From Cytophagaceae bacterium (GTDB lineage: Bacteria; Bacteroidota; Bacteroidia; Cytophagales; Flexibacteraceae), in assembly GCA_027490155.1 (NCBI GenBank), contig JAIXYP010000005.1, positions 186,001-250,000 on the forward strand: a stretch of 64,000 nt of DNA, written 5' to 3'. Positions 1 through 64,000 of this stretch are shown here, piece after piece (position 1 is the stretch's first letter; each line of letters starts with the position of its first letter). The position numbers and the translations under genes were made by a program. Under the pieces are notes generated by a model. That model had not been told where the DNA came from. It saw nothing but the letters and a program-made list of their open reading frames with translations, and did no database searches.

Positions 1-2
1 AC

Positions 3-812
3 AAGGAGCACACCCTGACCAAAATCATGAAGGTGGTCTCTGGTTCTTCGCCAGAAACACTTGAGCTGGTGGCAGGTGTTTACGGATCAATCATTGAAGC
101 TGGTATCTACCGTGCCAGTAGCATCAAGGTGGCTGAGGCAGCCAAAATCATCGAGAACACCCAACGGGACCTAAACATTGCCTTGATGAATGAGCTGTCG
201 ATGATCTTTGATCGGATGAAAATCAATACATACGAGGTGCTAGAGGCTGCAGGAACTAAATGGAATTTCTTGCGCTTTTCGCCTGGTTTGGTGGGTGGCC
301 ATTGTATTGGGGTGGATCCTTATTACCTAACTTACAAAAGCAAAGCTTTGGGCCATGAGCCAAAGGTCATCCTATCTGGCAGGGCCATCAATGATGAGAT
401 GGGTGCGCATATTGCAAAGCGCACAGTTCAGAAACTGGTCAAGATGGGTAAGGACCTGAACGAGTCTCGGGTGTTGGTTATGGGGGCCACTTTCAAGGAG
501 GATGTTGGCGATATCCGTAACAGCAAGGTGGCTGACGTGGTACACGAGCTTGAGGCCTTTAGCCTTGCTGTTGATGTCATTGATCCCTATGCCACGCCAG
601 CCGAAATGCTTCATGAATACGATATCAAGTTGATGCCTGATGAGGCCCTCAGGACCGACTATGATGCCATCATTCTAGCCGTGGCGCACAAGACCTACTT
701 GGCCTTGCCTAGTACTTGGTTTGCAGATCACACGGCGTCACAAGCACTTTTGGTGGATGTCAAAGGGGTGATGCGCGGCAAAGTTCCAGAACTGGTCTAT
801 TGGAGTTTGTAG
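3..812 (+). CDS. Nucleotide-sugar (UDP-HexNAc) 6-dehydrogenase, 3' part
   Basis: C-terminal 269 residues of a UDP-N-acetylhexosamine/UDP-glucose dehydrogenase. This family makes UDP-sugar uronic acids for surface polysaccharide in the cytosol, oxidising C6 twice with NAD+. The reading frame is open from base 3, upstream of the first ATG at 27, so the gene starts outside the window and lacks its NAD-binding Rossmann half. Visible family hallmarks are the central-domain helix with ENTQRDLNIALMNE, the catalytic cysteine in GGHCIGVDPYY and the C-terminal UDP-binding domain with the segment VMGATFKEDVGDIRNS. The sequence resembles the TviB/WbpO/WbpA branch (UDP-GlcNAc or UDP-GalNAc dehydrogenase) more than Ugd; the exact substrate cannot be read from this fragment. 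No terminator stronger than a short GGTCATGACC palindrome plus T-run (859-876) follows it. Confidence 0.9.
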   Translation, partial: KEHTLTKIMKVVSGSSPETLELVAGVYGSIIEAGIYRASSIKVAEAAKIIENTQRDLNIALMNELSMIFDRMKINTYEVLEAAGTKWNFLRFSPGLVGGHCIGVDPYYLTYKSKALGHEPKVILSGRAINDEMGAHIAKRTVQKLVKMGKDLNESRVLVMGATFKEDVGDIRNSKVADVVHELEAFSLAVDVIDPYATPAEMLHEYDIKLMPDEALRTDYDAIILAVAHKTYLALPSTWFADHTASQALLVDVKGVMRGKVPELVYWSL

Positions 813-929
813 CAGGCTAAAGCGACATATCGGTTAGTATTATTAGGGCAATGGCGCAGGTCATGACCCTTTTTTATGCCTCATTTTTTTTGGTTCTGAG
901 GTATCAAACTGCGCTTTTGTATTCATATT

Positions 930-944
930 TGCAACATTGTTGCA
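930..944. promoter_or_regulatory. Fur/Zur-type operator overlapping the promoter of the TonB operon
   Basis: Perfect 7-1-7 inverted repeat TGCAACA-T-TGTTGCA ending 3 bp before the ATG at 948. The preceding bases form CATATTTG (924-931), one mismatch from the Bacteroidetes -7 element TAnnTTTG, and its last two bases are the first two bases of the palindrome. A repressor bound here would cover the -7 element and the expected transcription start. The 7-1-7 layout is typical of Fur-family sites. The same site recurs at 18542-18556 and, degenerate, at 18571-18585. Confidence 0.7.
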
Positions 945-947
945 TCT

Positions 948-3311
948 ATGAAAACCATAATCTGGGTTTTGCTGGTCCTGTCCTATCTAGCCACTTCGGT
1001 TGCCAAGGGTAGTGATTTGCTGTCTAGCTCAGAGCCAAGGGACTGGACTACGAACTTAGGCTCAGTACATAAGTTGACCCTTATTGTTCAGGATCAAAAC
1101 GGTAACCGCATTCCTGAAGCCATTGCTCAGGCGTCTCATGAAGGTCATGCCCACGTTCACAAGTCCAATAACGGGGTCATTACCTTCGACCTCAGCTCCG
1201 ACAGTGTTCGATTGGTGGTTCAGGCCATTGGCTATAACTCATACCGAGGTTCCATCTTACTCAGGCGGGACACGACTATCAACCTGACATTGAGCCCCGC
1301 AAGTGCTGACAAAGCTGAAATCGAAATCCTGACCCTCTACCAAAGGACTCAGACTCAAAGTATATCTAGACTTGGCAAAGAGGACCTTAACAAAGCAAAG
1401 GGCCAGATGTTAGGCGAGGTGTTGGGTGGCCTTAGTGGTGTATCCATGTTCAAGACTGGGGCTAGTATCGTAAAGCCTGTTATCCATGGGCAGTCTGGCC
1501 AGCGAATCATCATCATGAATGCTGGTGCCAAACAAGAAGGCCAACAATGGGGTGACGAACACGCCCCAGAGATCGATCCTTCGGTGGCTGATAGCCTAGT
1601 TGTAGTGAAAGGGGCGGCAGGTGTGCGGTATGGCCCAGATGCCATCGGCGGTGTTATTGTGGTGGAGCCGACTAAACCAAAGGCCAATGCAGGTACTGTT
1701 GGTGAGGCAACCTTTGCAGCTTCTAGCAATAACAGGATGGGATTTGGAAACCTGAGGCTAGAGACCTATCAACGGATTGGTGCCCTTAATTCAGGGGTTT
1801 ATGCCCGTATCCAGACATCAGGGAAATATGCTGGTGATGGCCAAACACCAACCTATAACCTTGTCAACACCGGCTATCGAGAACGTAACCTGAGTCTATT
1901 GACAGGTATTGAAGGTTATTATGGCCACCTAGAGGCTTTTTACAGCCTTTTCCAGACCGAACTTGGGATTTTTGCAGGCAGTCATATCGGGAACTTGTCA
2001 GATCTGCAGCGCGCTATTGCTGGTAATGAACCCAGTATACAAGGACCCTTCAGCTATGAGATCAACCGACCTAGGCAGGCCATTAGCCATGAATTACTGA
2101 GGGTCAAGTATGAGCACTTGGTATGTAACAAAATCAAAGTAGGCATCATTGGCAGCCGACAGTATAACACCCGTCAAGAGTATGACATCTTGCGCACAGC
2201 TGCTGACAACGCAAGTGACAGAGCACAGCTGAACTTTCGGCTCACGACTTTTCAGGGTGAGTTTTTTGGGACGAACGCCAAAATCAGCAAGTGGCAACAT
2301 CGGGTTGGCATTACGGCTTTGCGCCAAAGCAATACTTGGGATGGCCGGTACCTGATCCCGAGTTTCGTGGCCACAGGCGTAGGTGGCTATTCTACCCAAA
2401 GCTACAAGTCAAACATCGGAATCTTTGAGGCTGGTCTGCGCTATGATCTTCGCCAGATGTCTGCCTATTTCAACAATGGCCTGACCATCAACGAGGTGCC
2501 AAGGCAATGGCAAGGCTTAGCTGCCAATTTTGGCTACGTCACGGACCTTGGTCATCACCTAAGCTGGACGACCAATCTAGGTTATGCCTGGCGGCCACCT
2601 TCAGTCAACGAGCTATACAGCGATGGTCTGCATCATGGTGCTGCCGCCATCGAGCGTGGGGATGCTAACCTTACCGCAGAGCGTAGCGTCAAGCTCACAA
2701 CTACTCTGGAAGCAAACTTACCAACTGCCATGCTGGTTGCGACTGCTTATGTGCAACACTTCGAAAACTATATCTACATGGTGCCAAGGTTGCCTGCCGA
2801 GCAGACGATCAGAGGGGCATTTCCTGTATTTCAGTTTACGCAAGTGCCAGCTTTGTTTTACGGCCTAGACCTTGATGCCACAGTGCCTATCACTAATCGC
2901 CTATCTGCCAAAGGGATGGCTACCTTGGTTTTCGGTACCCAGACCACTAGTGGCCAAGGTATTTTGTTTGTCCCTCCGCCAAGGCTTAGGGTCAATTTCA
3001 ACTACCAGTTATTGAGTACCGACCGGTACCAGCTTTACGCAGGTATTGGCGGCCTGACTGTAGCGCAGCAAACCAATGCACCAGCCGACCTCGACTATGC
3101 CCCTACACCGGCAGGATATACCGTCTGGACATCTGAGGCAGGCTTGCGATTCCGGACCCAAGGGCAATGGGCTACCCTCCACCTCCAGATAGATAACCTG
3201 CTTAATAGCCAGTACCGTGATTACCTCAATCGGTTCAGGTACTATGCCGATGAGCTTGGCCGAAATGTAAGCATCCGACTTACAGTGCCATTTGGCTTTC
3301 AAAAATCTTAA
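948..3311 (+). CDS. TonB-dependent outer-membrane receptor, probably for zinc or another metal
   Basis: 787-residue outer-membrane receptor. It has a signal peptide (residues 1-19), a carboxypeptidase-like regulatory domain (about 40-115, beginning KLTLIVQDQNG), a plug domain (about 140-240) and a 22-strand-type barrel ending in a terminal aromatic-rich strand. The plug carries HGQSGQRIIIMNAG followed by KQEGQQWGDEHAPEID, a signature shared with the ZnuD-like/heavy-metal branch of TonB receptors. The N-terminal domain has a His cluster (SHEGHAHVH). It would use TonB energy to bring a metal complex across the outer membrane. It is followed 60 bp downstream by a lipoprotein, and both are likely co-transcribed from the operator-controlled promoter at 924-944. 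Zinc is inferred from the operator and the neighbour, not proven. Confidence 0.85.
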   Translation: MKTIIWVLLVLSYLATSVAKGSDLLSSSEPRDWTTNLGSVHKLTLIVQDQNGNRIPEAIAQASHEGHAHVHKSNNGVITFDLSSDSVRLVVQAIGYNSYRGSILLRRDTTINLTLSPASADKAEIEILTLYQRTQTQSISRLGKEDLNKAKGQMLGEVLGGLSGVSMFKTGASIVKPVIHGQSGQRIIIMNAGAKQEGQQWGDEHAPEIDPSVADSLVVVKGAAGVRYGPDAIGGVIVVEPTKPKANAGTVGEATFAASSNNRMGFGNLRLETYQRIGALNSGVYARIQTSGKYAGDGQTPTYNLVNTGYRERNLSLLTGIEGYYGHLEAFYSLFQTELGIFAGSHIGNLSDLQRAIAGNEPSIQGPFSYEINRPRQAISHELLRVKYEHLVCNKIKVGIIGSRQYNTRQEYDILRTAADNASDRAQLNFRLTTFQGEFFGTNAKISKWQHRVGITALRQSNTWDGRYLIPSFVATGVGGYSTQSYKSNIGIFEAGLRYDLRQMSAYFNNGLTINEVPRQWQGLAANFGYVTDLGHHLSWTTNLGYAWRPPSVNELYSDGLHHGAAAIERGDANLTAERSVKLTTTLEANLPTAMLVATAYVQHFENYIYMVPRLPAEQTIRGAFPVFQFTQVPALFYGLDLDATVPITNRLSAKGMATLVFGTQTTSGQGILFVPPPRLRVNFNYQLLSTDRYQLYAGIGGLTVAQQTNAPADLDYAPTPAGYTVWTSEAGLRFRTQGQWATLHLQIDNLLNSQYRDYLNRFRYYADELGRNVSIRLTVPFGFQKS

Positions 3312-3371
3312 AAATTAAACCCAATTTATTTTATCCCTCAAGCAATCAAACCAACAATCAATCTCCTAATC

Positions 3372-3971
3372 ATGAATAGACTATTCAGAACATCTGTTTT
3401 GGTCATTGCCCTAGGCCTCGCAATCAGTGCTTGCAAAAGGGACAATGCCAACCCTGCCAACCCCAACAACCCTGGTGCGGGCGACGAAGAAGTCATTACA
3501 ACGGTAGAGCTCCACTTCACTAATGCTTCAGACACCACCGACCATCGGCATTACCGCTGGTATGATGCAGACGGCAGTGGTAGTGGCAATGCTGTGGTCG
3601 ATAGTATTGTACTGAAGCCAAGTACGACCTATAACGTGGAGGTCAAAGTGCTTGATCAAACCAAAACCCCTGTTAAAAACATTGCAGAGGAAATCGAAGA
3701 AGAGGCCAACTACCACCGTTTCCATTACACCTTCACGCCTGCTCAAGGTTCAACTGCCACCACGGTCAACACCACCATCACTGATCTTGATACCCAAACC
3801 CCGCCACAGCCACTTGGCCTGCGTTTCAGCTCTGCCACTGGTGCCGCTGCCGGAAAGGGTACCTTCAACATCAACCTACGTCACTTTGCCAACAACAGCA
3901 TCAAAACAAATGTTGCGACGGATGGCGAGTCTGACCTTGATGTTGATTTCCGTCTCGTGGTGAAGCCCTAA
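3372..3971 (+). CDS. Metal-uptake-associated surface lipoprotein
   Basis: 199-residue lipoprotein. The signal peptide has the lipobox AISAC (Cys near residue 21), followed by a flexible N/P-rich linker and a beta-rich domain. It resembles a Bacteroidetes family usually labelled 'type 1 periplasmic binding fold superfamily protein', which sits directly downstream of zinc-type TonB receptors. The family signature EEIEEEA followed by an H-x-F/H core is seen here as NIAEEIEEEANYHRFHYTF. His residues also occur in DTTDHRHYRW, so a metal-binding or metal-handing role beside the upstream receptor is plausible. The functional label is inference; lipid attachment and position in the operon are direct reads. 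Confidence 0.75.
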   Translation: MNRLFRTSVLVIALGLAISACKRDNANPANPNNPGAGDEEVITTVELHFTNASDTTDHRHYRWYDADGSGSGNAVVDSIVLKPSTTYNVEVKVLDQTKTPVKNIAEEIEEEANYHRFHYTFTPAQGSTATTVNTTITDLDTQTPPQPLGLRFSSATGAAAGKGTFNINLRHFANNSIKTNVATDGESDLDVDFRLVVKP

Positions 3972-4009
3972 GTGCATCAAACAAACTAGATAACCCAACC
4001 TACAACAAT

Positions 4010-4050
4010 AAGGCCCACCTGAGGATGATCTTAGGTGGGCCTTTGTTTTT
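4010..4050. terminator. Bidirectional intrinsic terminator
   Basis: A 14-bp stem (AAGGCCCACCT paired with AGGTGGGCCTT, extended inward by TGAG/CTTA), a GATGAT loop and a T-run. It lies between the convergent lipoprotein gene (ends 3971) and the T9SS gene (ends 4109). Confidence 0.9.
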
Positions 4051-4108
4051 ATCTTCTAAAACCCGATGTCCATATTATCTGGACTACTTGGGGTTTTGGG
4101 TAAGTTGT

Positions 4109-6073
4109 TTACTTTACAACTAAACGCTTGGTATAAACACCATCTGGAGTGTTCACCTGACAGATGTAAAGACCAGCGCGGAGGGTGCTTAGGTTGATGG
4201 CAACTTCGTTTTTGCCAGCAGCCTGATAGCCCATTGCTTCTTCCCGTACAACGGCTCCATTACTAGCAATCAGGCGGATGCTAACATCGCCAGCAGTGCG
4301 CAGGTTGATTGGCAACAATGCACGGCCTTGAGCAGGGTTAGGGTATAAATTGCCGATAGCGACGTATTGCTCAACACGTGGTCCAGAGGTAACTGTTCCT
4401 TGAGATTTCAAGATCAAACGGAAGGGAACTTCGATTTCTGCTCTGTTACGGCTTGGGGCCCAAACGCCAGCAGTTATCTCGAAGGCACGGCCACTTGTTG
4501 GCACAAGGCTGTCATAGACGAGGCCATTCCAAAGGAATCGTGTCCTACGGTTTTGGGTGATCCCCATGTAAACGCGTCCTGAGGTGATGTCGATTGGAGT
4601 TGCAAGCGTACGTTTGATCGCTACATAGTAACCACTCACAGAACCTTGAGTAACCTCGGTGCCAAGTGTGTCAGCCTCTTGGCTGATGGAAACATCAGTA
4701 CTTGGTTTGTCAACCACTAAAGAGGTCAGCAAGGAAGCTGCCGTTGGTAGGTTGGGGCCACTATATAAAGCAACATTGAATGGTGCTAGGGAGTCTGGCA
4801 CGCTGATCGTGGGGTTGAACCAAGCAGCCTCAGGCCAAGTACTAACAAACTCAACACCGACGATTTTGGCAGGGTAGAATGGCAGATCGAACGAGGTGCC
4901 ACCAGTTGAGCCGAGGTTCAGCAATACGTTCGGGTCGTTATAGTCAAATCCAACCTTGATTTCACCATTGGCAACACTGTCGACAATGGTGATTTTGCTT
5001 AGCTCTTCGTTATTAACAAGCAATTGATCACCATTCAGACGCATGGTTACTTGCGCAAGATAGACACCAGGGGTAAGGCTAGCAGGGAAGGGCTTGGGGA
5101 AGGTAACAGTAGTGTCCTTGCCTTTAGCCAAGGGTGCTGGGAAGTTGATGGTGTCCTGAAGGACAATATTGCTCTGTGGGTCCAGCAAGTTCAGGAATAC
5201 ACGGATGCGGTTAGCATGCGCAACAGTACCAGTATTCCGAATATTGGCTGTGATATTGATAGGTTGACCTTTGTAGCCAGCGATTGCAAGGTTTTCTGGG
5301 TTGTGAATCCAGTTAACAGAGGCATCGACATAGCGATAGGTTGAGGCACGTGGGTAGGTGTACTTTATTGCAAGGTTGCTTGCGTTCCGGACGTTCCGGG
5401 TCACATTAAGTCCTAAGCCAGAAAGTGGACCGCTGTTACCACCTTTGTTAAACTGGGAGTAGCCAGTGTAAACTGTACCAGAGATTTGTTTGTATTGATA
5501 GACAATAGAGCTATCAGCAGCATCAAGGATGACCTCAAACGTATTTGCTCCAGAGATTTGGTTGGCTGTATTTAGGTTCCATTGTGGAACTTGTTCCCAT
5601 TGGACAATCAGTTTTGAGCCCTGCACCTCGTAAAACGCTTTTGCGTTTGGCGCAGCTGCACCAGATGGCTGGGTGACGAAGGTCAAATCTGATAGCAAAG
5701 GTGAGAGAACATTGGTGCCTTGTGAAACAGTTGGCCAATCCACAAAACCTGTGGCACCAGAGGCAATTAGCAAGCCGTTATCACCCAAACGGATGTAACC
5801 GTTAGATCCGACGGTAAAGGTGTTGAAGGTGTTCCAGTAGTAGGTGAAGTTCGGCATGGCGAACGGGCCTACAAAGTTGTCATCTGCAAGACCAGTGATC
5901 TCAGTACCGGTGGTGCTGATCTCGATCCAGTTATAAGTTGGACCTCCGACAGAATTGCTATTGCGCCATGTGTAACCGAAAAGGTCAGGGCCGCCGTTGT
6001 TTTGGGCTTGGGTAGTGCCAAAGCCGAGCAAAAGAGCACCAACAACCAAGAAGCGGAGTAGTTGATTTTTCAT
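4109..6073 (-). CDS. T9SS-secreted protein with C-terminal sorting domain
   Basis: 655 residues from the chosen ATG at 6073, which gives a clean signal peptide (MKNQLLRFLVVGALLLGFG, cleavage after TQAQ). An upstream in-frame ATG at 6211 would bury the signal sequence. The mature protein starts with a beta-rich domain on the pattern of Bacteroidetes lectin-like surface proteins (YNWIEISTTGTEI, GPFAMPNFTYYWNTF, GSNGYIRLG). A CARDB/Ig-like middle domain follows (IHNPENLAIAGYKGQPINI, NIRNTGTVAHANRIRVFL). It ends in a type A Por sorting domain (IGNLYPNPAQGRALLPI through GLYICQVNTPDGVYTKRLVVK), which sends it through the type IX system to the cell surface. No catalytic motif is recognised, so the function is unknown; an adhesin or structural surface protein is possible. 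Confidence 0.85.
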   Translation of the reverse strand: MKNQLLRFLVVGALLLGFGTTQAQNNGGPDLFGYTWRNSNSVGGPTYNWIEISTTGTEITGLADDNFVGPFAMPNFTYYWNTFNTFTVGSNGYIRLGDNGLLIASGATGFVDWPTVSQGTNVLSPLLSDLTFVTQPSGAAAPNAKAFYEVQGSKLIVQWEQVPQWNLNTANQISGANTFEVILDAADSSIVYQYKQISGTVYTGYSQFNKGGNSGPLSGLGLNVTRNVRNASNLAIKYTYPRASTYRYVDASVNWIHNPENLAIAGYKGQPINITANIRNTGTVAHANRIRVFLNLLDPQSNIVLQDTINFPAPLAKGKDTTVTFPKPFPASLTPGVYLAQVTMRLNGDQLLVNNEELSKITIVDSVANGEIKVGFDYNDPNVLLNLGSTGGTSFDLPFYPAKIVGVEFVSTWPEAAWFNPTISVPDSLAPFNVALYSGPNLPTAASLLTSLVVDKPSTDVSISQEADTLGTEVTQGSVSGYYVAIKRTLATPIDITSGRVYMGITQNRRTRFLWNGLVYDSLVPTSGRAFEITAGVWAPSRNRAEIEVPFRLILKSQGTVTSGPRVEQYVAIGNLYPNPAQGRALLPINLRTAGDVSIRLIASNGAVVREEAMGYQAAGKNEVAINLSTLRAGLYICQVNTPDGVYTKRLVVK

Positions 6074-6297
6074 GTAAGCTGGTAAAAGTGTAAGGAAAAG
6101 GGGGATTAAGTAAGACTTGTCCATCAGAAACAGACCATCGTTGCTAATTGTTGCTGAATGGAATTCTGATTGTGCCAAATTAAGCAAAAGAAGAACAATT
6201 AAGCAATGCATAGGACCAAAACACCTCTTTTGTTTTGGACTGGAATTGGCTTAAGTTCCTTGTAAATAACCTAGTAGCATGCCGTATAAGGACATGG

Positions 6298-8160
6298 CTA
6301 TAACTGAAGACCAGCTAGCTCGGGCGATGGTTGTATGTTAGGGTCGATTTTTTTGGCTAGTGCCAACCATTTTTTTGCAAGGTCTTGATGTTGGTGCCGC
6401 AGCTCGTATTGAGCTCGCCACATAAAGGCAATAGAAGCTATGCTGCTAGCTTGTTTGTGGTACATGGTCGGCTGAGGCACTAACTTATCAAAGAGGCGGT
6501 CTAGGTGCGTTGGCCACGGGCTGGGTCGATAGACACCATCAGCCGGCAGGGCCTGTAGGTAAAGTCCCATCGGTACAAGTTCGATATCAGGTGGGATTAT
6601 AAGCTCACCTTTGGGCAGCTCGTCCAGGATCATTTCGGGGGTTATATAGACGGGCACTCTACGATAGTTGGTGGTTGCCAAGCCGCTAATCATCGCGTTA
6701 TAGCCTGCTTGCAGGTTGTTGCCATCATAGGGTTTGCCTTGCTCAAATGGGGCGAGATCGATTTTGAATTTGGTGACCAAAGGCCCCATTTCAGTCAGGT
6801 ATTTGCTTGCTTTTTCCTCTAGGTAGTTAAGGTACCAGATCCGGCGAAGCAGCTCCTTGTCAATGACCATGATGTCTGGCCTAAGGCCCTCGCCACGTTG
6901 GAAATACTGACTGCTAGCAACCCAATGATCCCACTGTTTGGACAAGATCAGAGCATTCGGTTTGGCAGACATGAGGACATCCCGTGCATAGGCATCGAAC
7001 AAAAAGTCTTGGCTGTAATCATTCTTTGGGATATCCAGGATCAAATGGGTAGCAATGCCAATAGTTACAAGCCCAACAATGGCATACTTAATGGGTTTTT
7101 CGAGGGTTAGCACATAAGCCGCGGACCAACCCACCATGATAGAAAGGGCTAGGTAACTTAGCAGAAAGTAGCTTTCGATGTCATGGATGTCATAATTGAT
7201 GGCCCAGAGGAGGCAACCTCCAAAGGCCAAGCCAGTTACGATCGCAACAGATCTTCCTTTGGCGATCAGCACTACTAAAGAAGCTAGCAAAACTAGGATG
7301 CCCGCAACACCACCAAAGTCAAGCAATGATCGGATGAAGACCTTCAACTGCTTGCCTGCCGCCCCTTTGGCAAAGACCCATGTGCTAAACTGTTGGCCAG
7401 TAATGTGGTATTTGAAACTAGCCCAGTCCCGGATGAAGCCCCAGTTAGTCATTGGTGCACGGCTACTGGCGATGAAAAGGTAGCTATAGAGCAATGCAAT
7501 CAGGACAAAAAACAAGGCTAACATGAGGCCTAAGACCTTGAAACCTGATGATTTAAGCCCCCATGTATTGAGGTAGATAAAAATGATGACAGGTGTCAGC
7601 ATGATGGTGCTGACATGGTTTGCGAACGAAAACGCCAAAGCTACTGCCACCAACAACCATGGTTTGAGCTCTTCCTGTTGCCAAGCTGATAACAAGGCCA
7701 CCAGCACTAGACCTAGCATAAGAATATGAAGGCCATAGACCTCAATGCTAACTGACTGGAACCAAACCACACGATGTCCGCCAAAAAACAATGCTGCAAT
7801 TATGGCACCGATGTATGCCAACCCATTCGTTAGTGACGGGAATGACTTTTTGATCAATAGCAAACTCACCTGTGCCAGCATTGCCACCCCTGCTGCCGTG
7901 GTCAGGAGAGCAAACCAATTGGCTTGCCTGATGAGAGTTATGCCAAACCAGTCAGCCAATGGTAGCTGCATGAAAAGGTAGCCCAAGATGGTGAATAAGG
8001 GGTATCCTGTAGCATGGGCCACCCCGGGCTCGATAATGGCGGCTGCCAACTCACCTGTGTCGATCATCAAAACGCTTGGAGCAAGCGTTAGGCTGTATAA
8101 CAGGAAAAGCAACGTAAAAACTGGGATGCTAGGGTAGCGCAGCAGGAAAGAGGTTGTCAC
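6298..8160 (-). CDS. DUF2723-family membrane glycosyltransferase (GT-C type)
   Basis: 620-residue polytopic inner-membrane protein. The N-terminal ~350 residues hold about ten hydrophobic segments. The DUF2723 signature follows TM1: an acidic-residue loop (IDTGELAAA) then VAHATGYPLFTILGYLF. This family is related to protein O-mannosyltransferases and is expected to move a sugar from a lipid-linked donor to exported proteins or lipids. The C-terminal half (about 400-620) is hydrophilic and ends in a helical, TPR-like tail. The start is GTG at 8160. It lies 50 bp downstream of the gene at 8211-8765 on the same strand, so the two are probably one transcript. Donor and acceptor are unknown. Confidence 0.8.
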   Translation of the reverse strand: MTTSFLLRYPSIPVFTLLFLLYSLTLAPSVLMIDTGELAAAIIEPGVAHATGYPLFTILGYLFMQLPLADWFGITLIRQANWFALLTTAAGVAMLAQVSLLLIKKSFPSLTNGLAYIGAIIAALFFGGHRVVWFQSVSIEVYGLHILMLGLVLVALLSAWQQEELKPWLLVAVALAFSFANHVSTIMLTPVIIFIYLNTWGLKSSGFKVLGLMLALFFVLIALLYSYLFIASSRAPMTNWGFIRDWASFKYHITGQQFSTWVFAKGAAGKQLKVFIRSLLDFGGVAGILVLLASLVVLIAKGRSVAIVTGLAFGGCLLWAINYDIHDIESYFLLSYLALSIMVGWSAAYVLTLEKPIKYAIVGLVTIGIATHLILDIPKNDYSQDFLFDAYARDVLMSAKPNALILSKQWDHWVASSQYFQRGEGLRPDIMVIDKELLRRIWYLNYLEEKASKYLTEMGPLVTKFKIDLAPFEQGKPYDGNNLQAGYNAMISGLATTNYRRVPVYITPEMILDELPKGELIIPPDIELVPMGLYLQALPADGVYRPSPWPTHLDRLFDKLVPQPTMYHKQASSIASIAFMWRAQYELRHQHQDLAKKWLALAKKIDPNIQPSPELAGLQL

Positions 8161-8210
8161 GTATGGAGTAGGCTAGTGGACAGATGTGCGTAGCTTAAAG
8201 GAATCAAAAA

Positions 8211-8765
8211 CTAGTCAGCAATAGGAGTTTTGGGTTTGTACATCCGTTTTTGGATATAGGAAAGTATAAACCTAAAGACGTAAAACAGGACCGCAAAAAC
8301 CACCGCCTTTTGTGCAATCTTGAACCAGCTAAATAGGCTGAGCTCAAACAATGGTTCGTCTTGCAAGTTGCTAAATACGATGCTGGACTGCTTGGCAGCC
8401 ATAAACTTAGCAGTGCCTCTACCACCAACAAAGTTCACCGCAGTCAAGGTGCCATTGGCCTTGACCCAATAGGTGCCATCAATGCTAGTGTCGTCCGTCC
8501 CATCTTGCCGAAGTGCCTTCAGGATCGTCGTGACGCTATCGCCGCTGATGTCATCCAACTCTGCAGACATTTGTTTTAAAGTCAGCTTCTCTGGGTTGAG
8601 GCTGAAGGAAAAGGCGTTCTTGCCTTCGTTCTTGAGGTCGATTTGCTGGCAGTGTGCTTGTTGGCAAAGCGTAAACAAAGCCAAGCTTAGTAACAGCAAA
8701 ATCCCATAATTGGATGCAGAACGAGTATGAGGCTGTTTGTAGGATGTGTTCTGGAAACGAAACAT
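8211..8765 (-). CDS. Secreted/membrane protein of unknown function
   Basis: 184 residues, no family recognised. An N-terminal signal sequence (about 21-40, ILLLLSLALFTLCQQAHCQ) is followed by a periplasmic domain of ~100 residues, a single C-terminal membrane helix (about 147-170) and a short basic tail (QKRMYKPK). The signal end also contains Cys residues, but no clean lipobox is obvious. It is driven by a TAATTTTG promoter at 8793-8800 and precedes the DUF2723 transferase by 50 bp, so it may be a partner or substrate of that enzyme (inference from position only). Confidence 0.7.
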   Translation of the reverse strand: MFRFQNTSYKQPHTRSASNYGILLLLSLALFTLCQQAHCQQIDLKNEGKNAFSFSLNPEKLTLKQMSAELDDISGDSVTTILKALRQDGTDDTSIDGTYWVKANGTLTAVNFVGGRGTAKFMAAKQSSIVFSNLQDEPLFELSLFSWFKIAQKAVVFAVLFYVFRFILSYIQKRMYKPKTPIAD

Positions 8766-8792
8766 GATTGGTGGCTATGGTCTGTCAGACCT

Positions 8793-8800
8793 CAAAATTA
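8793..8800 (-). promoter_or_regulatory. Bacteroidetes -7 promoter element
   Basis: TAATTTTG on the minus strand, a full match to TAnnTTTG, 28 bp before the ATG at 8765. Confidence 0.6.
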
Positions 8801-8815
8801 GGGTAGTGACAAATA

Positions 8816-8846
8816 ACAAAAAAGCAGCCATTGCGGGGCTGCTTTT
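8816..8846 (-). terminator. Intrinsic terminator of typA
   Basis: Ten-bp stem AAAAGCAGCC/GGCTGCTTTT with a 7-nt loop and a T-run on the minus strand, 38 bp past the typA stop. Confidence 0.85.
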
Positions 8847-8883
8847 CTGACAATGGTTTATGATCAGAGTTTTAGGATCTGGC

Positions 8884-10698
8884 TTAGGCCTCCTCAAACT
8901 TGTTCTCGTTGCGTTTGCGTTCGCCTGCATCTAGGTAGATTTTCCTCATACGGATGCTTTGCGGGGTGATCTCGAGGTACTCATCCTTCTGGATGTACTC
9001 AAGGCTCTCTTCGAGGCTGAACTGGATTTTAGGGGCGATCTTGACGTTGTCATCTGTACCAGAGGCGCGCATGTTGGTCAGTTTCTTGCCTTTCTGGATG
9101 TTGACTTCAAGGTCGTTCTGGCGGCTGTGCTCACCAATAACTTGGCCCATGTAAACGTCCTCTCCCGGATCGACGAAGAAAACGCCACGGTCTTGTAGTT
9201 TGTCGATGGCATAGCCTGTTCCAGGGCCTTGTTCCATACTGATCAAGGAGCCATTGATGCGGCCTGCAATAGGGCCACGGAATGAAGCATACTCTTTGAA
9301 GCGGTGGGTCATGACGGCCTCACCACCAGTGGCATTCAGGATTGCAGTCCGGAGGCCAATAAGGCCACGCGACGGAATATCAAACTCAAGGTGTTGGAGG
9401 TCGCCTTTAGGCTCCATGATCAACAGTTCGCCTTTACGTTGGCTCGCGAATTCGATCACTTTACCAGCGCCTTCCTCAGGTACATCAACAACCAGTTGCT
9501 CGATAGGCTCATGGCGTTGGCCATTCACTTCTTTATAAAGCACCTGTGGCTGACCTACTTGCAGCTCATATCCTTCGCGACGCATTGTCTCGATCAGGAC
9601 AGACAAGTGGAGGATACCACGACCGAATACCAAGAACTTGTCCTCGCTATCGGTTTCCATGATTTTGAGGGCAAGGTTCTTCTCAGTCTCCTTGTACAAA
9701 CGATCACGCAGGTGACGGCTTGTTACAAACTTACCTTCCTTACCAAAGAATGGCGAGTTGTTGATCGTGAACAACATTGACATCGTTGGCTCATCGATCG
9801 CGATGCGGACTAAGGCTTCTGGGTTGTCTCCGTCAGCAATGGTATCGCCAATTTCAAAACCTTCGATACCGGTCACGGCACAAATATCACCACTATGTAC
9901 CTCAGATACTTTTAGACGTCCTAGACCCTCGAATACGTTAAGCTCCTTAACGCGCATCTTCTTGAAAGTTCCGTCAGCTTTGCAAAGCGAAACAGATTGC
10001 CCTTCGGTGATGGTGCCACGCAAAACACGACCGATTGCGATACGTCCGACAAAGGCAGAGTAGTCCAAAGAGGTGATTTGCATCTGGAGGCTACCCTCAT
10101 TGACAGGTGCTGGTGGAATATGAGCAACAATAGCCTCGAGCAGGGGCTCGATGGTATCAGTTGGTTGTTTGTAGTCTGTTGACATCCAACCACCTTTGCC
10201 ACTACCGTATAAGGTTGCAAAGTCTAGCTGGTGTTCGGTACCACCAAGGTTGAACATGAGGTCAAACACGGCCTCGTGTACTTCGTCTGGGCGGCAGTTT
10301 GGTTTGTCTACTTTATTGACGACCACGATCGGCTTAAGGCCAAGGGCAAGTGCCTTGCCTAGTACGAAGCGTGTTTGGGGCATAGGGCCTTCAAACGCAT
10401 CGACGAGCAGGATAACGCCATCAGCCATCTTGAGTACACGCTCTACTTCACCGCCAAAATCGGCGTGACCAGGAGTATCAATGATGTTGATTTTGACGTC
10501 TTTGTACCGGACGGAAACGTTCTTGGAAACAATGGTGATCCCACGCTCGCGCTCAAGGTCATTGTTGTCAAGGATGAGTTCTCCACTTTCCTGATTATCC
10601 CTAAAAAGTTTGGAATAGTGGATGATTTTGTCAACCAAGGTCGTTTTGCCGTGGTCAACGTGGGCAATGATTGCTACGTTGCGGATCTGCTGCGTCAT
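8884..10698 (-). CDS. typA: Translational GTPase TypA/BipA
   Basis: 604 residues, full length for the family. G1 is AHVDHGKTTLVDKI (residues 12-25), G2 lies in RERGITI, G3 is DTPGHADFGGEVERV and G4 is VNKVDKP. These are followed by domain II (a beta barrel from about 205), two EF-G-like domains and the BipA-specific C-terminal domain. TypA binds the ribosome and assists assembly and translation under stress or low temperature. It has its own TAACTTTG promoter (10758-10765) and its own terminator, so it is a single-gene transcription unit, divergent from the LptF/G gene. Confidence 0.97.
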   Translation of the reverse strand: MTQQIRNVAIIAHVDHGKTTLVDKIIHYSKLFRDNQESGELILDNNDLERERGITIVSKNVSVRYKDVKINIIDTPGHADFGGEVERVLKMADGVILLVDAFEGPMPQTRFVLGKALALGLKPIVVVNKVDKPNCRPDEVHEAVFDLMFNLGGTEHQLDFATLYGSGKGGWMSTDYKQPTDTIEPLLEAIVAHIPPAPVNEGSLQMQITSLDYSAFVGRIAIGRVLRGTITEGQSVSLCKADGTFKKMRVKELNVFEGLGRLKVSEVHSGDICAVTGIEGFEIGDTIADGDNPEALVRIAIDEPTMSMLFTINNSPFFGKEGKFVTSRHLRDRLYKETEKNLALKIMETDSEDKFLVFGRGILHLSVLIETMRREGYELQVGQPQVLYKEVNGQRHEPIEQLVVDVPEEGAGKVIEFASQRKGELLIMEPKGDLQHLEFDIPSRGLIGLRTAILNATGGEAVMTHRFKEYASFRGPIAGRINGSLISMEQGPGTGYAIDKLQDRGVFFVDPGEDVYMGQVIGEHSRQNDLEVNIQKGKKLTNMRASGTDDNVKIAPKIQFSLEESLEYIQKDEYLEITPQSIRMRKIYLDAGERKRNENKFEEA

Positions 10699-10757
10699 AA
10701 AAAGATACGGAGCCGAGTGCGGATGATTAGGCTATGGGGCTCCGTGTAAACTGGGCG

Positions 10758-10765
10758 CAAAGTTA
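10758..10765 (-). promoter_or_regulatory. -7 promoter element of typA
   Basis: TAACTTTG on the minus strand, full match to TAnnTTTG, giving a 5' leader of about 55 nt before the ATG at 10698. Confidence 0.65.
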
Positions 10766-10961
10766 GGCAAATCTGCCAGCTTTCGGGCATGGCCTCTCCG
10801 AAATGTAACAAATAGATAGCATAAGCATTAGCCTTTCGGAATAGCATGTAGAGGCTCTGGCCATTAAACAGAACGTGTAGGTTTGGCTGAAGCAGCCTTA
10901 TGAGCCTATTAGCTTAGGGTCTATTGGCCTAATATTTGGCCAACTATCGTCGTTATACCCT

Positions 10962-10969
10962 TACTTTTG
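10962..10969 (+). promoter_or_regulatory. -7 promoter element of the LptF/G gene
   Basis: TACTTTTG, full match to TAnnTTTG, 18 bp before the ATG at 10987. It also shows that a more upstream in-frame start (10936) cannot be used from this promoter. Confidence 0.65.
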
Positions 10970-10986
10970 TAGGGCAGTCCTGCTAT

Positions 10987-12552
10987 ATGATCAAGAAACT
11001 AGATAAACTCATCCTGTCGGCATTTATTGGCCCTTTGCTGGTCACGACCTCGGTTTTGGTTTTTATCTTCTTGGTCCAGTTCCTGATCATGAACTTTGAC
11101 TCGCTGATTGGCAAAAACTTGCCCATAACGGTTTATTTGGAGCTTATCTTCTATCTCAGCCTCCAGATGATCCCGCAGGTGCTGCCACTTGGCTTTTTGC
11201 TGGCAGCCCTGATCACGTATGGCACCTTGGGCGAGTTCAGCGAGCTGACGGCCATCAAGTCCAGCGGTATATCGCTTGTGCGTGTTATTCAGCCTGTCCT
11301 TGTGCTTGTTGTTGTGCTATCTGGTGCCGTGATCCTGTTCAGCAATTACGTGCTGCCCAAGACCAATCTGCAAGCATTCTCATTGCTTTATGACATCAAA
11401 ACCAAAAAGATGGGCTTTAGCCTCAAGCCAGGCTCGTTCTACTACGGCCTGCCTGGGTATGCCATAAAGGCCAATGAGGTGGATCCAGATGGCCGTCATC
11501 TTAAGGAAGTCATTATTTATGACCACAGCGATGGGTCGGCCAACAAGAAAGTAACGGTGGCTGACAGTGGGCAGATGTACACCATCCTCAGCGATCGGTA
11601 TCTGGTGCTAGAGCTTTATAGTGGTACCAACTATAGCGAGGTGGCGGAGCAAGGCGGTTTAGGGCAGGAGTTCGTCCGAAACAAGTACAGTAAAAGCAAA
11701 ATAGTTTTTAGTCTTAGCAGCTTTGACCTAAGCCGAACACGTCAAGAGCTGTTCTCGGGCCATAAATTCATGCGCAACATCGGCCAATTGGGGCATGATA
11801 TCGACAGCATGAAACGGGTCAAGACGGAGGCTATCGACAACTTTAGGTCCAACCTCATGGCCTACTATAACTACATCAGCAAACCGACCAAACCCTCCGA
11901 TGTAGGCAGAAAGCCCAGCCCGGCCATATTGAAGATGGTCCAGAAACAGGATGCGGGCAATGCCGACGATAGGAAGTACTTCCTGTATATCGCGACAAAT
12001 CAAGCTCGTAACATCAAGAGCTTCAGTGCTGGTTTTGCAGAACATTATAAGGAGCTGAGCCGGATGTCTAACGAGTACCGCATTGAGATGCAGAAAAAGT
12101 TCACCTTGGCGGTTGCCTGTATCGTCTTGTTCCTGATTGGGGCACCGGTTGGCAGCATCATCCGGAAGGGAGGTCTTGGCGTTCCTGTCTTGGTCGGGAT
12201 CGTTTTCTTTATCCTATACTACATCCTGTCCATCGTGGGCGAGAAGTGGGCCAAGGAGGGTGTAGTAGATGTTTATCTAGGCCTTTGGGCTTCCAATGTG
12301 ATTTTATTGGGCGTTGCTTTGTTCTTTTTGCAGCAAGCTCGCCGAGATGCAAGCCTATTTGACCTAGATTTTTATAGCTCCTTCATTGGACGGATCAGAG
12401 GGCTATTTGCACCCAAAGCGATCGTAACCCTAGTATCAAACGAAACGAGCGATTTTGTAGAGCTGCCGAACGAAGCCCTTAGACAAGCGATTATTAGCGA
12501 GAAGGATAAGGCTGAGATCAGCACCCGGGAGCCTAAATCGGCATCGGAGTAG
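10987..12552 (+). CDS. LptF/LptG family permease (YjgP/YjgQ)
   Basis: 521-residue inner-membrane permease of the LPS export ABC complex LptB2FG, which extracts lipopolysaccharide from the inner membrane for transport to the cell surface. The N-terminal half has three membrane helices (about 7-30, 45-85 and 95-120) with the motif LPLGFLLAALITYGTLGEFSELTAIK. A large periplasmic jellyroll-like region follows (about 140-360), then three C-terminal helices starting at KKFTLAVACIVLFLIGAPVG and a hydrophilic tail. The ATG at 10987 is chosen because the -7 promoter lies between it and the upstream alternative. LptF and LptG cannot be told apart from this copy alone. A hairpin at 12580-12623 probably ends the transcript. 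Confidence 0.9.
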   Translation: MIKKLDKLILSAFIGPLLVTTSVLVFIFLVQFLIMNFDSLIGKNLPITVYLELIFYLSLQMIPQVLPLGFLLAALITYGTLGEFSELTAIKSSGISLVRVIQPVLVLVVVLSGAVILFSNYVLPKTNLQAFSLLYDIKTKKMGFSLKPGSFYYGLPGYAIKANEVDPDGRHLKEVIIYDHSDGSANKKVTVADSGQMYTILSDRYLVLELYSGTNYSEVAEQGGLGQEFVRNKYSKSKIVFSLSSFDLSRTRQELFSGHKFMRNIGQLGHDIDSMKRVKTEAIDNFRSNLMAYYNYISKPTKPSDVGRKPSPAILKMVQKQDAGNADDRKYFLYIATNQARNIKSFSAGFAEHYKELSRMSNEYRIEMQKKFTLAVACIVLFLIGAPVGSIIRKGGLGVPVLVGIVFFILYYILSIVGEKWAKEGVVDVYLGLWASNVILLGVALFFLQQARRDASLFDLDFYSSFIGRIRGLFAPKAIVTLVSNETSDFVELPNEALRQAIISEKDKAEISTREPKSASE

Positions 12553-12579
12553 GGAAATGACCAAAGATTGAAGCTGCAT

Positions 12580-12628
12580 TTACGAAATCTCAGTTTATGG
12601 CAGTTGTGTTGCCAATTTCGTAATTTTG
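12580..12628 (+). terminator. Likely terminator after the LptF/G gene
   Basis: Perfect 9-bp outer stem TTACGAAAT/ATTTCGTAA enclosing GGCA/TGCC, followed by a TTTTG run, 28 bp after the stop. Confidence 0.6.
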
Positions 12629-12781
12629 TGACCGAACTGTGGTGAATTGGGATTGGCCTAAGCTCGAGGCCAGGTTTCAAATAAAATTTGTGTTATAGAA
12701 TAGGCAGAAAGCCAATAGCATTATTGAAAATTTGGCAAAGTTCACTAGCTTTGGCAGGTCTTGAACTCTTGAGGTCAGGGC

Positions 12782-12818
12782 AAAAAAAAACAGCTTGAAC
12801 GAAAGTCGATCAAACTGT
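12782..12818 (-). terminator. Intrinsic terminator of the orphan RNA
   Basis: Nine-bp stem ACAGTTTGA/TCAAGCTGT (one G-U pair), an 11-nt loop, then eight T on the minus strand. Confidence 0.85.
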
Positions 12819-13008
12819 TAAACTACCTATTAATACACCAAATTAACCAAAAAATAGTCTTGGTAGTGAGCTGTTGAGGATTCGAACCTCTAGGTAAATC
12901 TCAAGTGGCATACCGCAGGAGATTTGGCCCTTACGCCAAGTACAGTCAAAAAAGGAGGTCGAAGAATCTTTCAGCAAACTTCCTTTGTCGAGGCATCATG
13001 TGTTTCGA
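12782..13008 (-). ncRNA. Orphan small RNA (~225 nt), cloverleaf-like core, family not recognised
   Basis: An independent RNA gene is inferred from signals on the minus strand: a full-match -7 element TACTTTTG (13014-13021), about 225 nt without a substantial ORF, then an intrinsic terminator (12782-12818). The middle (about 12872-12952) folds like a tRNA. A closing helix GACTGT pairs with ACAG(C)TC. A D-arm-like hairpin is TTGGC/GCCAA with GG in the loop. A 7-bp stem AAATCTC/GAGATTT takes the anticodon-arm position but has a 16-nt loop. A T-arm-like hairpin is GAGG-TTCGAAT-CCTC. The 5' part has two competing helices (TGTCGA/TCGACA and GTCGAA/TTCGAC) and a possible 17-codon ORF starting ATGATG near 12995. 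It matches no tRNA, tmRNA, RNase P or 6S signature I know. No gene lies downstream on this strand, so it is not an mRNA leader. Confidence 0.6.
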
Positions 13009-13013
13009 CACCA

Positions 13014-13021
13014 CAAAAGTA
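13014..13021 (-). promoter_or_regulatory. -7 promoter element of the orphan RNA
   Basis: TACTTTTG on the minus strand, full match to TAnnTTTG. No protein gene lies downstream on this strand before the terminator at 12782. Confidence 0.6.
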
Positions 13022-13131
13022 GGTGTTAGACGGGTAAGTTTAAAATATTTCTAGTCTTTTGTCTCAAAATTTACAAACTCTTTAATTACTTGGCATCCGA
13101 AATAACAAACTCTCAAAAACTCCGTCCCAGA

Positions 13132-13599
13132 ATGGCCGCCAATTTAGACATTGACAATGTGGACCTCAAAATTCTGTCCCTGCTGATGGAAGATGCTAAC
13201 ATGCCATACACCGAAATCGCAAAGCGAGTGTATGTATCTGGTGGCACTGTTCATGTCAGGATGAAGAAGATGCAGGAGCTTGGCATCGTTACTGGTGCCT
13301 CGCTCAAAATAGACCATAGCAAGCTGGGATATGACATTGTTGCCTTTCTGGGTATCTACCTCGAAAAGAGCTCGCAGTATCACGAAGTAGCAGATCAGCT
13401 GATCCGGATTCCGGAGATCGTTTCTGTCCACTACACTACAGGCATCTACTCGATCTTCGCTAAGATTGTCTGCAGGGATACCAAACACTTACGCAACGTC
13501 CTGCATGACAAGATCCAGAACGTTAAGGGCATCCAGCGTACCGAAACTTTCATATCACTAGAGGAAAGCGTAGAGCGATCCGTCAAGTTGGAAATCTAA
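13132..13599 (+). CDS. Lrp/AsnC-family transcriptional regulator
   Basis: 155 residues. The N-terminal winged helix-turn-helix (about 6-55) has the AsnC-type pattern DNVDLKILSLLMEDANMPYT followed by the recognition segment YVSGGTVHVRMKKMQELGI. The C-terminal RAM/ligand-binding domain (about 70-150) includes VHYTTGIYSIFAKIVCRD. These regulators form octamers that respond to amino acids. The ATG at 13132 is preferred; a TTG at 13090 would add 14 residues outside the domain. No linked amino-acid gene is adjacent, so it probably acts globally. A strong terminator follows at 13666-13696. Confidence 0.92.
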   Translation: MAANLDIDNVDLKILSLLMEDANMPYTEIAKRVYVSGGTVHVRMKKMQELGIVTGASLKIDHSKLGYDIVAFLGIYLEKSSQYHEVADQLIRIPEIVSVHYTTGIYSIFAKIVCRDTKHLRNVLHDKIQNVKGIQRTETFISLEESVERSVKLEI

Positions 13600-13665
13600 A
13601 CTAGGCTAGGCACTAACTTAGGCATTGCCTCAGATGTCCTATTCTTGACTCAAATCCTGCAAAGG

Positions 13666-13696
13666 AGGCCTCATAGTCAGACATGAGGCCTTTTTG
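13666..13696 (+). terminator. Intrinsic terminator of the Lrp gene
   Basis: Nine-bp perfect stem AGGCCTCAT/ATGAGGCCT, 8-nt loop, then TTTTTT. Confidence 0.9.
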
Positions 13697-13751
13697 CGTT
13701 TCTTGAAGATGCTGCCAGTTGCCATTGTTTATGTGAACCTGAACATGAATC

Positions 13752-13793
13752 ATCAAAAACAAACACGGCCACCCAAATTAGGATAGCCGTGTT
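13752..13793 (-). terminator. Intrinsic terminator of the Deg/HtrA gene
   Basis: Stem AACACGGC/GCCGTGTT with an A/T-rich loop and a T-rich tract on the minus strand, 28 bp past the stop at 13821. Confidence 0.75.
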
Positions 13794-13820
13794 GTCAGAT
13801 CAGGTTAGGATGGACTCTGC

Positions 13821-15356
13821 TTATGGCATCCCGAACCCGAAGAAATAGCGACCAGGGTAGTCAGGGTATTGACCTTCGACCAATACGCCTTCTTTTTTGG
13901 TTTTGAGGGCCTCTTCTAGCTCCTTAACATTGTTGACTGTCTTTTTGTCTAGCTTGGTGATGACGAAACCTTCCTTCATGTCGGTTTCCTTCATGATGAT
14001 ACCGGGTTTGATCTTTTTGACTTTTACGCCACCAGCCAGGCCCAACTTTTTGAGCTCCTTGGCATCAAGATCTGCAAACTCGACACCAAGCTGATCGATA
14101 GAGCTAGTTGCTTTAGGTTTGACGGTTTCGGTACTGCCTTCGCGGTTCTTGAGCGTGACGTTGAGGGCCACCTCTTTGCCACCACGGACAACAATGACTG
14201 GTACTTTTTCGCCCGGACGGTGACGACCAATGGTTTCTTGCAGCTCAGCAACGTCTTTAATGGTTTTGCCATCAGCCTTGACGATTACGTCTAGCTTCTT
14301 GATACCAGCAGCTTCTGCAGCGCTATTTTTGTTGACGCTGTCAACTACAACACCTTCACGGATGTCTAGGTCGAGCTCGTTGGCACGTTTGGCATCTAGG
14401 TCCTTAATGCTGATACCTAAGAATCCACGTTGAACCACACCATACTTGATTAGGTCCTCGACGACTTTTTCGGCTAGGCGGCTCGGGATTGCAAAGGCAT
14501 AGCCAGCGAAGGAACCAGTCTGGCTTGTGATGGCAGTATTGATACCGACTAGGTCCCCATTTAGGTTGACCAATGCACCACCACTATTGCCAGGGTTGAC
14601 TGCAGCATCTGTCTGGATGAAGCTCTCGAGAGCGGCTTGGTCTTTTATGATCCTGATGTTGCGACCTTTGGCACTAACTACACCAGCCGTTACCGTGCTG
14701 GTCAGGTTAAACGGATTGCCTACTGCCAATACCCATTGGCCAACTTTAGTCGCATCACTATTACCGAAGGCTAGGTGAGGAAGGTTGCTATCTTTAATCT
14801 GAAGAACAGCAAGGTCTGTGCTAGGGTCAGTACCTATGACTTTTGCCTTGTAGGATCGATTATCGGACAGGATCACCTCGATCTCTTTGGCGTTGTCGAT
14901 AACGTGGTTGTTGGTAATGATGTAGCCGTCAGCTGACATAATGACGCCGCTCCCGCTACTTTCTTGCGGTTGAGATTGGCGCGGTGGCTCGCCAAAGAAA
15001 AACTGTGGTCCTTGTGGCCCGCCAAAAAGGTCACCAAATGGATCCTGGCCACCACCACCGCGGTTGCCTCGTTCCTCCCGCATCGGTGCTCCGTATTGGC
15101 TACGGATGTGTACAACGGCTGGAGTTACTTTGCTGGCAACACTGCTGAAGTCGGGGCCTACTAAGTCCGCTGTTCCGCCTAAGCCTACTGATTTGGTAAT
15201 TGCTGTGGGGCTATCGACGGCGCGCTCCAAAGTCACAACTTGAGGGCCAATTGGTAAAAGGCTAAAGGCCCCAAGTGTGAGGGCCGAACCAAGCATGGCA
15301 GCACCAAGGATCGGTGCTTGCCTTTTGATAAATTTGACAGGTGCTTTCATTGTCAT
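13821..15356 (-). CDS. Deg/HtrA-type periplasmic serine protease
   Basis: 511 residues. An N-terminal membrane anchor/signal (about 14-38) is followed by a trypsin-like protease domain with the complete triad: His151 (ITNNHVID), Asp181 (STDLAVLQI) and Ser258 (NPGNSGGAL). A Gly-rich LA-type loop (about 95-130) lies between the anchor and the catalytic core. A full PDZ domain follows (about 315-405, RGFLGISIKDLD), then a second, divergent C-terminal PDZ-like region. This is the usual DegP/DegQ layout for a periplasmic quality-control protease and chaperone. It has a long upstream region (15357-15660) containing a nested hairpin at 15532-15581, and its own terminator. Confidence 0.95.
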   Translation of the reverse strand: MTMKAPVKFIKRQAPILGAAMLGSALTLGAFSLLPIGPQVVTLERAVDSPTAITKSVGLGGTADLVGPDFSSVASKVTPAVVHIRSQYGAPMREERGNRGGGGQDPFGDLFGGPQGPQFFFGEPPRQSQPQESSGSGVIMSADGYIITNNHVIDNAKEIEVILSDNRSYKAKVIGTDPSTDLAVLQIKDSNLPHLAFGNSDATKVGQWVLAVGNPFNLTSTVTAGVVSAKGRNIRIIKDQAALESFIQTDAAVNPGNSGGALVNLNGDLVGINTAITSQTGSFAGYAFAIPSRLAEKVVEDLIKYGVVQRGFLGISIKDLDAKRANELDLDIREGVVVDSVNKNSAAEAAGIKKLDVIVKADGKTIKDVAELQETIGRHRPGEKVPVIVVRGGKEVALNVTLKNREGSTETVKPKATSSIDQLGVEFADLDAKELKKLGLAGGVKVKKIKPGIIMKETDMKEGFVITKLDKKTVNNVKELEEALKTKKEGVLVEGQYPDYPGRYFFGFGMP

Positions 15357-15531
15357 AGTGTGGATAAGGATGGCTTTTGTTGAGCCGAGGTCCAGAGGTC
15401 AGTCCTTGTAAGAGGCTAACGTAGATCTTGTTAAAGGCAGTACAACATTAGGACCATTAAGCGTTGATCTGGAGCTAATAGAGTTGGTTTAACAGTTTGT
15501 TAAGGTGGGTTTGAGCAGACCTTAGGGATAC

Positions 15532-15581
15532 TTGGCTATTTGGACCTGTTCTGGACCTCGTTGTCCAGCTTGGATAGCCAA
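15532..15581. other. Nested inverted repeat upstream of the Deg/HtrA gene
   Basis: Outer arms TTGGCTAT/ATAGCCAA (8 bp) enclose a second perfect hairpin CTGGAC-ctcgtt-GTCCAG. It lies in the ~300-bp non-coding stretch 15357-15660, between the ribBA terminator and the protease gene. No T-run follows on either strand, so it is not a simple terminator; an operator or RNA structure in the protease leader is possible. Nothing else is recognised in the stretch. Confidence 0.5.
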
Positions 15582-15660
15582 ATCCTTCCATAATTGGCCA
15601 ATTAGCAACTGACGTACCAAACCTTTTTCTCATATAGGTGTCCCCTTTAATTGAGCCATC

Positions 15661-15702
15661 AAAAAGCCCTCAGCCTGCAATCTCGTCGCAATGCTGAGGG
15701 CT
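15661..15702 (-). terminator. Intrinsic terminator of ribBA
   Basis: Ten-bp stem AGCCCTCAGC/GCTGAGGGCT followed by TTTTT on the minus strand, about 100 bp past the stop. Confidence 0.85.
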
Positions 15703-15799
15703 ATCTGGTACAAAATGTCAGCAACTCTGGTGCTGTCTATAGCAATAGGACTGTCAAAATTTCATCGTAAACCAAGCTAAACGAGACAAAGATCGTCGC

Positions 15800-17092
15800 T
15801 TATGCCAAAATGGTATGCCCCATTTTGTCGCGCTTGGTCTCTAGGTATTGTTGGTTGTGCGGGTTAGGGCTTATCTCGATGCTAACGTTTTCGATGATCT
15901 CGAGACCGTAGCCGATGAGTCCGACTCGTTTTTTGGGGTTGTTGCTTATGAGTTTGATTTTGCCGACCCCCAGGTCATGCAGGATCTGGGCCCCAACACC
16001 ATAGTCACGTTCGTCCATCTTGAAGCCTAACTCCAGGTTGGCCTGAACAGTATCACGGCCTTGCTCCTGAAGTTTATAGGCCTTGAGTTTGTTAAGAAGC
16101 CCAATGCCGCGACCTTCTTGGTTCATGTACAAGACAACGCCTTTGCCAGCCTGATGGACCATTTGCATGGCTTGGTGGAGTTGCCCGCCACAGTCGCATC
16201 GGCATGAGCCAAATATATCTCCGGTTACGCAGCTACTATGCACCCTGACTAAGATGGCTTCATTTGGCTCCCAGCTTCCTTTAATGAGTGCTAGGTGTAA
16301 GTCGCCAGTATTGACTTGTCGGAAAGCAATGAGCTCGAAATCACCCCATTCAGTTGGCATCTCAACACCGATCTCGCGGGTGATAAGGGTCTCCTTAGAC
16401 ATCCGGTAGGCGATAAGATCCTTAATGCTGACTAGTTTGAGACCATGTTTATCCGCAAACACTCGTAGTTGAGGCAGCCGAGCCATGTGGCCATCATCGC
16501 CGATGACCTCAACTAAAACGCCAGCTGGCTCAAAGCCCGCTAGTTTTGCAAAGTCTGCTGCAGCTTCGGTGTGACCAGCACGGCGTAGAACGCCTTCGCG
16601 TTTGGCCTTGAGTGGGAAAATATGACCTGGGCGGCCAAGGTCTTCGGGTTTGGTCTTGGGATCGACCAAAGCCTTTATCGTTTTGGCTCGGTCGAACGCG
16701 CTAATGCCAGTTGTGCATCCATGGCCTAGCAAATCCACTGAAACAGTGAAAGGGGTTTCGTGCACGGCTGTGTTGTTGCCAACCATCAGCTCAAGGCCAA
16801 GTTCCACACAGCGGTCCTCGGTTAGGGCCATACAAATCAGTCCACGGGCCTCACGGGCCATGAAGTTGACAATCTCTGGAGTTACACAGCTGGCAGCACA
16901 GATTAGGTCACCTTCGTTTTCACGGTCTTCGTCATCCACCACAACGATCACTTCTCCGCCTTTAATGGCCTCAATAGCCTCCTCGATGGTGTCAAGTCGG
17001 GTGTCCGTCGTGGTTGACTCTTGGCTAGGGGGGTGGGTAGTCTCTAAATCGGATGTGGTAGGTGCCAGTTGGTATGCCAATGCTGTAATCAT
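15800..17092 (-). CDS. ribBA: Bifunctional DHBP synthase / GTP cyclohydrolase II
   Basis: 430 residues. It provides both entry reactions of riboflavin synthesis: ribulose-5-phosphate to dihydroxybutanone phosphate, and GTP to the diaminopyrimidine. The N-terminal RibB domain (about 33-230) carries the acidic metal/substrate motif [16 protein letters not shown] and the segment [11 protein letters not shown]. The C-terminal RibA domain (about 240-420) carries the zinc cysteines in [18 protein letters not shown] and the GTP-binding segment NQEGRGIGL. Both domains look complete. No FMN riboswitch is visible upstream; a TACTTTTG promoter lies at 17156-17163, giving a leader of about 60 nt. Confidence 0.97.
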
Positions 17093-17155
17093 AGTGGTGC
17101 TGTGTAGCGTTGTGTTGATAGTTTGTTCAACCTCTAAAGCTGCCTTATGGTTCTA

Positions 17156-17163
17156 CAAAAGTA
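17156..17163 (-). promoter_or_regulatory. -7 promoter element of ribBA
   Basis: TACTTTTG on the minus strand, full match to TAnnTTTG, 63 bp before the ribBA ATG. Confidence 0.65.
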
Positions 17164-17235
17164 AGGCCAAGCCAGATGATGCCGATGATTAACTTAATTT
17201 AGCCCATCATTTCCACACTAAGGTGTCAATTCGTC

Positions 17236-18501
17236 TTGTCTAATTCAGTCAATAATACCAGAGCCAACCACAAGAATAAGTCTAGTAGCCAGCCAGATGT
17301 CGTCATCCTACATCAACATTTTCGTTGGGCGGAAGCGGGTGGGCCAGCTAGGACCCACCATCTTGCGGCCGGCATAATGCACAAAGGCCTAAGGGTGGTA
17401 GTTGTCTCTGGGCCGGATGGATCATCAGATAGAGACCTCACCGACCCCATACAAGTGATACGCGTAGGGGTGCCATACAGGGCAAGCATGGGTTTCTGGT
17501 CGCGTATATACTCCTTTATAAGGTATGTCATCGCAGCTTGGTGGACCACAATTTGGATACGTCCTAGATTGATCTATGCCAGTAGTACGCCGCTAACAGT
17601 CGGGTTGGTAGCCCTTTGCACCTTAAGGCCATTCATCTTTGAGGTGCGTGACCTTTGGCCCCAAGCCCCTATCGAGCTAAAGGCATTGCAAAATCCGATC
17701 TTGATCAGATTGGCACATTGGCTTGCCAAAGTTTCCTACAGAAATGCCCAAGCTGTGGTAGTGCTAAGTCCGCCTATGGCAAATGTCATAAGGCCCCATA
17801 ACAAAAGGATGGTAATCGTTCCCAATTTTGCGATGCCCTATTCCAGAATCCAGCTCGAGCAAGCTATAAAGGATAGGAATCAATCCGTTTATGATCGTAC
17901 TAGGCAGGGGCATGACAAACCCTATCTTTTGTTTTATGGCGGTGCGATCGGTCCTGCAAATGGCATCCCGAAACTGCTGGAAATATGTCGGCAACTAAGT
18001 AATACACCTGATTGCCGTTGGCAACTAGTACTGGCTCCGGAGTCCGGACGGACACTAAGCTCTGATTTGCAAGAAGCGATCAAGATCGGCAAAATCCTGC
18101 TGCTAGACTACCTTGATCAAGCGGCTTTGCAAGCATACCTCAGGACTGTCAATGCTATGCTTGTTAGTTTTGATGACTATCCTTCACTCCAGACAACTAG
18201 TCCTAACAAGTTATTCTTGGGGCTTTCAGTCGGGTTACCAATGGTGATGGCATGCCAAGGTTGGCATACTGACATGGTGGTAGCATCGAGGGCAGGATAC
18301 TGGTTTCAGCCTTCAAATTTTATGGCTGAAGGAGGCCCATCGGTCAATCAAAACCTTGCACAGTACCTCAAGACGATTGAAAACCCGACCTGCAACGCAA
18401 CCAATAGCCAAGCCGCATGGGAACTGAGCCAATCTTTCAGCACCGAAAAGGCCCAATTAACCATCAGTAATCTGATTCTGGACATATTAGGTAAGCGCTA
18501 G
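17236..18501 (+). CDS. Group-4 glycosyltransferase
   Basis: About 421 residues, GT-B fold. The N-terminal domain has PDVVILHQHFRWAEAGGPARTH, the acceptor-side glycine-rich pattern of WbuB/WcaI-like GT4 enzymes, then IYASSTPLTVG and FEVRDLWPQAPIEL. The C-terminal nucleotide-sugar domain starts near YLLFYGGAIGPANGIPKLLE and contains SPNKLFLGLSVGLPMVMA, where the canonical E-x7-E motif is degenerate. It probably adds a sugar to a lipid-linked surface glycan at the cytoplasmic membrane. The start is TTG at 17236; no in-frame ATG occurs before residue 48. It stands alone rather than in a polysaccharide cluster, and the substrate is unknown. Confidence 0.85.
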   Translation: MSNSVNNTRANHKNKSSSQPDVVILHQHFRWAEAGGPARTHHLAAGIMHKGLRVVVVSGPDGSSDRDLTDPIQVIRVGVPYRASMGFWSRIYSFIRYVIAAWWTTIWIRPRLIYASSTPLTVGLVALCTLRPFIFEVRDLWPQAPIELKALQNPILIRLAHWLAKVSYRNAQAVVVLSPPMANVIRPHNKRMVIVPNFAMPYSRIQLEQAIKDRNQSVYDRTRQGHDKPYLLFYGGAIGPANGIPKLLEICRQLSNTPDCRWQLVLAPESGRTLSSDLQEAIKIGKILLLDYLDQAALQAYLRTVNAMLVSFDDYPSLQTTSPNKLFLGLSVGLPMVMACQGWHTDMVVASRAGYWFQPSNFMAEGGPSVNQNLAQYLKTIENPTCNATNSQAAWELSQSFSTEKAQLTISNLILDILGKR

Positions 18502-18541
18502 GGTAGCAACTGATAATCAAGATTTATTTGTTGTTGACAGG

Positions 18542-18556
18542 TGCAACAATGTTGCA
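18542..18556. promoter_or_regulatory. Fur/Zur-type operator 1 upstream of merC
   Basis: Perfect inverted repeat TGCAACA-A-TGTTGCA, the reverse complement of the palindrome at 930-944. Its centre is 29 bp upstream of the centre of operator 2. Confidence 0.7.
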
Positions 18557-18564
18557 GATTGTGG

Positions 18565-18572
18565 TACTTTTG
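18565..18572 (+). promoter_or_regulatory. -7 promoter element of merC (leaderless transcript predicted)
   Basis: TACTTTTG, full match to TAnnTTTG, ending 5 bp before the ATG at 18578. With a usual start 5-8 nt downstream the mRNA would begin at or beside the ATG. Confidence 0.6.
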
Positions 18573-18585
18573 CAACCATGTTGCG
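18571..18585. promoter_or_regulatory. Fur/Zur-type operator 2 over the merC start codon
   Basis: TGCAACC-A-TGTTGCG, the same site with one symmetrical pair changed. It begins in the last two bases of the -7 element, exactly as at the TonB operon, and spans the ATG. Confidence 0.6.
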
Positions 18586-18970
18586 ACAGCTAGAAAGGAT
18601 TGGTATTGCGGCCTCGGTCATTTGCGGGATTCACTGCCTGCTTACGCCGATTTTGGTTGTGGCGGCCCCATCCATTTCGGGCCATTTTAGTCAGGATCCG
18701 ATGCTCGAGCAAGTCCTGATAGGTTTTAGCGTTCTGTCAAGCATAGTGGTTTTGGGGTATGATTACCTCAAGATTCACCATAACCTCCAACCCATATTGA
18801 TCGCTCTCGTGGCTTGGGTGATGACCATTGGTAGCCACCTGATGCCGGTCTCAGAGACTGTGCATCAAATTCTTGCTATTGCTGGTGGCTTGTTGGTTGG
18901 GTTGGCCTTTGTCCGAAACTGGATCATTAGGCGCACCCATCACAGCTGTGCGACGCATTCAGCCTCTTAG
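18578..18970 (+). CDS. MerC-domain membrane protein
   Basis: 130 residues, four predicted membrane helices. The metal-binding motif of MerC is present in helix 1 as ICGIHCLLTP (C-x2-H-C). The C-terminal tail RRTHHSCATHSAS adds His and Cys residues. MerC was named for mercury uptake, but the short Bacteroidetes homologues are chromosomal, lack other mer genes and are often found with Fur-family metal regulators; a role in zinc or other metal traffic across the inner membrane fits better here. Two palindromic operators at its promoter are shared with the TonB/lipoprotein operon at 930-3971. The next gene begins 9 bp downstream, so both are co-transcribed. No other mercury-resistance gene is present. 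Confidence 0.82.
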   Translation: MLRQLERIGIAASVICGIHCLLTPILVVAAPSISGHFSQDPMLEQVLIGFSVLSSIVVLGYDYLKIHHNLQPILIALVAWVMTIGSHLMPVSETVHQILAIAGGLLVGLAFVRNWIIRRTHHSCATHSAS

Positions 18971-18979
18971 GCCTATCAG

Positions 18980-20437
18980 ATGATGTTGCGACGATCTTAT
19001 GTCTGGTCAGGAGTGATATTGTTTGGCCTCCTACTCCTGTTTGGATATAAGGCAATGGCTCAGGACAACAAGGTCAACAAGTTGTTTTATGATCTAAAAG
19101 CGAGCATTAGTGCTGATGACATCCTGCGTTTGGCAATCGATACTGCATCAGAGACCATCACAATTGTTAAGTTCCTGAAAGAAGACAGCAGCAACCTGAC
19201 TTACCGCAAGTACTATTTTGTTGTATCGAGCCTAGGTTATGATCTTAAGGTCAGGTCAGCGGATACGATATTGTCGCCATCTCCGCTGCCACCAGTTTAT
19301 ATCGAACTATGGTCGGCTAGTCATACCCTGATGATTTCGGATGCTGACGGCTACGAGGCTAGCTTTTATGACTATCGGAAACATAAATGGCTGACTTTGC
19401 CAGTCAGGATGCCCATTAGGCATCCGAAATTCAACCTTTTTGTGCGTGATACTGATGTTTGGCTTGTTCCAAAACAGCTAAAAGATGGCCTAGTCTACCG
19501 CATGACATTCCCATTCAGAGTGATTACCACAATGCCTATAGCCAATCCTGAATGGGCCGCAAAATATGGGCAACTCATGTGGGCCGAGCTTTTGCCGTCG
19601 GTAAGTGGTCCTGAGCGAGCTTTGTTAACTTACATGGACTATGGGAAGCGGCTACTAGGACCATCAGCACCTCCGAATTTTCCAAAATTGAGGTTATTAG
19701 AGGTCCAACTAACGCCATCGATAAGGCTAATTGGCATCAAAGACTCGGTATTGCTTCCTGGAATAAGTCCACTGCCTTGGAATCATGATTTTGCTCTTGG
19801 GGATCAACAGGTGATGGTCCGAACTGCTATCGGTTGCATGGGGGACTCCGCTGTAATTTTGTCATCAAATGATTTTAATCAACCACTAGTCAAATGGCCA
19901 TTGGCTAGCCTCATGGATATTTCCGGTCGATATCGGCCAGATTGGTTCTGCTCAAAGGCTTTGGCAGGTAAGCCAACAACTTTTATAGCCAAATCAGTCG
20001 GTAGGATTCGTAAAACCCAATATAAGGTGGGCCGATTTTACGCTAAGGCAGAGCATAACCATACCCAAAGATACCAAATGCGGTGGTACACCACAGATGT
20101 TATCGACTGGCCTGCCCCTTTTATGATGGGTGCTTTTAGGCATGACTTAAGTGCCATCTCGCCCGAATCCCTAGCCATCACCTATGCCATGGGTGAGACG
20201 CTAAAGCAGGTTATTTATCCTGTTGAGGCTAGCGAAACGGCTTTGATAACGCAAATCAAACCCAAGACACCAGCAGATAAATGGACCAAAAGTGCAAAGA
20301 TTTTAGAGTTTTGGGACCTAGGTCGAGGACGGCTGCTATGGATGACAGACCTCAAACGCCATGTAAGCCAAGATGGTAGACTGGTCCTTAAACAACAATA
20401 CCTGCTCGGGGCAGGTATGATGATCAACGATCGGTAG
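18980..20437 (+). CDS. Secreted protein of unknown function, co-transcribed with merC
   Basis: 485 residues, no family recognised. A signal peptide (about 10-28, ending AMAQD) precedes a long mixed alpha/beta domain without membrane segments or a T9SS sorting tail, so a periplasmic or outer-membrane-associated location is likely. Trp, Tyr and Met are frequent. His residues are scattered (HNHTQRYQ, MGAFRHD) but form no obvious metal site. Its only functional hint is the 9-bp gap from merC, which puts it under the same operator pair. Confidence 0.75.
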   Translation: MMLRRSYVWSGVILFGLLLLFGYKAMAQDNKVNKLFYDLKASISADDILRLAIDTASETITIVKFLKEDSSNLTYRKYYFVVSSLGYDLKVRSADTILSPSPLPPVYIELWSASHTLMISDADGYEASFYDYRKHKWLTLPVRMPIRHPKFNLFVRDTDVWLVPKQLKDGLVYRMTFPFRVITTMPIANPEWAAKYGQLMWAELLPSVSGPERALLTYMDYGKRLLGPSAPPNFPKLRLLEVQLTPSIRLIGIKDSVLLPGISPLPWNHDFALGDQQVMVRTAIGCMGDSAVILSSNDFNQPLVKWPLASLMDISGRYRPDWFCSKALAGKPTTFIAKSVGRIRKTQYKVGRFYAKAEHNHTQRYQMRWYTTDVIDWPAPFMMGAFRHDLSAISPESLAITYAMGETLKQVIYPVEASETALITQIKPKTPADKWTKSAKILEFWDLGRGRLLWMTDLKRHVSQDGRLVLKQQYLLGAGMMINDR

Positions 20438-20484
20438 GTATTGATAGCTATGTGACGCCCTGTAGTATTGCTGGGGACGACTTG

Positions 20485-20557
<73 letters not shown>

Positions 20558-20568
20558 TTTTGGTGCTG

Positions 20569-20576
20569 CAAAAATA
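20569..20576 (-). promoter_or_regulatory. -7 promoter element of tRNA-Thr
   Basis: TATTTTTG on the minus strand, 12 bp before the tRNA 5' end. Confidence 0.6.
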
Positions 20577-21100
20577 GTGAGCCCCCCGGATATTTGTACA
20601 TAAGGCATCAGGAAAGTTTGGACATTACTTACCCTCATTCTATATAATGGGATAATCTATAGCATCCCATTCTGGTCTTGCAAGCCTATTTAAGTTGTTT
20701 TTGTAGATTTTTATTACATCTTTCTTGGGACTATAACCTGATTAAATTGGTCTCATTTGCTAGCGTAATTCCTGTAAATCTAATCAGTTTCTTCCTTGTT
20801 AAACGCTCTTGTTTCCTTTCAGTAAGAAAGGATGGCTAATAGCAGTTATTATGGTCTTGATTAGTTTCACCTACTGACTGTAGGCTATTAGCTTTTGTGT
20901 ACACGGTTTAAATTTTATGAAAGCAATAATATTAAATATTTAATTTGGTATTTAAGGTTGTGACAATTGAGCTTCAGCAATCTGTTACATTCTTGAAACG
21001 GCATTCATGTTGCTTTAATGCAGAGGTCAATAAGAGCCTAATGATCATTATTTCCTTACATGGCTTAGGTAGTCGCCTATATGTAGTGAGTATATATACT
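20577..21100. other. Long A/T-rich intergenic region before the giant gene
   Basis: About 520 bp without a supportable gene, clearly richer in A/T than its neighbours. It contains the perfect palindrome ATTAAATATTTAAT (20931-20944). No RNA gene or operator is recognised. Its length suggests upstream regulatory DNA for the giant surface-protein gene. Confidence 0.4.
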
Positions 21101-21118
21101 TATTTTTGGTTAATTTTG
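21101..21118 (+). promoter_or_regulatory. Tandem -7 promoter elements of the giant T9SS gene
   Basis: TATTTTTG (21101-21108) and TAATTTTG (21111-21118), both full matches to TAnnTTTG, 10 bp apart and 64-74 bp before the ATG at 21182. Confidence 0.55.
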
Positions 21119-21181
21119 CACTAACAGTAGATCGGGGGAATAAGCCCAGCTGGTACTACAATCTCATTAAACCTGATAAAT

Positions 21182-24100
21182 ATGAAACACAGTATACTTA
21201 TCCGACATTTTTTTAAGTTTCTGCCGGTATGGCTTCTGCTGATGACGGCTGTTTCGTTCGTAAGCCAAGCCATTGACTATTATAGCTACAAAGCCGGTGC
21301 ACCATTCACGACGAATTTTAGCTCTCTTTCTAACTGGAACACTGCCACTAACGGTTCTGGGTCAAGCCCAATAGCAAGTCATCTTACCAGTGGCACCCAC
21401 CGTTTCTTTATACAAGATAGTTACACTGTCACGCTTGACCAAGATATATCGGTTCAGGCCCTAACAGTTGGTACTACAACAGGTGGTTTTTTAGTGATTG
21501 GCAACAGCACAACTGCTAGGGCCTTGACGGTTACGAGTGGCAGTACGGGTTTGACAATAAGCACTAACAGCAGTGTCACGACTGGGGCATTTAGCGCAAC
21601 CCACACATTAACCCTTAGCGCCGCCTTGACTATCAATGGCACGCTAGATTTACGGAACTCGAGTGCACAAGTTGTCAATACATCACTCACTGGTACCTTC
21701 TCGATTTTGGGGTCCGGCCCTGTGGCACAGTTCAATAACCTGACCTTTACAAGTGGTACAGTTACGGCAGCACGTGCAATTGAGGTCCGGGGTAATATTG
21801 TTGTCACAGGTACCTTTGTTTCTGGGGCCTTAACTCACCAATTATTTGGCAACTGGTCCCAAACAGGTACACATACATCGGCAGGTTCGACCATTGACTT
21901 CGCCAATAATTTGGTCCAGACTATCTCCACGAATAGCGTATTCAACAATATGAGCTTTAGCGGGGGCGGTACTAGTACCGTTTCTGGCAACCTGACTGTC
22001 AATGGCAACTTTACTATCACTGGCAACTCAACGGTCACGACTCCTAATACGCATACCATCTTAGGTAACTTTGCGGTCGGTGTTGGCTCGCAGTTCTCTG
22101 CTACAGGTGGTACAATAACGTTCTCCGGAGCAACTACCCAAACTATTGATATTGGTACGCAAGCCACCTTTAATATCCTCGTCTTCAGCAACGGTGGATC
22201 TGGTAACCCCAAGGTCATCGTCGGTAACTTATCAGTTAATAGCACTACAACCATCAACGGAGGCGGAGCATTGGCTCACCTGCTAGGAGCTGGTTCGCAT
22301 ACCTTCCGGAACAGCATCACCCAAAATGGTACTTCAGCCTTTTCAGGTACGGTCACGATCACAGCAGGTACGCTTCAGGACACTGACAATGATGCTTTGA
22401 ACTTTGGCACAGCGGCAGTCACTATCACCGGTGCCGTGGTTTTGGCAGCTGGTGATGCCTTTACGGTCAATAATAATTTCACGATTGCGACCGGCGGTAC
22501 CTTCACGATCAATATTGGTTCTAGTCTTGTAGATGGACTAGGGACCGGAACCTTCAGCATGGCTGGTACCGCATCACTTTTCGTTCGTGGATCTAATAAC
22601 TTCCCAAGCAACTTTGCGGTTGTATCCCTTGCCTCTACTACGTCCCAAAGATATGATGCAGCAATGCCCCAAATCGTTAAAGGGAACATTACTTATGGAG
22701 CCTTGTTTGTTGCTAACAATATCAAAACTGTAGATGGGCCTATCATAATCACTGGCAACCTAGACCTTAACACCTCCGTCACGCTTGACCTAGGCAACTT
22801 TAGCCACACCTTCAGCGGTACTACGATTGTGAACTCTGCCACCCGGAACGGTACGATTACTACAGCTTCTGGCAGCACCTTCACACTTGATGGGATTGAT
22901 GTTAACCAGATTGTAAACACCCCTGGCAGCGGCAGCTATACTTTCCATAACCTAGTAATCGCACAAACAAGTACACCAACAGCGGTCAGGACACGGACAT
23001 TTCAGGGTAATGCAACCGTAAACGGAAGCCTAACGGTCAGCAATGCGGCCGGTGATATTGTCAACACCATAAGCCTTGTTCTTTCAACTTTTGGGCTAAC
23101 CAAGGGTGCCCCGGCAGGTACGTTGAGCCTAGGTGCTAACTGTATTATCAGTACAACAGGGGCCACTAACTTTCAGGCGACTACTGCTAGCTTTTCAACC
23201 GTAACATTTAATCTGGCCTCTACTATTTCCTTTGCTGGTACTAACCAAGATATACCAGCACTAACTTACGGGAACGTCGAAATCTCTGGAAATGGCAACA
23301 AAACAGCTCTAGGCGCATTGGACGTAAACGGCAACTTTACCCGGACTGGCGGCAATGCACTCTTAGTAGGTGGCGCAAATACCCATACAGTGGCTGGCAA
23401 TTGGAACATAAACTCAATCACGCTATTTAACGCCGTAGGTACCACGATTGCTTTTGACGGCGGTGACCAGTCGATTTTCTTATCAAATTTCGAAAACGTT
23501 GTCTTTGGCGGTACAGGTACAAAAACACTTGCTGGTAACCTAACCATAACTGGAAACCTAAGTACAACTGGTAGCCCAGCCATCAATGCCAATACAAGGG
23601 CACTCACCCTCCATGGCAACTTAGCCATCAGCGGGGGGGCAGTATTTACGCATACGACGGGCTCATTAACATTGGTAGGAAATAGTAGTACTGCTCAGAC
23701 CATTAGCTCGACTGCAGCTAGTGCCCTTGGCAGTGTGACATTGCAACGCCCTAATGCGGGGGTTAATAAAACCACGCAACTACTTACCAACCTCGTCGTT
23801 TTGGGCAACTTTACCTTCAGTAGCGCTGGCACGACCAATAGTAACAACCTAGACTTAGGAGGGTTCAACCTCCGGATCAGTGGCAACTGGGTTTTTGCGG
23901 GTACCTCAAGCACATTTAGTCATGGGGGCGGTACACTGACCTTTGACGGCAGTGGCAACCAAAACATCCAGAATGCGATCGCTGGGCCGACCTACAACAA
24001 CATGACTTTTGCTGGTGGAGGTACCAAGACTTTACAGTCCAATGCCTTTACCCTCGATGGTGACTTCACAATTAGCGGTCCAACGGTCACAACGGCAGTT

Positions 24101-27100
24101 AACATTAATATTGCTGGTGACTGGGTCAATGCTGGTAGCTTTAGTGGGACCGGTATTAGCCTAGTTAACTTCAACGGATCAGGACCCCAGAATATTGGAG
24201 GATCTTCGTTCCAGAGCATAACCATTGCAGGTACAAATACCAAGACCTTAACTGGTAACATCACTCTTGCTGGTAATCTCCTAATTAGCAGTGGTAGTAC
24301 GCTAGATGTAAGTGCCAGCAACTATTCATTGACAGTTGACAATAACTTTACAATTTCTGCTGGCGGCGCCTTTACCCCACGAAATGGTACGGTTACAATC
24401 ACTAGTGTTAGCACTATAAACACCGGAGGTACGGGTGCTGGTCAGATTTTCAATAACCTCATAATCAATGTCGGAAGCGGGGTAACTGCCACTCTGGGTT
24501 CTAACATACGGGTCGGCAATGATCTGACCCTTACGAGTGGTACGTTGGCCCTAGTAACCAACAACCTAAATGTAGGAGGAAACTATACAGGCAACTCGCT
24601 GTTTAGTGCCACTACTGGTACACTGACTTTTGACGCCTCCTCAGGTACCAAAACCTTCAAGCCAGGTGTTAGTAGCTATGGTGCTGTGGCAATCAATGCC
24701 TCAGGTGCAATCATACAGTTGGTTGAGGACTTAACCCTAGCAGCCACTCGTACACTCACGATAACCGCAGGAACTATCGACCTAGAAAGCAAGGCCATCA
24801 ACATGGCTGGTAATGTCATCGTTAATGGTGGAGTTTTATTGATTGATGCTGGTGCTAGCCTCAGGATGTCCAATACCAATGTCGTAACCGTTTCGTCAGG
24901 TGACTTCAGACTTGTGGGTAGCTCAACCAATGTGGCCAATCTCACTTTGAACGGATCGTCAGGGAACTATACCTATACACAAACAGGAGGTACTTTCCAT
25001 GCACTCAACTACCGCATCACAAATACCTCGGGTGCTGGTATTGCTATCTCGGGCTCAGGCACCATCGATGCCACCAATAACCTTAGCAATGGCACTTTTA
25101 GCTCTGGCATTGGTACAAGCTACCTAACCCTTAGCGGTATCTCTTTCAGCAGTTATACTGCTTCGGGCATCGTGTTCAATACTGGGCCGACGAGCAACAT
25201 CACTCGCAGCTCAGGTTCTGGCAAGCTAACAGTTGATGACGCTTTGGGTGCATTGGCGGGAAATGGTTTCCGAGGTGTTGGTACGACCAACGCTTTTGTA
25301 GAGTTCACGATTCCTGCAGGTGCGATCACATGGGATGGCGGGGCAGGTACCACTAGCTGGAACGATGCCAACAACTGGAGTAATAACATTGTACCTACTG
25401 CCTCTACACTAGTTTACCTCAATCATACTACTGTAGTCGGAGCCTTTACCGTCAATCTAACCTCCATACCAGCTAGTATTGCACGCCTAGTGATGGATGC
25501 TGGTGGCGGTGCTAATATTGCCCTTGTCCTAAACGGAACTACATTAACTGCCTCGGGTAGTGTGGTTATTGGTGCATCTTGCACCTTAACACAGACTGGA
25601 GCTTCTGATTTCATCAATGTTGGAGGTAACTGGCTCCAGTCCGGGACCTTTAACGAAGGTACAAGTACTGTACGGTTCGAGGGGACCTCAGGTACTAGTA
25701 CGATTACTACCCTTGGTGTTGCTGATCCGTTCAACAACCTAACATTCAATGCCTCAGGGGCCACTTATGTTTTTGGTTCGGCCATAAAGGTCAATGGCAC
25801 TTATACCCAATCTGCTGGCACAGTCGACGTTTCAATAAATAACCTCAACGTTGCTCGCAATTGGTCCGTCACTGGTGGGACTTTCACCCCTAGGATTGCG
25901 ACTGTTACATTTGATGGTAACACGGCACAAAGCATTGCTGGTGGGTCTTTCTTTAACCTCTCAACTTCAGCTGCCTCGGCTAGCACCAAGACAATTACGA
26001 GCTCTTTGACGATTGCGGGGGCAGTCACGATTGGGGTTAATACAGTGCTTAACGGTGGCACCCAGATCCTGAACGTCGCAGGCAACTGGACCAATAACGT
26101 GGGTACTTCGGGCTTTACCCAGACTGGCACGGGTTCAGTATTCTTTAATGGAGGCAACCAAACAATCGGATCTGGCGGATTAGCGACGACTTTCCGGAAT
26201 ATCTATTTCAACGGCGCAGGTAATAAAACCATTGGCCAGAACATCAACATTAATGGGGATGCTTCTGTCCTAGCTGGTGTCAACCAAGTGGATCAGAATG
26301 TCGGTGTTGCAGTGACCGGTACTGGCAGTGGTACTTTCTCGATGACGGGTGGTGTATATCGCACCTTTGGGGTTTTCCCTGCATCATTCGGAAGCTATAG
26401 CCTAACGGCAGGCACCGTGACCTACATCAGCGATGTGGCCCAGAACATTGCAGCAGTCAACTATTTTAATCTCAATCTAGCCCGCGCAACTACTGGCACC
26501 CAGACCAAAACAGCACTTGGAAACATATCCGTTGCAGGCACCCTCAATGTGGTTGATGCTACTACCACACTAGCGATGGGCAGCAACAATCTGACCGTAA
26601 CAGGCAATTACGTACACTTTGCAGGTGCTCCCCAAATCTCATGGTCAGGGACCGGGACCTTTATCCATGATGGTGCCGCCTGGACAATTAGTGCTAATGT
26701 GACGGGCTTTAACAATCTCACCTTGTCGGGCTCTGGTGTGAAGACAATGGCATCGAACCTTGCCATCACAGGTGATGTGCAAGTCAACTCTGGTGTGACC
26801 CTTACAATGGGAACATTCACCATGACGGGTACTGGCTCTAAATCCTTTACGCTCAACGACCTAGGCATTGTTACCTGTGGTGTTGTTGCACCAGCAACTG
26901 CCATTCCTTCCAGTTTTGGATCCTATTCCTTTGGTAGCAACAGTACCTATAGGATCAACGGATCAGGGGCCCAGTTAATCAGCAACCTTCCGACTTATGG
27001 CAACTTTGACATAAGCACAACAGGCGGTGCTGCCACCTTGCTAGGCAACACTACCTTCAATGGCTTGTTCACAATGACAGGTGGCTCGCCAACTTTGGCA

Positions 27101-30100
27101 GATGGCGGCTTTAACATGACTTTTGGGGGTGCCTCTGTCAGCTTGCGGAATTATATACCGACTGTGGCTACCACTGTCACGTTCAACGGTAGTAACCAAG
27201 CAATTATTAACTCTTCTCCAGGTGCACCAGATGTTAACTTTCATAACCTGACGCTTAGCAATACGGGTACCAAAACAGCCAACACCAGTGATCTTAACAT
27301 CGCGGGTAACCTGACTATTGCTTCGGGCATTACGTTCAACACTAGCCGTGACATCACCCTTAGTGGAGCACTTGCTAATGCCGGAACGATTAGCCATACC
27401 ACCAATACGTTTACTTTCAATGGTACATCAGCGCAGGCGCTTGACCCAGGCACCAATAGTTTTGCTGCAGTATATTTTTCGGGTGCAGGTGCCAAAGCCT
27501 TCTCAACCAACGGTATGACAGTTGGCAATGGTCAGTTCGTGATTGACAATGCTACGGTAGACCTTGGAAGCCTCACCCACAACATTGCTTCTGCTTCCGT
27601 AAGCTTTGTCGGCACTGGTACCTGGACAACGACGAACGCTAACCTAGCCTTCAACCGCGCAGGGGCCCAGACCATCCCAGCTTTTGTGGCCCAAAACGTA
27701 ACTTTTAGCGGCTCAGGTACTAAGACACTAAGTGCTGCTATTGGCACCAACGACCTCAATATCAATGCCCCTGTTACCCTTGATGTCGACAATACCAATA
27801 ACTTCACTATCACCGCTACCGGTAGCTTTAACAACCCAAGTGCTACCTTTCTTCCAAGGACCGGACTTGTCGCCTTCGAAAGTAATAGTGGTAGTGCACA
27901 AGTGATTAATACTGCGACGCTGAACGATGTGACGTTCAATCAAACCTTGAGCTCGACACGTACTTACACGCTCAGTATCAACACTGCCATCCAGAACAAC
28001 TTGACCATTGGCAATGGTGCTACACTCAACCTTGGCACTCGGAACTTGACCCTTGGTACAAACACAGTAGCAAGTACCATCCATGTCCAGACAGGAGGCA
28101 GCCTTTTAGTCAACGATAATGCGCAGTTACTGTTCAACACAACTGTCGGTAACGCAACTGTTAATGCATCTGGTACATTCCGTGTAGTTGGGACATCTGG
28201 CAATGTTGCCACAGTCAGCCGCGTGGCAGGTGCCAATCGTATTGCGATTAACATCTTGTCTGGTGGTACAATCCACTCACGGTTCTACCAGTACTCTAAC
28301 CTGGCAGATCTTGGCCTAGACATTGATGCTGGTGCTACGGTAGACAATACCAATAATTTTAGCGATGGTACGTTCAGCGGAATTAATACAGCCAATACCG
28401 GCGGCCCCTTCCGCTATATTAATTTTAACAGTAATACCACGCCAAGTACCACAATTAACAATGTGACTTTCAACCATGGCGGTACACCAGTCATTGGTCA
28501 GCACTATAACGTTGGTCGCGCCAGTGGCGCTAGCCTGATCACGTTTGCCGGTGTAATCAATGGTTTGCTTGCAGGCTCTACCTATGAAGATGACTTAGGC
28601 AACAAGGTAGATTGGCCTCCGATCACTGCTGCCACCTGGACTGGTACAACTAATACTGATTGGTTCACAACAACCAATTGGAGCACTGGCGTTCTTCCGA
28701 CCGCTACTACCAATGTTACAATACCGATTGTGGCCAACAACCCAGAGGTCGCCTCATCAGGCGCAACCTGCCGTGACCTCACGATCACGAATGGCATCTT
28801 ACAGCTTTTAGGTGGTAACAACCTAGTTATTGCGGGCTCTGCCAACATAGGTACAGGTGCTAGCACAGGCACCCTTGTGGTTGAAACCTCTGCATCCACC
28901 ATTACGTGCGGTGGCAGCTGGACTCGTGGTACCAATGGTGTGTTCACTGCTTCTGGTAGTACGGTGAACTTTAATGCAAGTACTTCAACCTTCACGATTA
29001 CACCATTGACATCAGCCTTTGGCAATCTGTCGTTTTCAGGTGCAGCTTCTTTTCTAATCTCGGGTGCTGCTATTAATGTCAATGGTAACGTCACCCAGAC
29101 AGCTGGTGTTGTTAACCCTACCACGACGAACTATATTTGGTCAGTTGGCGGAAACTGGGCTCGTTCTGTTGGTACCTTCGTAACCTCCACAGCAGGCACA
29201 GTCACGTTAACTGGTGTTACACAAGCGGTCACAGGTGCTACTTTCAACAACCTTACAGTTGCGGGTAGCGGTACGAAAACGACCAATGGTGCGATCTCGA
29301 TCGTTGGGAACTTGTTGGTTAGCAGCGCTATATTGCAATCAGGGCCAGGATCTACTTTGGCAATGCAAGGCACAGTCACCATAAATAGTGGGGCAACATT
29401 TAATGGGGGGACAAGCACACACCAATTTAGCGGCCTAAGCTGGACCGGCACAGGATCTTTTGCAGCCTCTGGTTCTACGGTCAACTTTAACCGTGTGGGT
29501 GGTACCCAAACCATCAATGCCAGTAAATTTGATGGACTATCTACATCGGGCACTGCAACCATTGTAGTTGCTGGTGCGGTAGATGTAACAGGGGATGTCA
29601 CGATCGGTAGTGCAACAAATGGTGTTACGTTTGGAGCATTCCAGCTCACACGCCTTTCTGGCCCAGCAGGTACTTTTACCGTCAACGGATCAGTAGCACT
29701 TACAGTAACAGGGGCCAATAACTTCCCAACTGGCTTCGCTACTTACGCCCTAAATGCTACAACAACGACCAATTATGCTGGTACGTCGAACCAGACTATA
29801 CGGGGGATCACCTATGGTAACCTTACGCTGTCAAATGCGAATATTAAAACTCTTGGGGATGTTGCTTCTGTGGCTGGCAACCTAACGGTAGGTACCTCGA
29901 CTTTAGATGTCTCGACCAACAACTATGACTTGTTCGTTGGTGGCAACTTTATAAATAACTCTACAGGATCGTTCTTGGCTCGGAATGGCAATGTCAATTT
30001 TAATGGTGCTGCAGCACAAGCCTTAACGCTAGGCACAACTGGTACCTCATCGTTTTATAGGTTTTCAGTTTCCAAATCTGGCGGAACATTGACACCAGCC

Positions 30101-33100
30101 GGTGCCAACTTCACCATCGCAGAAAACTTAGAAGTTAGTGCCGGGACCTTTACAGCCAATGCCCTCACGATCACTGTAGGTGGGGACCTCAATGCCTTCA
30201 GCGCTGGTGCATTTGCTAATAGCGGTACCTTTATCATGAACAAGTCCACTGGTGCTGCCTCTATACAGATGAACGGATCTGGTGTTGGTAGTCTTACCTT
30301 ATCAGGGCCTAGCACTACTTATACTGCTCAAGATGCCCTACGTGTCAACGGTAACTTTACAATTTCATCAGGTGTTTTTAACGCAAACGGAAAGGCGATC
30401 ACGGTAGGTACTACAGGCAATACCTTGACCATAAACGGTACTTATACGATGGGTGCGGGTGGTAGCCTGCTACTCAATACCAATAGCACAGTCACAGTGG
30501 GCACGGCCGGTACCTTCACCGCAATTGGCACCAGTGGCAACGTATGTACTATCAGCCGTGCGGGTGTGGGTGCTACCTATGCCTTCAACGTCAACGGATT
30601 CATCGCGGCTAAGCATTATTTATTTGAGTACATGTCTGCCACCGGAATCTCGATTGCCCCTACCGCAACTATAAGTCTGACCAATAACTTCAGCAACGGT
30701 ACGTTCAACAACGGGACACTAGGTGCTGCGGCTATGCTTAGAATTGAGAATACCCAGTCCTTCACAGATCTTAATGCGATTATGGATGTAAAGTTCCAGT
30801 CGAATCCTGGTGGTGGGGCTCGTAACGTAATCAAGACAGGTGCTGTTAGTGGAAACCTTGAGTTTTATAACGCAACTGGTGTTTTCTCTGGCCCAACATT
30901 CGAAAATGACCCAGCCTCGCTCATTGACTGGACTGGTCCTGTGACAATGACATGGAACGGTAGTGTCAACACTGATTGGAACACAGCTGGCAACTGGACA
31001 GCAAGTAGCGGACCAGCATCCGTGCCAACCGCTCTTAACGATGTTGTCATCGCTGTTGCGAGCAACAACCCGACCATTGTGGGTGTTAACGCTGTCGCCA
31101 ATAAACTCACGATTAATACGGGTGCTGTGCTTTCTATCAGCTCTTCGACCTCGATCAATGATGACCTAGCCGTTAGCGATAACATCCAGATCGACGGATT
31201 TCTCATCATGTCCTCTGTTAATGATCGCCTTACTATTGCAGGTAACTGGCTCCGTAGCGGATCTGGTACTTTCTCTCCAGGTCTTGGTATTGTTGTCATG
31301 AACGCCACGTCAGGGACAAAAACCTTAAATAATGGTTCCACTGCATTTAATGACCTCACCATTGCTTCTGCAGGCACTGTCGAGCTTATAGCTGCCACAT
31401 CTATTGCTCGCCACTTTACAATCAATTCGGGCGCAACATTTGACCCAGGTGCTACCAATTTTGCTTTAACGGTGGGTGGTGACTTTGTCAACAACGGTAC
31501 GTTTAGCACAAGATCGTCATTGCTGACCCTAAACTCATCCGCAACTAGCCGGACATTCAACCCAGGCAATAGCACCTATTTTGACTTGACTATCAATGCA
31601 GGATCCGGTGCTGTGATTTATACCTTGACGACCAACAGCCTAAACACGACACGCAATGTCAATATCACAGCAGGCCGACTAAACCTCAATGGTCTGACTT
31701 TTAATTTTGGTAACAACGCTGGTACCCCATCACTTAACATATCAGGTACGCTCGATGTTAATGCAAACGCAACTCTCCGTCTAGGCACTGGGGCTGCTAT
31801 TAATGTCAATAGCGGCGGTGTACTTCGTCTAGTAGGTACAAGCACCAGTGCCTTGGCTACGATCACGCGTGCAATAGGGGGCACAAACTATGCTGTCAAC
31901 ATCAATAATGGTGGTACGCTACATGCCAACTTCTACCTCTGCGAGTATATTGGCATTGACGGCATCTACCTAAAGCTTGGTGCTGGACTTGACCCAACCA
32001 ATACTTTGAGCAATGGTACATTTAGCAACGGTACCACAGGTGGGCGTTATCTAAAATTCGAGAACAACTTTGGGGCCGATCGTACCATTTCGAACATTGT
32101 CTTTAACAGTGGTGCATCCAGAAATGTCACTCGCCTAACAGGTGCTAGCGTCTTGTTTTTCACTGATGCAAGTGGCGCACTTGGCGGTTTTGCGTTCGAG
32201 GAAGATGAACTTGCCGCTGGTGCCTCTGTTGGCAGGGTGCGCTGGAATTACACTTATGTATTGGCCAGCTGGAACGGTTCGCAAACGGGTGGTCTCTGGA
32301 GCAATCCGCTGAACTGGACACCAAACTCTGTCCCGACCAGCACAGTAGGTGTTAACCTGACCAATGTCGGGAATGCCCCCGTGATTGATGTTAACGCAAC
32401 CTGCCTTAACCTAACCAATTCGTCGGCCTCAACGATAACCTTGACCTCGAATGCTGACCTAACCGTTGCTGGCTTCCTGAATAATGCAGGTACCCTTACC
32501 ATCTCTGGTAGCTCGATATCGACCATATTCGTTGGAGGTGCCTGGACCAACACAGGTACTTTCAATGCTGGTACCTCTGGTGTCGTGACGCTAAATGCCA
32601 CATCTGGCACAGTTTCAATAACACCAGGGGCCTCGGCCTTTCGGAACTTGACCTTCAATAGCAGTGGATCGGCAACTTTCTCAACCTCGGCTAGCTTGAC
32701 GGTGAACGGTGATTTGTCCTTGGCATCTGGTACGCTCTTGGTATCTAATAGTGCACATGCCTTGACCATTGGTGGCAGCTGGACCCAAACGGGTGGCACT
32801 TTTAGTAACGGACTTGGTACTGTGACGATCAGTAATACAGGTACAGGTACCCAGAGCGTAATTAGCATCGCTGGCAATCCCTTCTACAACCTAAATTTTA
32901 CAGGCAATCGTGCCAAGGAATTGGGTTCGAACATTGATGTTGCCAATAACTTAGTCCTGAGCTCTGGCTCAAACCTCAGCCCGCTAAGCCGTACCATCAA
33001 CCTCAGCAAGAACCTAACAGCAACCGGAGCGACATTTAATGCTGGTACTAGTACTTTAGCCATGGTTGGCAACACACCACAGACCATTACAGCTACAGGA

Positions 33101-34303
33101 GGAATCACACTCAATAACTTCACGATCAACAATAGCTCGACTAGTTTCCCACAAGTATCTCTATCAGGAGGTGTGACCTTGGGTGGGAGCGGTGTGCTAA
33201 CAATGACCAATGGCAAACTGGCTACTACGCTTAGCAGTCTCCTGACCATTGGAGCCTCAAATACAATCTCTGGTGCTAGTGCTGCTAGCTATATCTCTGG
33301 TCCAATCCGTCGTACAGGTGTGACTGACTTCACCTTCCCGATAGGAAAGGGCTCGGTTTATGCCCCAATGGCAGTCGAAAGCATTAGCTCTAATAACACA
33401 TTCACCTCAGAGTACTTTGATACCCACCACAATGTTTCTCAAAATGGTTCAACCTTCACAGGTGGCCTACAACGTGTGAGCTATGCTGAGTATTGGGATA
33501 TCACTCGCAATGTGGGTTCAGGCACTTGCCAAATTCGCCTGAACTGGCTTAATGGTACACGTAGCGGAATTGGTTCAGCCATTACTAATCTTAAAGTGGT
33601 TCATTGGAACGGCTCGCAGTGGGAAAATATGGGTGGCACGCCAACTGGTAGCACCTCTGCTGGAGATGTATTGAGTAGTGTTGCTTTTACCTCTTTCAGC
33701 CCTGTTACAATTGGTTCAACCAATCAAGCCGAGAATCCGCTTCCTGTTCTCTTTAGTAGTTTTGGTGGCAAACCTATAGCCACTGGCACCCAGCTAACCT
33801 GGACCACAGCCATTGAAAAAGATGCAGACTTCTTTGCAGTCGAGTACAGCCGCGATGGGAAAGTGTTCGAGCCACAAGGATATGTACAGGCCAACGGAAA
33901 TGCTGTTAACACTTCTGCCTATGCCTTTGTGCATGAAACAAAAGATAAGGGTGTTCGTTATTATCGTCTCAAACAAGTTGACTTCAATGGAAGCTATATT
34001 TATAGCGATGTGATTGCGGTTTTACTGGGCAATAATAATGAACTGACCCTGAGTGTCTATCCGAATCCGCTATCAGGTACTGTCCTTAATCTGGCAATGA
34101 GTGGCCTTGCCAATGCCGAAGAGGCAGAGGTTAATGTTAGCAACCTGATGGGACAGAGCATCCAGACCAGCAACCTAAACGGAAGCGCCGGAGGTCAAGT
34201 TATTCAGCAACTGAACCTGCCATCGGATTTGGCCAAGGGTATTTATCTGGTTTCAGTCCGCCGTGGCAACAAGACCTACAATCAACGTATTGTAGTGCGG
34301 TAG
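21182..34303 (+). CDS. Giant T9SS-secreted repeat protein, probable adhesin
   Basis: 4,373 residues. A signal peptide (1-30) precedes a very long Thr/Ser/Asn/Gly-rich region of short beta-strand repeats on the pattern GNLTVNGNFTITG and FNNLTFSGSGTKTL, expected to form parallel beta-helix or stacked beta-sheet. Larger modules begin with a Trp motif (W-x-G...W...NW...P-T) near residues 1384, 2486, 3258 and 3697, with a degenerate one near 45. Each is preceded by a conserved end segment (N-N-x-S-N/D-G-T-F... then an I-D-W or equivalent). The last ~420 residues hold the element FPIGKGSVYAPMAVE, a fibronectin-like domain (PLPVLFSSFGGKPIATGTQL onward) and a type A Por sorting domain (VYPNPLSGTV...GIYLVSVRRG). 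No enzymatic motif is seen, so a surface adhesin or matrix fibre is likely. It is a single-gene unit with its own terminator. Confidence 0.93.
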   Translation: MKHSILIRHFFKFLPVWLLLMTAVSFVSQAIDYYSYKAGAPFTTNFSSLSNWNTATNGSGSSPIASHLTSGTHRFFIQDSYTVTLDQDISVQALTVGTTTGGFLVIGNSTTARALTVTSGSTGLTISTNSSVTTGAFSATHTLTLSAALTINGTLDLRNSSAQVVNTSLTGTFSILGSGPVAQFNNLTFTSGTVTAARAIEVRGNIVVTGTFVSGALTHQLFGNWSQTGTHTSAGSTIDFANNLVQTISTNSVFNNMSFSGGGTSTVSGNLTVNGNFTITGNSTVTTPNTHTILGNFAVGVGSQFSATGGTITFSGATTQTIDIGTQATFNILVFSNGGSGNPKVIVGNLSVNSTTTINGGGALAHLLGAGSHTFRNSITQNGTSAFSGTVTITAGTLQDTDNDALNFGTAAVTITGAVVLAAGDAFTVNNNFTIATGGTFTINIGSSLVDGLGTGTFSMAGTASLFVRGSNNFPSNFAVVSLASTTSQRYDAAMPQIVKGNITYGALFVANNIKTVDGPIIITGNLDLNTSVTLDLGNFSHTFSGTTIVNSATRNGTITTASGSTFTLDGIDVNQIVNTPGSGSYTFHNLVIAQTSTPTAVRTRTFQGNATVNGSLTVSNAAGDIVNTISLVLSTFGLTKGAPAGTLSLGANCIISTTGATNFQATTASFSTVTFNLASTISFAGTNQDIPALTYGNVEISGNGNKTALGALDVNGNFTRTGGNALLVGGANTHTVAGNWNINSITLFNAVGTTIAFDGGDQSIFLSNFENVVFGGTGTKTLAGNLTITGNLSTTGSPAINANTRALTLHGNLAISGGAVFTHTTGSLTLVGNSSTAQTISSTAASALGSVTLQRPNAGVNKTTQLLTNLVVLGNFTFSSAGTTNSNNLDLGGFNLRISGNWVFAGTSSTFSHGGGTLTFDGSGNQNIQNAIAGPTYNNMTFAGGGTKTLQSNAFTLDGDFTISGPTVTTAVNINIAGDWVNAGSFSGTGISLVNFNGSGPQNIGGSSFQSITIAGTNTKTLTGNITLAGNLLISSGSTLDVSASNYSLTVDNNFTISAGGAFTPRNGTVTITSVSTINTGGTGAGQIFNNLIINVGSGVTATLGSNIRVGNDLTLTSGTLALVTNNLNVGGNYTGNSLFSATTGTLTFDASSGTKTFKPGVSSYGAVAINASGAIIQLVEDLTLAATRTLTITAGTIDLESKAINMAGNVIVNGGVLLIDAGASLRMSNTNVVTVSSGDFRLVGSSTNVANLTLNGSSGNYTYTQTGGTFHALNYRITNTSGAGIAISGSGTIDATNNLSNGTFSSGIGTSYLTLSGISFSSYTASGIVFNTGPTSNITRSSGSGKLTVDDALGALAGNGFRGVGTTNAFVEFTIPAGAITWDGGAGTTSWNDANNWSNNIVPTASTLVYLNHTTVVGAFTVNLTSIPASIARLVMDAGGGANIALVLNGTTLTASGSVVIGASCTLTQTGASDFINVGGNWLQSGTFNEGTSTVRFEGTSGTSTITTLGVADPFNNLTFNASGATYVFGSAIKVNGTYTQSAGTVDVSINNLNVARNWSVTGGTFTPRIATVTFDGNTAQSIAGGSFFNLSTSAASASTKTITSSLTIAGAVTIGVNTVLNGGTQILNVAGNWTNNVGTSGFTQTGTGSVFFNGGNQTIGSGGLATTFRNIYFNGAGNKTIGQNININGDASVLAGVNQVDQNVGVAVTGTGSGTFSMTGGVYRTFGVFPASFGSYSLTAGTVTYISDVAQNIAAVNYFNLNLARATTGTQTKTALGNISVAGTLNVVDATTTLAMGSNNLTVTGNYVHFAGAPQISWSGTGTFIHDGAAWTISANVTGFNNLTLSGSGVKTMASNLAITGDVQVNSGVTLTMGTFTMTGTGSKSFTLNDLGIVTCGVVAPATAIPSSFGSYSFGSNSTYRINGSGAQLISNLPTYGNFDISTTGGAATLLGNTTFNGLFTMTGGSPTLADGGFNMTFGGASVSLRNYIPTVATTVTFNGSNQAIINSSPGAPDVNFHNLTLSNTGTKTANTSDLNIAGNLTIASGITFNTSRDITLSGALANAGTISHTTNTFTFNGTSAQALDPGTNSFAAVYFSGAGAKAFSTNGMTVGNGQFVIDNATVDLGSLTHNIASASVSFVGTGTWTTTNANLAFNRAGAQTIPAFVAQNVTFSGSGTKTLSAAIGTNDLNINAPVTLDVDNTNNFTITATGSFNNPSATFLPRTGLVAFESNSGSAQVINTATLNDVTFNQTLSSTRTYTLSINTAIQNNLTIGNGATLNLGTRNLTLGTNTVASTIHVQTGGSLLVNDNAQLLFNTTVGNATVNASGTFRVVGTSGNVATVSRVAGANRIAINILSGGTIHSRFYQYSNLADLGLDIDAGATVDNTNNFSDGTFSGINTANTGGPFRYINFNSNTTPSTTINNVTFNHGGTPVIGQHYNVGRASGASLITFAGVINGLLAGSTYEDDLGNKVDWPPITAATWTGTTNTDWFTTTNWSTGVLPTATTNVTIPIVANNPEVASSGATCRDLTITNGILQLLGGNNLVIAGSANIGTGASTGTLVVETSASTITCGGSWTRGTNGVFTASGSTVNFNASTSTFTITPLTSAFGNLSFSGAASFLISGAAINVNGNVTQTAGVVNPTTTNYIWSVGGNWARSVGTFVTSTAGTVTLTGVTQAVTGATFNNLTVAGSGTKTTNGAISIVGNLLVSSAILQSGPGSTLAMQGTVTINSGATFNGGTSTHQFSGLSWTGTGSFAASGSTVNFNRVGGTQTINASKFDGLSTSGTATIVVAGAVDVTGDVTIGSATNGVTFGAFQLTRLSGPAGTFTVNGSVALTVTGANNFPTGFATYALNATTTTNYAGTSNQTIRGITYGNLTLSNANIKTLGDVASVAGNLTVGTSTLDVSTNNYDLFVGGNFINNSTGSFLARNGNVNFNGAAAQALTLGTTGTSSFYRFSVSKSGGTLTPAGANFTIAENLEVSAGTFTANALTITVGGDLNAFSAGAFANSGTFIMNKSTGAASIQMNGSGVGSLTLSGPSTTYTAQDALRVNGNFTISSGVFNANGKAITVGTTGNTLTINGTYTMGAGGSLLLNTNSTVTVGTAGTFTAIGTSGNVCTISRAGVGATYAFNVNGFIAAKHYLFEYMSATGISIAPTATISLTNNFSNGTFNNGTLGAAAMLRIENTQSFTDLNAIMDVKFQSNPGGGARNVIKTGAVSGNLEFYNATGVFSGPTFENDPASLIDWTGPVTMTWNGSVNTDWNTAGNWTASSGPASVPTALNDVVIAVASNNPTIVGVNAVANKLTINTGAVLSISSSTSINDDLAVSDNIQIDGFLIMSSVNDRLTIAGNWLRSGSGTFSPGLGIVVMNATSGTKTLNNGSTAFNDLTIASAGTVELIAATSIARHFTINSGATFDPGATNFALTVGGDFVNNGTFSTRSSLLTLNSSATSRTFNPGNSTYFDLTINAGSGAVIYTLTTNSLNTTRNVNITAGRLNLNGLTFNFGNNAGTPSLNISGTLDVNANATLRLGTGAAINVNSGGVLRLVGTSTSALATITRAIGGTNYAVNINNGGTLHANFYLCEYIGIDGIYLKLGAGLDPTNTLSNGTFSNGTTGGRYLKFENNFGADRTISNIVFNSGASRNVTRLTGASVLFFTDASGALGGFAFEEDELAAGASVGRVRWNYTYVLASWNGSQTGGLWSNPLNWTPNSVPTSTVGVNLTNVGNAPVIDVNATCLNLTNSSASTITLTSNADLTVAGFLNNAGTLTISGSSISTIFVGGAWTNTGTFNAGTSGVVTLNATSGTVSITPGASAFRNLTFNSSGSATFSTSASLTVNGDLSLASGTLLVSNSAHALTIGGSWTQTGGTFSNGLGTVTISNTGTGTQSVISIAGNPFYNLNFTGNRAKELGSNIDVANNLVLSSGSNLSPLSRTINLSKNLTATGATFNAGTSTLAMVGNTPQTITATGGITLNNFTINNSSTSFPQVSLSGGVTLGGSGVLTMTNGKLATTLSSLLTIGASNTISGASAASYISGPIRRTGVTDFTFPIGKGSVYAPMAVESISSNNTFTSEYFDTHHNVSQNGSTFTGGLQRVSYAEYWDITRNVGSGTCQIRLNWLNGTRSGIGSAITNLKVVHWNGSQWENMGGTPTGSTSAGDVLSSVAFTSFSPVTIGSTNQAENPLPVLFSSFGGKPIATGTQLTWTTAIEKDADFFAVEYSRDGKVFEPQGYVQANGNAVNTSAYAFVHETKDKGVRYYRLKQVDFNGSYIYSDVIAVLLGNNNELTLSVYPNPLSGTVLNLAMSGLANAEEAEVNVSNLMGQSIQTSNLNGSAGGQVIQQLNLPSDLAKGIYLVSVRRGNKTYNQRIVVR

Positions 34304-34359
34304 ATATGGACCACCATTAGTGGAATAGAGCAGAAGCCCAAACCATTGACTTGCCCAAC

Positions 34360-34400
34360 GAGGCCCCACCTATTTTTTCAGGATGGGGCCTCAATTTTTG
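34360..34400 (+). terminator. Intrinsic terminator of the giant gene
   Basis: Nine-bp perfect stem GAGGCCCCA/TGGGGCCTC with a loop of 15 nt, then AATTTTTG. Confidence 0.88.
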
Positions 34401-34449
34401 TACACCTTTTGATGGTATTTAATCAGACCTATTCTATCTATTTTGTAGT

Positions 34450-35325
34450 ATGCAGATGATGGATAGACTAGCAATATCGGCCAGAGGGTGGGACATAGAT
34501 TTTGATCCTGTTGTACGCAAAACTATGGCCAAACACCACATATGGGCCTTGGAGACTGCCCCTGGTAAAATCGGTGTCAACACCAGCAACCCTACTGATG
34601 CCGAAGGAGTTGCTTACCGCCAATTCTGGGCCGATGTAGGGATCCAGATAGTAGCCATGCAATCCTTGTTTTTTGGGCATCCATCACTTCATATTTTCGG
34701 TAATGACCAAGTGGTTAGCCGAACAATTGATCAACTAGTCCGGATGGCTGAGCTAGCTGAGGTTCTTGATGCAAAGTATCTGGTTTTTGGGGCCTATCAA
34801 GCACGGCGGCGAGGATCAATCTCCAATACTGAAGCTGATGATCGGTTTCTTGACTATTTCTCAAAGGTTATGGCCCAACTTCAAGGGTCGAACGTTAAGG
34901 TCTTGCTTGAGGCTGTCCCTGCTGCATACGGCGCAGACTACCTAACCACGCATCATGAAATTGAGGAAATAGTGCTCAAGATAGGTCATCCACAAGTCCA
35001 GATGTTGTTAGACATTGGTGCAGCCTATACTAACCGAGAAACTAAAGCTGAGGTGCGCCGATGGGCTAACATATCTCCACATATCCACTGGGCCGTGCCA
35101 GGGTTTGGTAGGTTAGATCAATCAGACCAAGGTCTCGAATTGATCCACTCAATCTGGGATGCGACTAATACTGATAGAGGTCTCGGAAATGAAAAAATGG
35201 AGTCTGCAGCGGTTAGTTATCCTCAAATATCGATCGAGATGTTCGAACACGCCTTGTTACCAGACGTGCAGACTAATCTTGACCAGCTAATCAACTGGGT
35301 CAAACATGTACCTGTAAGAACATAG
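34450..35325 (+). CDS. Sugar-phosphate isomerase/epimerase-like TIM-barrel protein
   Basis: 291 residues of the xylose-isomerase-like TIM-barrel superfamily (AP endonuclease family 2 fold). Barrel strands can be followed as LAISARGWDIDF, HIWALETAPGKIG, IQIVAMQSLFFGHPSLH, YLVFGAYQARRRG, VKVLLEAVP (catalytic-type Glu), MLLDIGAAY (Asp) and ISIEMFE (Glu). The spacing of these acidic residues fits a metal-dependent isomerase. The substrate is unknown. It has no operon partner; the kinase gene runs toward it and ends 21 bp away. Confidence 0.75.
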   Translation: MQMMDRLAISARGWDIDFDPVVRKTMAKHHIWALETAPGKIGVNTSNPTDAEGVAYRQFWADVGIQIVAMQSLFFGHPSLHIFGNDQVVSRTIDQLVRMAELAEVLDAKYLVFGAYQARRRGSISNTEADDRFLDYFSKVMAQLQGSNVKVLLEAVPAAYGADYLTTHHEIEEIVLKIGHPQVQMLLDIGAAYTNRETKAEVRRWANISPHIHWAVPGFGRLDQSDQGLELIHSIWDATNTDRGLGNEKMESAAVSYPQISIEMFEHALLPDVQTNLDQLINWVKHVPVRT

Positions 35326-35346
35326 CCTAGCATGTTTGTCAGGTCG

Positions 35347-37464
35347 TTATTGTTTACCTGATGATGGCTTGAGTCCTAGTACAGTAACCCTGCGGTCCGC
35401 ATCAATGTAGATTTCCTGATAATCGCAAGAATATTGGCCCAAGGCCAGTTTGCGTGCTAGGCAATAGTTGGCAACGCTAGCCTTCAGCATCAAGTCTTTA
35501 CCACCTAGGGGCAGGATTATGCCACTTTCGGTATTACGCACCTCAACTTTACGCATGTCGCTGTTGATAGCCTTATCAAAGGTGTATTCGGCACGGCTGA
35601 TTTTCGTTTGGCCATCTTCGATAACAGGTTTGAAGGGTACACCCACTAGTTTCAGCCTGAAGGTGTCCGTTATGTTGATAGTCCCCTCTAGTCGGCTGAA
35701 TTGTAGCCTCAATTGCCTGTTCTTCTCTATGTTGTAAATCAGGTGGCAATTAAGGTTGCCCACAAAGTTGTCTGATCCCTTGACCTGTTTGTAGATATAA
35801 TCGTCAATCAGTTTGCTAATCAAAAGCTCATTGGCAGTGTACTCATCGGCCCGATACATGCTGTAGTCATAGATTTTGACATCAGTGGCGCCATCGGCTG
35901 TGGTGCTTTCGACGTTAGCTGTTTCTTTGGTTACATCCTCGGCCTTCATCTGGGTGATTTTTCCTGTGGCGATATCACGCACAAAAATCCCCCCAATGTC
36001 TAATGTGGTAATTCGGCTGGTATTAGTGGCCTTTCGGTTGCTAACAGACTTGAGGTAGAGGCCAGTAAAGAAAATGGCGACGACAATGGCGGCCCCGATA
36101 TAAAGACCCGTATTGATGACAGGAGTAAGTTCGTAGCGTTTGCCTAAAAAAACCAGATAACGTTTTTTGATAACCGTTCTTGTGGCATTCCTTGCTCTGA
36201 GGTTGATCGATCCCTGCAAATAATGCTGGGTCTGCCTGACGAAGGTCTGCTTGAAAGGAGCACTTGGTTGGCCGCCAGCCTGGACATTGCGAGGGGCACG
36301 TGGGATGCCAGGTGGTGGGGGAGGGCTATTGGTCGCTCGGGTTGATGCGTTACCGCGGCCAAGTGTGCCTTGGTTGCCACGCGGCGGTTGGTTGCCTGGT
36401 GGGACGACTGGTCTATTGGTCTGGACGACCTGCGTCTTTGCATATCGTGTGCCTTTGGCCTGGGTTGAGGCCGGTGCAGCACTAGGATTGAGTGGTAGAT
36501 GTTGTAAATATCGCTCTAACACCTTGCACCAAGCATTAATATCTGGTCGGAGGTTCGGATTCTTATGTCCAGCGTCAAAACAGTCTAGGAAAAGCTGTTT
36601 GACGTCCTGAGGGTACTCAAAGAACTTGTTGTGAAGTGGCGGAACGTTGGCGAAGCGCACTTTATTCGCACCATGAACGAAGAGGCCATTCTCAATCATC
36701 TGGGCGATCTCGGTACAACCATCAAATGGTACCTTACACGTACCTGCATACGGGTGGATACCAAATAGAATTTGGTAGAAAATCACCCCAAACGAGAAAC
36801 GATCCCATGTTTCGGGGATGAATCCAGCCACGGTATCAAGCGTCGCTATCTCTGGTGGACTGTACTCTGGTGTGGAGACTGGGGCGCGAAACAAGACCTT
36901 AGTGCCTTCATAAACCTCAACAGAGTCAATATCAATAATGCTGATCTGGCCAGTGGAGGGCTCGACCAAGATATTATCTGGTTTGAGATCGACCAGAACA
37001 TAGCGTTTGGCTTCATGGATCTGGCTGAGGGCCGCAGCAATGTTAAAACAAAGCTTAACCCTAAGGCCTTCGGACCCTGGCCGTTTGTGGTCAAACCGGC
37101 CCCAGTCTTGCTGGTGTTTGCGTTTGATGTCCGGTAGGGTAAGGATAGTTAATTTCTGGCCCTTGACTGCTGCAGGCATAACATACCCACAGAATCTGTT
37201 GTTGTTCTGGAGCAAATCACTAGGCCAGATGACCGAGTGCATGTTGCGCAGGACTGGTGGGTTGGCTATCAGGTACTCCAGCTTCTTGAGCCGCTCTCGT
37301 GTTTCGGACTTGCTAGGGTCGATCTTTTCGGGCTTCAATAGCTTAGCAACATCAGAAGTATGCTGCTGCGGACCTGTAATTCGGTACACATCACCTTCTC
37401 CACCACTACCTAAAGGGGTGTCTTCTATCTGGATGAATGCCTTGCCATTAACTGTTTTTAACAT
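35347..37464 (-). CDS. Membrane-anchored Ser/Thr kinase of a TerY-P triad
   Basis: 705 residues. The kinase domain (about 10-325) has a glycine loop LGSGGEGDVYRI, Lys41 in DVAKLL and a catalytic loop LVDLKPDN (Asp159, Asn164) in which HRD is replaced by LVD. The DFG motif is replaced by DID (178-180), as in the YegI-type kinases of TerY-P systems; the metal Asp178 is kept. STPEYSPPEI and WDRFSFGVIFYQ follow. A Pro/Gly-rich linker (about 325-405) leads to one membrane helix (about 449-472) and a ~230-residue non-cytoplasmic C-terminal domain of unknown fold. It starts 4 bp after the phosphatase stop, so translation is probably coupled. Activity is expected because the key Lys, Asp and Asn remain. 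Confidence 0.88.
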   Translation of the reverse strand: MLKTVNGKAFIQIEDTPLGSGGEGDVYRITGPQQHTSDVAKLLKPEKIDPSKSETRERLKKLEYLIANPPVLRNMHSVIWPSDLLQNNNRFCGYVMPAAVKGQKLTILTLPDIKRKHQQDWGRFDHKRPGSEGLRVKLCFNIAAALSQIHEAKRYVLVDLKPDNILVEPSTGQISIIDIDSVEVYEGTKVLFRAPVSTPEYSPPEIATLDTVAGFIPETWDRFSFGVIFYQILFGIHPYAGTCKVPFDGCTEIAQMIENGLFVHGANKVRFANVPPLHNKFFEYPQDVKQLFLDCFDAGHKNPNLRPDINAWCKVLERYLQHLPLNPSAAPASTQAKGTRYAKTQVVQTNRPVVPPGNQPPRGNQGTLGRGNASTRATNSPPPPPGIPRAPRNVQAGGQPSAPFKQTFVRQTQHYLQGSINLRARNATRTVIKKRYLVFLGKRYELTPVINTGLYIGAAIVVAIFFTGLYLKSVSNRKATNTSRITTLDIGGIFVRDIATGKITQMKAEDVTKETANVESTTADGATDVKIYDYSMYRADEYTANELLISKLIDDYIYKQVKGSDNFVGNLNCHLIYNIEKNRQLRLQFSRLEGTINITDTFRLKLVGVPFKPVIEDGQTKISRAEYTFDKAINSDMRKVEVRNTESGIILPLGGKDLMLKASVANYCLARKLALGQYSCDYQEIYIDADRRVTVLGLKPSSGKQ

Positions 37465-37468
37465 TGCC

Positions 37469-38311
37469 CTACCTCCAGAATGCTACCAACATGGTTTTGT
37501 CGTCAGATTCCGTGCTAAGCCGCTCGGTACCGCTGTCGAGGAATTGGGCCCAATTATGATTAACAACCTCTGGTGTATTTTTATCAGCCATAGACCGGAG
37601 GGTATGCAATATCGGGTTAAAAAAACCTGGAAAAGGTCTGTTAGGGTCGCTGAAGTGCCCAGTCTCGTCATCTACGATGTGGCATTCGAAGCTGGCCATT
37701 TCGCAACCGTCTGACAGCAGCGCAAATGGCAATTTTTCGCCCTCGAACCTGAAAACTGTTACGTACTCGTTGATGTCTCCACCTATTAGGGGTGACGATG
37801 TCAAAAAGATAGTCTCGTTCGCAAACTCGCCTCTGAAAGGTACAAATAGGGGTTTCCAGATTCCGTCATTGTCGAGATAACAACCTCTACCATCACCTAC
37901 CTGAAATCCGAAAAGTCCGTGTTCGGTACCAACAACTGCCATCAGGGTGCAAGCCAAAGATTTAATATCTACACCTAATTCTGCCGCCTTGACATTTAGC
38001 TCAGCCAAGACAGTAACGATGATGTTGCTAACCACTAGGTTGAGCGATCGTGTATCTGGTATGGTAGACGTTTGTACCCATTTGTGATGCACTACAGCTT
38101 CAGATAATAACTTAACCACTTGTTGACAAGCAAGTTGGCTACCATACTCACTATGCGTCTGAGATCCTGCTCCGTCTGCGACGGCGGCAACCATCCAGTT
38201 CCTTCCGGCTGGTGTGTAGTGGTGTGCGTCTTGACAAGGGAGATCACGCTCGACGTGTCCCTTGCCAGCAACCGAGGCTGCCGTGACATACCAGTTTTGA
38301 TTGTTAGACAT
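37469..38311 (-). CDS. PP2C-type protein phosphatase of a TerY-P triad
   Basis: 280 residues of the PP2C_2 branch, a metal-dependent Ser/Thr phosphatase expected to oppose the neighbouring kinase. N-terminal motifs are SVAGKGHVERDLPCQDAHHY (metal/phosphate-binding Arg and Asp) and VAAVADGAGSQTHSEYGSQLA (the DG metal motif, Asp46). GDGRGCYLDN, LLSDGCEMASF and a C-terminal TDD-like SDDKTMLVAF complete the core. There is no membrane segment, so it is cytosolic. It sits between the VWA gene (124 bp upstream) and the kinase (4 bp downstream), the same arrangement as yegL-yegK-yegI of enterobacteria. Confidence 0.9.
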   Translation of the reverse strand: MSNNQNWYVTAASVAGKGHVERDLPCQDAHHYTPAGRNWMVAAVADGAGSQTHSEYGSQLACQQVVKLLSEAVVHHKWVQTSTIPDTRSLNLVVSNIIVTVLAELNVKAAELGVDIKSLACTLMAVVGTEHGLFGFQVGDGRGCYLDNDGIWKPLFVPFRGEFANETIFLTSSPLIGGDINEYVTVFRFEGEKLPFALLSDGCEMASFECHIVDDETGHFSDPNRPFPGFFNPILHTLRSMADKNTPEVVNHNWAQFLDSGTERLSTESDDKTMLVAFWR

Positions 38312-38434
38312 TAATCTGACGAATGAAGGTCGCTTTTGGGTTTAGGCTAGTTGCTTTGGCTTTCTGAGCTGGTAAATCGGCTTAAGCAGATATGCGCTTG
38401 GCCCTTTGGACATAGCACTTCCCCGCTAATTGAT

Positions 38435-39106
38435 TTAGATACTGATCTGGGACCAGCTGTTCGGGCTCGGAAGCTGGACAGTTTGCCCTTCCTTGCTACT
38501 TGTGATGATGGCCATCGAGTTGGACAACCATTTAAAGAACTCCACAAACTTGAGTCCTTGTAATTTCATTGGTGGGGAGCTAGGGTGCGCAATTTTGCTC
38601 AGGATCTCCATATCGGCACCTTCGACACCAATAGGGTAGAACATATAGTTTTTGCGATCCACTCCGTCTTTGATCTCAGCCGCTAGGCCATCAATGTCTT
38701 GACCACGGTCCGGAGAGCCATCTGTAAAAAGCACGATCCAAGGACGGTAGTATTTCTGTCCTGTCTCTTGGTAGTAAGACTTACGGGTCTTGATCATGTT
38801 GATGGCTGTCCGGACGCCATCCACTAAATAGGTAAGACCTGCTGCCTTGAGCTCATGACCAATCATTCCTTCTACCAAGGTAGGCTCTTGCGCTACCTCA
38901 ACAACATCACTAAAGGTGACGATGCCAATTTCGAGGCGATTACTAGCGTTGAAATCCTCCTCAACTTCTGTCCTAAAGTCACGTAAGGCTTGGTTCAGCG
39001 CGTCAATTGGTGCTCCTTGCATCGAACCTGAGGTGTCAAGCACGAGTACGCAGAGGCACTTTTGTTCGTAATTTTTTGGGGTTTCAACGGCAAACGGACT
39101 GCTCAT
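38435..39106 (-). CDS. TerY-like VWA-domain protein
   Basis: 223 residues, almost entirely one von Willebrand factor A domain. The MIDAS motif is complete: DTSGSM (24-29), a Thr in the central loop, and LFTDGSPDRG. No signal peptide or membrane helix is seen, so it is cytosolic. In TerY-P triads the VWA protein is proposed to assemble partners or carry the phosphorylated sites. It is the first gene of the three-gene operon, behind a TACTTTTG promoter (39201-39208). Confidence 0.92.
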   Translation of the reverse strand: MSSPFAVETPKNYEQKCLCVLVLDTSGSMQGAPIDALNQALRDFRTEVEEDFNASNRLEIGIVTFSDVVEVAQEPTLVEGMIGHELKAAGLTYLVDGVRTAINMIKTRKSYYQETGQKYYRPWIVLFTDGSPDRGQDIDGLAAEIKDGVDRKNYMFYPIGVEGADMEILSKIAHPSSPPMKLQGLKFVEFFKWLSNSMAIITSSKEGQTVQLPSPNSWSQISI

Positions 39107-39200
39107 ACGAGGTCTGGAGTAGGTATCAGAAGAATAACAAGAACAAGGTATGCCAACTGTAGTTGCGATATCAAATGATATGCACCAGTACAGAGGTTTC

Positions 39201-39208
39201 CAAAAGTA
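39201..39208 (-). promoter_or_regulatory. -7 promoter element of the TerY-P operon
   Basis: TACTTTTG on the minus strand, full match to TAnnTTTG, giving a leader of about 90 nt before the ATG at 39106. Confidence 0.6.
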
Positions 39209-39307
39209 GCCTATTTTCTGAATCTATCAGCCTAAGGCCCTACAATAAGTTCGTAGGTAGGTAAGTTTTAAAGCCAATACCGATTTATTAGAACCTGAAC
39301 AGCACGG

Positions 39308-40687
39308 TTAGCCCTGTTTTCCTCTTAAATCACTCCGTGCTTCGTCCCCCTGGGCGACAAGCTTGAGCGGGTCCACGCCTTTGAATTTGCTATGTGTTTT
39401 TACCACCGAACCTAGGTCATTGAGCATGCTATATAGCCCGTAGTAAGTACGGTTAATGTATAGGCCGTCTTTGGATCCGCGAGCCACTTTGCTATTTCTG
39501 ATCTCTTTCATGCCGCCAAGTTCCTCAGCATACTTGTAGATGCGGTCAAAATAGTCCTTGTCACTGAAGTCAAATGTTTCGGTGCAGAAGGGGCGGCCTA
39601 GCAACTCAATCATCTCCCGAAATAATGGTATGAAAAAGTCTTGCGTTTTCTGATCCTCATCTGGGTAAACAAACTCAAGGGCATAAAACAACCGCAGCAT
39701 AAGGGCATTGTCTTGTATGCTCTGCGGGTTGATAAGGCTGAAGTAATAGTAGTAAAAATCCTTGGGCAGCTCCTTAACACAACCAAAGTCGATGATACCT
39801 AGTGTGCCGTCTGCTTGCATCAGGAAGTTACCTGGGTGCGGGTCAGCATGGACCTGCATCATGTTATGGATTTGGTACTCATAAAAGTCCCACAGGCTCT
39901 GACCGATCTTATCACGAACGGCTTGGCTAGGGTTTGTGCACAAAAAATCTTTGAGGTGAAGTCCGTCGAGCCACTCCATCGTGATGATTCTAGGGCCAGA
40001 CATGGCAGGGTAGTATTCAGGGAATTTAAGCCCAGTTAAGTGAGCACAAGCAGCACTGATTTCTTGTCCGCGACGGATTTCGAGGGCATAGTCTGTTTCT
40101 TCGAGTAATTTGCCTTCGACCTCGGACATATATCGATCTACATCTGCTTCGTTGAGGCCCATTAGTCGGACTGCAAATGGTTTGACCATCTTGAGGTCAG
40201 AAGCAATGCTGGTTGCAACACCAGGATATTGAATCTTGACTGCTAACCTCTTCCCATCCTTGTAGGCTTCGTGTACTTGGCCAATGCTGGCTGCATTACG
40301 TGCCTGTGGGTCAAACTTGTCAAACAGTTGCTGTGGCGTTTTACCTACTTGCTGGATGAAAGTACGGATCACCAACGGTGCTGAAAGAGGCGGTGCACTG
40401 TACTGAGAAAGCTGGAAGCGATCAACATATGCCTTAGGCAACATGCTCCGATCCATGGACATCATTTGGGCAACTTTAAGGGCAGAACCTTTAAGCGTAC
40501 TAAGTGAGTTGTAGATGTCGTTAGCGTTGTCGTCGTGCAGCTGATCTTTGGTGGTTTCGCCGTTCATGGCCTTGGCTGCATAGTACTTAACGTAGTTGCC
40601 ACCTATCTTGATTCCTGTTTTTACAAACTCACTGGCCCTTGCCACTTTGCCTGTCGGAATACTACTCTGCTCTTTGTTGTTGCTCAT
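39308..40687 (-). CDS. AarF/ABC1/UbiB-family atypical kinase
   Basis: 459 residues. Family-specific motifs are all present. The N-terminal KxGQ segment appears as LKGSALKVAQMMSMD, and the Ala-rich loop as AASIGQVHEA. The nucleotide-binding Lys is in LAVKIQYPGV and the Glu in EVEGKLLEETDY. The catalytic VHADPHPGNF and metal-binding IIDFGCVKEL are intact. UbiB proteins act as ATPases supporting quinone or lipid metabolism at the membrane; this copy lacks obvious C-terminal membrane helices. A TetR-like gene lies 116 bp upstream on the same strand, a pairing I recall as common in Bacteroidetes, which suggests a co-regulated pair. Confidence 0.92.
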   Translation of the reverse strand: MSNNKEQSSIPTGKVARASEFVKTGIKIGGNYVKYYAAKAMNGETTKDQLHDDNANDIYNSLSTLKGSALKVAQMMSMDRSMLPKAYVDRFQLSQYSAPPLSAPLVIRTFIQQVGKTPQQLFDKFDPQARNAASIGQVHEAYKDGKRLAVKIQYPGVATSIASDLKMVKPFAVRLMGLNEADVDRYMSEVEGKLLEETDYALEIRRGQEISAACAHLTGLKFPEYYPAMSGPRIITMEWLDGLHLKDFLCTNPSQAVRDKIGQSLWDFYEYQIHNMMQVHADPHPGNFLMQADGTLGIIDFGCVKELPKDFYYYYFSLINPQSIQDNALMLRLFYALEFVYPDEDQKTQDFFIPLFREMIELLGRPFCTETFDFSDKDYFDRIYKYAEELGGMKEIRNSKVARGSKDGLYINRTYYGLYSMLNDLGSVVKTHSKFKGVDPLKLVAQGDEARSDLRGKQG

Positions 40688-40803
40688 TCGTGATGGGATC
40701 AGGTCATCATTATGATGCCGAAATCCTTAGTCTTTTAACCCCTTACGGTAGCCTAGTGTTTCCGAAAGGAACGGTAATATGTTGTCCTTTGGCAAATTGA
40801 GCT

Positions 40804-41499
40804 CTATTTGTTTTGCCATACGAACTTAGCAAAGTCGAATGCTGAGTCCAGTGCATTGCTTCCCATGACGTCCATGCTAACATTGATGGCCTTTTCGACA
40901 GCAGCATCTGTGAGCTCAAAATTTTGGCTGGTATCTTTTAGCCAAAAGTCAAGCAGGAATAGTGCCTGAAACCAGAGCCCAGAGGCATACTTTGTTGTGA
41001 TATAGGGCCTGCTAGCGATTTCGCCAGTATCTGTACCTTCGGTAACACGGGCATTGGCATATGCCACAAATGACTCCTTCCAGTGGTTTAGGCATGCATT
41101 GCTGCCTGGCATCATTGGTTTGTTTTGCCGCAGGGACCAGCTCAGAAAACTGCGGTTTTGTTTCCACTCCTCTATTAGGGTGTAGAAGTAGGCCAACCAT
41201 TTTTCGCGTACAGTGTACCCAAGATAGGCATCCTCAGCGTCTAACCGGATCAGGGTATTGAGGTGCAATTGGACCCAAATCTGTCCTTCGATGGCCTCAA
41301 AACTGTTAAAATGTTCGTAGTAGTCGGTTTCGGCTAGGCCAAGATCAGCAACAAACTTATAGATGGAGGCTGGTTGATGGCCATGCTCAAGTACATATTG
41401 TTTGTAGCCATCAATCAGGGTTGCTCTGACGTCGGTAATCTCGGCGACTGCAGGGCTCGAGATGGATGCGTCTGGTTCGATAGCTGATTTCTTTGCCAT
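40804..41499 (-). CDS. TetR-like regulator with C-terminal ligand domain, paired with AarF kinase
   Basis: 231 residues from the ATG at 41499 (MAKKSAIEPD). More upstream in-frame starts give a non-conserved basic extension and are rejected. The N-terminal helix-turn-helix (about 28-70: ATLIDGYKQYVLEHGHQP then FVADLGLAETDYYEHF) resembles a divergent TetR DNA-binding domain. The remaining helical domain is the 'TetR C-terminal' type found beside AarF/ABC1 kinases in Bacteroidetes. DNA binding is not assured, because the turn is unusual. It probably co-operates with, or regulates, the kinase at 39308-40687. Confidence 0.75.
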   Translation of the reverse strand: MAKKSAIEPDASISSPAVAEITDVRATLIDGYKQYVLEHGHQPASIYKFVADLGLAETDYYEHFNSFEAIEGQIWVQLHLNTLIRLDAEDAYLGYTVREKWLAYFYTLIEEWKQNRSFLSWSLRQNKPMMPGSNACLNHWKESFVAYANARVTEGTDTGEIASRPYITTKYASGLWFQALFLLDFWLKDTSQNFELTDAAVEKAINVSMDVMGSNALDSAFDFAKFVWQNK

Positions 41500-41590
41500 A
41501 GTGCTAGTGGAGGACAATATACCTCTGGAACGCGTTGAGATTGATTGGAGTAAAGATAACGGGATTTGCCCGACAATGTTGTCAGGATCG

Positions 41591-41803
41591 TCATTGAGCA
41601 GATGGGGCCGAGTTATTGCCAGATTTGGCAGCACTTTGTTTGGCTCGTAGCTTGATGTTTTTGGCACTTTCCGAAATAGAAACCTTGCCATTGGCGTTTG
41701 AGCGACTTTCCATGAACTCAAAGGCACAGGCAAGAGGGCAGGGCACCTTGACGGCACCTTGCTTGCGCATCAGATAATTAACGTAATCTTTATCGAGCTG
41801 CAT
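41591..41803 (-). CDS. Possible small protein (70 aa)
   Basis: MQLDKDYVNYLMRKQGAVKV start, followed by PCPLACAFEFMES and a Lys/Ser-rich tail. No family is recognised. The amino-acid mix is protein-like, the strand agrees with its neighbours and it fills the gap between the TetR-like gene and the B12 operon. No promoter match is seen. It could equally be chance. Confidence 0.4.
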   Translation of the reverse strand: MQLDKDYVNYLMRKQGAVKVPCPLACAFEFMESRSNANGKVSISESAKNIKLRAKQSAAKSGNNSAPSAQ

Positions 41804-41819
41804 AACTCTTGGTTCGGTA

Positions 41820-41828
41820 GGGGGGGGG
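41820..41828. repeat. G9 homopolymer tract
   Basis: Nine consecutive G on the plus strand, 17 bp upstream of the small ORF start and just past the end of the B12 operon. Confidence 0.8.
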
Positions 41829-41834
41829 TAATAG

Positions 41835-41855
41835 TGGTACTACAAACTAGTACCA
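41835..41855. other. Inverted repeat at the end of the B12 operon
   Basis: Perfect 8-bp arms TGGTACTA/TAGTACCA with a CAAAC loop, spanning the stop codon of the last operon gene. It lacks a T-run, so it is not a standard terminator. Confidence 0.45.
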
Positions 41856-42887
41856 TAAAAGTTTTAGGACAGACATCTTACAACCAGATTTATCCACGAT
41901 TAACCAATGAACGCCGGAAAAACTGGGTGAAACGACAGAATTTGACCCATTTATCAGGGTTCCTTGGCCTACGATACGACCTGAATAGTCAAATAGACCA
42001 TACCTGATAGGTCCATCCTCAGTCTTGACCATAAGTCGAATCGGGTGCCCCAAATCAGAAGGGTGCTGATCTACAATATCGATGTATGTGGTGCACTCAT
42101 TTGTATTAATTGCCTGTTCATGGATAACCCCAATAGCATCAAGGTCAAACCCACCACTTGGAAAGGCAGTTGGGTAAGGGTCATTAACCAAATTGCCATT
42201 GGCTGCCCTGATACCATAAACAGGATTGATGCTTCCGATGGCATCCACCAACCTAACGTGCGTGATGTGGTTTAGGTTTAAGTCCACATTGCGCTGTGCT
42301 AGTACCTCAAGATCAGCAAGATCAAACGGAGTGCCGTAGGGTGCGACGTATTTACCAGCAAAGTTGTTAAGACGCTCAACACCAATTGTTGTACTATATG
42401 GACCTATCTGGATCGATTGGTCTAGGCCACAATAAGAAGGAAAGCGCTGGAAATTTATGCCATCTGAGCTCACCTCGACAAAAGCGAGCTCCAGATAGTC
42501 GCCACCAGCTGTGCCAAACCCATTCTCGAAGACAACGAAGTCAGGACCAGGGCCGTTAATGATTGGCCTTCGGAACATGAGTGTAGCAACACCACTATCG
42601 CCCAGGCTCAAGATGTCAGGGTTGTTGCCTTTGCCCGCACTGTCTTGTCCGTATGATGCCAAGCCCAGTGATTTGTGGGCTATATCAAGATATCCACGTT
42701 TGACTTCGCACCTTAGGGCCCATGTCTTTATGATGTTGCTATCTCGATGGATAGCGGTAGTCCCAGAGGCATTATGCCTAGGGGCAAATTGTGCTAGGGT
42801 CGGCAAACCAATCCCGACCAAACCTATCACAGATAAGATTAGGACAATGATTATCCAGCAAAAATGCTCCGAACAGCGACTAATCAT
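41847..42887 (-). CDS. Surface protein of the B12 operon with divergent T9SS tail
   Basis: 346 residues. A long N-terminal signal sequence (about 11-38, cleavage after LAQF) precedes a globular domain with conserved-looking blocks SLGDSGVATLMFRRPI, GPGPDFVVFENGF and LAFVEVSSDGINFQRFPS, then HITHVRLVDAIGSI and GGFDLDAIGVIHE. This domain occurs in Bacteroidetes cell-surface proteins linked to cobalamin loci. The last ~75 residues resemble a Por sorting domain (GLFDYSGRIVGQGTL...GVHWLIVDKSG) but end in LKLLWY instead of the usual basic strand. Its ATG overlaps the stop of the beta-propeller gene (ATGA), so translation is coupled. A B12-handling role is inferred from the operon only. Confidence 0.78.
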   Translation of the reverse strand: MISRCSEHFCWIIIVLILSVIGLVGIGLPTLAQFAPRHNASGTTAIHRDSNIIKTWALRCEVKRGYLDIAHKSLGLASYGQDSAGKGNNPDILSLGDSGVATLMFRRPIINGPGPDFVVFENGFGTAGGDYLELAFVEVSSDGINFQRFPSYCGLDQSIQIGPYSTTIGVERLNNFAGKYVAPYGTPFDLADLEVLAQRNVDLNLNHITHVRLVDAIGSINPVYGIRAANGNLVNDPYPTAFPSGGFDLDAIGVIHEQAINTNECTTYIDIVDQHPSDLGHPIRLMVKTEDGPIRYGLFDYSGRIVGQGTLINGSNSVVSPSFSGVHWLIVDKSGCKMSVLKLLWY

Positions 42888-43990
42888 GGCAATAGGGTCA
42901 TTGCCCCCGGGTTGAGACCAGCGTTGTATTTGTTGATCAAGGCTCCATCCTTATTGAAGCGCCAGACTTGGCCAGTGGTAACATAGTCCTTGCTATCGCT
43001 AATCCACAGCTCCTTAGACCTTTGGTTGTACATTAATCGATAAGGGGATTGGATATCCTTAATGGCAGGCCATGCTGTTTCCGACACGACGCCTGTTCGG
43101 GTATTGATCATAGCAATCATAGGATTTTGCTGGACGGTGCGTAGCTGGATAATTGTATCGCCACAGCCCTCCGAAATTGCCGAAGGGATCACCTCACGAC
43201 TAATAACTGATAAGTTTTGGGCCGATATCCGGCTCCAGGAAGCAGTGGCGGAACTGAAGTCTGCCTTAGCATAAACGTAAGCCTCATTGGGTTGGCCCGC
43301 TAGGATGGTTGTCGGATTGGCATCAACAGTTATGTTGCCAACGAAATTTAGGGTTGGCAAAGCAAATACCGAGATTCGGTTATCGAAGTTGGGTGCACTC
43401 AGCCCACCACTATTAGCCACCATCAGATAGTTGTTACTGACACAAATTCCCTCGGGGTTCCTCCCAGCGGCAAGGACAGTCTCTTGGTTAAGGGTGTTTG
43501 TGTCGATCACGACCACGTTACCGTCGAAACAAGATACAAAAGCACGAGGTCCTGCAAAAGCAATCTGCCTCGGTTGGCGAGCAATTGTACCTGAAAAAAG
43601 GTTGACTTGCCGAAGTAAGCGATAAGTGGATTTTTCCAGAACGGCCACATAGCTACTCACATTGACCACGACGTAAATTTTGTTGCCATAAACCGCAATA
43701 TCGTTGCCAGTATCACCCAGCTTTAGGCCAGTTTTCAGCTCAAATAGATCGGTAACAGCAGTGTTGGTTTTCGGGGTAATTAAAGTAATCGTACTGTTAT
43801 TGCGCTGGAACAAGCCTTCGTTGACTACAAGTACATGGGTTGTGTCCGACGAGGCAGCGTTCTTGGGGTTTGTTGGGGTTGGGGTTCCGGATTGGTCTGC
43901 TGTTTTGGGACTACAGCCTATCAATAAAGCAAAAGCAGGCAATACTAATACTCTGGTAATCAGCCTTATGTATTGCATTTTTAGTAGCAT
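42884..43990 (-). CDS. BtuG-like beta-propeller surface lipoprotein
   Basis: 368 residues. The signal peptide ends in the lipobox LLIGC (Cys about residue 26). The mature part is a run of YVTN/YncE-type beta-propeller blades, e.g. HVLVVNEGLFQRNNSTITLI, IYVVVNVSSYVAVLEKSTY, FVSCFDGNVVVIDTNTL, GICVSNNYLMVANSG and LWISDSKDYVTTGQVWRF. In Bacteroides, BtuG is a lipoprotein propeller that captures cobalamin with extreme affinity and sits on BtuB. This gene follows a BtuB-type receptor by 37 bp behind a cobalamin riboswitch, which is the same arrangement. The match to BtuG rests on fold and position; residue-level B12 contacts were not checked. Confidence 0.8.
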   Translation of the reverse strand: MLLKMQYIRLITRVLVLPAFALLIGCSPKTADQSGTPTPTNPKNAASSDTTHVLVVNEGLFQRNNSTITLITPKTNTAVTDLFELKTGLKLGDTGNDIAVYGNKIYVVVNVSSYVAVLEKSTYRLLRQVNLFSGTIARQPRQIAFAGPRAFVSCFDGNVVVIDTNTLNQETVLAAGRNPEGICVSNNYLMVANSGGLSAPNFDNRISVFALPTLNFVGNITVDANPTTILAGQPNEAYVYAKADFSSATASWSRISAQNLSVISREVIPSAISEGCGDTIIQLRTVQQNPMIAMINTRTGVVSETAWPAIKDIQSPYRLMYNQRSKELWISDSKDYVTTGQVWRFNKDGALINKYNAGLNPGAMTLLP

Positions 43991-44027
43991 AATTTTTGGT
44001 GGAGATAAGGTTATTTGGACCTTGGGG

Positions 44028-46175
44028 TCAGAATATGTTGTACACGAGTCCGAACTTTAGCTGCCTCCCTGGCATGGGAAAACTCTGAAGAACTTGGTAT
44101 TGGGTGTCGATCAGGTTGTTTATCCCTAAGCTGGCAACAAATCTGGATTCTGGCTGGTCCTGATGCCTAATTTTGGCACCTACATCAAATCGGTAGGTCA
44201 GGCTACAATCGTTGATCACATATCCTGGCAGCAGGTTGGCCTTGATGTTCTGGGCTAGACTGTACCGATAGCTACTTATAAAAGTTTGCCAACTGAGCTG
44301 GATCCTCTTGTTGCCAACATCTGCCTTGAAACCACCAGTGGCCACTGGGAGGTAGGGTAGTTGTCCACCATAGTTAGCACTATTGGGGTTGCTTCGGTCC
44401 TGTAGCTGCTGGTATGTATAGGAGATCGTTAAATGCGCCAACCAATCTTTACCTAGCTGCCAATTACCTTCTGCGAAGGTCTCGATGCCATATCCTTCTG
44501 CGAGCCCGATGTTTTGGATTGACCAAATGAACAGGTCACGAGTAGGAATGGCAATGATTTTGTCTTGGTTACGTTGATAGAAGGTTGTTGCCTTCAGCTT
44601 GACATAATTATCCCTATCTGGGTGACATCGGATGAGGAGGTCCATTGTCAGGCTTGTCATCCAGACCTTTTCAGGATTTAGTTGCCGCATGGCAGTTTGT
44701 CCATAATAAAGCTCGGCCATGGTCGGGAGCCGATTATGCCATTTGCTTATTGGAGAAAAGGTCAAGGTTAGGTGCTCCCGATCAAGTATCCGGGCGTTTA
44801 GCCCCATGGAGCCGACAGTAGGCAAATCTTGTTGCATTTGTTCGGCATCTGATCGCCCGGGAGTCTCGCGCAGCACCCATCGACTGACAGTAGCGAATAA
44901 ACTCAAGCCATTTGCTGCCCATCTTGGCTGGTAGCCCATCCTAAGTAGTGGCATCAAGACTGTACGTTTTGGGCTTTGTTGATACGAATCAGTAGCTGAG
45001 GGGCCAAAACCTAAATATTGCAGATCCAGATCAAGTTGAGGGCTGAGGCTCAGGCCGTTGTAGGTGTAATCGGCAATGGTAGAGCCACTTAGACTGTTCC
45101 AGAAATATTGATTATCCACCCCCCCCGTGCCATTGAGGTAGGCAGGGTCTCGGTAGCGCGTGTTGTCTGACTGGTGGGTGATGCGGAAATGCAATAAGCT
45201 GCCCTGGTTAAGGACGACCTTGCCAAAGGCGGAAACGCTGCTTTGGGTTTGGTCCAAAGTTTGACCACTGTAGAGATTGTATAGCACCACAGCCCCTGGC
45301 AGTTGGCGCATGGATTGATTAAAAAAATAGTCAATTCCTACCTGACACTGCGGGTGTTTGAGGTCCTTAAAGCTGTCTGGCTTAGGAGTCTTGTCAAAAA
45401 CAAATCCACCAGCTAGGCCTACTGACCAAAGGCCACTGTTAGTCCTAGTATCCTTCAAGATGGCATTACCAATAGAGTAACTAAAAGGGTAGTCGCCTTT
45501 GGCTTGTTGGTACTGCAGCCCCAAATGTGACCGGAGCCGATAACTCCCGATCTGATGTGTCACCCGCCCCAGGGCATGGGGGCTCAACCAACCAAATGAG
45601 CCAGCCTCTAGGCCTACCTGCAGTTTGGTGACTGAGCCGGTGCTGGTCCTTAGGTCAATATGAGGACCTCCGGTGTGTTGGCTTGCCGTACCCTCGGCCC
45701 GGGCACTGTTTAGCGCCCCATTGTTGACATTGAGTGATGTCAAGAGCGCAGACGGGATAAGGGAGAAATCGGTGTAGGCTAGGCTATTGCCGCCGATTGG
45801 CATTCCGTTTAGGCTGACTTGGGTATGCTCAGCCCCTAAACCTCTACTGGAGATTGCTTTAAGTCCACCAATGCCACCATAATCTCGCACTTGGAGACCT
45901 GGTACTAAAAATAGGGCTTGTATGGTTGGGTTGGTGGATGAGGCTTGGTTAAGCTGGAGACGATACTGATTGCCGACTATTTGGGCGGCGCTACCTTCTG
46001 GCTTAGCTATTCCTATGCTCTCAATCACTAACTTCTGGACAGGGTTACCAGTATCAGGCAATAAAGGTAATTGTTGCCCAATAACTCTTGAGCCAAATGC
46101 AGATAGTATCAACATGAACACCAACAATACTTGGGGCTTCTTACTGTTGCCAAATGCAGTGGGTATCAGGATCAC
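44028..46175 (-). CDS. btuB: BtuB-type TonB-dependent cobalamin receptor
   Basis: 715 residues. It has a signal peptide (about 14-34, cleavage after VIGQ), a plug domain (about 60-160) with LQVRDYGGIGGLKAISSRGLG and HTQVSLNGMPIGGNSLAY, and a barrel of ~22 strands ending LKFGLVYNIF with a terminal Phe. There is no N-terminal carboxypeptidase-like domain, unlike the receptor at 948-3311. The substrate is assigned from the cobalamin riboswitch immediately upstream and from the BtuG-like gene that follows. The start is GTG at 46175; a later ATG (20 codons on) would cut the signal peptide. Confidence 0.9.
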   Translation of the reverse strand: MILIPTAFGNSKKPQVLLVFMLILSAFGSRVIGQQLPLLPDTGNPVQKLVIESIGIAKPEGSAAQIVGNQYRLQLNQASSTNPTIQALFLVPGLQVRDYGGIGGLKAISSRGLGAEHTQVSLNGMPIGGNSLAYTDFSLIPSALLTSLNVNNGALNSARAEGTASQHTGGPHIDLRTSTGSVTKLQVGLEAGSFGWLSPHALGRVTHQIGSYRLRSHLGLQYQQAKGDYPFSYSIGNAILKDTRTNSGLWSVGLAGGFVFDKTPKPDSFKDLKHPQCQVGIDYFFNQSMRQLPGAVVLYNLYSGQTLDQTQSSVSAFGKVVLNQGSLLHFRITHQSDNTRYRDPAYLNGTGGVDNQYFWNSLSGSTIADYTYNGLSLSPQLDLDLQYLGFGPSATDSYQQSPKRTVLMPLLRMGYQPRWAANGLSLFATVSRWVLRETPGRSDAEQMQQDLPTVGSMGLNARILDREHLTLTFSPISKWHNRLPTMAELYYGQTAMRQLNPEKVWMTSLTMDLLIRCHPDRDNYVKLKATTFYQRNQDKIIAIPTRDLFIWSIQNIGLAEGYGIETFAEGNWQLGKDWLAHLTISYTYQQLQDRSNPNSANYGGQLPYLPVATGGFKADVGNKRIQLSWQTFISSYRYSLAQNIKANLLPGYVINDCSLTYRFDVGAKIRHQDQPESRFVASLGINNLIDTQYQVLQSFPMPGRQLKFGLVYNIF

Positions 46176-46324
46176 GAGGACTTGTAACCAATTGTCTGCC
46201 GACGGAGAACATTTGTTACAAAGTCAAAAACAAGGGGATTGAGGACCCATAGGCCAACAAAACACCATAAGATGACCCCGCACAAGCCTTTTTCCCGAGG
46301 CAGTTGTTGAAGGAAATTTGCAAA

Positions 46325-46520
46325 AGGCAGGTCTCCTGGCTTGCGTCTCGGTGGTCACTCCTTCCCAAAGACTGCCAAGGCAGCACTTCAGTGGAGGTAG
46401 GGTCTAGCCAAGCTAGATGTCCTACTAGATAACCATGAGCTAATAGCTTACAGTTGCGGGTACAGCTGCCGCTTAATGACGGCATTCCCATTTTCAGCAT
46501 TCCAGACGCGCCCTTAAAAA
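46325..46520 (-). promoter_or_regulatory. Cobalamin (AdoCbl) riboswitch
   Basis: The minus strand shows the canonical elements in order: GGGAATGCCGT, the core CTGTACCCGCAACTGTAAG, a peripheral arm, CCACTG, then the B12 box GCCAGGAGACCTGCC (46327-46341). About 150 nt separate the B12 box from the btuB start, and this contains the expression platform (a C/G-rich stretch around 46280-46300 can pair). Cobalamin binding would shut off the btuB-btuG-like operon. A TACCTTCG (46551-46558, 7 of 8 bases of TAnnTTTG) is the probable promoter. Confidence 0.95.
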
Positions 46521-46827
46521 TGGCCGATCTGGGTTGCACCTATTGTAACACGAAGGTACGGCAAAATCTGATGTTTTGCTAGTGCATAGTACTGTGGAGG
46601 CTAGAGCGGAGTTGGTAACTGTTGGCTTGCTGACCTAACTACTTTGGGTATTGTTGCCAACCTCATAAGGTAGATAAGACGGTGTTTTAATAGGTTGTCC
46701 GCGGTACTAAAAAAAGCAAATGGCTATGGTAATGATTGACTTTTGCCCTCTCGGTGTTACCTTGCAGCTTAGAATCAGTCTTGATAAAATAGGGTTGACC
46801 AAATTCAAAAGTCAGCTCACCAGCACC

Positions 46828-47058
46828 ATGACAAACCCGCAAAAACTTGCTTCAACCCTCAAACAAGGCGAAACAGGTGTCATTGACGGATTCAGCAATG
46901 AGGGACTCTCGCTTAAGCTCTTAGAGATGGGCCTACTTCCCGGTTCCGAGATCACCTTGGTTAGGTCTGCCCCAATGGGGGACCCTCTCTATTTTCATGT
47001 AGCAGGCTACAACCTTTCGCTGCGGAAAGACGAGGCTAGCACTGTTTTGTTGCGATAG
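46828..47058 (+). CDS. feoA: FeoA, ferrous-iron transport accessory protein
   Basis: 76 residues, one SH3-like FeoA domain: LKQGETGVIDGF, LSLKLLEMGLLPGSEITLV, GDPLYFHVAGYNLSLRKDEA. It is a small cytosolic partner of FeoB. The ATG at 46828 is chosen; the frame is open further upstream (46720) but that part is not FeoA-like. It precedes feoB by 57 bp. No clear Fur or DtxR site could be recognised upstream by eye. Confidence 0.93.
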   Translation: MTNPQKLASTLKQGETGVIDGFSNEGLSLKLLEMGLLPGSEITLVRSAPMGDPLYFHVAGYNLSLRKDEASTVLLR

Positions 47059-47115
47059 GCGGACCTGCCAAATACTCCTCAGCTATACAAACTCCTAGTC
47101 ACTCAGGACCACCAA

Positions 47116-49242
47116 ATGCCCAGCAATCAACATCTTACGCTTGCCCTAGTCGGGAACCCGAACGCTGGCAAGAGTACGTTGTTCAATCTGCTTACTGGTC
47201 TACGGCAAAAGGTCGGGAACTTTCCTGGGGTTACTGTCGAAAAAAAGATTGGCACATTCAGCTTAGAAAGTGGCAAACAGTGCAAACTGATTGACCTGCC
47301 TGGCACTTACAGCCTATATCCGAAAAGTCTGGACGAGCGTGTAGTGTTTGACACCCTCTATAACTATGTCGCCCCGGACTACCCGCAATTGGTCATTGTG
47401 GTGGCAGACGCAAGCAACCTGAAGCGCAACTTGTTGTTGTTCACCCAAGTGGCTGACCTTGGGCTTCCCGTAGTTCTGGTCCTGAACATGATCGACGTAG
47501 CAAGTCGAGCAGGCATCATGATCGATGAGCAAATCCTGAGTAAGTCATTGGGCCTACCAGTTATCAAACTCAATAGCCGGAACGGTGAAGGTGTTGGTCA
47601 GCTCAAAAAATTACTCGAAAATCCTCCAACTGCTGTTCAGCGCAAGTTGTTTGATACCACTGTGTTTGCCCCAACCCTAGTGGCGGAGGTCAAGGCTGAG
47701 TTTGACCTCAAGTCTGACTACTTGGCTTTTCATCTAGCCCAGCAATATGGTGGCATGACGACCATCACTGAGCATCAGCGGCAATGGCTAAACGATGCCA
47801 CAACACGGCTAGGCTTTACTGGACAGAGTTTTCAGGCTGCCGAAACCATTGCTCGATATTCGGTTATTAGCAAGCTAGTCGCCACTGCGGTCACACTTCA
47901 GGAGCAGTCTCAAAGTCGATGGACCCATCGGCTAGACAATTACTTTGTCCACAAGTATTGGGGCTTTGCGATCTTCATGGGGATACTGTTCTTGTTGTTC
48001 CAGGCAATCTATACATGGGCAAGCTACCCGATGGACCTGATCGACTTTGGAATGTCAGCCCTTTCTGATCTGGTCAGGGCTATATTGCCAGATGGACCAG
48101 TGGCTGACCTGATGACCAATGGTGTCTTGGCAGGCCTTGGAGGCGTATTGGTCTTTATCCCTCAGATTGCCATCCTGTTTGCGTTTATATCAGTGCTGGA
48201 AGAAACGGGATATATGGCACGTGTGGTCTTCATCATGGACCGACTTATGCGTCGTTTTGGCCTTAATGGGAAAAGTGTATTACCGCTGATTTCGGGTGTG
48301 GCTTGCGCTGTACCTGCCATCATGAGCACTCGTGGCATTGACAACCAGCGCGACCGATTGGTGTCCATATTTGTTACTCCACTAATGTCCTGTTCTGCAA
48401 GGCTACCTGTCTTTACAGTGCTGATAGCATTGGTTGTGCCAAACGTCCATTGGTTGGGGATGTTCAACCTGCAAGGACTTGCCCTTATGGGTTTATACTT
48501 GGTTGGTTTTTTCTCGGCCCTTGTCAGTGCCAAAGTTTTGCATAGCATTTTGGTCCGGAGCAAAAAGGTGGAGCAAACCTCATTCTTCGTGCTAGAGCTG
48601 CCGCCTTACAAAGTGCCCAAATGGAGCAACGTAGGTTATACCATCGTCAATAGTGTCAAGTCATTTGTGTTTGAGGCTGGCAAGGTAATCCTGGCCATCT
48701 CAATTGTGCTATGGGTGTTGGCTAGCTATGGACCAGGAAATAGCATGGAGGTGGCTACCAGCAAAGCACAGGCGAGTTATGTCCTTACTTCTGACTCGGC
48801 CATGAGCGAGGCAACGGTGGTGCAAGCTGCTAAGCTAGAAGCTAGCTACGCCGGTCGCCTAGGCAAATTGATTGAGCCCGCTATCCGCCCACTTGGCTTT
48901 GACTGGAAAATCGGCATTGCCCTCGTGACAAGCTTTGCAGCCCGCGAGGTTTTTATTGGTACCATGAGTACTATCTATAGCTTAGGTGACGATGCCGAGA
49001 ACACCCAAGGAGTATTGGCCCGCATGCAGGCCGAGCGTGATCCTAAAACTGGTGGACCAATGTACACACCTGCTCTGGCGTTTTCGTTATTGGTTTTCTA
49101 CCTATTCGCGATGCAGTGTATGAGTACCCTTGCTGTTACCTATCGTGAGACCAATAGCTGGCAATGGCCTATGGCACAGCTGATCTACATGACAGGATTG
49201 GCCTGGGTAGCAAGCTGGTTAGTTTTTATGGCCCTATCCTAG
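47116..49242 (+). CDS. feoB: FeoB, ferrous-iron transporter
   Basis: 708 residues. The N-terminal G domain has G1 GNPNAGKST (13-21), G2 in FPGVTVEKK, G3 DLPGTYSLYP and G4 VLNMID. A helical spacer and the membrane domain with two Gate motifs follow (ISGVACAVPAIMSTRGIDNQ and the second half near RLPVFTVLIALVVP), along with ATSFAAREVFIG-like VTSFAAREVFIG. This is the complete architecture for GTP-linked Fe2+ import across the inner membrane. Paired with feoA; divergent from the B12 operon. Confidence 0.97.
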   Translation: MPSNQHLTLALVGNPNAGKSTLFNLLTGLRQKVGNFPGVTVEKKIGTFSLESGKQCKLIDLPGTYSLYPKSLDERVVFDTLYNYVAPDYPQLVIVVADASNLKRNLLLFTQVADLGLPVVLVLNMIDVASRAGIMIDEQILSKSLGLPVIKLNSRNGEGVGQLKKLLENPPTAVQRKLFDTTVFAPTLVAEVKAEFDLKSDYLAFHLAQQYGGMTTITEHQRQWLNDATTRLGFTGQSFQAAETIARYSVISKLVATAVTLQEQSQSRWTHRLDNYFVHKYWGFAIFMGILFLLFQAIYTWASYPMDLIDFGMSALSDLVRAILPDGPVADLMTNGVLAGLGGVLVFIPQIAILFAFISVLEETGYMARVVFIMDRLMRRFGLNGKSVLPLISGVACAVPAIMSTRGIDNQRDRLVSIFVTPLMSCSARLPVFTVLIALVVPNVHWLGMFNLQGLALMGLYLVGFFSALVSAKVLHSILVRSKKVEQTSFFVLELPPYKVPKWSNVGYTIVNSVKSFVFEAGKVILAISIVLWVLASYGPGNSMEVATSKAQASYVLTSDSAMSEATVVQAAKLEASYAGRLGKLIEPAIRPLGFDWKIGIALVTSFAAREVFIGTMSTIYSLGDDAENTQGVLARMQAERDPKTGGPMYTPALAFSLLVFYLFAMQCMSTLAVTYRETNSWQWPMAQLIYMTGLAWVASWLVFMALS

Positions 49243-49261
49243 GATTTTTGTTTTCCGTTCT

Positions 49262-49269
49262 TATCTTTG
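49262..49269 (+). promoter_or_regulatory. -7 promoter element of tRNA-Val
   Basis: TATCTTTG, full match to TAnnTTTG, 52 bp before the tRNA. Confidence 0.6.
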
Positions 49270-49320
49270 CAGCCCGTTCCAGAAATAAGTACTTTCAAGC
49301 GCTATTTTATCTCCTAGTTT

Positions 49321-49394
49321 GACTCCTTAGCTCAGTTGGTTAGAGCGTTACCTTGACATGGTAAAGGTCGCTGGTTCGAATCCAGTAGGGGTCA
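49321..49394 (+). tRNA. tRNA-Val(GAC)
   Basis: Complete cloverleaf: acceptor GACTCCT/AGGGGTC, D-arm GCTC/GAGC, anticodon stem TTACC/GGTAA with loop TTGACAT (anticodon GAC), T-arm GCTGG-TTCGAAT-CCAGT. CCA is not encoded. A terminator hairpin follows. Confidence 0.97.
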
Positions 49395-49402
49395 CAATCA
49401 CT

Positions 49403-49440
49403 AAATCCTCGTAGTTTATACTACGGGGATTTTTTGTTTT
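49403..49440 (+). terminator. Intrinsic terminator after tRNA-Val
   Basis: Stem AAATCCTCGTAGT/ACTACGGGGATTT with a TTAT loop, then TTTTTGTTTT. Confidence 0.88.
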
Positions 49441-49523
49441 GGTGTTGTCGCACCAAGTTTCAAGCACTGAACAATCTATTGAGGCCTTTACCCACAGATT
49501 AGTGTCGATACTGGTTTATTATT

Positions 49524-50561
49524 TCACCATCCAGCTGTGCGACTAGCCAGCCGTTCGTATTGTTTTGGCAGCGGCTTTTGCCTGCTTTCGGCATCAACTC
49601 TGTACTGACGCAAGACCTCGGCAGCGCCTGGTTTATCTCCCCGGTCCAGCAAGGCAGTAGCTAGGGCTAACCGTGTTGGACCCAATTTATCGGCATCAGA
49701 TTGGGCAAAAGGTCCGCCGTGTTTTTGGGTACCGACCTCTACAGCCCTCTGGAGAAAAATGATGTATTGATTGGGATCAGATAAGGCATAACACTCTGCC
49801 AGGTTGCGCCACGCCCAAAATACGTTGGTGTTGGCTTGACATATGCCGTTTGCTCGTTTTATGGCCTCATCCGTTTGCCCTAGCTTTATCAGAATTTGGG
49901 TTATGTAAAATGGAGCATATTGATACCGATGATGATGGGCCACAAGTCGCTCCAACAAAATCAGGCATATTGGCAGCAATGATGCTTGGTCAGCTATTTC
50001 CTCCTGTGCTAACAATGCCCTTGCAAGGCTGATATGGGCTTCTTCGGCCAATGCCAAACCTGTGTTGCCATCGTCATGGACGGGTGGGACATAATCTTCT
50101 GGCTGCAAGTTGGCTATATCCCAGTCGATGATGAAATCTGCCAATTTTTCCCAATGGCGACCAGCAATCAGGACTTGTCCTAACCAATGACTATAGACAT
50201 CGCTTGGTCGTTCAACGGGAAGGGTAGTGGTATAGGCCAAGACCTGGTCGAATGCATCAAATCGCTGAAGTTGCCCTAGCCTGATTAGCAGTTCGCCAAG
50301 TTGGTTCCATACTGATTGCCAGAATACGGCCTCATCGTCCGGCAGGCAAAGGGACTTGAGCTTTAGGTACCAATGGTCAATGCTAGGCAGATCAACCTTA
50401 TAGATCGCTCGTTTTAGTTCGTCATAGAATACCCAGGCGGCAGCACGACGCAACCAAAGGTCTTGCGGGAACTCAATCAATGCCTGATGTGCTAAGGCAG
50501 CCGCCTCCGTAAGCTGGCCACTTTTGCGCATGGCCGTGATCTCTTGATAGGCTGTCTGCAT
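49524..50561 (-). CDS. TPR-like helical repeat protein of unknown function
   Basis: 345 residues, cytosolic, all-helical. The N-terminus reads EITAMRKSGQLTEAAALAHQ then WLRRAAAWVFYDELKRAIY, a TPR-like pair seen in a group of uncharacterised Bacteroidetes proteins. Further TPR-like helices occur in the C-terminal half (AHISLARALLAQEEI, YITQILIKLGQTDEAIKRAN, FWAWRNLAECYA, RLALATALLDRGDKPGAAEVLR). No enzymatic motif is recognised, so a scaffold role is the best guess. A terminator separates it from ndk upstream; its own promoter was not recognised. Confidence 0.75.
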   Translation of the reverse strand: MQTAYQEITAMRKSGQLTEAAALAHQALIEFPQDLWLRRAAAWVFYDELKRAIYKVDLPSIDHWYLKLKSLCLPDDEAVFWQSVWNQLGELLIRLGQLQRFDAFDQVLAYTTTLPVERPSDVYSHWLGQVLIAGRHWEKLADFIIDWDIANLQPEDYVPPVHDDGNTGLALAEEAHISLARALLAQEEIADQASLLPICLILLERLVAHHHRYQYAPFYITQILIKLGQTDEAIKRANGICQANTNVFWAWRNLAECYALSDPNQYIIFLQRAVEVGTQKHGGPFAQSDADKLGPTRLALATALLDRGDKPGAAEVLRQYRVDAESRQKPLPKQYERLASRTAGW

Positions 50562-50608
50562 CTAGGATGTGGATTGGAGGTCTAAGAAGGTTGCTAGCTC
50601 TGCTCGTG

Positions 50609-50645
50609 AAAATAAGAAGGGTACCCTTGTTGCCAAAGGTACCCT
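50609..50645 (-). terminator. Intrinsic terminator of ndk
   Basis: Eight-bp stem AGGGTACC/GGTACCCT followed by a T-rich tract on the minus strand, 35 bp past the ndk stop. Confidence 0.7.
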
Positions 50646-50679
50646 CAAATTTGGAGCGTAATCTTGCCCTTTAGCCAGA

Positions 50680-51093
50680 CTAGTATTGCTCAGTGCCAGC
50701 GAAGAAGTACGCACCTTCGATAGCAGCGTTTTCGTCGCTATCACTACCGTGGATCGCGTTGGCTTCGATGCTTTGGGCGAAGATCTTCCTGATTGTACCT
50801 TCTTCAGCTTGGGCTGGGTTAGTGGCACCGATCAACTTGCGAAAATCAGCAACAGCGTTGTCTTTCTCTAGAATGGCAGGGAAGATCAAACCGCTACTCA
50901 TGTAGCTCACCAAGTCTTTGTAGAAAGGGCGCTCGGCATGAACGGCATAGAACTGACCAGCTTGCTCAGAACTGAGGCGAGTTTGTTTGAGGGCGACGAT
51001 ACGGAAGCCAGCCTCCTGGATCATCTTGAGGATAGCGCCTGCGTTGTTGACAGCGTCAGGCTTGATCATCGTAAAAGTGCGGTTGTTAGCCAT
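50680..51093 (-). CDS. ndk: Nucleoside diphosphate kinase
   Basis: 137 residues, family length. It transfers phosphate between nucleoside tri- and diphosphates through a phosphohistidine. The motif NAIHGSDS supplies catalytic His115. [24 protein letters not shown] and [16 protein letters not shown] are the other conserved blocks. It has a TAACTTTG promoter at 51159-51166, a leader containing a perfect 14-bp palindrome (51111-51124), and its own terminator. Confidence 0.97.
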
Positions 51094-51110
51094 GCAATTT
51101 GCTTGTTTAG

Positions 51111-51124
51111 TCCCTCCGGAGGGA
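51111..51124. promoter_or_regulatory. Palindrome in the ndk leader
   Basis: TCCCTCCGGAGGGA, perfect, 18 bp upstream of the ndk ATG and downstream of its promoter. It contains GGAGG, but too far from the ATG for a normal ribosome-binding site. An operator or small RNA hairpin is possible. Confidence 0.4.
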
Positions 51125-51158
51125 ATGTGCCATTGCTAGCATTGCTCCGTTAGGGTCA

Positions 51159-51166
51159 CAAAGTTA
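51159..51166 (-). promoter_or_regulatory. -7 promoter element of ndk
   Basis: TAACTTTG on the minus strand, full match to TAnnTTTG, about 60 nt of leader. Confidence 0.65.
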
Positions 51167-51421
51167 AGGACTATCAGTCGATTGTACAGGCCGAATACTC
51201 GATTTAATCAGGTCAAACGTTATCGATCTTAACTAACTGGCAGGATTAATATTTGATATTAACTGTCCATTATCTCGGGGTTACTTAATATCGGCTACTG
51301 AAAATGTAGGGCTATACCTTGCTTTTATTTGGTGATTTGGCGTTATTGCGAAACCTAGTGGGTAGCCTGAACGACAGATACACGCCTGCTTTGGAGATTA
51401 TTTTCTTTTGCCTAGCCAACG

Positions 51422-51820
51422 ATGCCGATGTACAAATTTGTCAAGGAGTATGAGTTTAGGGCCTCGCCAAGGTTATTGTATCCTTACATCAGCACTGCTA
51501 GTGGAATGCAGGCCTGGTTTTGTGATCAGGTTGTGGTAGATAACATCAACCACAGATACAACTTCATCTGGGACAAGACGGATCATTGGGCCAAGCTTAC
51601 GATCCAGAAACTAAACAAACACACCAAGTTTGACTTTGTCCGTCATAATGATATGCAGGATGATGAGTCTTCGTATATTGAGTTCCGGCTGGACCACAAT
51701 GACATGACCCAGTCAGTCTATCTGAAGGTCATCGACAACAGCGCAATGGAGGATCACGAAGAGCTTGAGGAGCTCTGGGATGGATTGGTTCAGTCGCTTA
51801 AGGAGCAAGTTGGTGGTTGA
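51422..51820 (+). CDS. START/SRPBCC-like domain protein
   Basis: 132 residues of the START-like (AHSA1-type) fold common in Bacteroidetes: KFVKEYEFRASPRLLYPYIS, GMQAWFCDQVVVDN, an internal beta-sheet, and a C-terminal amphipathic helix (ELEELWDGLVQSLKEQV) that would close the ligand cavity. Cytosolic; ligand unknown. The next gene overlaps or closely follows, depending on its start. Confidence 0.85.
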   Translation: MPMYKFVKEYEFRASPRLLYPYISTASGMQAWFCDQVVVDNINHRYNFIWDKTDHWAKLTIQKLNKHTKFDFVRHNDMQDDESSYIEFRLDHNDMTQSVYLKVIDNSAMEDHEELEELWDGLVQSLKEQVGG

Positions 51821-51900
51821 GTCTAAATACCGATGTGGCTAAGAAATGGCTACCTTTCGGATTGTGGGGTTATGTTACTCCAAGCTTGATACCATCCATT

Positions 51901-52707
51901 TTGCCTAATAATTATTTTCAGTTCAAGCAGTTCAGGATAGATCAGAACCAGTCAGCCCTTAAGGTCTGTACAGATTCCTGTATTCTTGGGGCATGGTCAG
52001 CTAATATCATCGCGGCCCGGATCCAGGATGATTCAAACCCTGGTACCGCAATCAGGACATTAGATGTTGGTACTGGCACAGGATTGTTGACCCTAATGTT
52101 GGCACAAGTACTGAGCCCAATTGCTGGAAAATCAACTCTGAAACTAGATTTCACCGCAATCGAGCTCGACCAGGCATCATATCAGGAGGCGACTGAAAAC
52201 TTTGAGCGGTCAGGTTGGGCCTCGTCCATCACAGCATTACAAGTTGACGCCAGGCAGTATGAATTCCCTGAGTTGTCAGGTTCGGTTGACTTCATTGTGG
52301 CTAATCCTCCATTTTTCCAGGGATCGCTCAAAGCTGGTAACAAGGCACGGAATGCAGCCCTGCACAATGACACTTTCAGTCTTAATGACCTTGTCGAGTT
52401 CTGCAACCGGAGCGCTAAGCCCGAAACCAATATTTTTGTCCTCTTGCCGCCAGCAGAGATGGATATCTTCCTGATGCTATTGCCAGCAGACTATGACTTA
52501 TTAGAGATGCTGTCCGTGCGAAACAGTGGCGAGGGACCTGTTTTTAGGCAATATGCCCATCTGATTCGTAACCCTAATCAGCAGCAGGATTTATTAAAGC
52601 CAGCCATCCGGACAGAGCAGGCCATAAAACAAATGGGGTCAAAACATCCTCATCAATATTCTGACTGGTTTGCTGACCTATTGGGAGCATTTTATCTCCA
52701 GCTCTAA
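51901..52707 (+). CDS. trmN6: tRNA1(Val) adenine(37)-N6-methyltransferase
   Basis: SAM-dependent methyltransferase of the TrmN6/YfiC family, which makes m6A37 in tRNA-Val. Motif I is LDVGTGTGLLTLMLAQ and motif IV is VANPPFF, the NPPY-type catalytic motif of N6-adenine methylases. The family start FQFKQFRIDQNQSALKVCTDSCILGAW is preceded by a TTG at 51901 giving MPNNYF, which matches the usual N-terminus; I prefer it. A TTG at 51817 overlapping the previous stop would add 28 unconserved residues. It is probably co-transcribed with the START-like gene. Confidence 0.88.
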   Translation: MPNNYFQFKQFRIDQNQSALKVCTDSCILGAWSANIIAARIQDDSNPGTAIRTLDVGTGTGLLTLMLAQVLSPIAGKSTLKLDFTAIELDQASYQEATENFERSGWASSITALQVDARQYEFPELSGSVDFIVANPPFFQGSLKAGNKARNAALHNDTFSLNDLVEFCNRSAKPETNIFVLLPPAEMDIFLMLLPADYDLLEMLSVRNSGEGPVFRQYAHLIRNPNQQQDLLKPAIRTEQAIKQMGSKHPHQYSDWFADLLGAFYLQL

Positions 52708-52750
52708 AGCAGGCATATAGTCGAACCTTAGTTCAGATATACCTTAGATC

Positions 52751-53413
52751 CTATCGCCAGCCTTGCTGACCTACCAAGGGTACGAAGGTGAACGCACCGT
52801 GGTCCTCTTGCTCGACTTGGCCATTCTCTAGCTTGCGGAATCGATACATCCGCTGTTGTTTTTGGTCGCCTATCGGGATAACCATTAATCCTCCTATGGT
52901 CAGCTGGTTGATCAAAAGTTGTGGGATAGTAGGTGCACCAGCCGTGACCAGAATCTTGCTAAACGGTGCATACAAGGGTATGCCTTTGGACCCATCACCA
53001 AGAAAAAGAGTAGGTTGATAGCCCATATAGTTGAGCATAACCCCCGCCTTTCGGTGTAAGACTTCGATGAATTCGATGCTGTAGGTCTTGACCCCCATTG
53101 CGCATAGGACTGCGCATTGGTACCCACTGCCTGTGCCTATTTCCAAAACCTTGTCTGTTGGTTTGAGCTCCAGCAGCTCTGTTTGTCGGGCGACGGTATA
53201 AGGTTGTGAGATCGTTTGGCCCGCATCGATCGGGAATGCCTTATCTTGATAGGCGTGCTCGACAAACCCAGGGTCAAAAAAGTAGTGTCTAGGGATAAGG
53301 TTCATGGCCTCTAGCACACGCAAATCTTGTATGCCCTTATCACGAAGCTGTAACATGAGTTGCCGGCGCATTCCCTGATGCCTATGGCTATCGATCAGCT
53401 GATTGGGGTGCAT
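52751..53413 (-). CDS. pcm: Protein-L-isoaspartate O-methyltransferase
   Basis: 220 residues, family length. It methylates isoaspartyl residues to start repair of aged proteins, using SAM. Motif I is VLEIGTGSGYQCAVL; the substrate-binding segment is AYQDKAFPIDAGQTISQPYTVA; ILVTAGAPTIPQLLINQL and GLMVIPIGDQ are motifs II and III. Cytosolic. Ends 43 bp from the convergent trmN6; lspA lies 64 bp upstream on the same strand and may be co-transcribed. Confidence 0.95.
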   Translation of the reverse strand: MHPNQLIDSHRHQGMRRQLMLQLRDKGIQDLRVLEAMNLIPRHYFFDPGFVEHAYQDKAFPIDAGQTISQPYTVARQTELLELKPTDKVLEIGTGSGYQCAVLCAMGVKTYSIEFIEVLHRKAGVMLNYMGYQPTLFLGDGSKGIPLYAPFSKILVTAGAPTIPQLLINQLTIGGLMVIPIGDQKQQRMYRFRKLENGQVEQEDHGAFTFVPLVGQQGWR

Positions 53414-53477
53414 GACGATCTGTTTCGCTTTTTGTAGATTGGCAAGGACTTATGGCCTTGTCCTCTGATGGTAGCCC

Positions 53478-54083
53478 CTAGTCTTGAATACTTTTGACAG
53501 GCTTTGGAGCCTGAGCCATGAATTTGTTCTGGAAGATCAGGATAGTAAAAATGCCTACAAAAATGCTGGCATCTGCCACGTTAAAGATCGGCCATAACGA
53601 ATACCATTCACCTCCCATTACTGGGAACCAATTTGGTAAGTAGCCTTTCCAGAGATCGAGATAGAACATATCGATTACTTGACCATGGAACCAAGGACTA
53701 ACAGCATCAAATGGAGCATTGTTGAGCCAAATGCCGTAAAAAATTGAGTCCACCAAGTTACCTACGGCACCACCCAAAATCATCGAGAGACAAATCAGTA
53801 ATCCTGTAGGGGCTTTTTGGCTGATCAGTAGGTGCAACCAATAGACGATGCCACCCATGGCCAATAGCCTAAAGCCCGTCAAGAAAAGTTTGCCATAAGC
53901 AGAGCCTAACTCTACCCCAAAGGCCATCCCTGGGTTGAGGGTATAATGTAACTTGAAGAAGTCACCTAGGACCTTGATTTCACCAAGCTCGCCCATTGGC
54001 ATATTAAAATGCACCAATAGTTTGACCGACTGGTCTATTAGTATAATAAGGAGGGCTAGGCCCAGGTACTTTGCAAACTTCAT
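53478..54083 (-). CDS. lspA: Lipoprotein signal peptidase II
   Basis: 201 residues, four membrane helices. The two catalytic aspartates sit in GGAVGNLVDSIFYG and FNVADASIFVGI. The conserved Asn-x-Gly-x-Ala of the N-terminal half is YTLNPGMAFGV. It removes signal peptides from prolipoproteins such as those at 3372 and 42884. Slightly longer than proteobacterial LspA because of a periplasmic loop (about 130-155), as usual in Bacteroidetes. Confidence 0.96.
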   Translation of the reverse strand: MKFAKYLGLALLIILIDQSVKLLVHFNMPMGELGEIKVLGDFFKLHYTLNPGMAFGVELGSAYGKLFLTGFRLLAMGGIVYWLHLLISQKAPTGLLICLSMILGGAVGNLVDSIFYGIWLNNAPFDAVSPWFHGQVIDMFYLDLWKGYLPNWFPVMGGEWYSLWPIFNVADASIFVGIFTILIFQNKFMAQAPKPVKSIQD

Positions 54084-54178
54084 CGCTGGCGTTGTGGGGG
54101 GCGCAATTTAGGGCCAAAATGGCAACATTAGCGTCCCTAGTTCGGTTTGTGGTTTAGATATTAACCTCCTCAAGGCCC

Positions 54179-54186
54179 TATCTTTG
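54179..54186 (+). promoter_or_regulatory. -7 promoter element of mutS2
   Basis: TATCTTTG, full match to TAnnTTTG, with about 75 nt of leader to the ATG at 54268. Confidence 0.6.
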
Positions 54187-54267
54187 TGCCGAGGATGTCT
54201 CTGTGGTTGTGTATAAGCAACTGCTGTGGGCCAACATCGGCCTAGTATCCTTACCACAACAATATAC

Positions 54268-56823
54268 ATGGTATATCCAGCTCAGTTTGAGGTCAAAGTA
54301 GGTTTTGACCTAATCAGACAACATCTTAAAGACCAATGTGCTGGCACCTTAGGCCAGCAATTCGTTGACAAACTACAGGCCAGCTACAAGTACGACACAG
54401 TCCTGAAGCTCACGACCCAGACCAAGGAAATGGTCGATGTGCTAGGTGGTGGTGCCGATTTTTCGTTTGGTGGCTACTACAACATCCTGCCCCATCTGCG
54501 CAAGGCCGAGATCGAAAATGCTTTTCTTGACCAATCCGAGTGGAATCAGGTAAGGGTCACGGTCGTAACGATTGCGGCCCTCCATACTTTTTTTCTGAAA
54601 CAACCTGCTGAGTCATTCCCCGAGCTTAAGGCCCTTGGTGGTTTTGTCGGGATTGAGTCTGGCTTGGTCAGCCGTATCAGCCAGGTAATTGACGACAATG
54701 GTCAGGTTCGTGACAGTGCCAGTACCGAGCTGCAACAGATCAGGCGCAATCTCATTAAGGAGCAAACTGGCCTAAGACGCAAACTGGATACTTTGCTCAA
54801 GTCGTTCAAGGCACAGGATATGGTGGCCGAAGACGCTGAGCTGACAATCAGGAGTGGTCGTTTGGTGATTCCGCTGCGTGCCGAGCAAAAACGCCAGATA
54901 AAAGGCTTTGTCCATGACGAGTCAGCCACTGGTCAGACAGTCTTTATCGAGCCTGCAGAGGTCGTTGAGTCCAACAACGCGATCAGAGAGCTGACTTATG
55001 AGGAGCGCCGCGAGATCATCCGGATCCTGACCAAATTAACCAACTATCTGCGTCCGCAGGTTCCGTCGCTGATCAAGGCCTGTACCTACCTCGGGATGTT
55101 AGACTTTATCCGGGCCAAGGCACGCTTTGCACAGATGACAGATTCAATCCAGCCGCCGAGCTCCAAACAACCAGGGTTGGACTGGTATCGGGCTAAGCAT
55201 CCATTATTGCACATTACGCTTGGTAAACAAGGCCGAAGCGTAACCCCGTTGGACATCAAACTTGACGGTGAGCAGAGGATTTTGATAATATCAGGGCCTA
55301 ATGCGGGGGGCAAGTCCATTGCGCTCAAGTCCGTGGCCTTGATCCAGTACATGTGGCAGAGCGGACTCTTGGTCCCGATGCAGGAAAACAGCCAGATGGG
55401 GTTGTTTGACTCCTTGTTCATCGACATAGGAGACGAACAGAGCCTTGAGAATGACCTCAGTACCTATAGCAGTCACCTTAAGCACATGCTTTACTTCACG
55501 AAGATGGTGACCAAACGTAGCCTCTTCCTAATAGACGAAATGGGCACCGGCACTGAGCCCCAATATGGCGGTGCAATAGCCGAAACCATCTTGGAAGAGC
55601 TAAATAAACAGCAAGCCTTTGGGGTCGTGAATACCCATTATGGCAACCTAAAGGAGCTAGCCGACCGTACCAAAGGGATGTTCAATGGTGCCATGCGATT
55701 TGATGCTCAGGCTTTGACTCCTCTTTATCAGCTAGAGATGGGCAAGCCAGGAAGTTCGTTTGCGCTAGAGATCGCCCGCAAGATTGGGTTCATGGACCCC
55801 ATTATCAAACGGGCTAGTAGTAAAGTGGGCCAGAAGCGTGTTGCCCTAGACCAAATGCTACTCGAGCTAGAGGCATCCAAGCAGCAATACGAAACTTTGC
55901 GTGCCGAAACCGACAAACAGCTGAAGTACCACACTCAGTATGCCAAAGACTATAATGAGTTGAAGGCCCTACTGGAGCAACAAAAGAAACAAGTGCTAGC
56001 CGAGGCCAAACTGCAGGCCAAAGCACTAGTGCAGAATGCCAACCAAAAGATAGAGCAAACGATCAGGGAGATCAAGGAAAGCCAAGCCAACCGCGATATA
56101 ACCAAAACCGCAAGGCAGACGTTGCAGGCCTTTGTGGCTGAGGACCTGAAAGTTGATGAAGCCGAAATAGCAGCTGTTGCTAAGGCCCAAGCAGATGCCG
56201 AGGCCATCAAGGCTGCTAAAAAGGGTACAGGTTCCTACCTACCCAAAGCTCTGTTGACCACCTTAGAGGTCGATCAACTAGATGTCAAAACCGTTGGACC
56301 AGCCAAGCCCAAACACCAACCTGCTCCGCCAAAGGATAACGAGACGTTGCCGCCATTGGGCATTGGCAGTTATGTCCAGGTAGCAGACTCTGGTGCCTTT
56401 GCCCAGGTTATCGCAATCAACGGCAAGGATGTCGAGATCGGTATTGGTGACCTTAAATCAAAAGTTAAGCTTAGCCGCCTAACTGTCGTTAGCAGACGGA
56501 CTTATGAAGATGCAACTGGTGTTGATACTAGCTATAACTACGCTAGTAAAGGCATCAATATCAATGACCGCATGGCAGCCTTTAGTTTCAACCTTGACCT
56601 GCGGGGTAAACGAGGTGCCGAGGCCTTAACTGAGCTTGATCAGTTTATTGACTCTGCGCTGTTGCTTGGCCAGCAGGAACTGAGGATCCTGCACGGCAAG
56701 GGTGACGGCATTCTACGTAACTTAGTTAGGCAGCACCTTAAGGCATACAAGCAGATCAAGTCGTTAACTGACGAACATGCTGACCGTGGAGGTGATGGCA
56801 TCACTTTGGTCTCGATGCTGTAA
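54268..56823 (+). CDS. mutS2: Endonuclease/ribosome-rescue ATPase MutS2
   Basis: About 851 residues from the ATG at 54268 (MVYPAQFEVKVGFDLIRQ). The 14-codon longer version lacks conservation. Clamp and lever helices are followed by the ABC ATPase (Walker A SGPNAGGKS, Walker B RSLFLIDEMGTGTEP), a long coiled coil (about 510-620), a KOW-like beta region, and the C-terminal Smr nuclease domain with LDLRGKRGAEALTELDQF and ILHGKGDGILR. MutS2 lacks the mismatch-recognition domain of MutS; it suppresses recombination or splits collided ribosomes. Single-gene unit closed by a 16-bp-stem terminator. Confidence 0.96.
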   Translation: MVYPAQFEVKVGFDLIRQHLKDQCAGTLGQQFVDKLQASYKYDTVLKLTTQTKEMVDVLGGGADFSFGGYYNILPHLRKAEIENAFLDQSEWNQVRVTVVTIAALHTFFLKQPAESFPELKALGGFVGIESGLVSRISQVIDDNGQVRDSASTELQQIRRNLIKEQTGLRRKLDTLLKSFKAQDMVAEDAELTIRSGRLVIPLRAEQKRQIKGFVHDESATGQTVFIEPAEVVESNNAIRELTYEERREIIRILTKLTNYLRPQVPSLIKACTYLGMLDFIRAKARFAQMTDSIQPPSSKQPGLDWYRAKHPLLHITLGKQGRSVTPLDIKLDGEQRILIISGPNAGGKSIALKSVALIQYMWQSGLLVPMQENSQMGLFDSLFIDIGDEQSLENDLSTYSSHLKHMLYFTKMVTKRSLFLIDEMGTGTEPQYGGAIAETILEELNKQQAFGVVNTHYGNLKELADRTKGMFNGAMRFDAQALTPLYQLEMGKPGSSFALEIARKIGFMDPIIKRASSKVGQKRVALDQMLLELEASKQQYETLRAETDKQLKYHTQYAKDYNELKALLEQQKKQVLAEAKLQAKALVQNANQKIEQTIREIKESQANRDITKTARQTLQAFVAEDLKVDEAEIAAVAKAQADAEAIKAAKKGTGSYLPKALLTTLEVDQLDVKTVGPAKPKHQPAPPKDNETLPPLGIGSYVQVADSGAFAQVIAINGKDVEIGIGDLKSKVKLSRLTVVSRRTYEDATGVDTSYNYASKGININDRMAAFSFNLDLRGKRGAEALTELDQFIDSALLLGQQELRILHGKGDGILRNLVRQHLKAYKQIKSLTDEHADRGGDGITLVSML

Positions 56824-56854
56824 CTTGCCTTAGGCAAACCAGTTTAGCATAAAT

Positions 56855-56893
56855 AACAATGGCTAAGGTGAAAATTCCACCTTAGCCATTGTT
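56855..56893. terminator. Bidirectional intrinsic terminator
   Basis: Perfect 16-bp stem AACAATGGCTAAGGTG/CACCTTAGCCATTGTT with a 7-nt loop, between convergent mutS2 and carA. Confidence 0.92.
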
Positions 56894-56930
56894 GTAATCA
56901 GGATTATGTAATGTAATTCTAGTTTGGCGT

Positions 56931-58061
56931 TTAAGAATGCGCCGCCATCAATTCACGGAACTGATCAAAGAGGTAACGGCTATCGTGTGGGCCGGGGTTG
57001 CTTTCGGGGTGGTGCTGAACCGAGAAAGCTGGTTTGTTCGTGAGCCGCATACCCTCCACTGTTTGGTCATTGAGGTTGATGTGTGTGAGCTCAACACCGT
57101 CTAGGGCCTCTATGCCCGCAGCAGAAACAGCAAAGCCGTGGTTCTGGCTTGTGATTTCGCCCTTACCTGTGATCAGGTTCTTGACTGGGTGATTGATGCC
57201 GCGGTGGCCATTGTGCATTTTGTAGGTGTGCAGGCCTGCTGCCAAGGCCAATAGCTGATGCCCTAAACAGATGCCAAAAAGCGGCCTATCGTGCGCCAAA
57301 ATTTCCTTGACCGTATCAATGGCATAGTCCATTACGGCTGGGTCTCCTGGGCCGTTTGACAGGAAATAGCCATTGGGTTTCCATTCATCCAACTCCTGAT
57401 AGGTGGTGGTTGCTGGGAAAACACGAAGGTCCATACCTCGGGCCTGCATATTTTCCAAAATGCCCTTCTTGACACCATAGTCCAACACGGCAACCCTAAA
57501 GCTTTGCTCACCAGCTGATTGGTCTGTGTCGGTCCTAGGCAAATCGTAAGGTTCAGGGGTAGTAACCTTGGTGCTAAGCTCTAGGTTAAGCATATCTGGT
57601 AATTTGTCCAGCTCGGCTTGTAAGAAGGCAGGGGCCCCGCTTATAGTGCTAATCACGACGTTCATAGCGCCCTTGTCTCGTATGTGGCGCACAAGGTACC
57701 GTGTGTCTATCTCACTGATCCCTGTTATGCCTGCAGCTGCTAGGTAGCCATTGAGGGTGTTGTCAGCATCTCGACGACTTTGGACGGTGGCCATCTTGTT
57801 GCAAATCAAACCACTGAACTGCACCCGGTTACTTTCGGTCTCACCCTGCTTGACACCATAGTTGCCGACATGCGCTACGGTGGTTACAATCACTTGACCA
57901 TAATAGCTTGGGTCTGTGAATATCTCTTGGTAGCCAGTCATACCCGTGTTGAAACAAATCTCACCACCTGTTGTGCCAGCTGCCCCAACAGCAAGGCCTT
58001 CTAGGATGATTCCGTCCTGAAGCATAAGCCAGGCTGGTTGAGGGGCGATTGTTGTTTTCAA
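56931..58061 (-). CDS. carA: Carbamoyl-phosphate synthase small subunit
   Basis: About 376 residues. It is the glutaminase subunit that feeds ammonia to CarB for pyrimidine and arginine synthesis. The N-terminal domain (to about 150) is followed by a class I glutamine amidotransferase with the nucleophile in FGICLGHQLLALA and the His/Glu pair in VQHHPESNPGP. The start is uncertain: TTG at 58061 restores the expected first strand (AWLMLQDGIILEG), ATG at 58025 would cut it, and TTG at 58106 adds 15 unconserved residues. carB is not adjacent. A terminator hairpin lies just upstream on the same strand (58112-58141), so read-through control is possible. Confidence 0.93.
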   Translation of the reverse strand: MKTTIAPQPAWLMLQDGIILEGLAVGAAGTTGGEICFNTGMTGYQEIFTDPSYYGQVIVTTVAHVGNYGVKQGETESNRVQFSGLICNKMATVQSRRDADNTLNGYLAAAGITGISEIDTRYLVRHIRDKGAMNVVISTISGAPAFLQAELDKLPDMLNLELSTKVTTPEPYDLPRTDTDQSAGEQSFRVAVLDYGVKKGILENMQARGMDLRVFPATTTYQELDEWKPNGYFLSNGPGDPAVMDYAIDTVKEILAHDRPLFGICLGHQLLALAAGLHTYKMHNGHRGINHPVKNLITGKGEITSQNHGFAVSAAGIEALDGVELTHINLNDQTVEGMRLTNKPAFSVQHHPESNPGPHDSRYLFDQFRELMAAHS

Positions 58062-58111
58062 AATGAGTTGCGTTATAGAGGTGGTAGTATAAGTGAGTGA
58101 GCACAAGGCTG

Positions 58112-58141
58112 AAAAAAAACCATAACCGAAAAGGCTATGGT
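58112..58141 (-). terminator. Intrinsic terminator or attenuator directly upstream of carA
   Basis: Stem ACCATAGCC/GGTTATGGT (one mismatch), TTTTC loop, then eight T on the minus strand. It is 255 nt past the stop of the GreA-like gene and 51 nt before the preferred carA start. Confidence 0.75.
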
Positions 58142-58189
58142 CTAAGGCTAATAACTATCAAGAAGGTCGGAAATTAAGAAATTTGCCAG

Positions 58190-58280
58190 ACCTTGGGTCC
58201 ATTAGGAATACTGATTGTAGTCCTTGGTTGTAATCAGGTCCGGAAAGGATGAAGACCATGGATTTTTGCAACCCAAGTGG
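58190..58280 (+). ncRNA. Candidate SRP-RNA-like hairpin (strand uncertain)
   Basis: A long hairpin: CTTGGGT (58192-58198) pairs perfectly with ACCCAAG (58271-58277). Inside it TCCTTGGT pairs with ACCATGGA, and the tip reads ATCAGGTCCGGAAAGGATGAAG. The string TCAGGTCCGGAA is the hallmark of bacterial SRP (4.5S) domain IV, but the 3' side is GGATGAAG rather than the canonical GGAAGCAG and the loop has an extra A, so the match is imperfect. GAAATTTG (58179-58186) is one base off TAnnTTTG at the right distance. The alternative is a leader on the minus strand before carA. Confidence 0.42.
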
Positions 58281-58395
58281 CAGCTCCATTACTGTCAGGA
58301 CTAATCCGCTGATCATGGATCAAAATAACGGTAATAATACTTGTCCTGCAAGCCTAAACATAGATACCGAACTGAAAATTGAGCTAGCTAAGCTG

Positions 58396-58860
58396 CTAGA
58401 ATACGTCTAATACCTTGATCGGTTTTTCCCGAAACATAAAAGTTTCGCCTGCTTTTTTGCCTGCAACGGCTTTGTACAGCGGTGCTGAAGGGCTAACGGC
58501 TACATAGGACTTGCCATCTATCTTGATTGAGCCGAGGCTAATAGCCACAAACATTGACTGGGCCTCTGTGATGATGACAGAGCCAAAACCAGCAACTTCT
58601 TCTTTAAGCTCAGGACGAAGTTTGTTCAGCAGAGCCATATCGTCGAGAGCTACCTCTAGCTGCCGAGCAAACATATCACGTTTGTTCTGCATCTCTTCAC
58701 GATAGCTATCCACCATATTATCCTCGGCGCTTTCGTCATAGTCCATGGCGCTTTGCTGGGCGTCTTGCATGGCGGCTTTGGCGGTACCAACGACTTCTTT
58801 TTGTATCCTGATACACTCGGTCAGCAATTGTTGCTTGAGTGATAGTTGTTCACTGTTCAT
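58396..58860 (-). CDS. GreA/GreB-like C-terminal-domain protein
   Basis: 154 residues. An N-terminal coiled coil (about 5-85, LKQQLLTECIRIQKEVVG to LELAL-like helix) is followed by a Gre-factor C-terminal domain (GSVIITEAQSMFVAISLG... VAVSPSAPLYKAVAGKKAGETFMF). The domain order is that of Gre transcript-cleavage factors, but the N-terminal helices are divergent and the acidic tip is unclear. Databases often mislabel this Bacteroidetes family as 3-oxoacyl-ACP synthase; no such enzyme motif exists here. It likely binds RNA polymerase's secondary channel (inference). Confidence 0.8.
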   Translation of the reverse strand: MNSEQLSLKQQLLTECIRIQKEVVGTAKAAMQDAQQSAMDYDESAEDNMVDSYREEMQNKRDMFARQLEVALDDMALLNKLRPELKEEVAGFGSVIITEAQSMFVAISLGSIKIDGKSYVAVSPSAPLYKAVAGKKAGETFMFREKPIKVLDVF

Positions 58861-59095
58861 CTGATAATCAGGTGGTTTTTGGGGATTAGCTTAGTGCTAA
58901 TGCAATGGTGGGGTAGGTTGGGCACAAGGAGGATGGATTGGCCCGAAGGCCTCCAAATAGACCCCATAGGCCTTGGGCCTGCAAATTTGGGTATTTTTAG
59001 CAGGTTTGCTTCTTATCAGCAGAAAAGATGCCACAATATGGAGACATGAGATCTTGCGTTCAAAAAAATGCGCTTAACAAAGGCGAAATTGTTGT

Positions 59096-59863
59096 TTAGG
59101 CCTTGCCAGTTAGCTTGTAAGTCCAGAGGCCCAAAAGCTCATGACTCAGGATTTCCCATTTGCGCCAAGCATCTGTGCTCGGGGCTAGGTTCAGCCACTT
59201 GATGTTTGGGCTAGTTGTTGCCTGCGGATCTACACTGAAAGGGATGTATCGAATGCCAACAAAATTGAAACAGGCCATCGCTCGCCGCATGTGCCATGCT
59301 GAAGTAACTAACAGCACAGTATCAGTTGTAATCTTTAACGAGTCCATTAGCCTTTTGCTGAAAATTGCGTTTTCGGCTGTGGTGCGTGCCCTTGGCTCAA
59401 GGATTAGAGCCGAGTCTGGCAAGCCTGCTTGCCGAAACAAATAGGCCATCTGGGATGCTTCGGAGTCAAATCCGCCCAATATGTTTGAGATTCCGCCAGT
59501 CAAAAGCAAATGCTTTACAATCCCCCTGTGATAAAGCTCTAGGCTATGCAAATACCGGTCAACACCACGGCCAGAATAGACTCGATCATGTGGTTCGGGA
59601 TCTGGATTGGTGAAACCTCCTAGGACGATGGCTGCTCTATAGGGCCGTTTAGGTGTCGGAAATGCACTTATCGGTATTTGCCAAAGGTCCAAAGCCCAAT
59701 TGGCCAAGGGTGCATAGGATAGAAGCCAAAAAAGAGTGGTAAACCCTAGAATCTGGTAACGCAAAGCCGACCGACGCATTTGCCAACAAAGGAAAATCAA
59801 GACCAAAAAAAGCCACCAAATAGGGCTTTCTGCAAAGGCCAATAACTTACCGATCAAGAACAT
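59096..59863 (-). CDS. YdcF/ElyC-type DUF218 membrane protein
   Basis: 255 residues. Two N-terminal membrane helices (about 14-30 and 37-58) precede a DUF218 domain: RAAIVLGGF, SLELYHRGIVKHLLLTGG, ARTTAENAIFSKRLMD and VLLVTSAWHMRRAMACF. The best-known members (ElyC, SanA) affect peptidoglycan or envelope integrity; the biochemical reaction is not settled. Likely periplasmic domain anchored in the inner membrane. The next gene upstream (59905-60534) is on the same strand 41 bp away. Confidence 0.88.
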   Translation of the reverse strand: MFLIGKLLAFAESPIWWLFLVLIFLCWQMRRSALRYQILGFTTLFWLLSYAPLANWALDLWQIPISAFPTPKRPYRAAIVLGGFTNPDPEPHDRVYSGRGVDRYLHSLELYHRGIVKHLLLTGGISNILGGFDSEASQMAYLFRQAGLPDSALILEPRARTTAENAIFSKRLMDSLKITTDTVLLVTSAWHMRRAMACFNFVGIRYIPFSVDPQATTSPNIKWLNLAPSTDAWRKWEILSHELLGLWTYKLTGKA

Positions 59864-59904
59864 GGACCTGTTGTGATTGTTATGGTTTAGATCGATTTAT
59901 ACGA

Positions 59905-60534
59905 CTAATACCCGATTGCTATCCGCTGACTGTAATAAGCTGGATTATCGATCTGGTTTACCATAAAATGCGCCACATCATCGGTCAGGATTTGGGTTGT
60001 GTCCAGCATAATGGTGTTGAGTTGGGTGCGGTATTGGCCAGTTACCTCACCTGTTGGCATATAGCCAGGGCAAATAAGCGTAAACACAAGGCCCGACTTG
60101 ACGAGGGTGTTCCAGGCTTTGTGATGTTCGTCGCTAATGGTCTTGAGCTGAGGCGGGAACCCTTGCAGGTCCTGCACCAATCTGCTATCGTTATATTGCA
60201 GGATGCCAGACCCACCAACTGACACAATGCGGTTGATGTTATGCGCTGCCATGCCCTTCGTGATCGATACCATACCAACGCTGCTTGTCCGGATCTTGGC
60301 ATGGACCGTCCGTGGGCCAATAGCCGAAAGCACGGCATTGAATCCGCCTCCTAGTGCTTTGATGACCGAGTCTGCTACCATCACATCCCCTTCGATGACC
60401 TCAATATCAGGGATCGTGAAGGCATCGGCCTTCCGAACGAAAGCAGTGACTTCCCAACCTTGGGCCTTTGCTTGTAGGCACACGGCCTTGCCAACACGCC
60501 CTGTGGCCCCGAACACAATTACTTTTTTGGACAT
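59905..60534 (-). CDS. NAD(P)-binding reductase of the NmrA/atypical SDR family
   Basis: 209 residues from the ATG at 60534 (MSKKVIVFGATGRVGKAVCL); a longer frame (60576) adds 14 residues before the nucleotide-binding strand and is rejected. The Rossmann motif is GATGRVG. NAVLSAIGP and IVSVGGSGIL follow, then LICPGYMP. No clear YxxxK catalytic pair, so it may be a redox sensor or a reductase such as the flavin reductase-like group. Substrate unknown. Confidence 0.85.
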   Translation of the reverse strand: MSKKVIVFGATGRVGKAVCLQAKAQGWEVTAFVRKADAFTIPDIEVIEGDVMVADSVIKALGGGFNAVLSAIGPRTVHAKIRTSSVGMVSITKGMAAHNINRIVSVGGSGILQYNDSRLVQDLQGFPPQLKTISDEHHKAWNTLVKSGLVFTLICPGYMPTGEVTGQYRTQLNTIMLDTTQILTDDVAHFMVNQIDNPAYYSQRIAIGY

Positions 60535-60586
60535 TACGCTCCTTTGATTGTTGTTGCAGTAGGCATGGTTTCCCAAATTTGGGTAT

Positions 60587-60892
60587 CCATGGCTGCATAA
60601 GGCCGCAAGATGCTAAAAGAAACTGGCATCTGCTGATTTGGACTGATTGCGGACCATGTTAAGCTGGCGACCTTGCGTGTTTTGCTGCTAGGTTTAGGGT
60701 TGAACTGCTAGCGTAATGATGGCAAAATTTCCTGATGGTATTGTCGTTTTGGTGGTTAAGGGTATAGGTTAGGGTATGCATTTTGATATTGGCATACATT
60801 GTGGATATTGCTGCACACAACTGATGCCTCTGGTCAAATCTGGATGATATGACAAGGCATAGACTAAAGTAATAACCACAAATACCACTATT
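60587..60892. other. Intergenic region with an inverted repeat before pirin
   Basis: About 300 bp between divergent genes. It contains GTATGC (60774-60779) and GCATAC (60792-60797) as a 6-bp inverted repeat with a 12-bp spacer, possibly an operator. No full TAnnTTTG element or RNA gene is recognised. Confidence 0.35.
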
Positions 60893-61768
60893 ATGGAACG
60901 CAAAAAAATCGACAAACAGACCAAGGGATACCTTGCCAATGTAGGACCCGATATCAAGGTGAGGCGTACACTCCCTTCGGTTGAAATTCGGGATTTGAAC
61001 CCGATGGTTTTCCTGGATGTCATGCGACCGCTAGAGCACATCGCAAACCCAAACGCCGTTACCAATGGTACTGGGGCCCATCCACACCGTGGATTCTGCA
61101 CCTTTACTTATGTGCTATCGGGCGAGATAGAACATTTTGACAGCAAAGGTCACCATGGGGTGGTAAAGGCAGGTGGTGGCCAATGGATGAAGGCAGGTAA
61201 TGGAATCATCCATGATGAGCGACCTACTCTAGAGATGCTCCGGAAGGGTGGGATCCAACAGGGATTTCAGCTCTGGATCAACCTACCTGCCGCTCACAAA
61301 AATGATGAGCCGGCCTACCAACCGTTGCACCCCGAAGATGTCCAAGAAGTTTCCTTGTCTGATGGTACAGTCGTTAGGGTACTGATTGGGACCTTTGCCG
61401 ACAAAACCTCGCCAATTCCAACTTACACCCCTCAAGCTGTGCTGCATGTTAAGTTAGCGGCAAATTCAACCATTGACTTACCGCTTAACCAGGGTTGGCA
61501 TACCGCTATCTACCTCGAAAGTGGAGACGTAACCATTGCAGAGCAGGTGGTATCTGGGCCTAAGATGGTCACTATCAGTAAGGCAGGGGACCTTGTTAAC
61601 CTCCAGAACGATAATGACCATGTTCAGGACTTGTTTATCCTGACAGCATTGCCACTTGAGGAGCCCATGTTGGCACATGGTCCTTTCGTGATGAATAATG
61701 AGGCTGGCATCATGACCGCTTACCGAGATTACGAGCTGGGCAAGTATGGCCAGATTAGCTACAACTAA
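60893..61768 (+). CDS. Pirin-family protein
   Basis: 291 residues, bicupin. The N-terminal cupin has the metal ligands in AHPHRGFCTFTYVLSGEIEH and the conserved VKAGGGQWMKAGNGIIHDE. The C-terminal pirin domain includes LIGTFADKTSPIPTYTP and PFVMNNEAGIMTAYRDYELG near the end. Bacterial pirins include quercetin dioxygenases and redox/metabolic modulators; this one's substrate is unknown. Single-gene unit ending at the bidirectional terminator 61816-61852. Confidence 0.93.
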   Translation: MERKKIDKQTKGYLANVGPDIKVRRTLPSVEIRDLNPMVFLDVMRPLEHIANPNAVTNGTGAHPHRGFCTFTYVLSGEIEHFDSKGHHGVVKAGGGQWMKAGNGIIHDERPTLEMLRKGGIQQGFQLWINLPAAHKNDEPAYQPLHPEDVQEVSLSDGTVVRVLIGTFADKTSPIPTYTPQAVLHVKLAANSTIDLPLNQGWHTAIYLESGDVTIAEQVVSGPKMVTISKAGDLVNLQNDNDHVQDLFILTALPLEEPMLAHGPFVMNNEAGIMTAYRDYELGKYGQISYN

Positions 61769-61815
61769 ATAGACTTTGCTAGGTCTCTAAAATAGACCTG
61801 GCAACAGTTAAACAG

Positions 61816-61852
61816 AACAGGGCAAGAGATCGATTTCGTCTCTTGCCCTGTT
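61816..61852. terminator. Bidirectional intrinsic terminator
   Basis: Perfect 14-bp stem AACAGGGCAAGAGA/TCTCTTGCCCTGTT with a 9-nt loop, between convergent pirin and hflX. Confidence 0.9.
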
Positions 61853-61892
61853 TGGTTTAATATCAATAGGCTAGCTCAGGTTAATGGGCTTC

Positions 61893-63149
61893 CTATACTT
61901 GTTCGGCTGTGGTGTCATAAGTTTCGATCACAGGTAGCCAGTTCGGGAAAATGGTCAGGTGTTTCTCGAGGACCAGTTTATAAATCAGGTCCCGCAGTTC
62001 GCCAATATTTGTCTTTTCGGTGGCAGATATAAAGACCGCATGGCGGCCCTGATGATTCATGTAGGTCGCCTTTAATTCCTCCAAAGTAGGCTTGACGGGG
62101 ACTTCGATGGAGTGCCAACCTAGAACGGGGTCATAAACATCTGGCAGCTCCTCTGGGGCTTCGATCTTGTAATTGTCGATCTTGTTAAAGACAAAAATAG
62201 TTGGCTTGTCAACGGCCTTGAGATCCGATAAAATGCCCTGCACAACATCCATTTGTTGCTCAAACTGGGTGTGGCTCAGGTCCACAACATGGACCAGAAT
62301 GTCCGCCTCGCGTACCTCATCAAGGGTCGATTTGAAACTTTCGATCAAGTGTGTAGGCAGTTTCCGAATGAAACCAACCGTGTCAGTTAGCAAGAAGGGT
62401 ACTTGGTTGAGGACCATTTTGCGCACTGTGCTATCGACGGTGGCAAAGAGTTTATTTTCGGCAAATACCTCGGACTTAGCTAATAGGTTCAGTATGGTGC
62501 TTTTGCCCACGTTGGTATAGCCCACCAAGGCGATCCGTACGAGTTGTTCCCGATTTTTGCGCCGAGTTACATTTTGTTTATCGATTTCGTCCAGCTTAGT
62601 TTTGAGGAAACTTATGCGGTCGTTAACAATCCTACGGTCGGTCTCAAGCTCTTTTTCACCGGGGCCACGCATACCTACACCGCCTTTTTGTTTACTAAGG
62701 TGAGACCACATGCGCGTTAGACGTGGCAGGAGGTACTGGTATTGGGCTAGTTCGACCTGTGTTTTAGCTTGGGCCGATTGTGCCCGTTGGCTGAATATAT
62801 TTAGGATAAGAAGGCTGCGATCCAAGATTTTGATCTTCAGCTCTGCCTCCAAGAACCGTACCTGGGCAGGTGTGAGGTCATCATCAAAAACAACCATGTC
62901 AACGCCAGAGGCCTCGACCATTTGTTTGAGGTCTTCCAGTTTGCCTTTACCGAGGTAGCTACGGCGTTCTGGCCGTTCTAGGTTTTGGGTGATGCGACCA
63001 ATGGTTACGATGCCAGAAGTTTGGGCCAAAAACTCCAGTTCGTTGAGGTACTCCTCTGTTTGCGCCATGGTCTGCCTTTGAGGGCTCACTGCTACGAGTA
63101 TGGCGCGTTCGGGGATACCTGCGGTGGAGAATAGCTTCTTTTCTATCAT
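61893..63149 (-). CDS. hflX: Ribosome-associated GTPase HflX
   Basis: 418 residues. The HflX N-terminal ATP-binding-like domain (about 15-115, ending EAELKIKILDRSLLILNIF) is followed by a helical linker with GGVGMRGPGEKELETDRRIV. The G domain has G1 GYTNVGKST, G3 DTVGFIRKLP and G4 FNKID. HflX splits stalled ribosomes, e.g. after heat stress. TACCTTTG promoter at 63187-63194, about 30 nt of leader. Confidence 0.96.
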   Translation of the reverse strand: MIEKKLFSTAGIPERAILVAVSPQRQTMAQTEEYLNELEFLAQTSGIVTIGRITQNLERPERRSYLGKGKLEDLKQMVEASGVDMVVFDDDLTPAQVRFLEAELKIKILDRSLLILNIFSQRAQSAQAKTQVELAQYQYLLPRLTRMWSHLSKQKGGVGMRGPGEKELETDRRIVNDRISFLKTKLDEIDKQNVTRRKNREQLVRIALVGYTNVGKSTILNLLAKSEVFAENKLFATVDSTVRKMVLNQVPFLLTDTVGFIRKLPTHLIESFKSTLDEVREADILVHVVDLSHTQFEQQMDVVQGILSDLKAVDKPTIFVFNKIDNYKIEAPEELPDVYDPVLGWHSIEVPVKPTLEELKATYMNHQGRHAVFISATEKTNIGELRDLIYKLVLEKHLTIFPNWLPVIETYDTTAEQV

Positions 63150-63186
63150 TGTATACTTGGGGAGCGGTATAAATGCTGCTAGCCTA

Positions 63187-63194
63187 CAAAGGTA
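63187..63194 (-). promoter_or_regulatory. -7 promoter element of hflX
   Basis: TACCTTTG on the minus strand, full match to TAnnTTTG, 38 bp before the ATG at 63149. Confidence 0.65.
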
Positions 63195-63261
63195 GGATGT
63201 TTGGGTCGCATCCTAATGCCAACATCACAATAGCCGTACCAGACCTTTGGATAGATTGGTC

Positions 63262-63269
63262 TACTTTTG
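63262..63269 (+). promoter_or_regulatory. -7 promoter element of queA
   Basis: TACTTTTG, full match to TAnnTTTG, with about 80 nt of leader before the ATG at 63358. Confidence 0.6.
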
Positions 63270-63357
63270 CATTCATTTCCTAAGCTTGCCTGGTCCGTCG
63301 TTGTACAATGATCAAAGGGCCATTTTAGTTGAAACCAAGACCAGCCCACAGCACCTT

Positions 63358-64000
63358 ATGTCCGAACGGTATCTCGATGTCCAAGAGTTTACGTATGACC
63401 TACCAGATAAACGCATTGCTCGTTATCCTGTTGCTGAGCGTGATGCTAGTAAGTTATTGATCTATAGTAAGGGCCAAATTGCAGAGAAAACTTTCAGGTC
63501 CTTGCCAGATGTATTGCCAGAAAATAGCCACTTGGTGTTCAACAACACAAAGGTGATTGCAGCCAGGCTTCTGCTTTCAGACGGACTGGATCTTAAAGCT
63601 GAGGTGTTTCTGCTGGAGCCAGCCCAGACCGAGGGATCCCTAGAGCAGGTAATGACCAAACAAGGCAATACTATTTGGCATTGTATGGTGGGTGGCCTCA
63701 AGAAATGGCGTAAGGTCAACAAGACGCTCATATCAACTGCCATTGCAACGCCCACGTCAGAGGATGATTTTTCAGGCGAAATCACCTTGAGCGCTACATT
63801 GTTGCCGGACAGCATCGAACCTTCAGTGCAACTGTCTTGGCTTCCGGCCCACTTGCCATTTGGTAAGGTTCTGTCTGTCATCGGGAATATCCCATTGCCT
63901 CCTTATCTCAAACGACAGGCAGATAAGCTAGATGCTGTGACCTACCAGACGGTTTATGCCAAACACGAAGGTGCCGTTGCTGCCCCAACTGCTGGTTTGC
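63358..64000 (+). CDS. queA: S-adenosylmethionine:tRNA ribosyltransferase-isomerase, 5' part
   Basis: First 214 codons of queA; the frame is still open at the window end. QueA moves the ribosyl part of SAM onto preQ1 in tRNA to make epoxyqueuosine. Visible conserved segments are FTYDLPDKRIARYPVAERDASKLL, LVFNNTKVIAARL, GNIPLPPYLKR and, at the edge, YAKHEGAVAAPTAGL. The insert between LLLSDG and HLPFGK is of the long Bacteroidetes type. Confidence 0.95.
   Translation, partial: MSERYLDVQEFTYDLPDKRIARYPVAERDASKLLIYSKGQIAEKTFRSLPDVLPENSHLVFNNTKVIAARLLLSDGLDLKAEVFLLEPAQTEGSLEQVMTKQGNTIWHCMVGGLKKWRKVNKTLISTAIATPTSEDDFSGEITLSATLLPDSIEPSVQLSWLPAHLPFGKVLSVIGNIPLPPYLKRQADKLDAVTYQTVYAKHEGAVAAPTAGL

Follow-up and report, generated by a model that had tools for sequence, protein, structure and literature searches.

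A phylum-wide RNA family with a tRNA-like domain, usually paired with asnC in Bacteroidota

The window (the whole stretch of 64,000 nucleotides that was analyzed) carries on its minus strand a gene for an RNA of ∼225 nt that runs from a promoter box at its start to an intrinsic terminator at its end. The first-pass annotation had called this RNA an orphan, but it belongs to a phylum-wide family that is usually paired with asnC, the gene for a regulator of the Lrp/AsnC type. In relatives, the 5′ part of the RNA is a cloverleaf of the tRNA-Leu type with a long insert in the variable arm, which is a well-supported assignment. In the window copy this domain is eroded. The strongest constraint falls on a C-free segment of 35 nt before the terminator (hereafter the trailer), which had not been singled out before. 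We favor, with a probability of roughly 0.4, a reading of these sequences in which the RNA would act in trans under the control of AsnC, with a layout like that of GcvB and the trailer as its working end.

Results

The RNA gene in the window

The window locus is a real RNA gene (Table 1). Its promoter box has the form TAnnTTTG, the Bacteroidota −7 consensus; the count of loci sharing the box excludes L011, where the locus ends at a contig end. At the 3′ end, 8 of the 13 pairs of the terminator stem are changed on both sides among six relatives. Box and covarying stem bear out the earlier claim of a stand-alone gene with a promoter and a strong terminator. A scan of the window with an E. coli model reported neither the promoter nor the terminator of the RNA gene. 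Compared with the copy in a sister genome, there are 0 changes in the 73 columns of trailer and terminator, 14 in 328 columns elsewhere and 5 in the 80 of the tRNA-like part; since ∼3 changes are expected in 73 columns, the constraint seen in this comparison is just suggestive. The 17-codon ORF that had been proposed in the leader does exist and is open in the sister genome, but it is probably not coding, because all five substitutions, judged by eye, alter the amino acid.

Table 1. Coordinates of the RNA gene, its parts and its neighbors in the window
Feature	Position	Strand	Basis or remark
RNA gene	12782-13021	-	∼225 nt
−7 promoter box TACTTTTG (TAnnTTTG)	13014-13021	-	Identical box at 11/11 homologous loci having upstream DNA
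5′ leader	12948-13008	-	Start site estimated a few bases past the −7 box; contains 17-codon ORF 12999-12946
Eroded tRNA-like domain	12868-12947	-	Positional counterpart of relatives' cloverleaf; segment fold; R2 detects T arm only; intact in relatives and at G000:C40
T arm GAGG-TTCGAAT-CCTC (T-loop 12886-12880)	12876-12890	-	R2 match, 10.8 bits
C-free trailer TTTTTTGGTTAATTTGGTGTATTAATAGGTAGTTT, 35 nt	12820-12854	-	Most conserved part; 9 genomes of the bacterial family share the exact 26-nt core; 0 changes vs sister genome
Intrinsic terminator	12782-12819	-	Stem covaries in relatives; 0 changes vs sister genome
AsnC-type Lrp/AsnC regulator	13090-13599	+	Divergent neighbor; longest ORF, internal ATG may be true start
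lptF	10936-12552	+	Convergent with RNA gene

The whole RNA folds at −63.3 kcal/mol (z = −2.54), a stability equaled by 0 of 200 shuffles, and this minimum-energy fold is not a cloverleaf. Folded alone, the 80-nt core reaches −21.3 kcal/mol in a structure whose acceptor helix is incomplete and which also has two hairpins and a T arm. The family model R2, built from intact relatives, picks up the T arm alone, and R1 scores the copy at 70.5 bits in an alignment spanning trailer and terminator. The 81-nt tRNA-like cloverleaf core described in the first-pass annotation therefore stands only in part: the T arm, with its canonical T-loop TTCGAAT, and the kinship with tRNA hold, but the window copy is eroded and its minimum-energy fold is of another kind. 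A second family member in the window genome, at G000:C40 (L012), is intact. The window copy is a truncated, asnC-side member of the family that probably still works.

Searches for known identities were negative. Rfam 15 gave no match to the window RNA at the gathering score and a lone match at chance level (E = 7.5), so this check, which had been proposed earlier, assigned no family; ARAGORN made no call at the RNA gene. Identity with tmRNA, already doubted, was rejected, as RF00023 has no match at the locus and a separate tmRNA gene scoring above cut-off lies at G000:C36. The 6S-Flavo model RF01685 had no match in 11 genomes and was silent in every control genome too. A peptide encoded by the trailer was set aside, since by eye no reading frame is maintained between families. 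The regulator was matched by Pfam AsnC_trans_reg at 69.8 bits, above cut-off, and its top NCBIfam model was AsnC, at 166 bits, under the cut-off of 227. Elsewhere in the window, a cobalamin riboswitch was found on the minus strand at 46309-46530 (72.9 bits; gathering score 31.5).

Structure and covariation of the tRNA-like domain

The cloverleaf that precedes the trailer in most relatives comprises an acceptor stem TGTAAGG/YCTTACA, U8 G9, a D stem AUG/CAU and an arm CCCUC/GGGGG with the loop CUGUCUC, followed by a long variable arm, the T arm and then G C. Homologues beside the Lrp-type gene, whose covariance analysis had been suggested in the first-pass annotation, were found, and the cloverleaf of the family covaries strongly. 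Among six sequences, 12 of 40 pairs are changed in both partners, where shuffles give 3.9 and 0 of 500 reach 12. In a larger alignment (A6; 55 sequences from 49 loci, hand-picked out of 97 regular-expression matches), 99.0% of 1480 cells are paired and 15 of 27 pairs have double changes, compared with 6.7 in shuffles (0 of 500 reach 15). Sliding the pairing partners by 1-3 columns reduces pairing to 51-59%. The D stem alone occurs as AUG/CAU, UUG/CAA, ACG/CGU and GUG/CAC. Note that the regular expression required TGT in the acceptor, U8 G9, GG in the D-loop, TTCRA in the T-loop and ACA[GA], such that the invariance of these elements is partly built in; it had no part in the covariation or in the invariance of C74, of CUAA and of the anticodon-type loop.

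A decoding anticodon loop is expected to have U33 and a purine at position 37. Here the loop is CTGTCTC in 33 of 55 sequences, with the conserved consensus C-N-N-U-C-U-C among cloverleaf members; T, G and C all occur at position 33, any base at position 34, and a pyrimidine at position 37 in 54/55. Such a loop would plausibly be unable to decode. A functional elongator tRNA was rejected on account of these positions, the cloverleaf itself being present in relatives and not in the window copy; the earlier view that the RNA does not look like a functional tRNA holds. The domain ends in G73 C74 in 55/55 sequences. Aspartyl identity elements are the loop GUC and G73; an aspartyl identity was set aside because position 34 varies. 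Family members do not encode CCA, but neither does either of the window's two ordinary tRNA genes, so tRNA-type maturation is possible for the family. The next-best R2 matches after members are 85-90 nt long, score up to ∼60 bits and were tRNA-Leu in 5/5 cases tested, and from this likeness we infer that the body descends from tRNA-Leu.

Tandem copies are frequent; L097 has the most, seven, of which one includes masked bases, and L100 has six. Many arrays have spacers of 10-60 nt, and trailer and terminator follow the last copy only, as if the array were one transcript; short-spaced arrays fit tRNA-type processing. At L069, L079, L081 and L010, copies lie wider apart and several have their own terminators.

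Some further features of the domain were seen. The compact member L140:2838-2917 (minus strand, G021) no longer has a variable arm, and ARAGORN calls it tRNA-Asp (atc); it retains the family signature, the loop CTATCTC and the GC end, and members of this kind could be annotated as tRNA genes by mistake. The CUAA(C) that is invariant in the variable arm is complementary to GUUAR of many trailers (e.g., GCTAACCA and TGGTTAGC in L145), which could allow long-range pairing. An apical GGGTTGACCAC motif is common to many variable arms across families (e.g., L093, L101, L144, L149, L150 and L151).

Distribution of the family

A DNA search of 39 genomes gave matches in 10, including the window genome, and the matches beyond the genus extend through trailer and terminator. 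G006, of the same bacterial family, has a variant. Among 390 genomes of the order, the sole other matches to the 26-nt trailer core were L029 and L030 (3 and 2 mismatches); both are without tRNA-like context and were rejected as family members. Eight named stretches have the trailer, and each derives from a metagenome-assembled genome under the label Cytophagaceae, Hymenobacteraceae or Spirosoma. Plasmid and phage collections, searched with one query each, gave no match, and no description of such an RNA was found in the titles and abstract openings that make up the literature searched. Being absent from Rfam and from that literature, the family is apparently undescribed; its existence is backed by covariation, synteny and co-occurrence.

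With R1, the family reaches far outside the bacterial family of the window, and 345 of 380 genomes match at E ≤ 0.01. Because weak R1 matches may include tRNA genes, spread is given here from R2 matches of at least 74 bits. By this measure 41 of 395 phylum genomes carry the RNA. Within the phylum sample it occurs in 15/15 genomes of the order to which the window belongs, in f23, f24 and f27 (other orders of the same class) and in three genomes of f67, which belongs to another class. The matches listed for f25 and f26 are at the score level of tRNA-Leu. Copy numbers are lower bounds, up to five (R1) or seven (R2) candidates having been scored per genome.

Pairing with asnC

An AsnC homologue is encoded in 33 of 61 RNA loci, and the RNA is divergent from asnC in all 26 loci where both positions were computed, at a distance of 95-237 bp. 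Regulator and RNA have a common AT-rich intergenic region in the window. In the phylum sample, the RNA lies within 1 kb of asnC (119-211 bp) in 29 of 41 RNA genomes and is unlinked in 12. Another 25 genomes were searched because AsnC was missing from their best RNA locus, and just two of them have a cloverleaf at asnC. The AsnC subfamily, delimited at E ≤ 1e-48 (a limit picked after an earlier AsnC search), occurs in 44 of 395 genomes: 41 have the RNA as well, three have AsnC alone and none has the RNA alone. The two surveys were treated as one sample because both cover 395 genomes with the same handles. The genomes counted are related and hence dependent, and relatedness inflates these co-occurrence counts. 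Two f24 genomes, G406 and G500, have neither this AsnC nor the RNA. That the pair is maintained over a class boundary is unusual, and AsnC may control the RNA. A protein that looks SufB-like from its sequence is encoded in 17 of 61 RNA loci, often along with asnC.

Loci that keep the trailer and lose the cloverleaf

In all three AsnC-only genomes, the corresponding divergent site carries a promoter box, then a short leader, the trailer known from their relatives and a hairpin that resembles a terminator; the cloverleaf is gone, and in G507 an apparent remnant of the T-loop is retained. Unfiltered R2 matches at the asnC loci of these genomes do not exceed 10 bits, and no domain-family member reaches the search threshold in G391, G507 or G736. 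Another 23 asnC loci without a model match (L156, L158-L179) were inspected by eye: trailer and terminator are present in 14, of which some retain a shrunken hairpin and T arm; the trailer is absent in nine (L156, L162, L164, L165, L173, L176-L179). Trailer and terminator are kept in 3/3 additional asnC loci of f19. Four asnC-like loci in families without the RNA (L180-L183) have no trailer by eye. The window copy belongs among those loci where trailer and terminator outlast the cloverleaf. In f19, the asnC-side RNA (L170-L172, L174, L175, L188-L190) consists of a small hairpin with an ATCTC loop, TTATATTTGGGTTTATATTC and a terminator, and is near-identical in eight genomes.

Trailer sequences vary between families and are nearly invariant inside them. 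Of 281 genomes, 36 (each from f2, f4 or f18) contain the trailer 20-mer GTGTTGTTTATTGGTTAAGG without a mismatch, and it lies 170-520 bp from asnC in the eight genomes with both places known; as a control, the reversed 20-mer gave eight matches in seven genomes at up to 2 mismatches. The arrays of f18 contain cloverleaves and lack this trailer. The cloverleaf is therefore more than a helper of the trailer, and the two modules can live apart.

Discussion

In the reading that we favor, AsnC, expected to be an amino-acid sensor, would control the RNA through the common AT-rich intergenic region. The RNA would act in trans, its trailer pairing with A/C-rich stretches of mRNA in the manner of the GU-rich R1 region of GcvB. 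The tRNA-like domain would be an upstream module for maturation or stability, excised by tRNA-processing enzymes and for that reason dispensable wherever the RNA is produced without this step. The copy beside asnC in the window genome has lost most of the domain and kept the trailer; an intact one lies at G000:C40. In favor of this reading are a divergent arrangement with one regulator that recurs in different families and on either side of a class boundary, the co-occurrence of RNA and AsnC, the layout shared with gcvA-gcvB, the short-spaced tandem arrays, and survival of the trailer after loss of the cloverleaf. The 12 of 41 genomes in which RNA and asnC are unlinked, the 9 of 23 asnC loci where no trailer was seen by eye, the f18 arrays and the differences in trailer sequence between families count against this reading. 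Complementarity of the trailer to the start regions of 311 genes (∼1/10 of the genome) was no better than that of 60 shuffled trailers, among which it ranked 26 for the mean and 33 for the best 20. Given this negative result, pairing to mRNA is to be taken as one hypothesis beside protein binding and tRNA mimicry.

The tRNA-like domain could itself be the working part. The RNA would then be a non-decoding RNA of the tRNA-Leu type, matured like a tRNA, controlled by AsnC and serving as decoy or carrier for a tRNA-handling protein (a synthetase, a modification enzyme or a starvation sensor), with arrays raising its dosage and the trailer concerned with termination or stability only. The strong covariation, the conserved loop and G73-C74 would be explained, as would up to seven tandem copies, the f18 arrays without trailer and the G021 member that keeps loop and GC end without a variable arm. 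We nevertheless regard this as doubtful: several families have an eroded domain, or none, at asnC with the trailer still in place, and some such genomes (G391, G507, G736) are then without any member of the domain family at threshold. Similarly doubtful is a union of both functions, in which one AsnC-controlled transcript would yield, phylum-wide, a non-decoding RNA derived from tRNA-Leu (tandem and tRNA-processed) and a C-free 3′ regulatory RNA set free through those same cuts. If true, AsnC would sense an amino-acid signal and the response would combine a tRNA mimic with a trans-acting RNA.

A trailer that is C-free, U/G-rich, nearly invariant within families and, as judged from its sequence, unpaired would also suit a binding site, in place of a pairing seed, for an RNA-binding protein of the RRM or Hfq type; the RNA would then store, titrate or guide that protein. 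The lack of complementarity to start regions above that of shuffles is in keeping with this, and none convincing was found to rRNA and tmRNA loci (flanks included), where 5 to 46 of 60 shuffled trailers paired equally well and pairing was rejected; the rRNA of G003 was used for this comparison because none was found in G000. There is also a precedent, in that RbpB of Bacteroides attaches to single-stranded regions in a family of multicopy sRNAs (PMC11697453). No candidate protein is tied to the family, and we consider this explanation unlikely. Decay of the window copy as a duplicate, its function moved to the intact paralogue at G000:C40, would account for the eroded domain but is quite improbable, since promoter, trailer and terminator are intact (0/73 changes against 14/328 elsewhere, which is just suggestive) and the same truncation with a kept trailer occurs in other families.

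The work adds an RNA family unreported by Rfam 15 and ARAGORN, and with it a concrete regulator-RNA pair on which amino-acid control in Bacteroidota can be tested. It also offers a natural case in which a body of tRNA type is in non-decoding use and is lost again while the 3′ end of the RNA is kept.

Among known RNAs, tRNA-Leu shares with the family the cloverleaf, the 7/5 stems, the D loop and the position of the variable arm. The discriminator of tRNA-Leu is A73; the family differs from it in G73, in a variable-arm insert of 30-100 nt in most members, in the non-decoding loop and in tandem arrays beside asnC. YrlA, a bacterial Y RNA whose partner is Ro60/Rsr, is likewise a non-coding RNA with a tRNA-like module. 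Identity with Y RNA was rejected, as a Ro60-type TROVE protein (PF05731) is absent from the window genome, G000. Of the 39 genomes searched for PF05731, eight have it, and 2 of the 11 from the bacterial family do; these TROVE/Ro60-type proteins (e.g., L013-L016) have no relation to the family RNA.

The layout resembles that of GcvB in two respects: the family RNA is divergent from a metabolic regulator (29/41 genomes; 26/26 computed loci) and has a conserved, GU-rich, C-free trailer, its unpaired state being judged from sequence. The regulator of GcvB, GcvA, is of the LysR type, a different family from AsnC. In the accessible part of PMC3879156, GcvB adjoins gcvA in opposite orientation and has a conserved, unstructured GU-rich stretch that acts on CA-rich sites in the vicinity of the ribosome binding sites of amino-acid genes; unlike in our family, no tRNA-like domain is described there. 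Allo-tRNAs are class II tRNA-like RNAs with unusual anticodons; they were rejected as an identity because the acceptor branch given in PMC7609411 is 8/4 or 9/3, compared with a 7-bp acceptor and a 5-bp T stem here. FopS, by its description, is a similar case of a multicopy sRNA family of Bacteroidota (Bacteroides) with a conserved unpaired motif, and differs in that the accessible part of PMC11697453 mentions neither a tRNA-like domain nor a link to AsnC. As a regulator-linked RNA, the family is one variant within a known kind; the tRNA-like domain joined to it sets the family apart.
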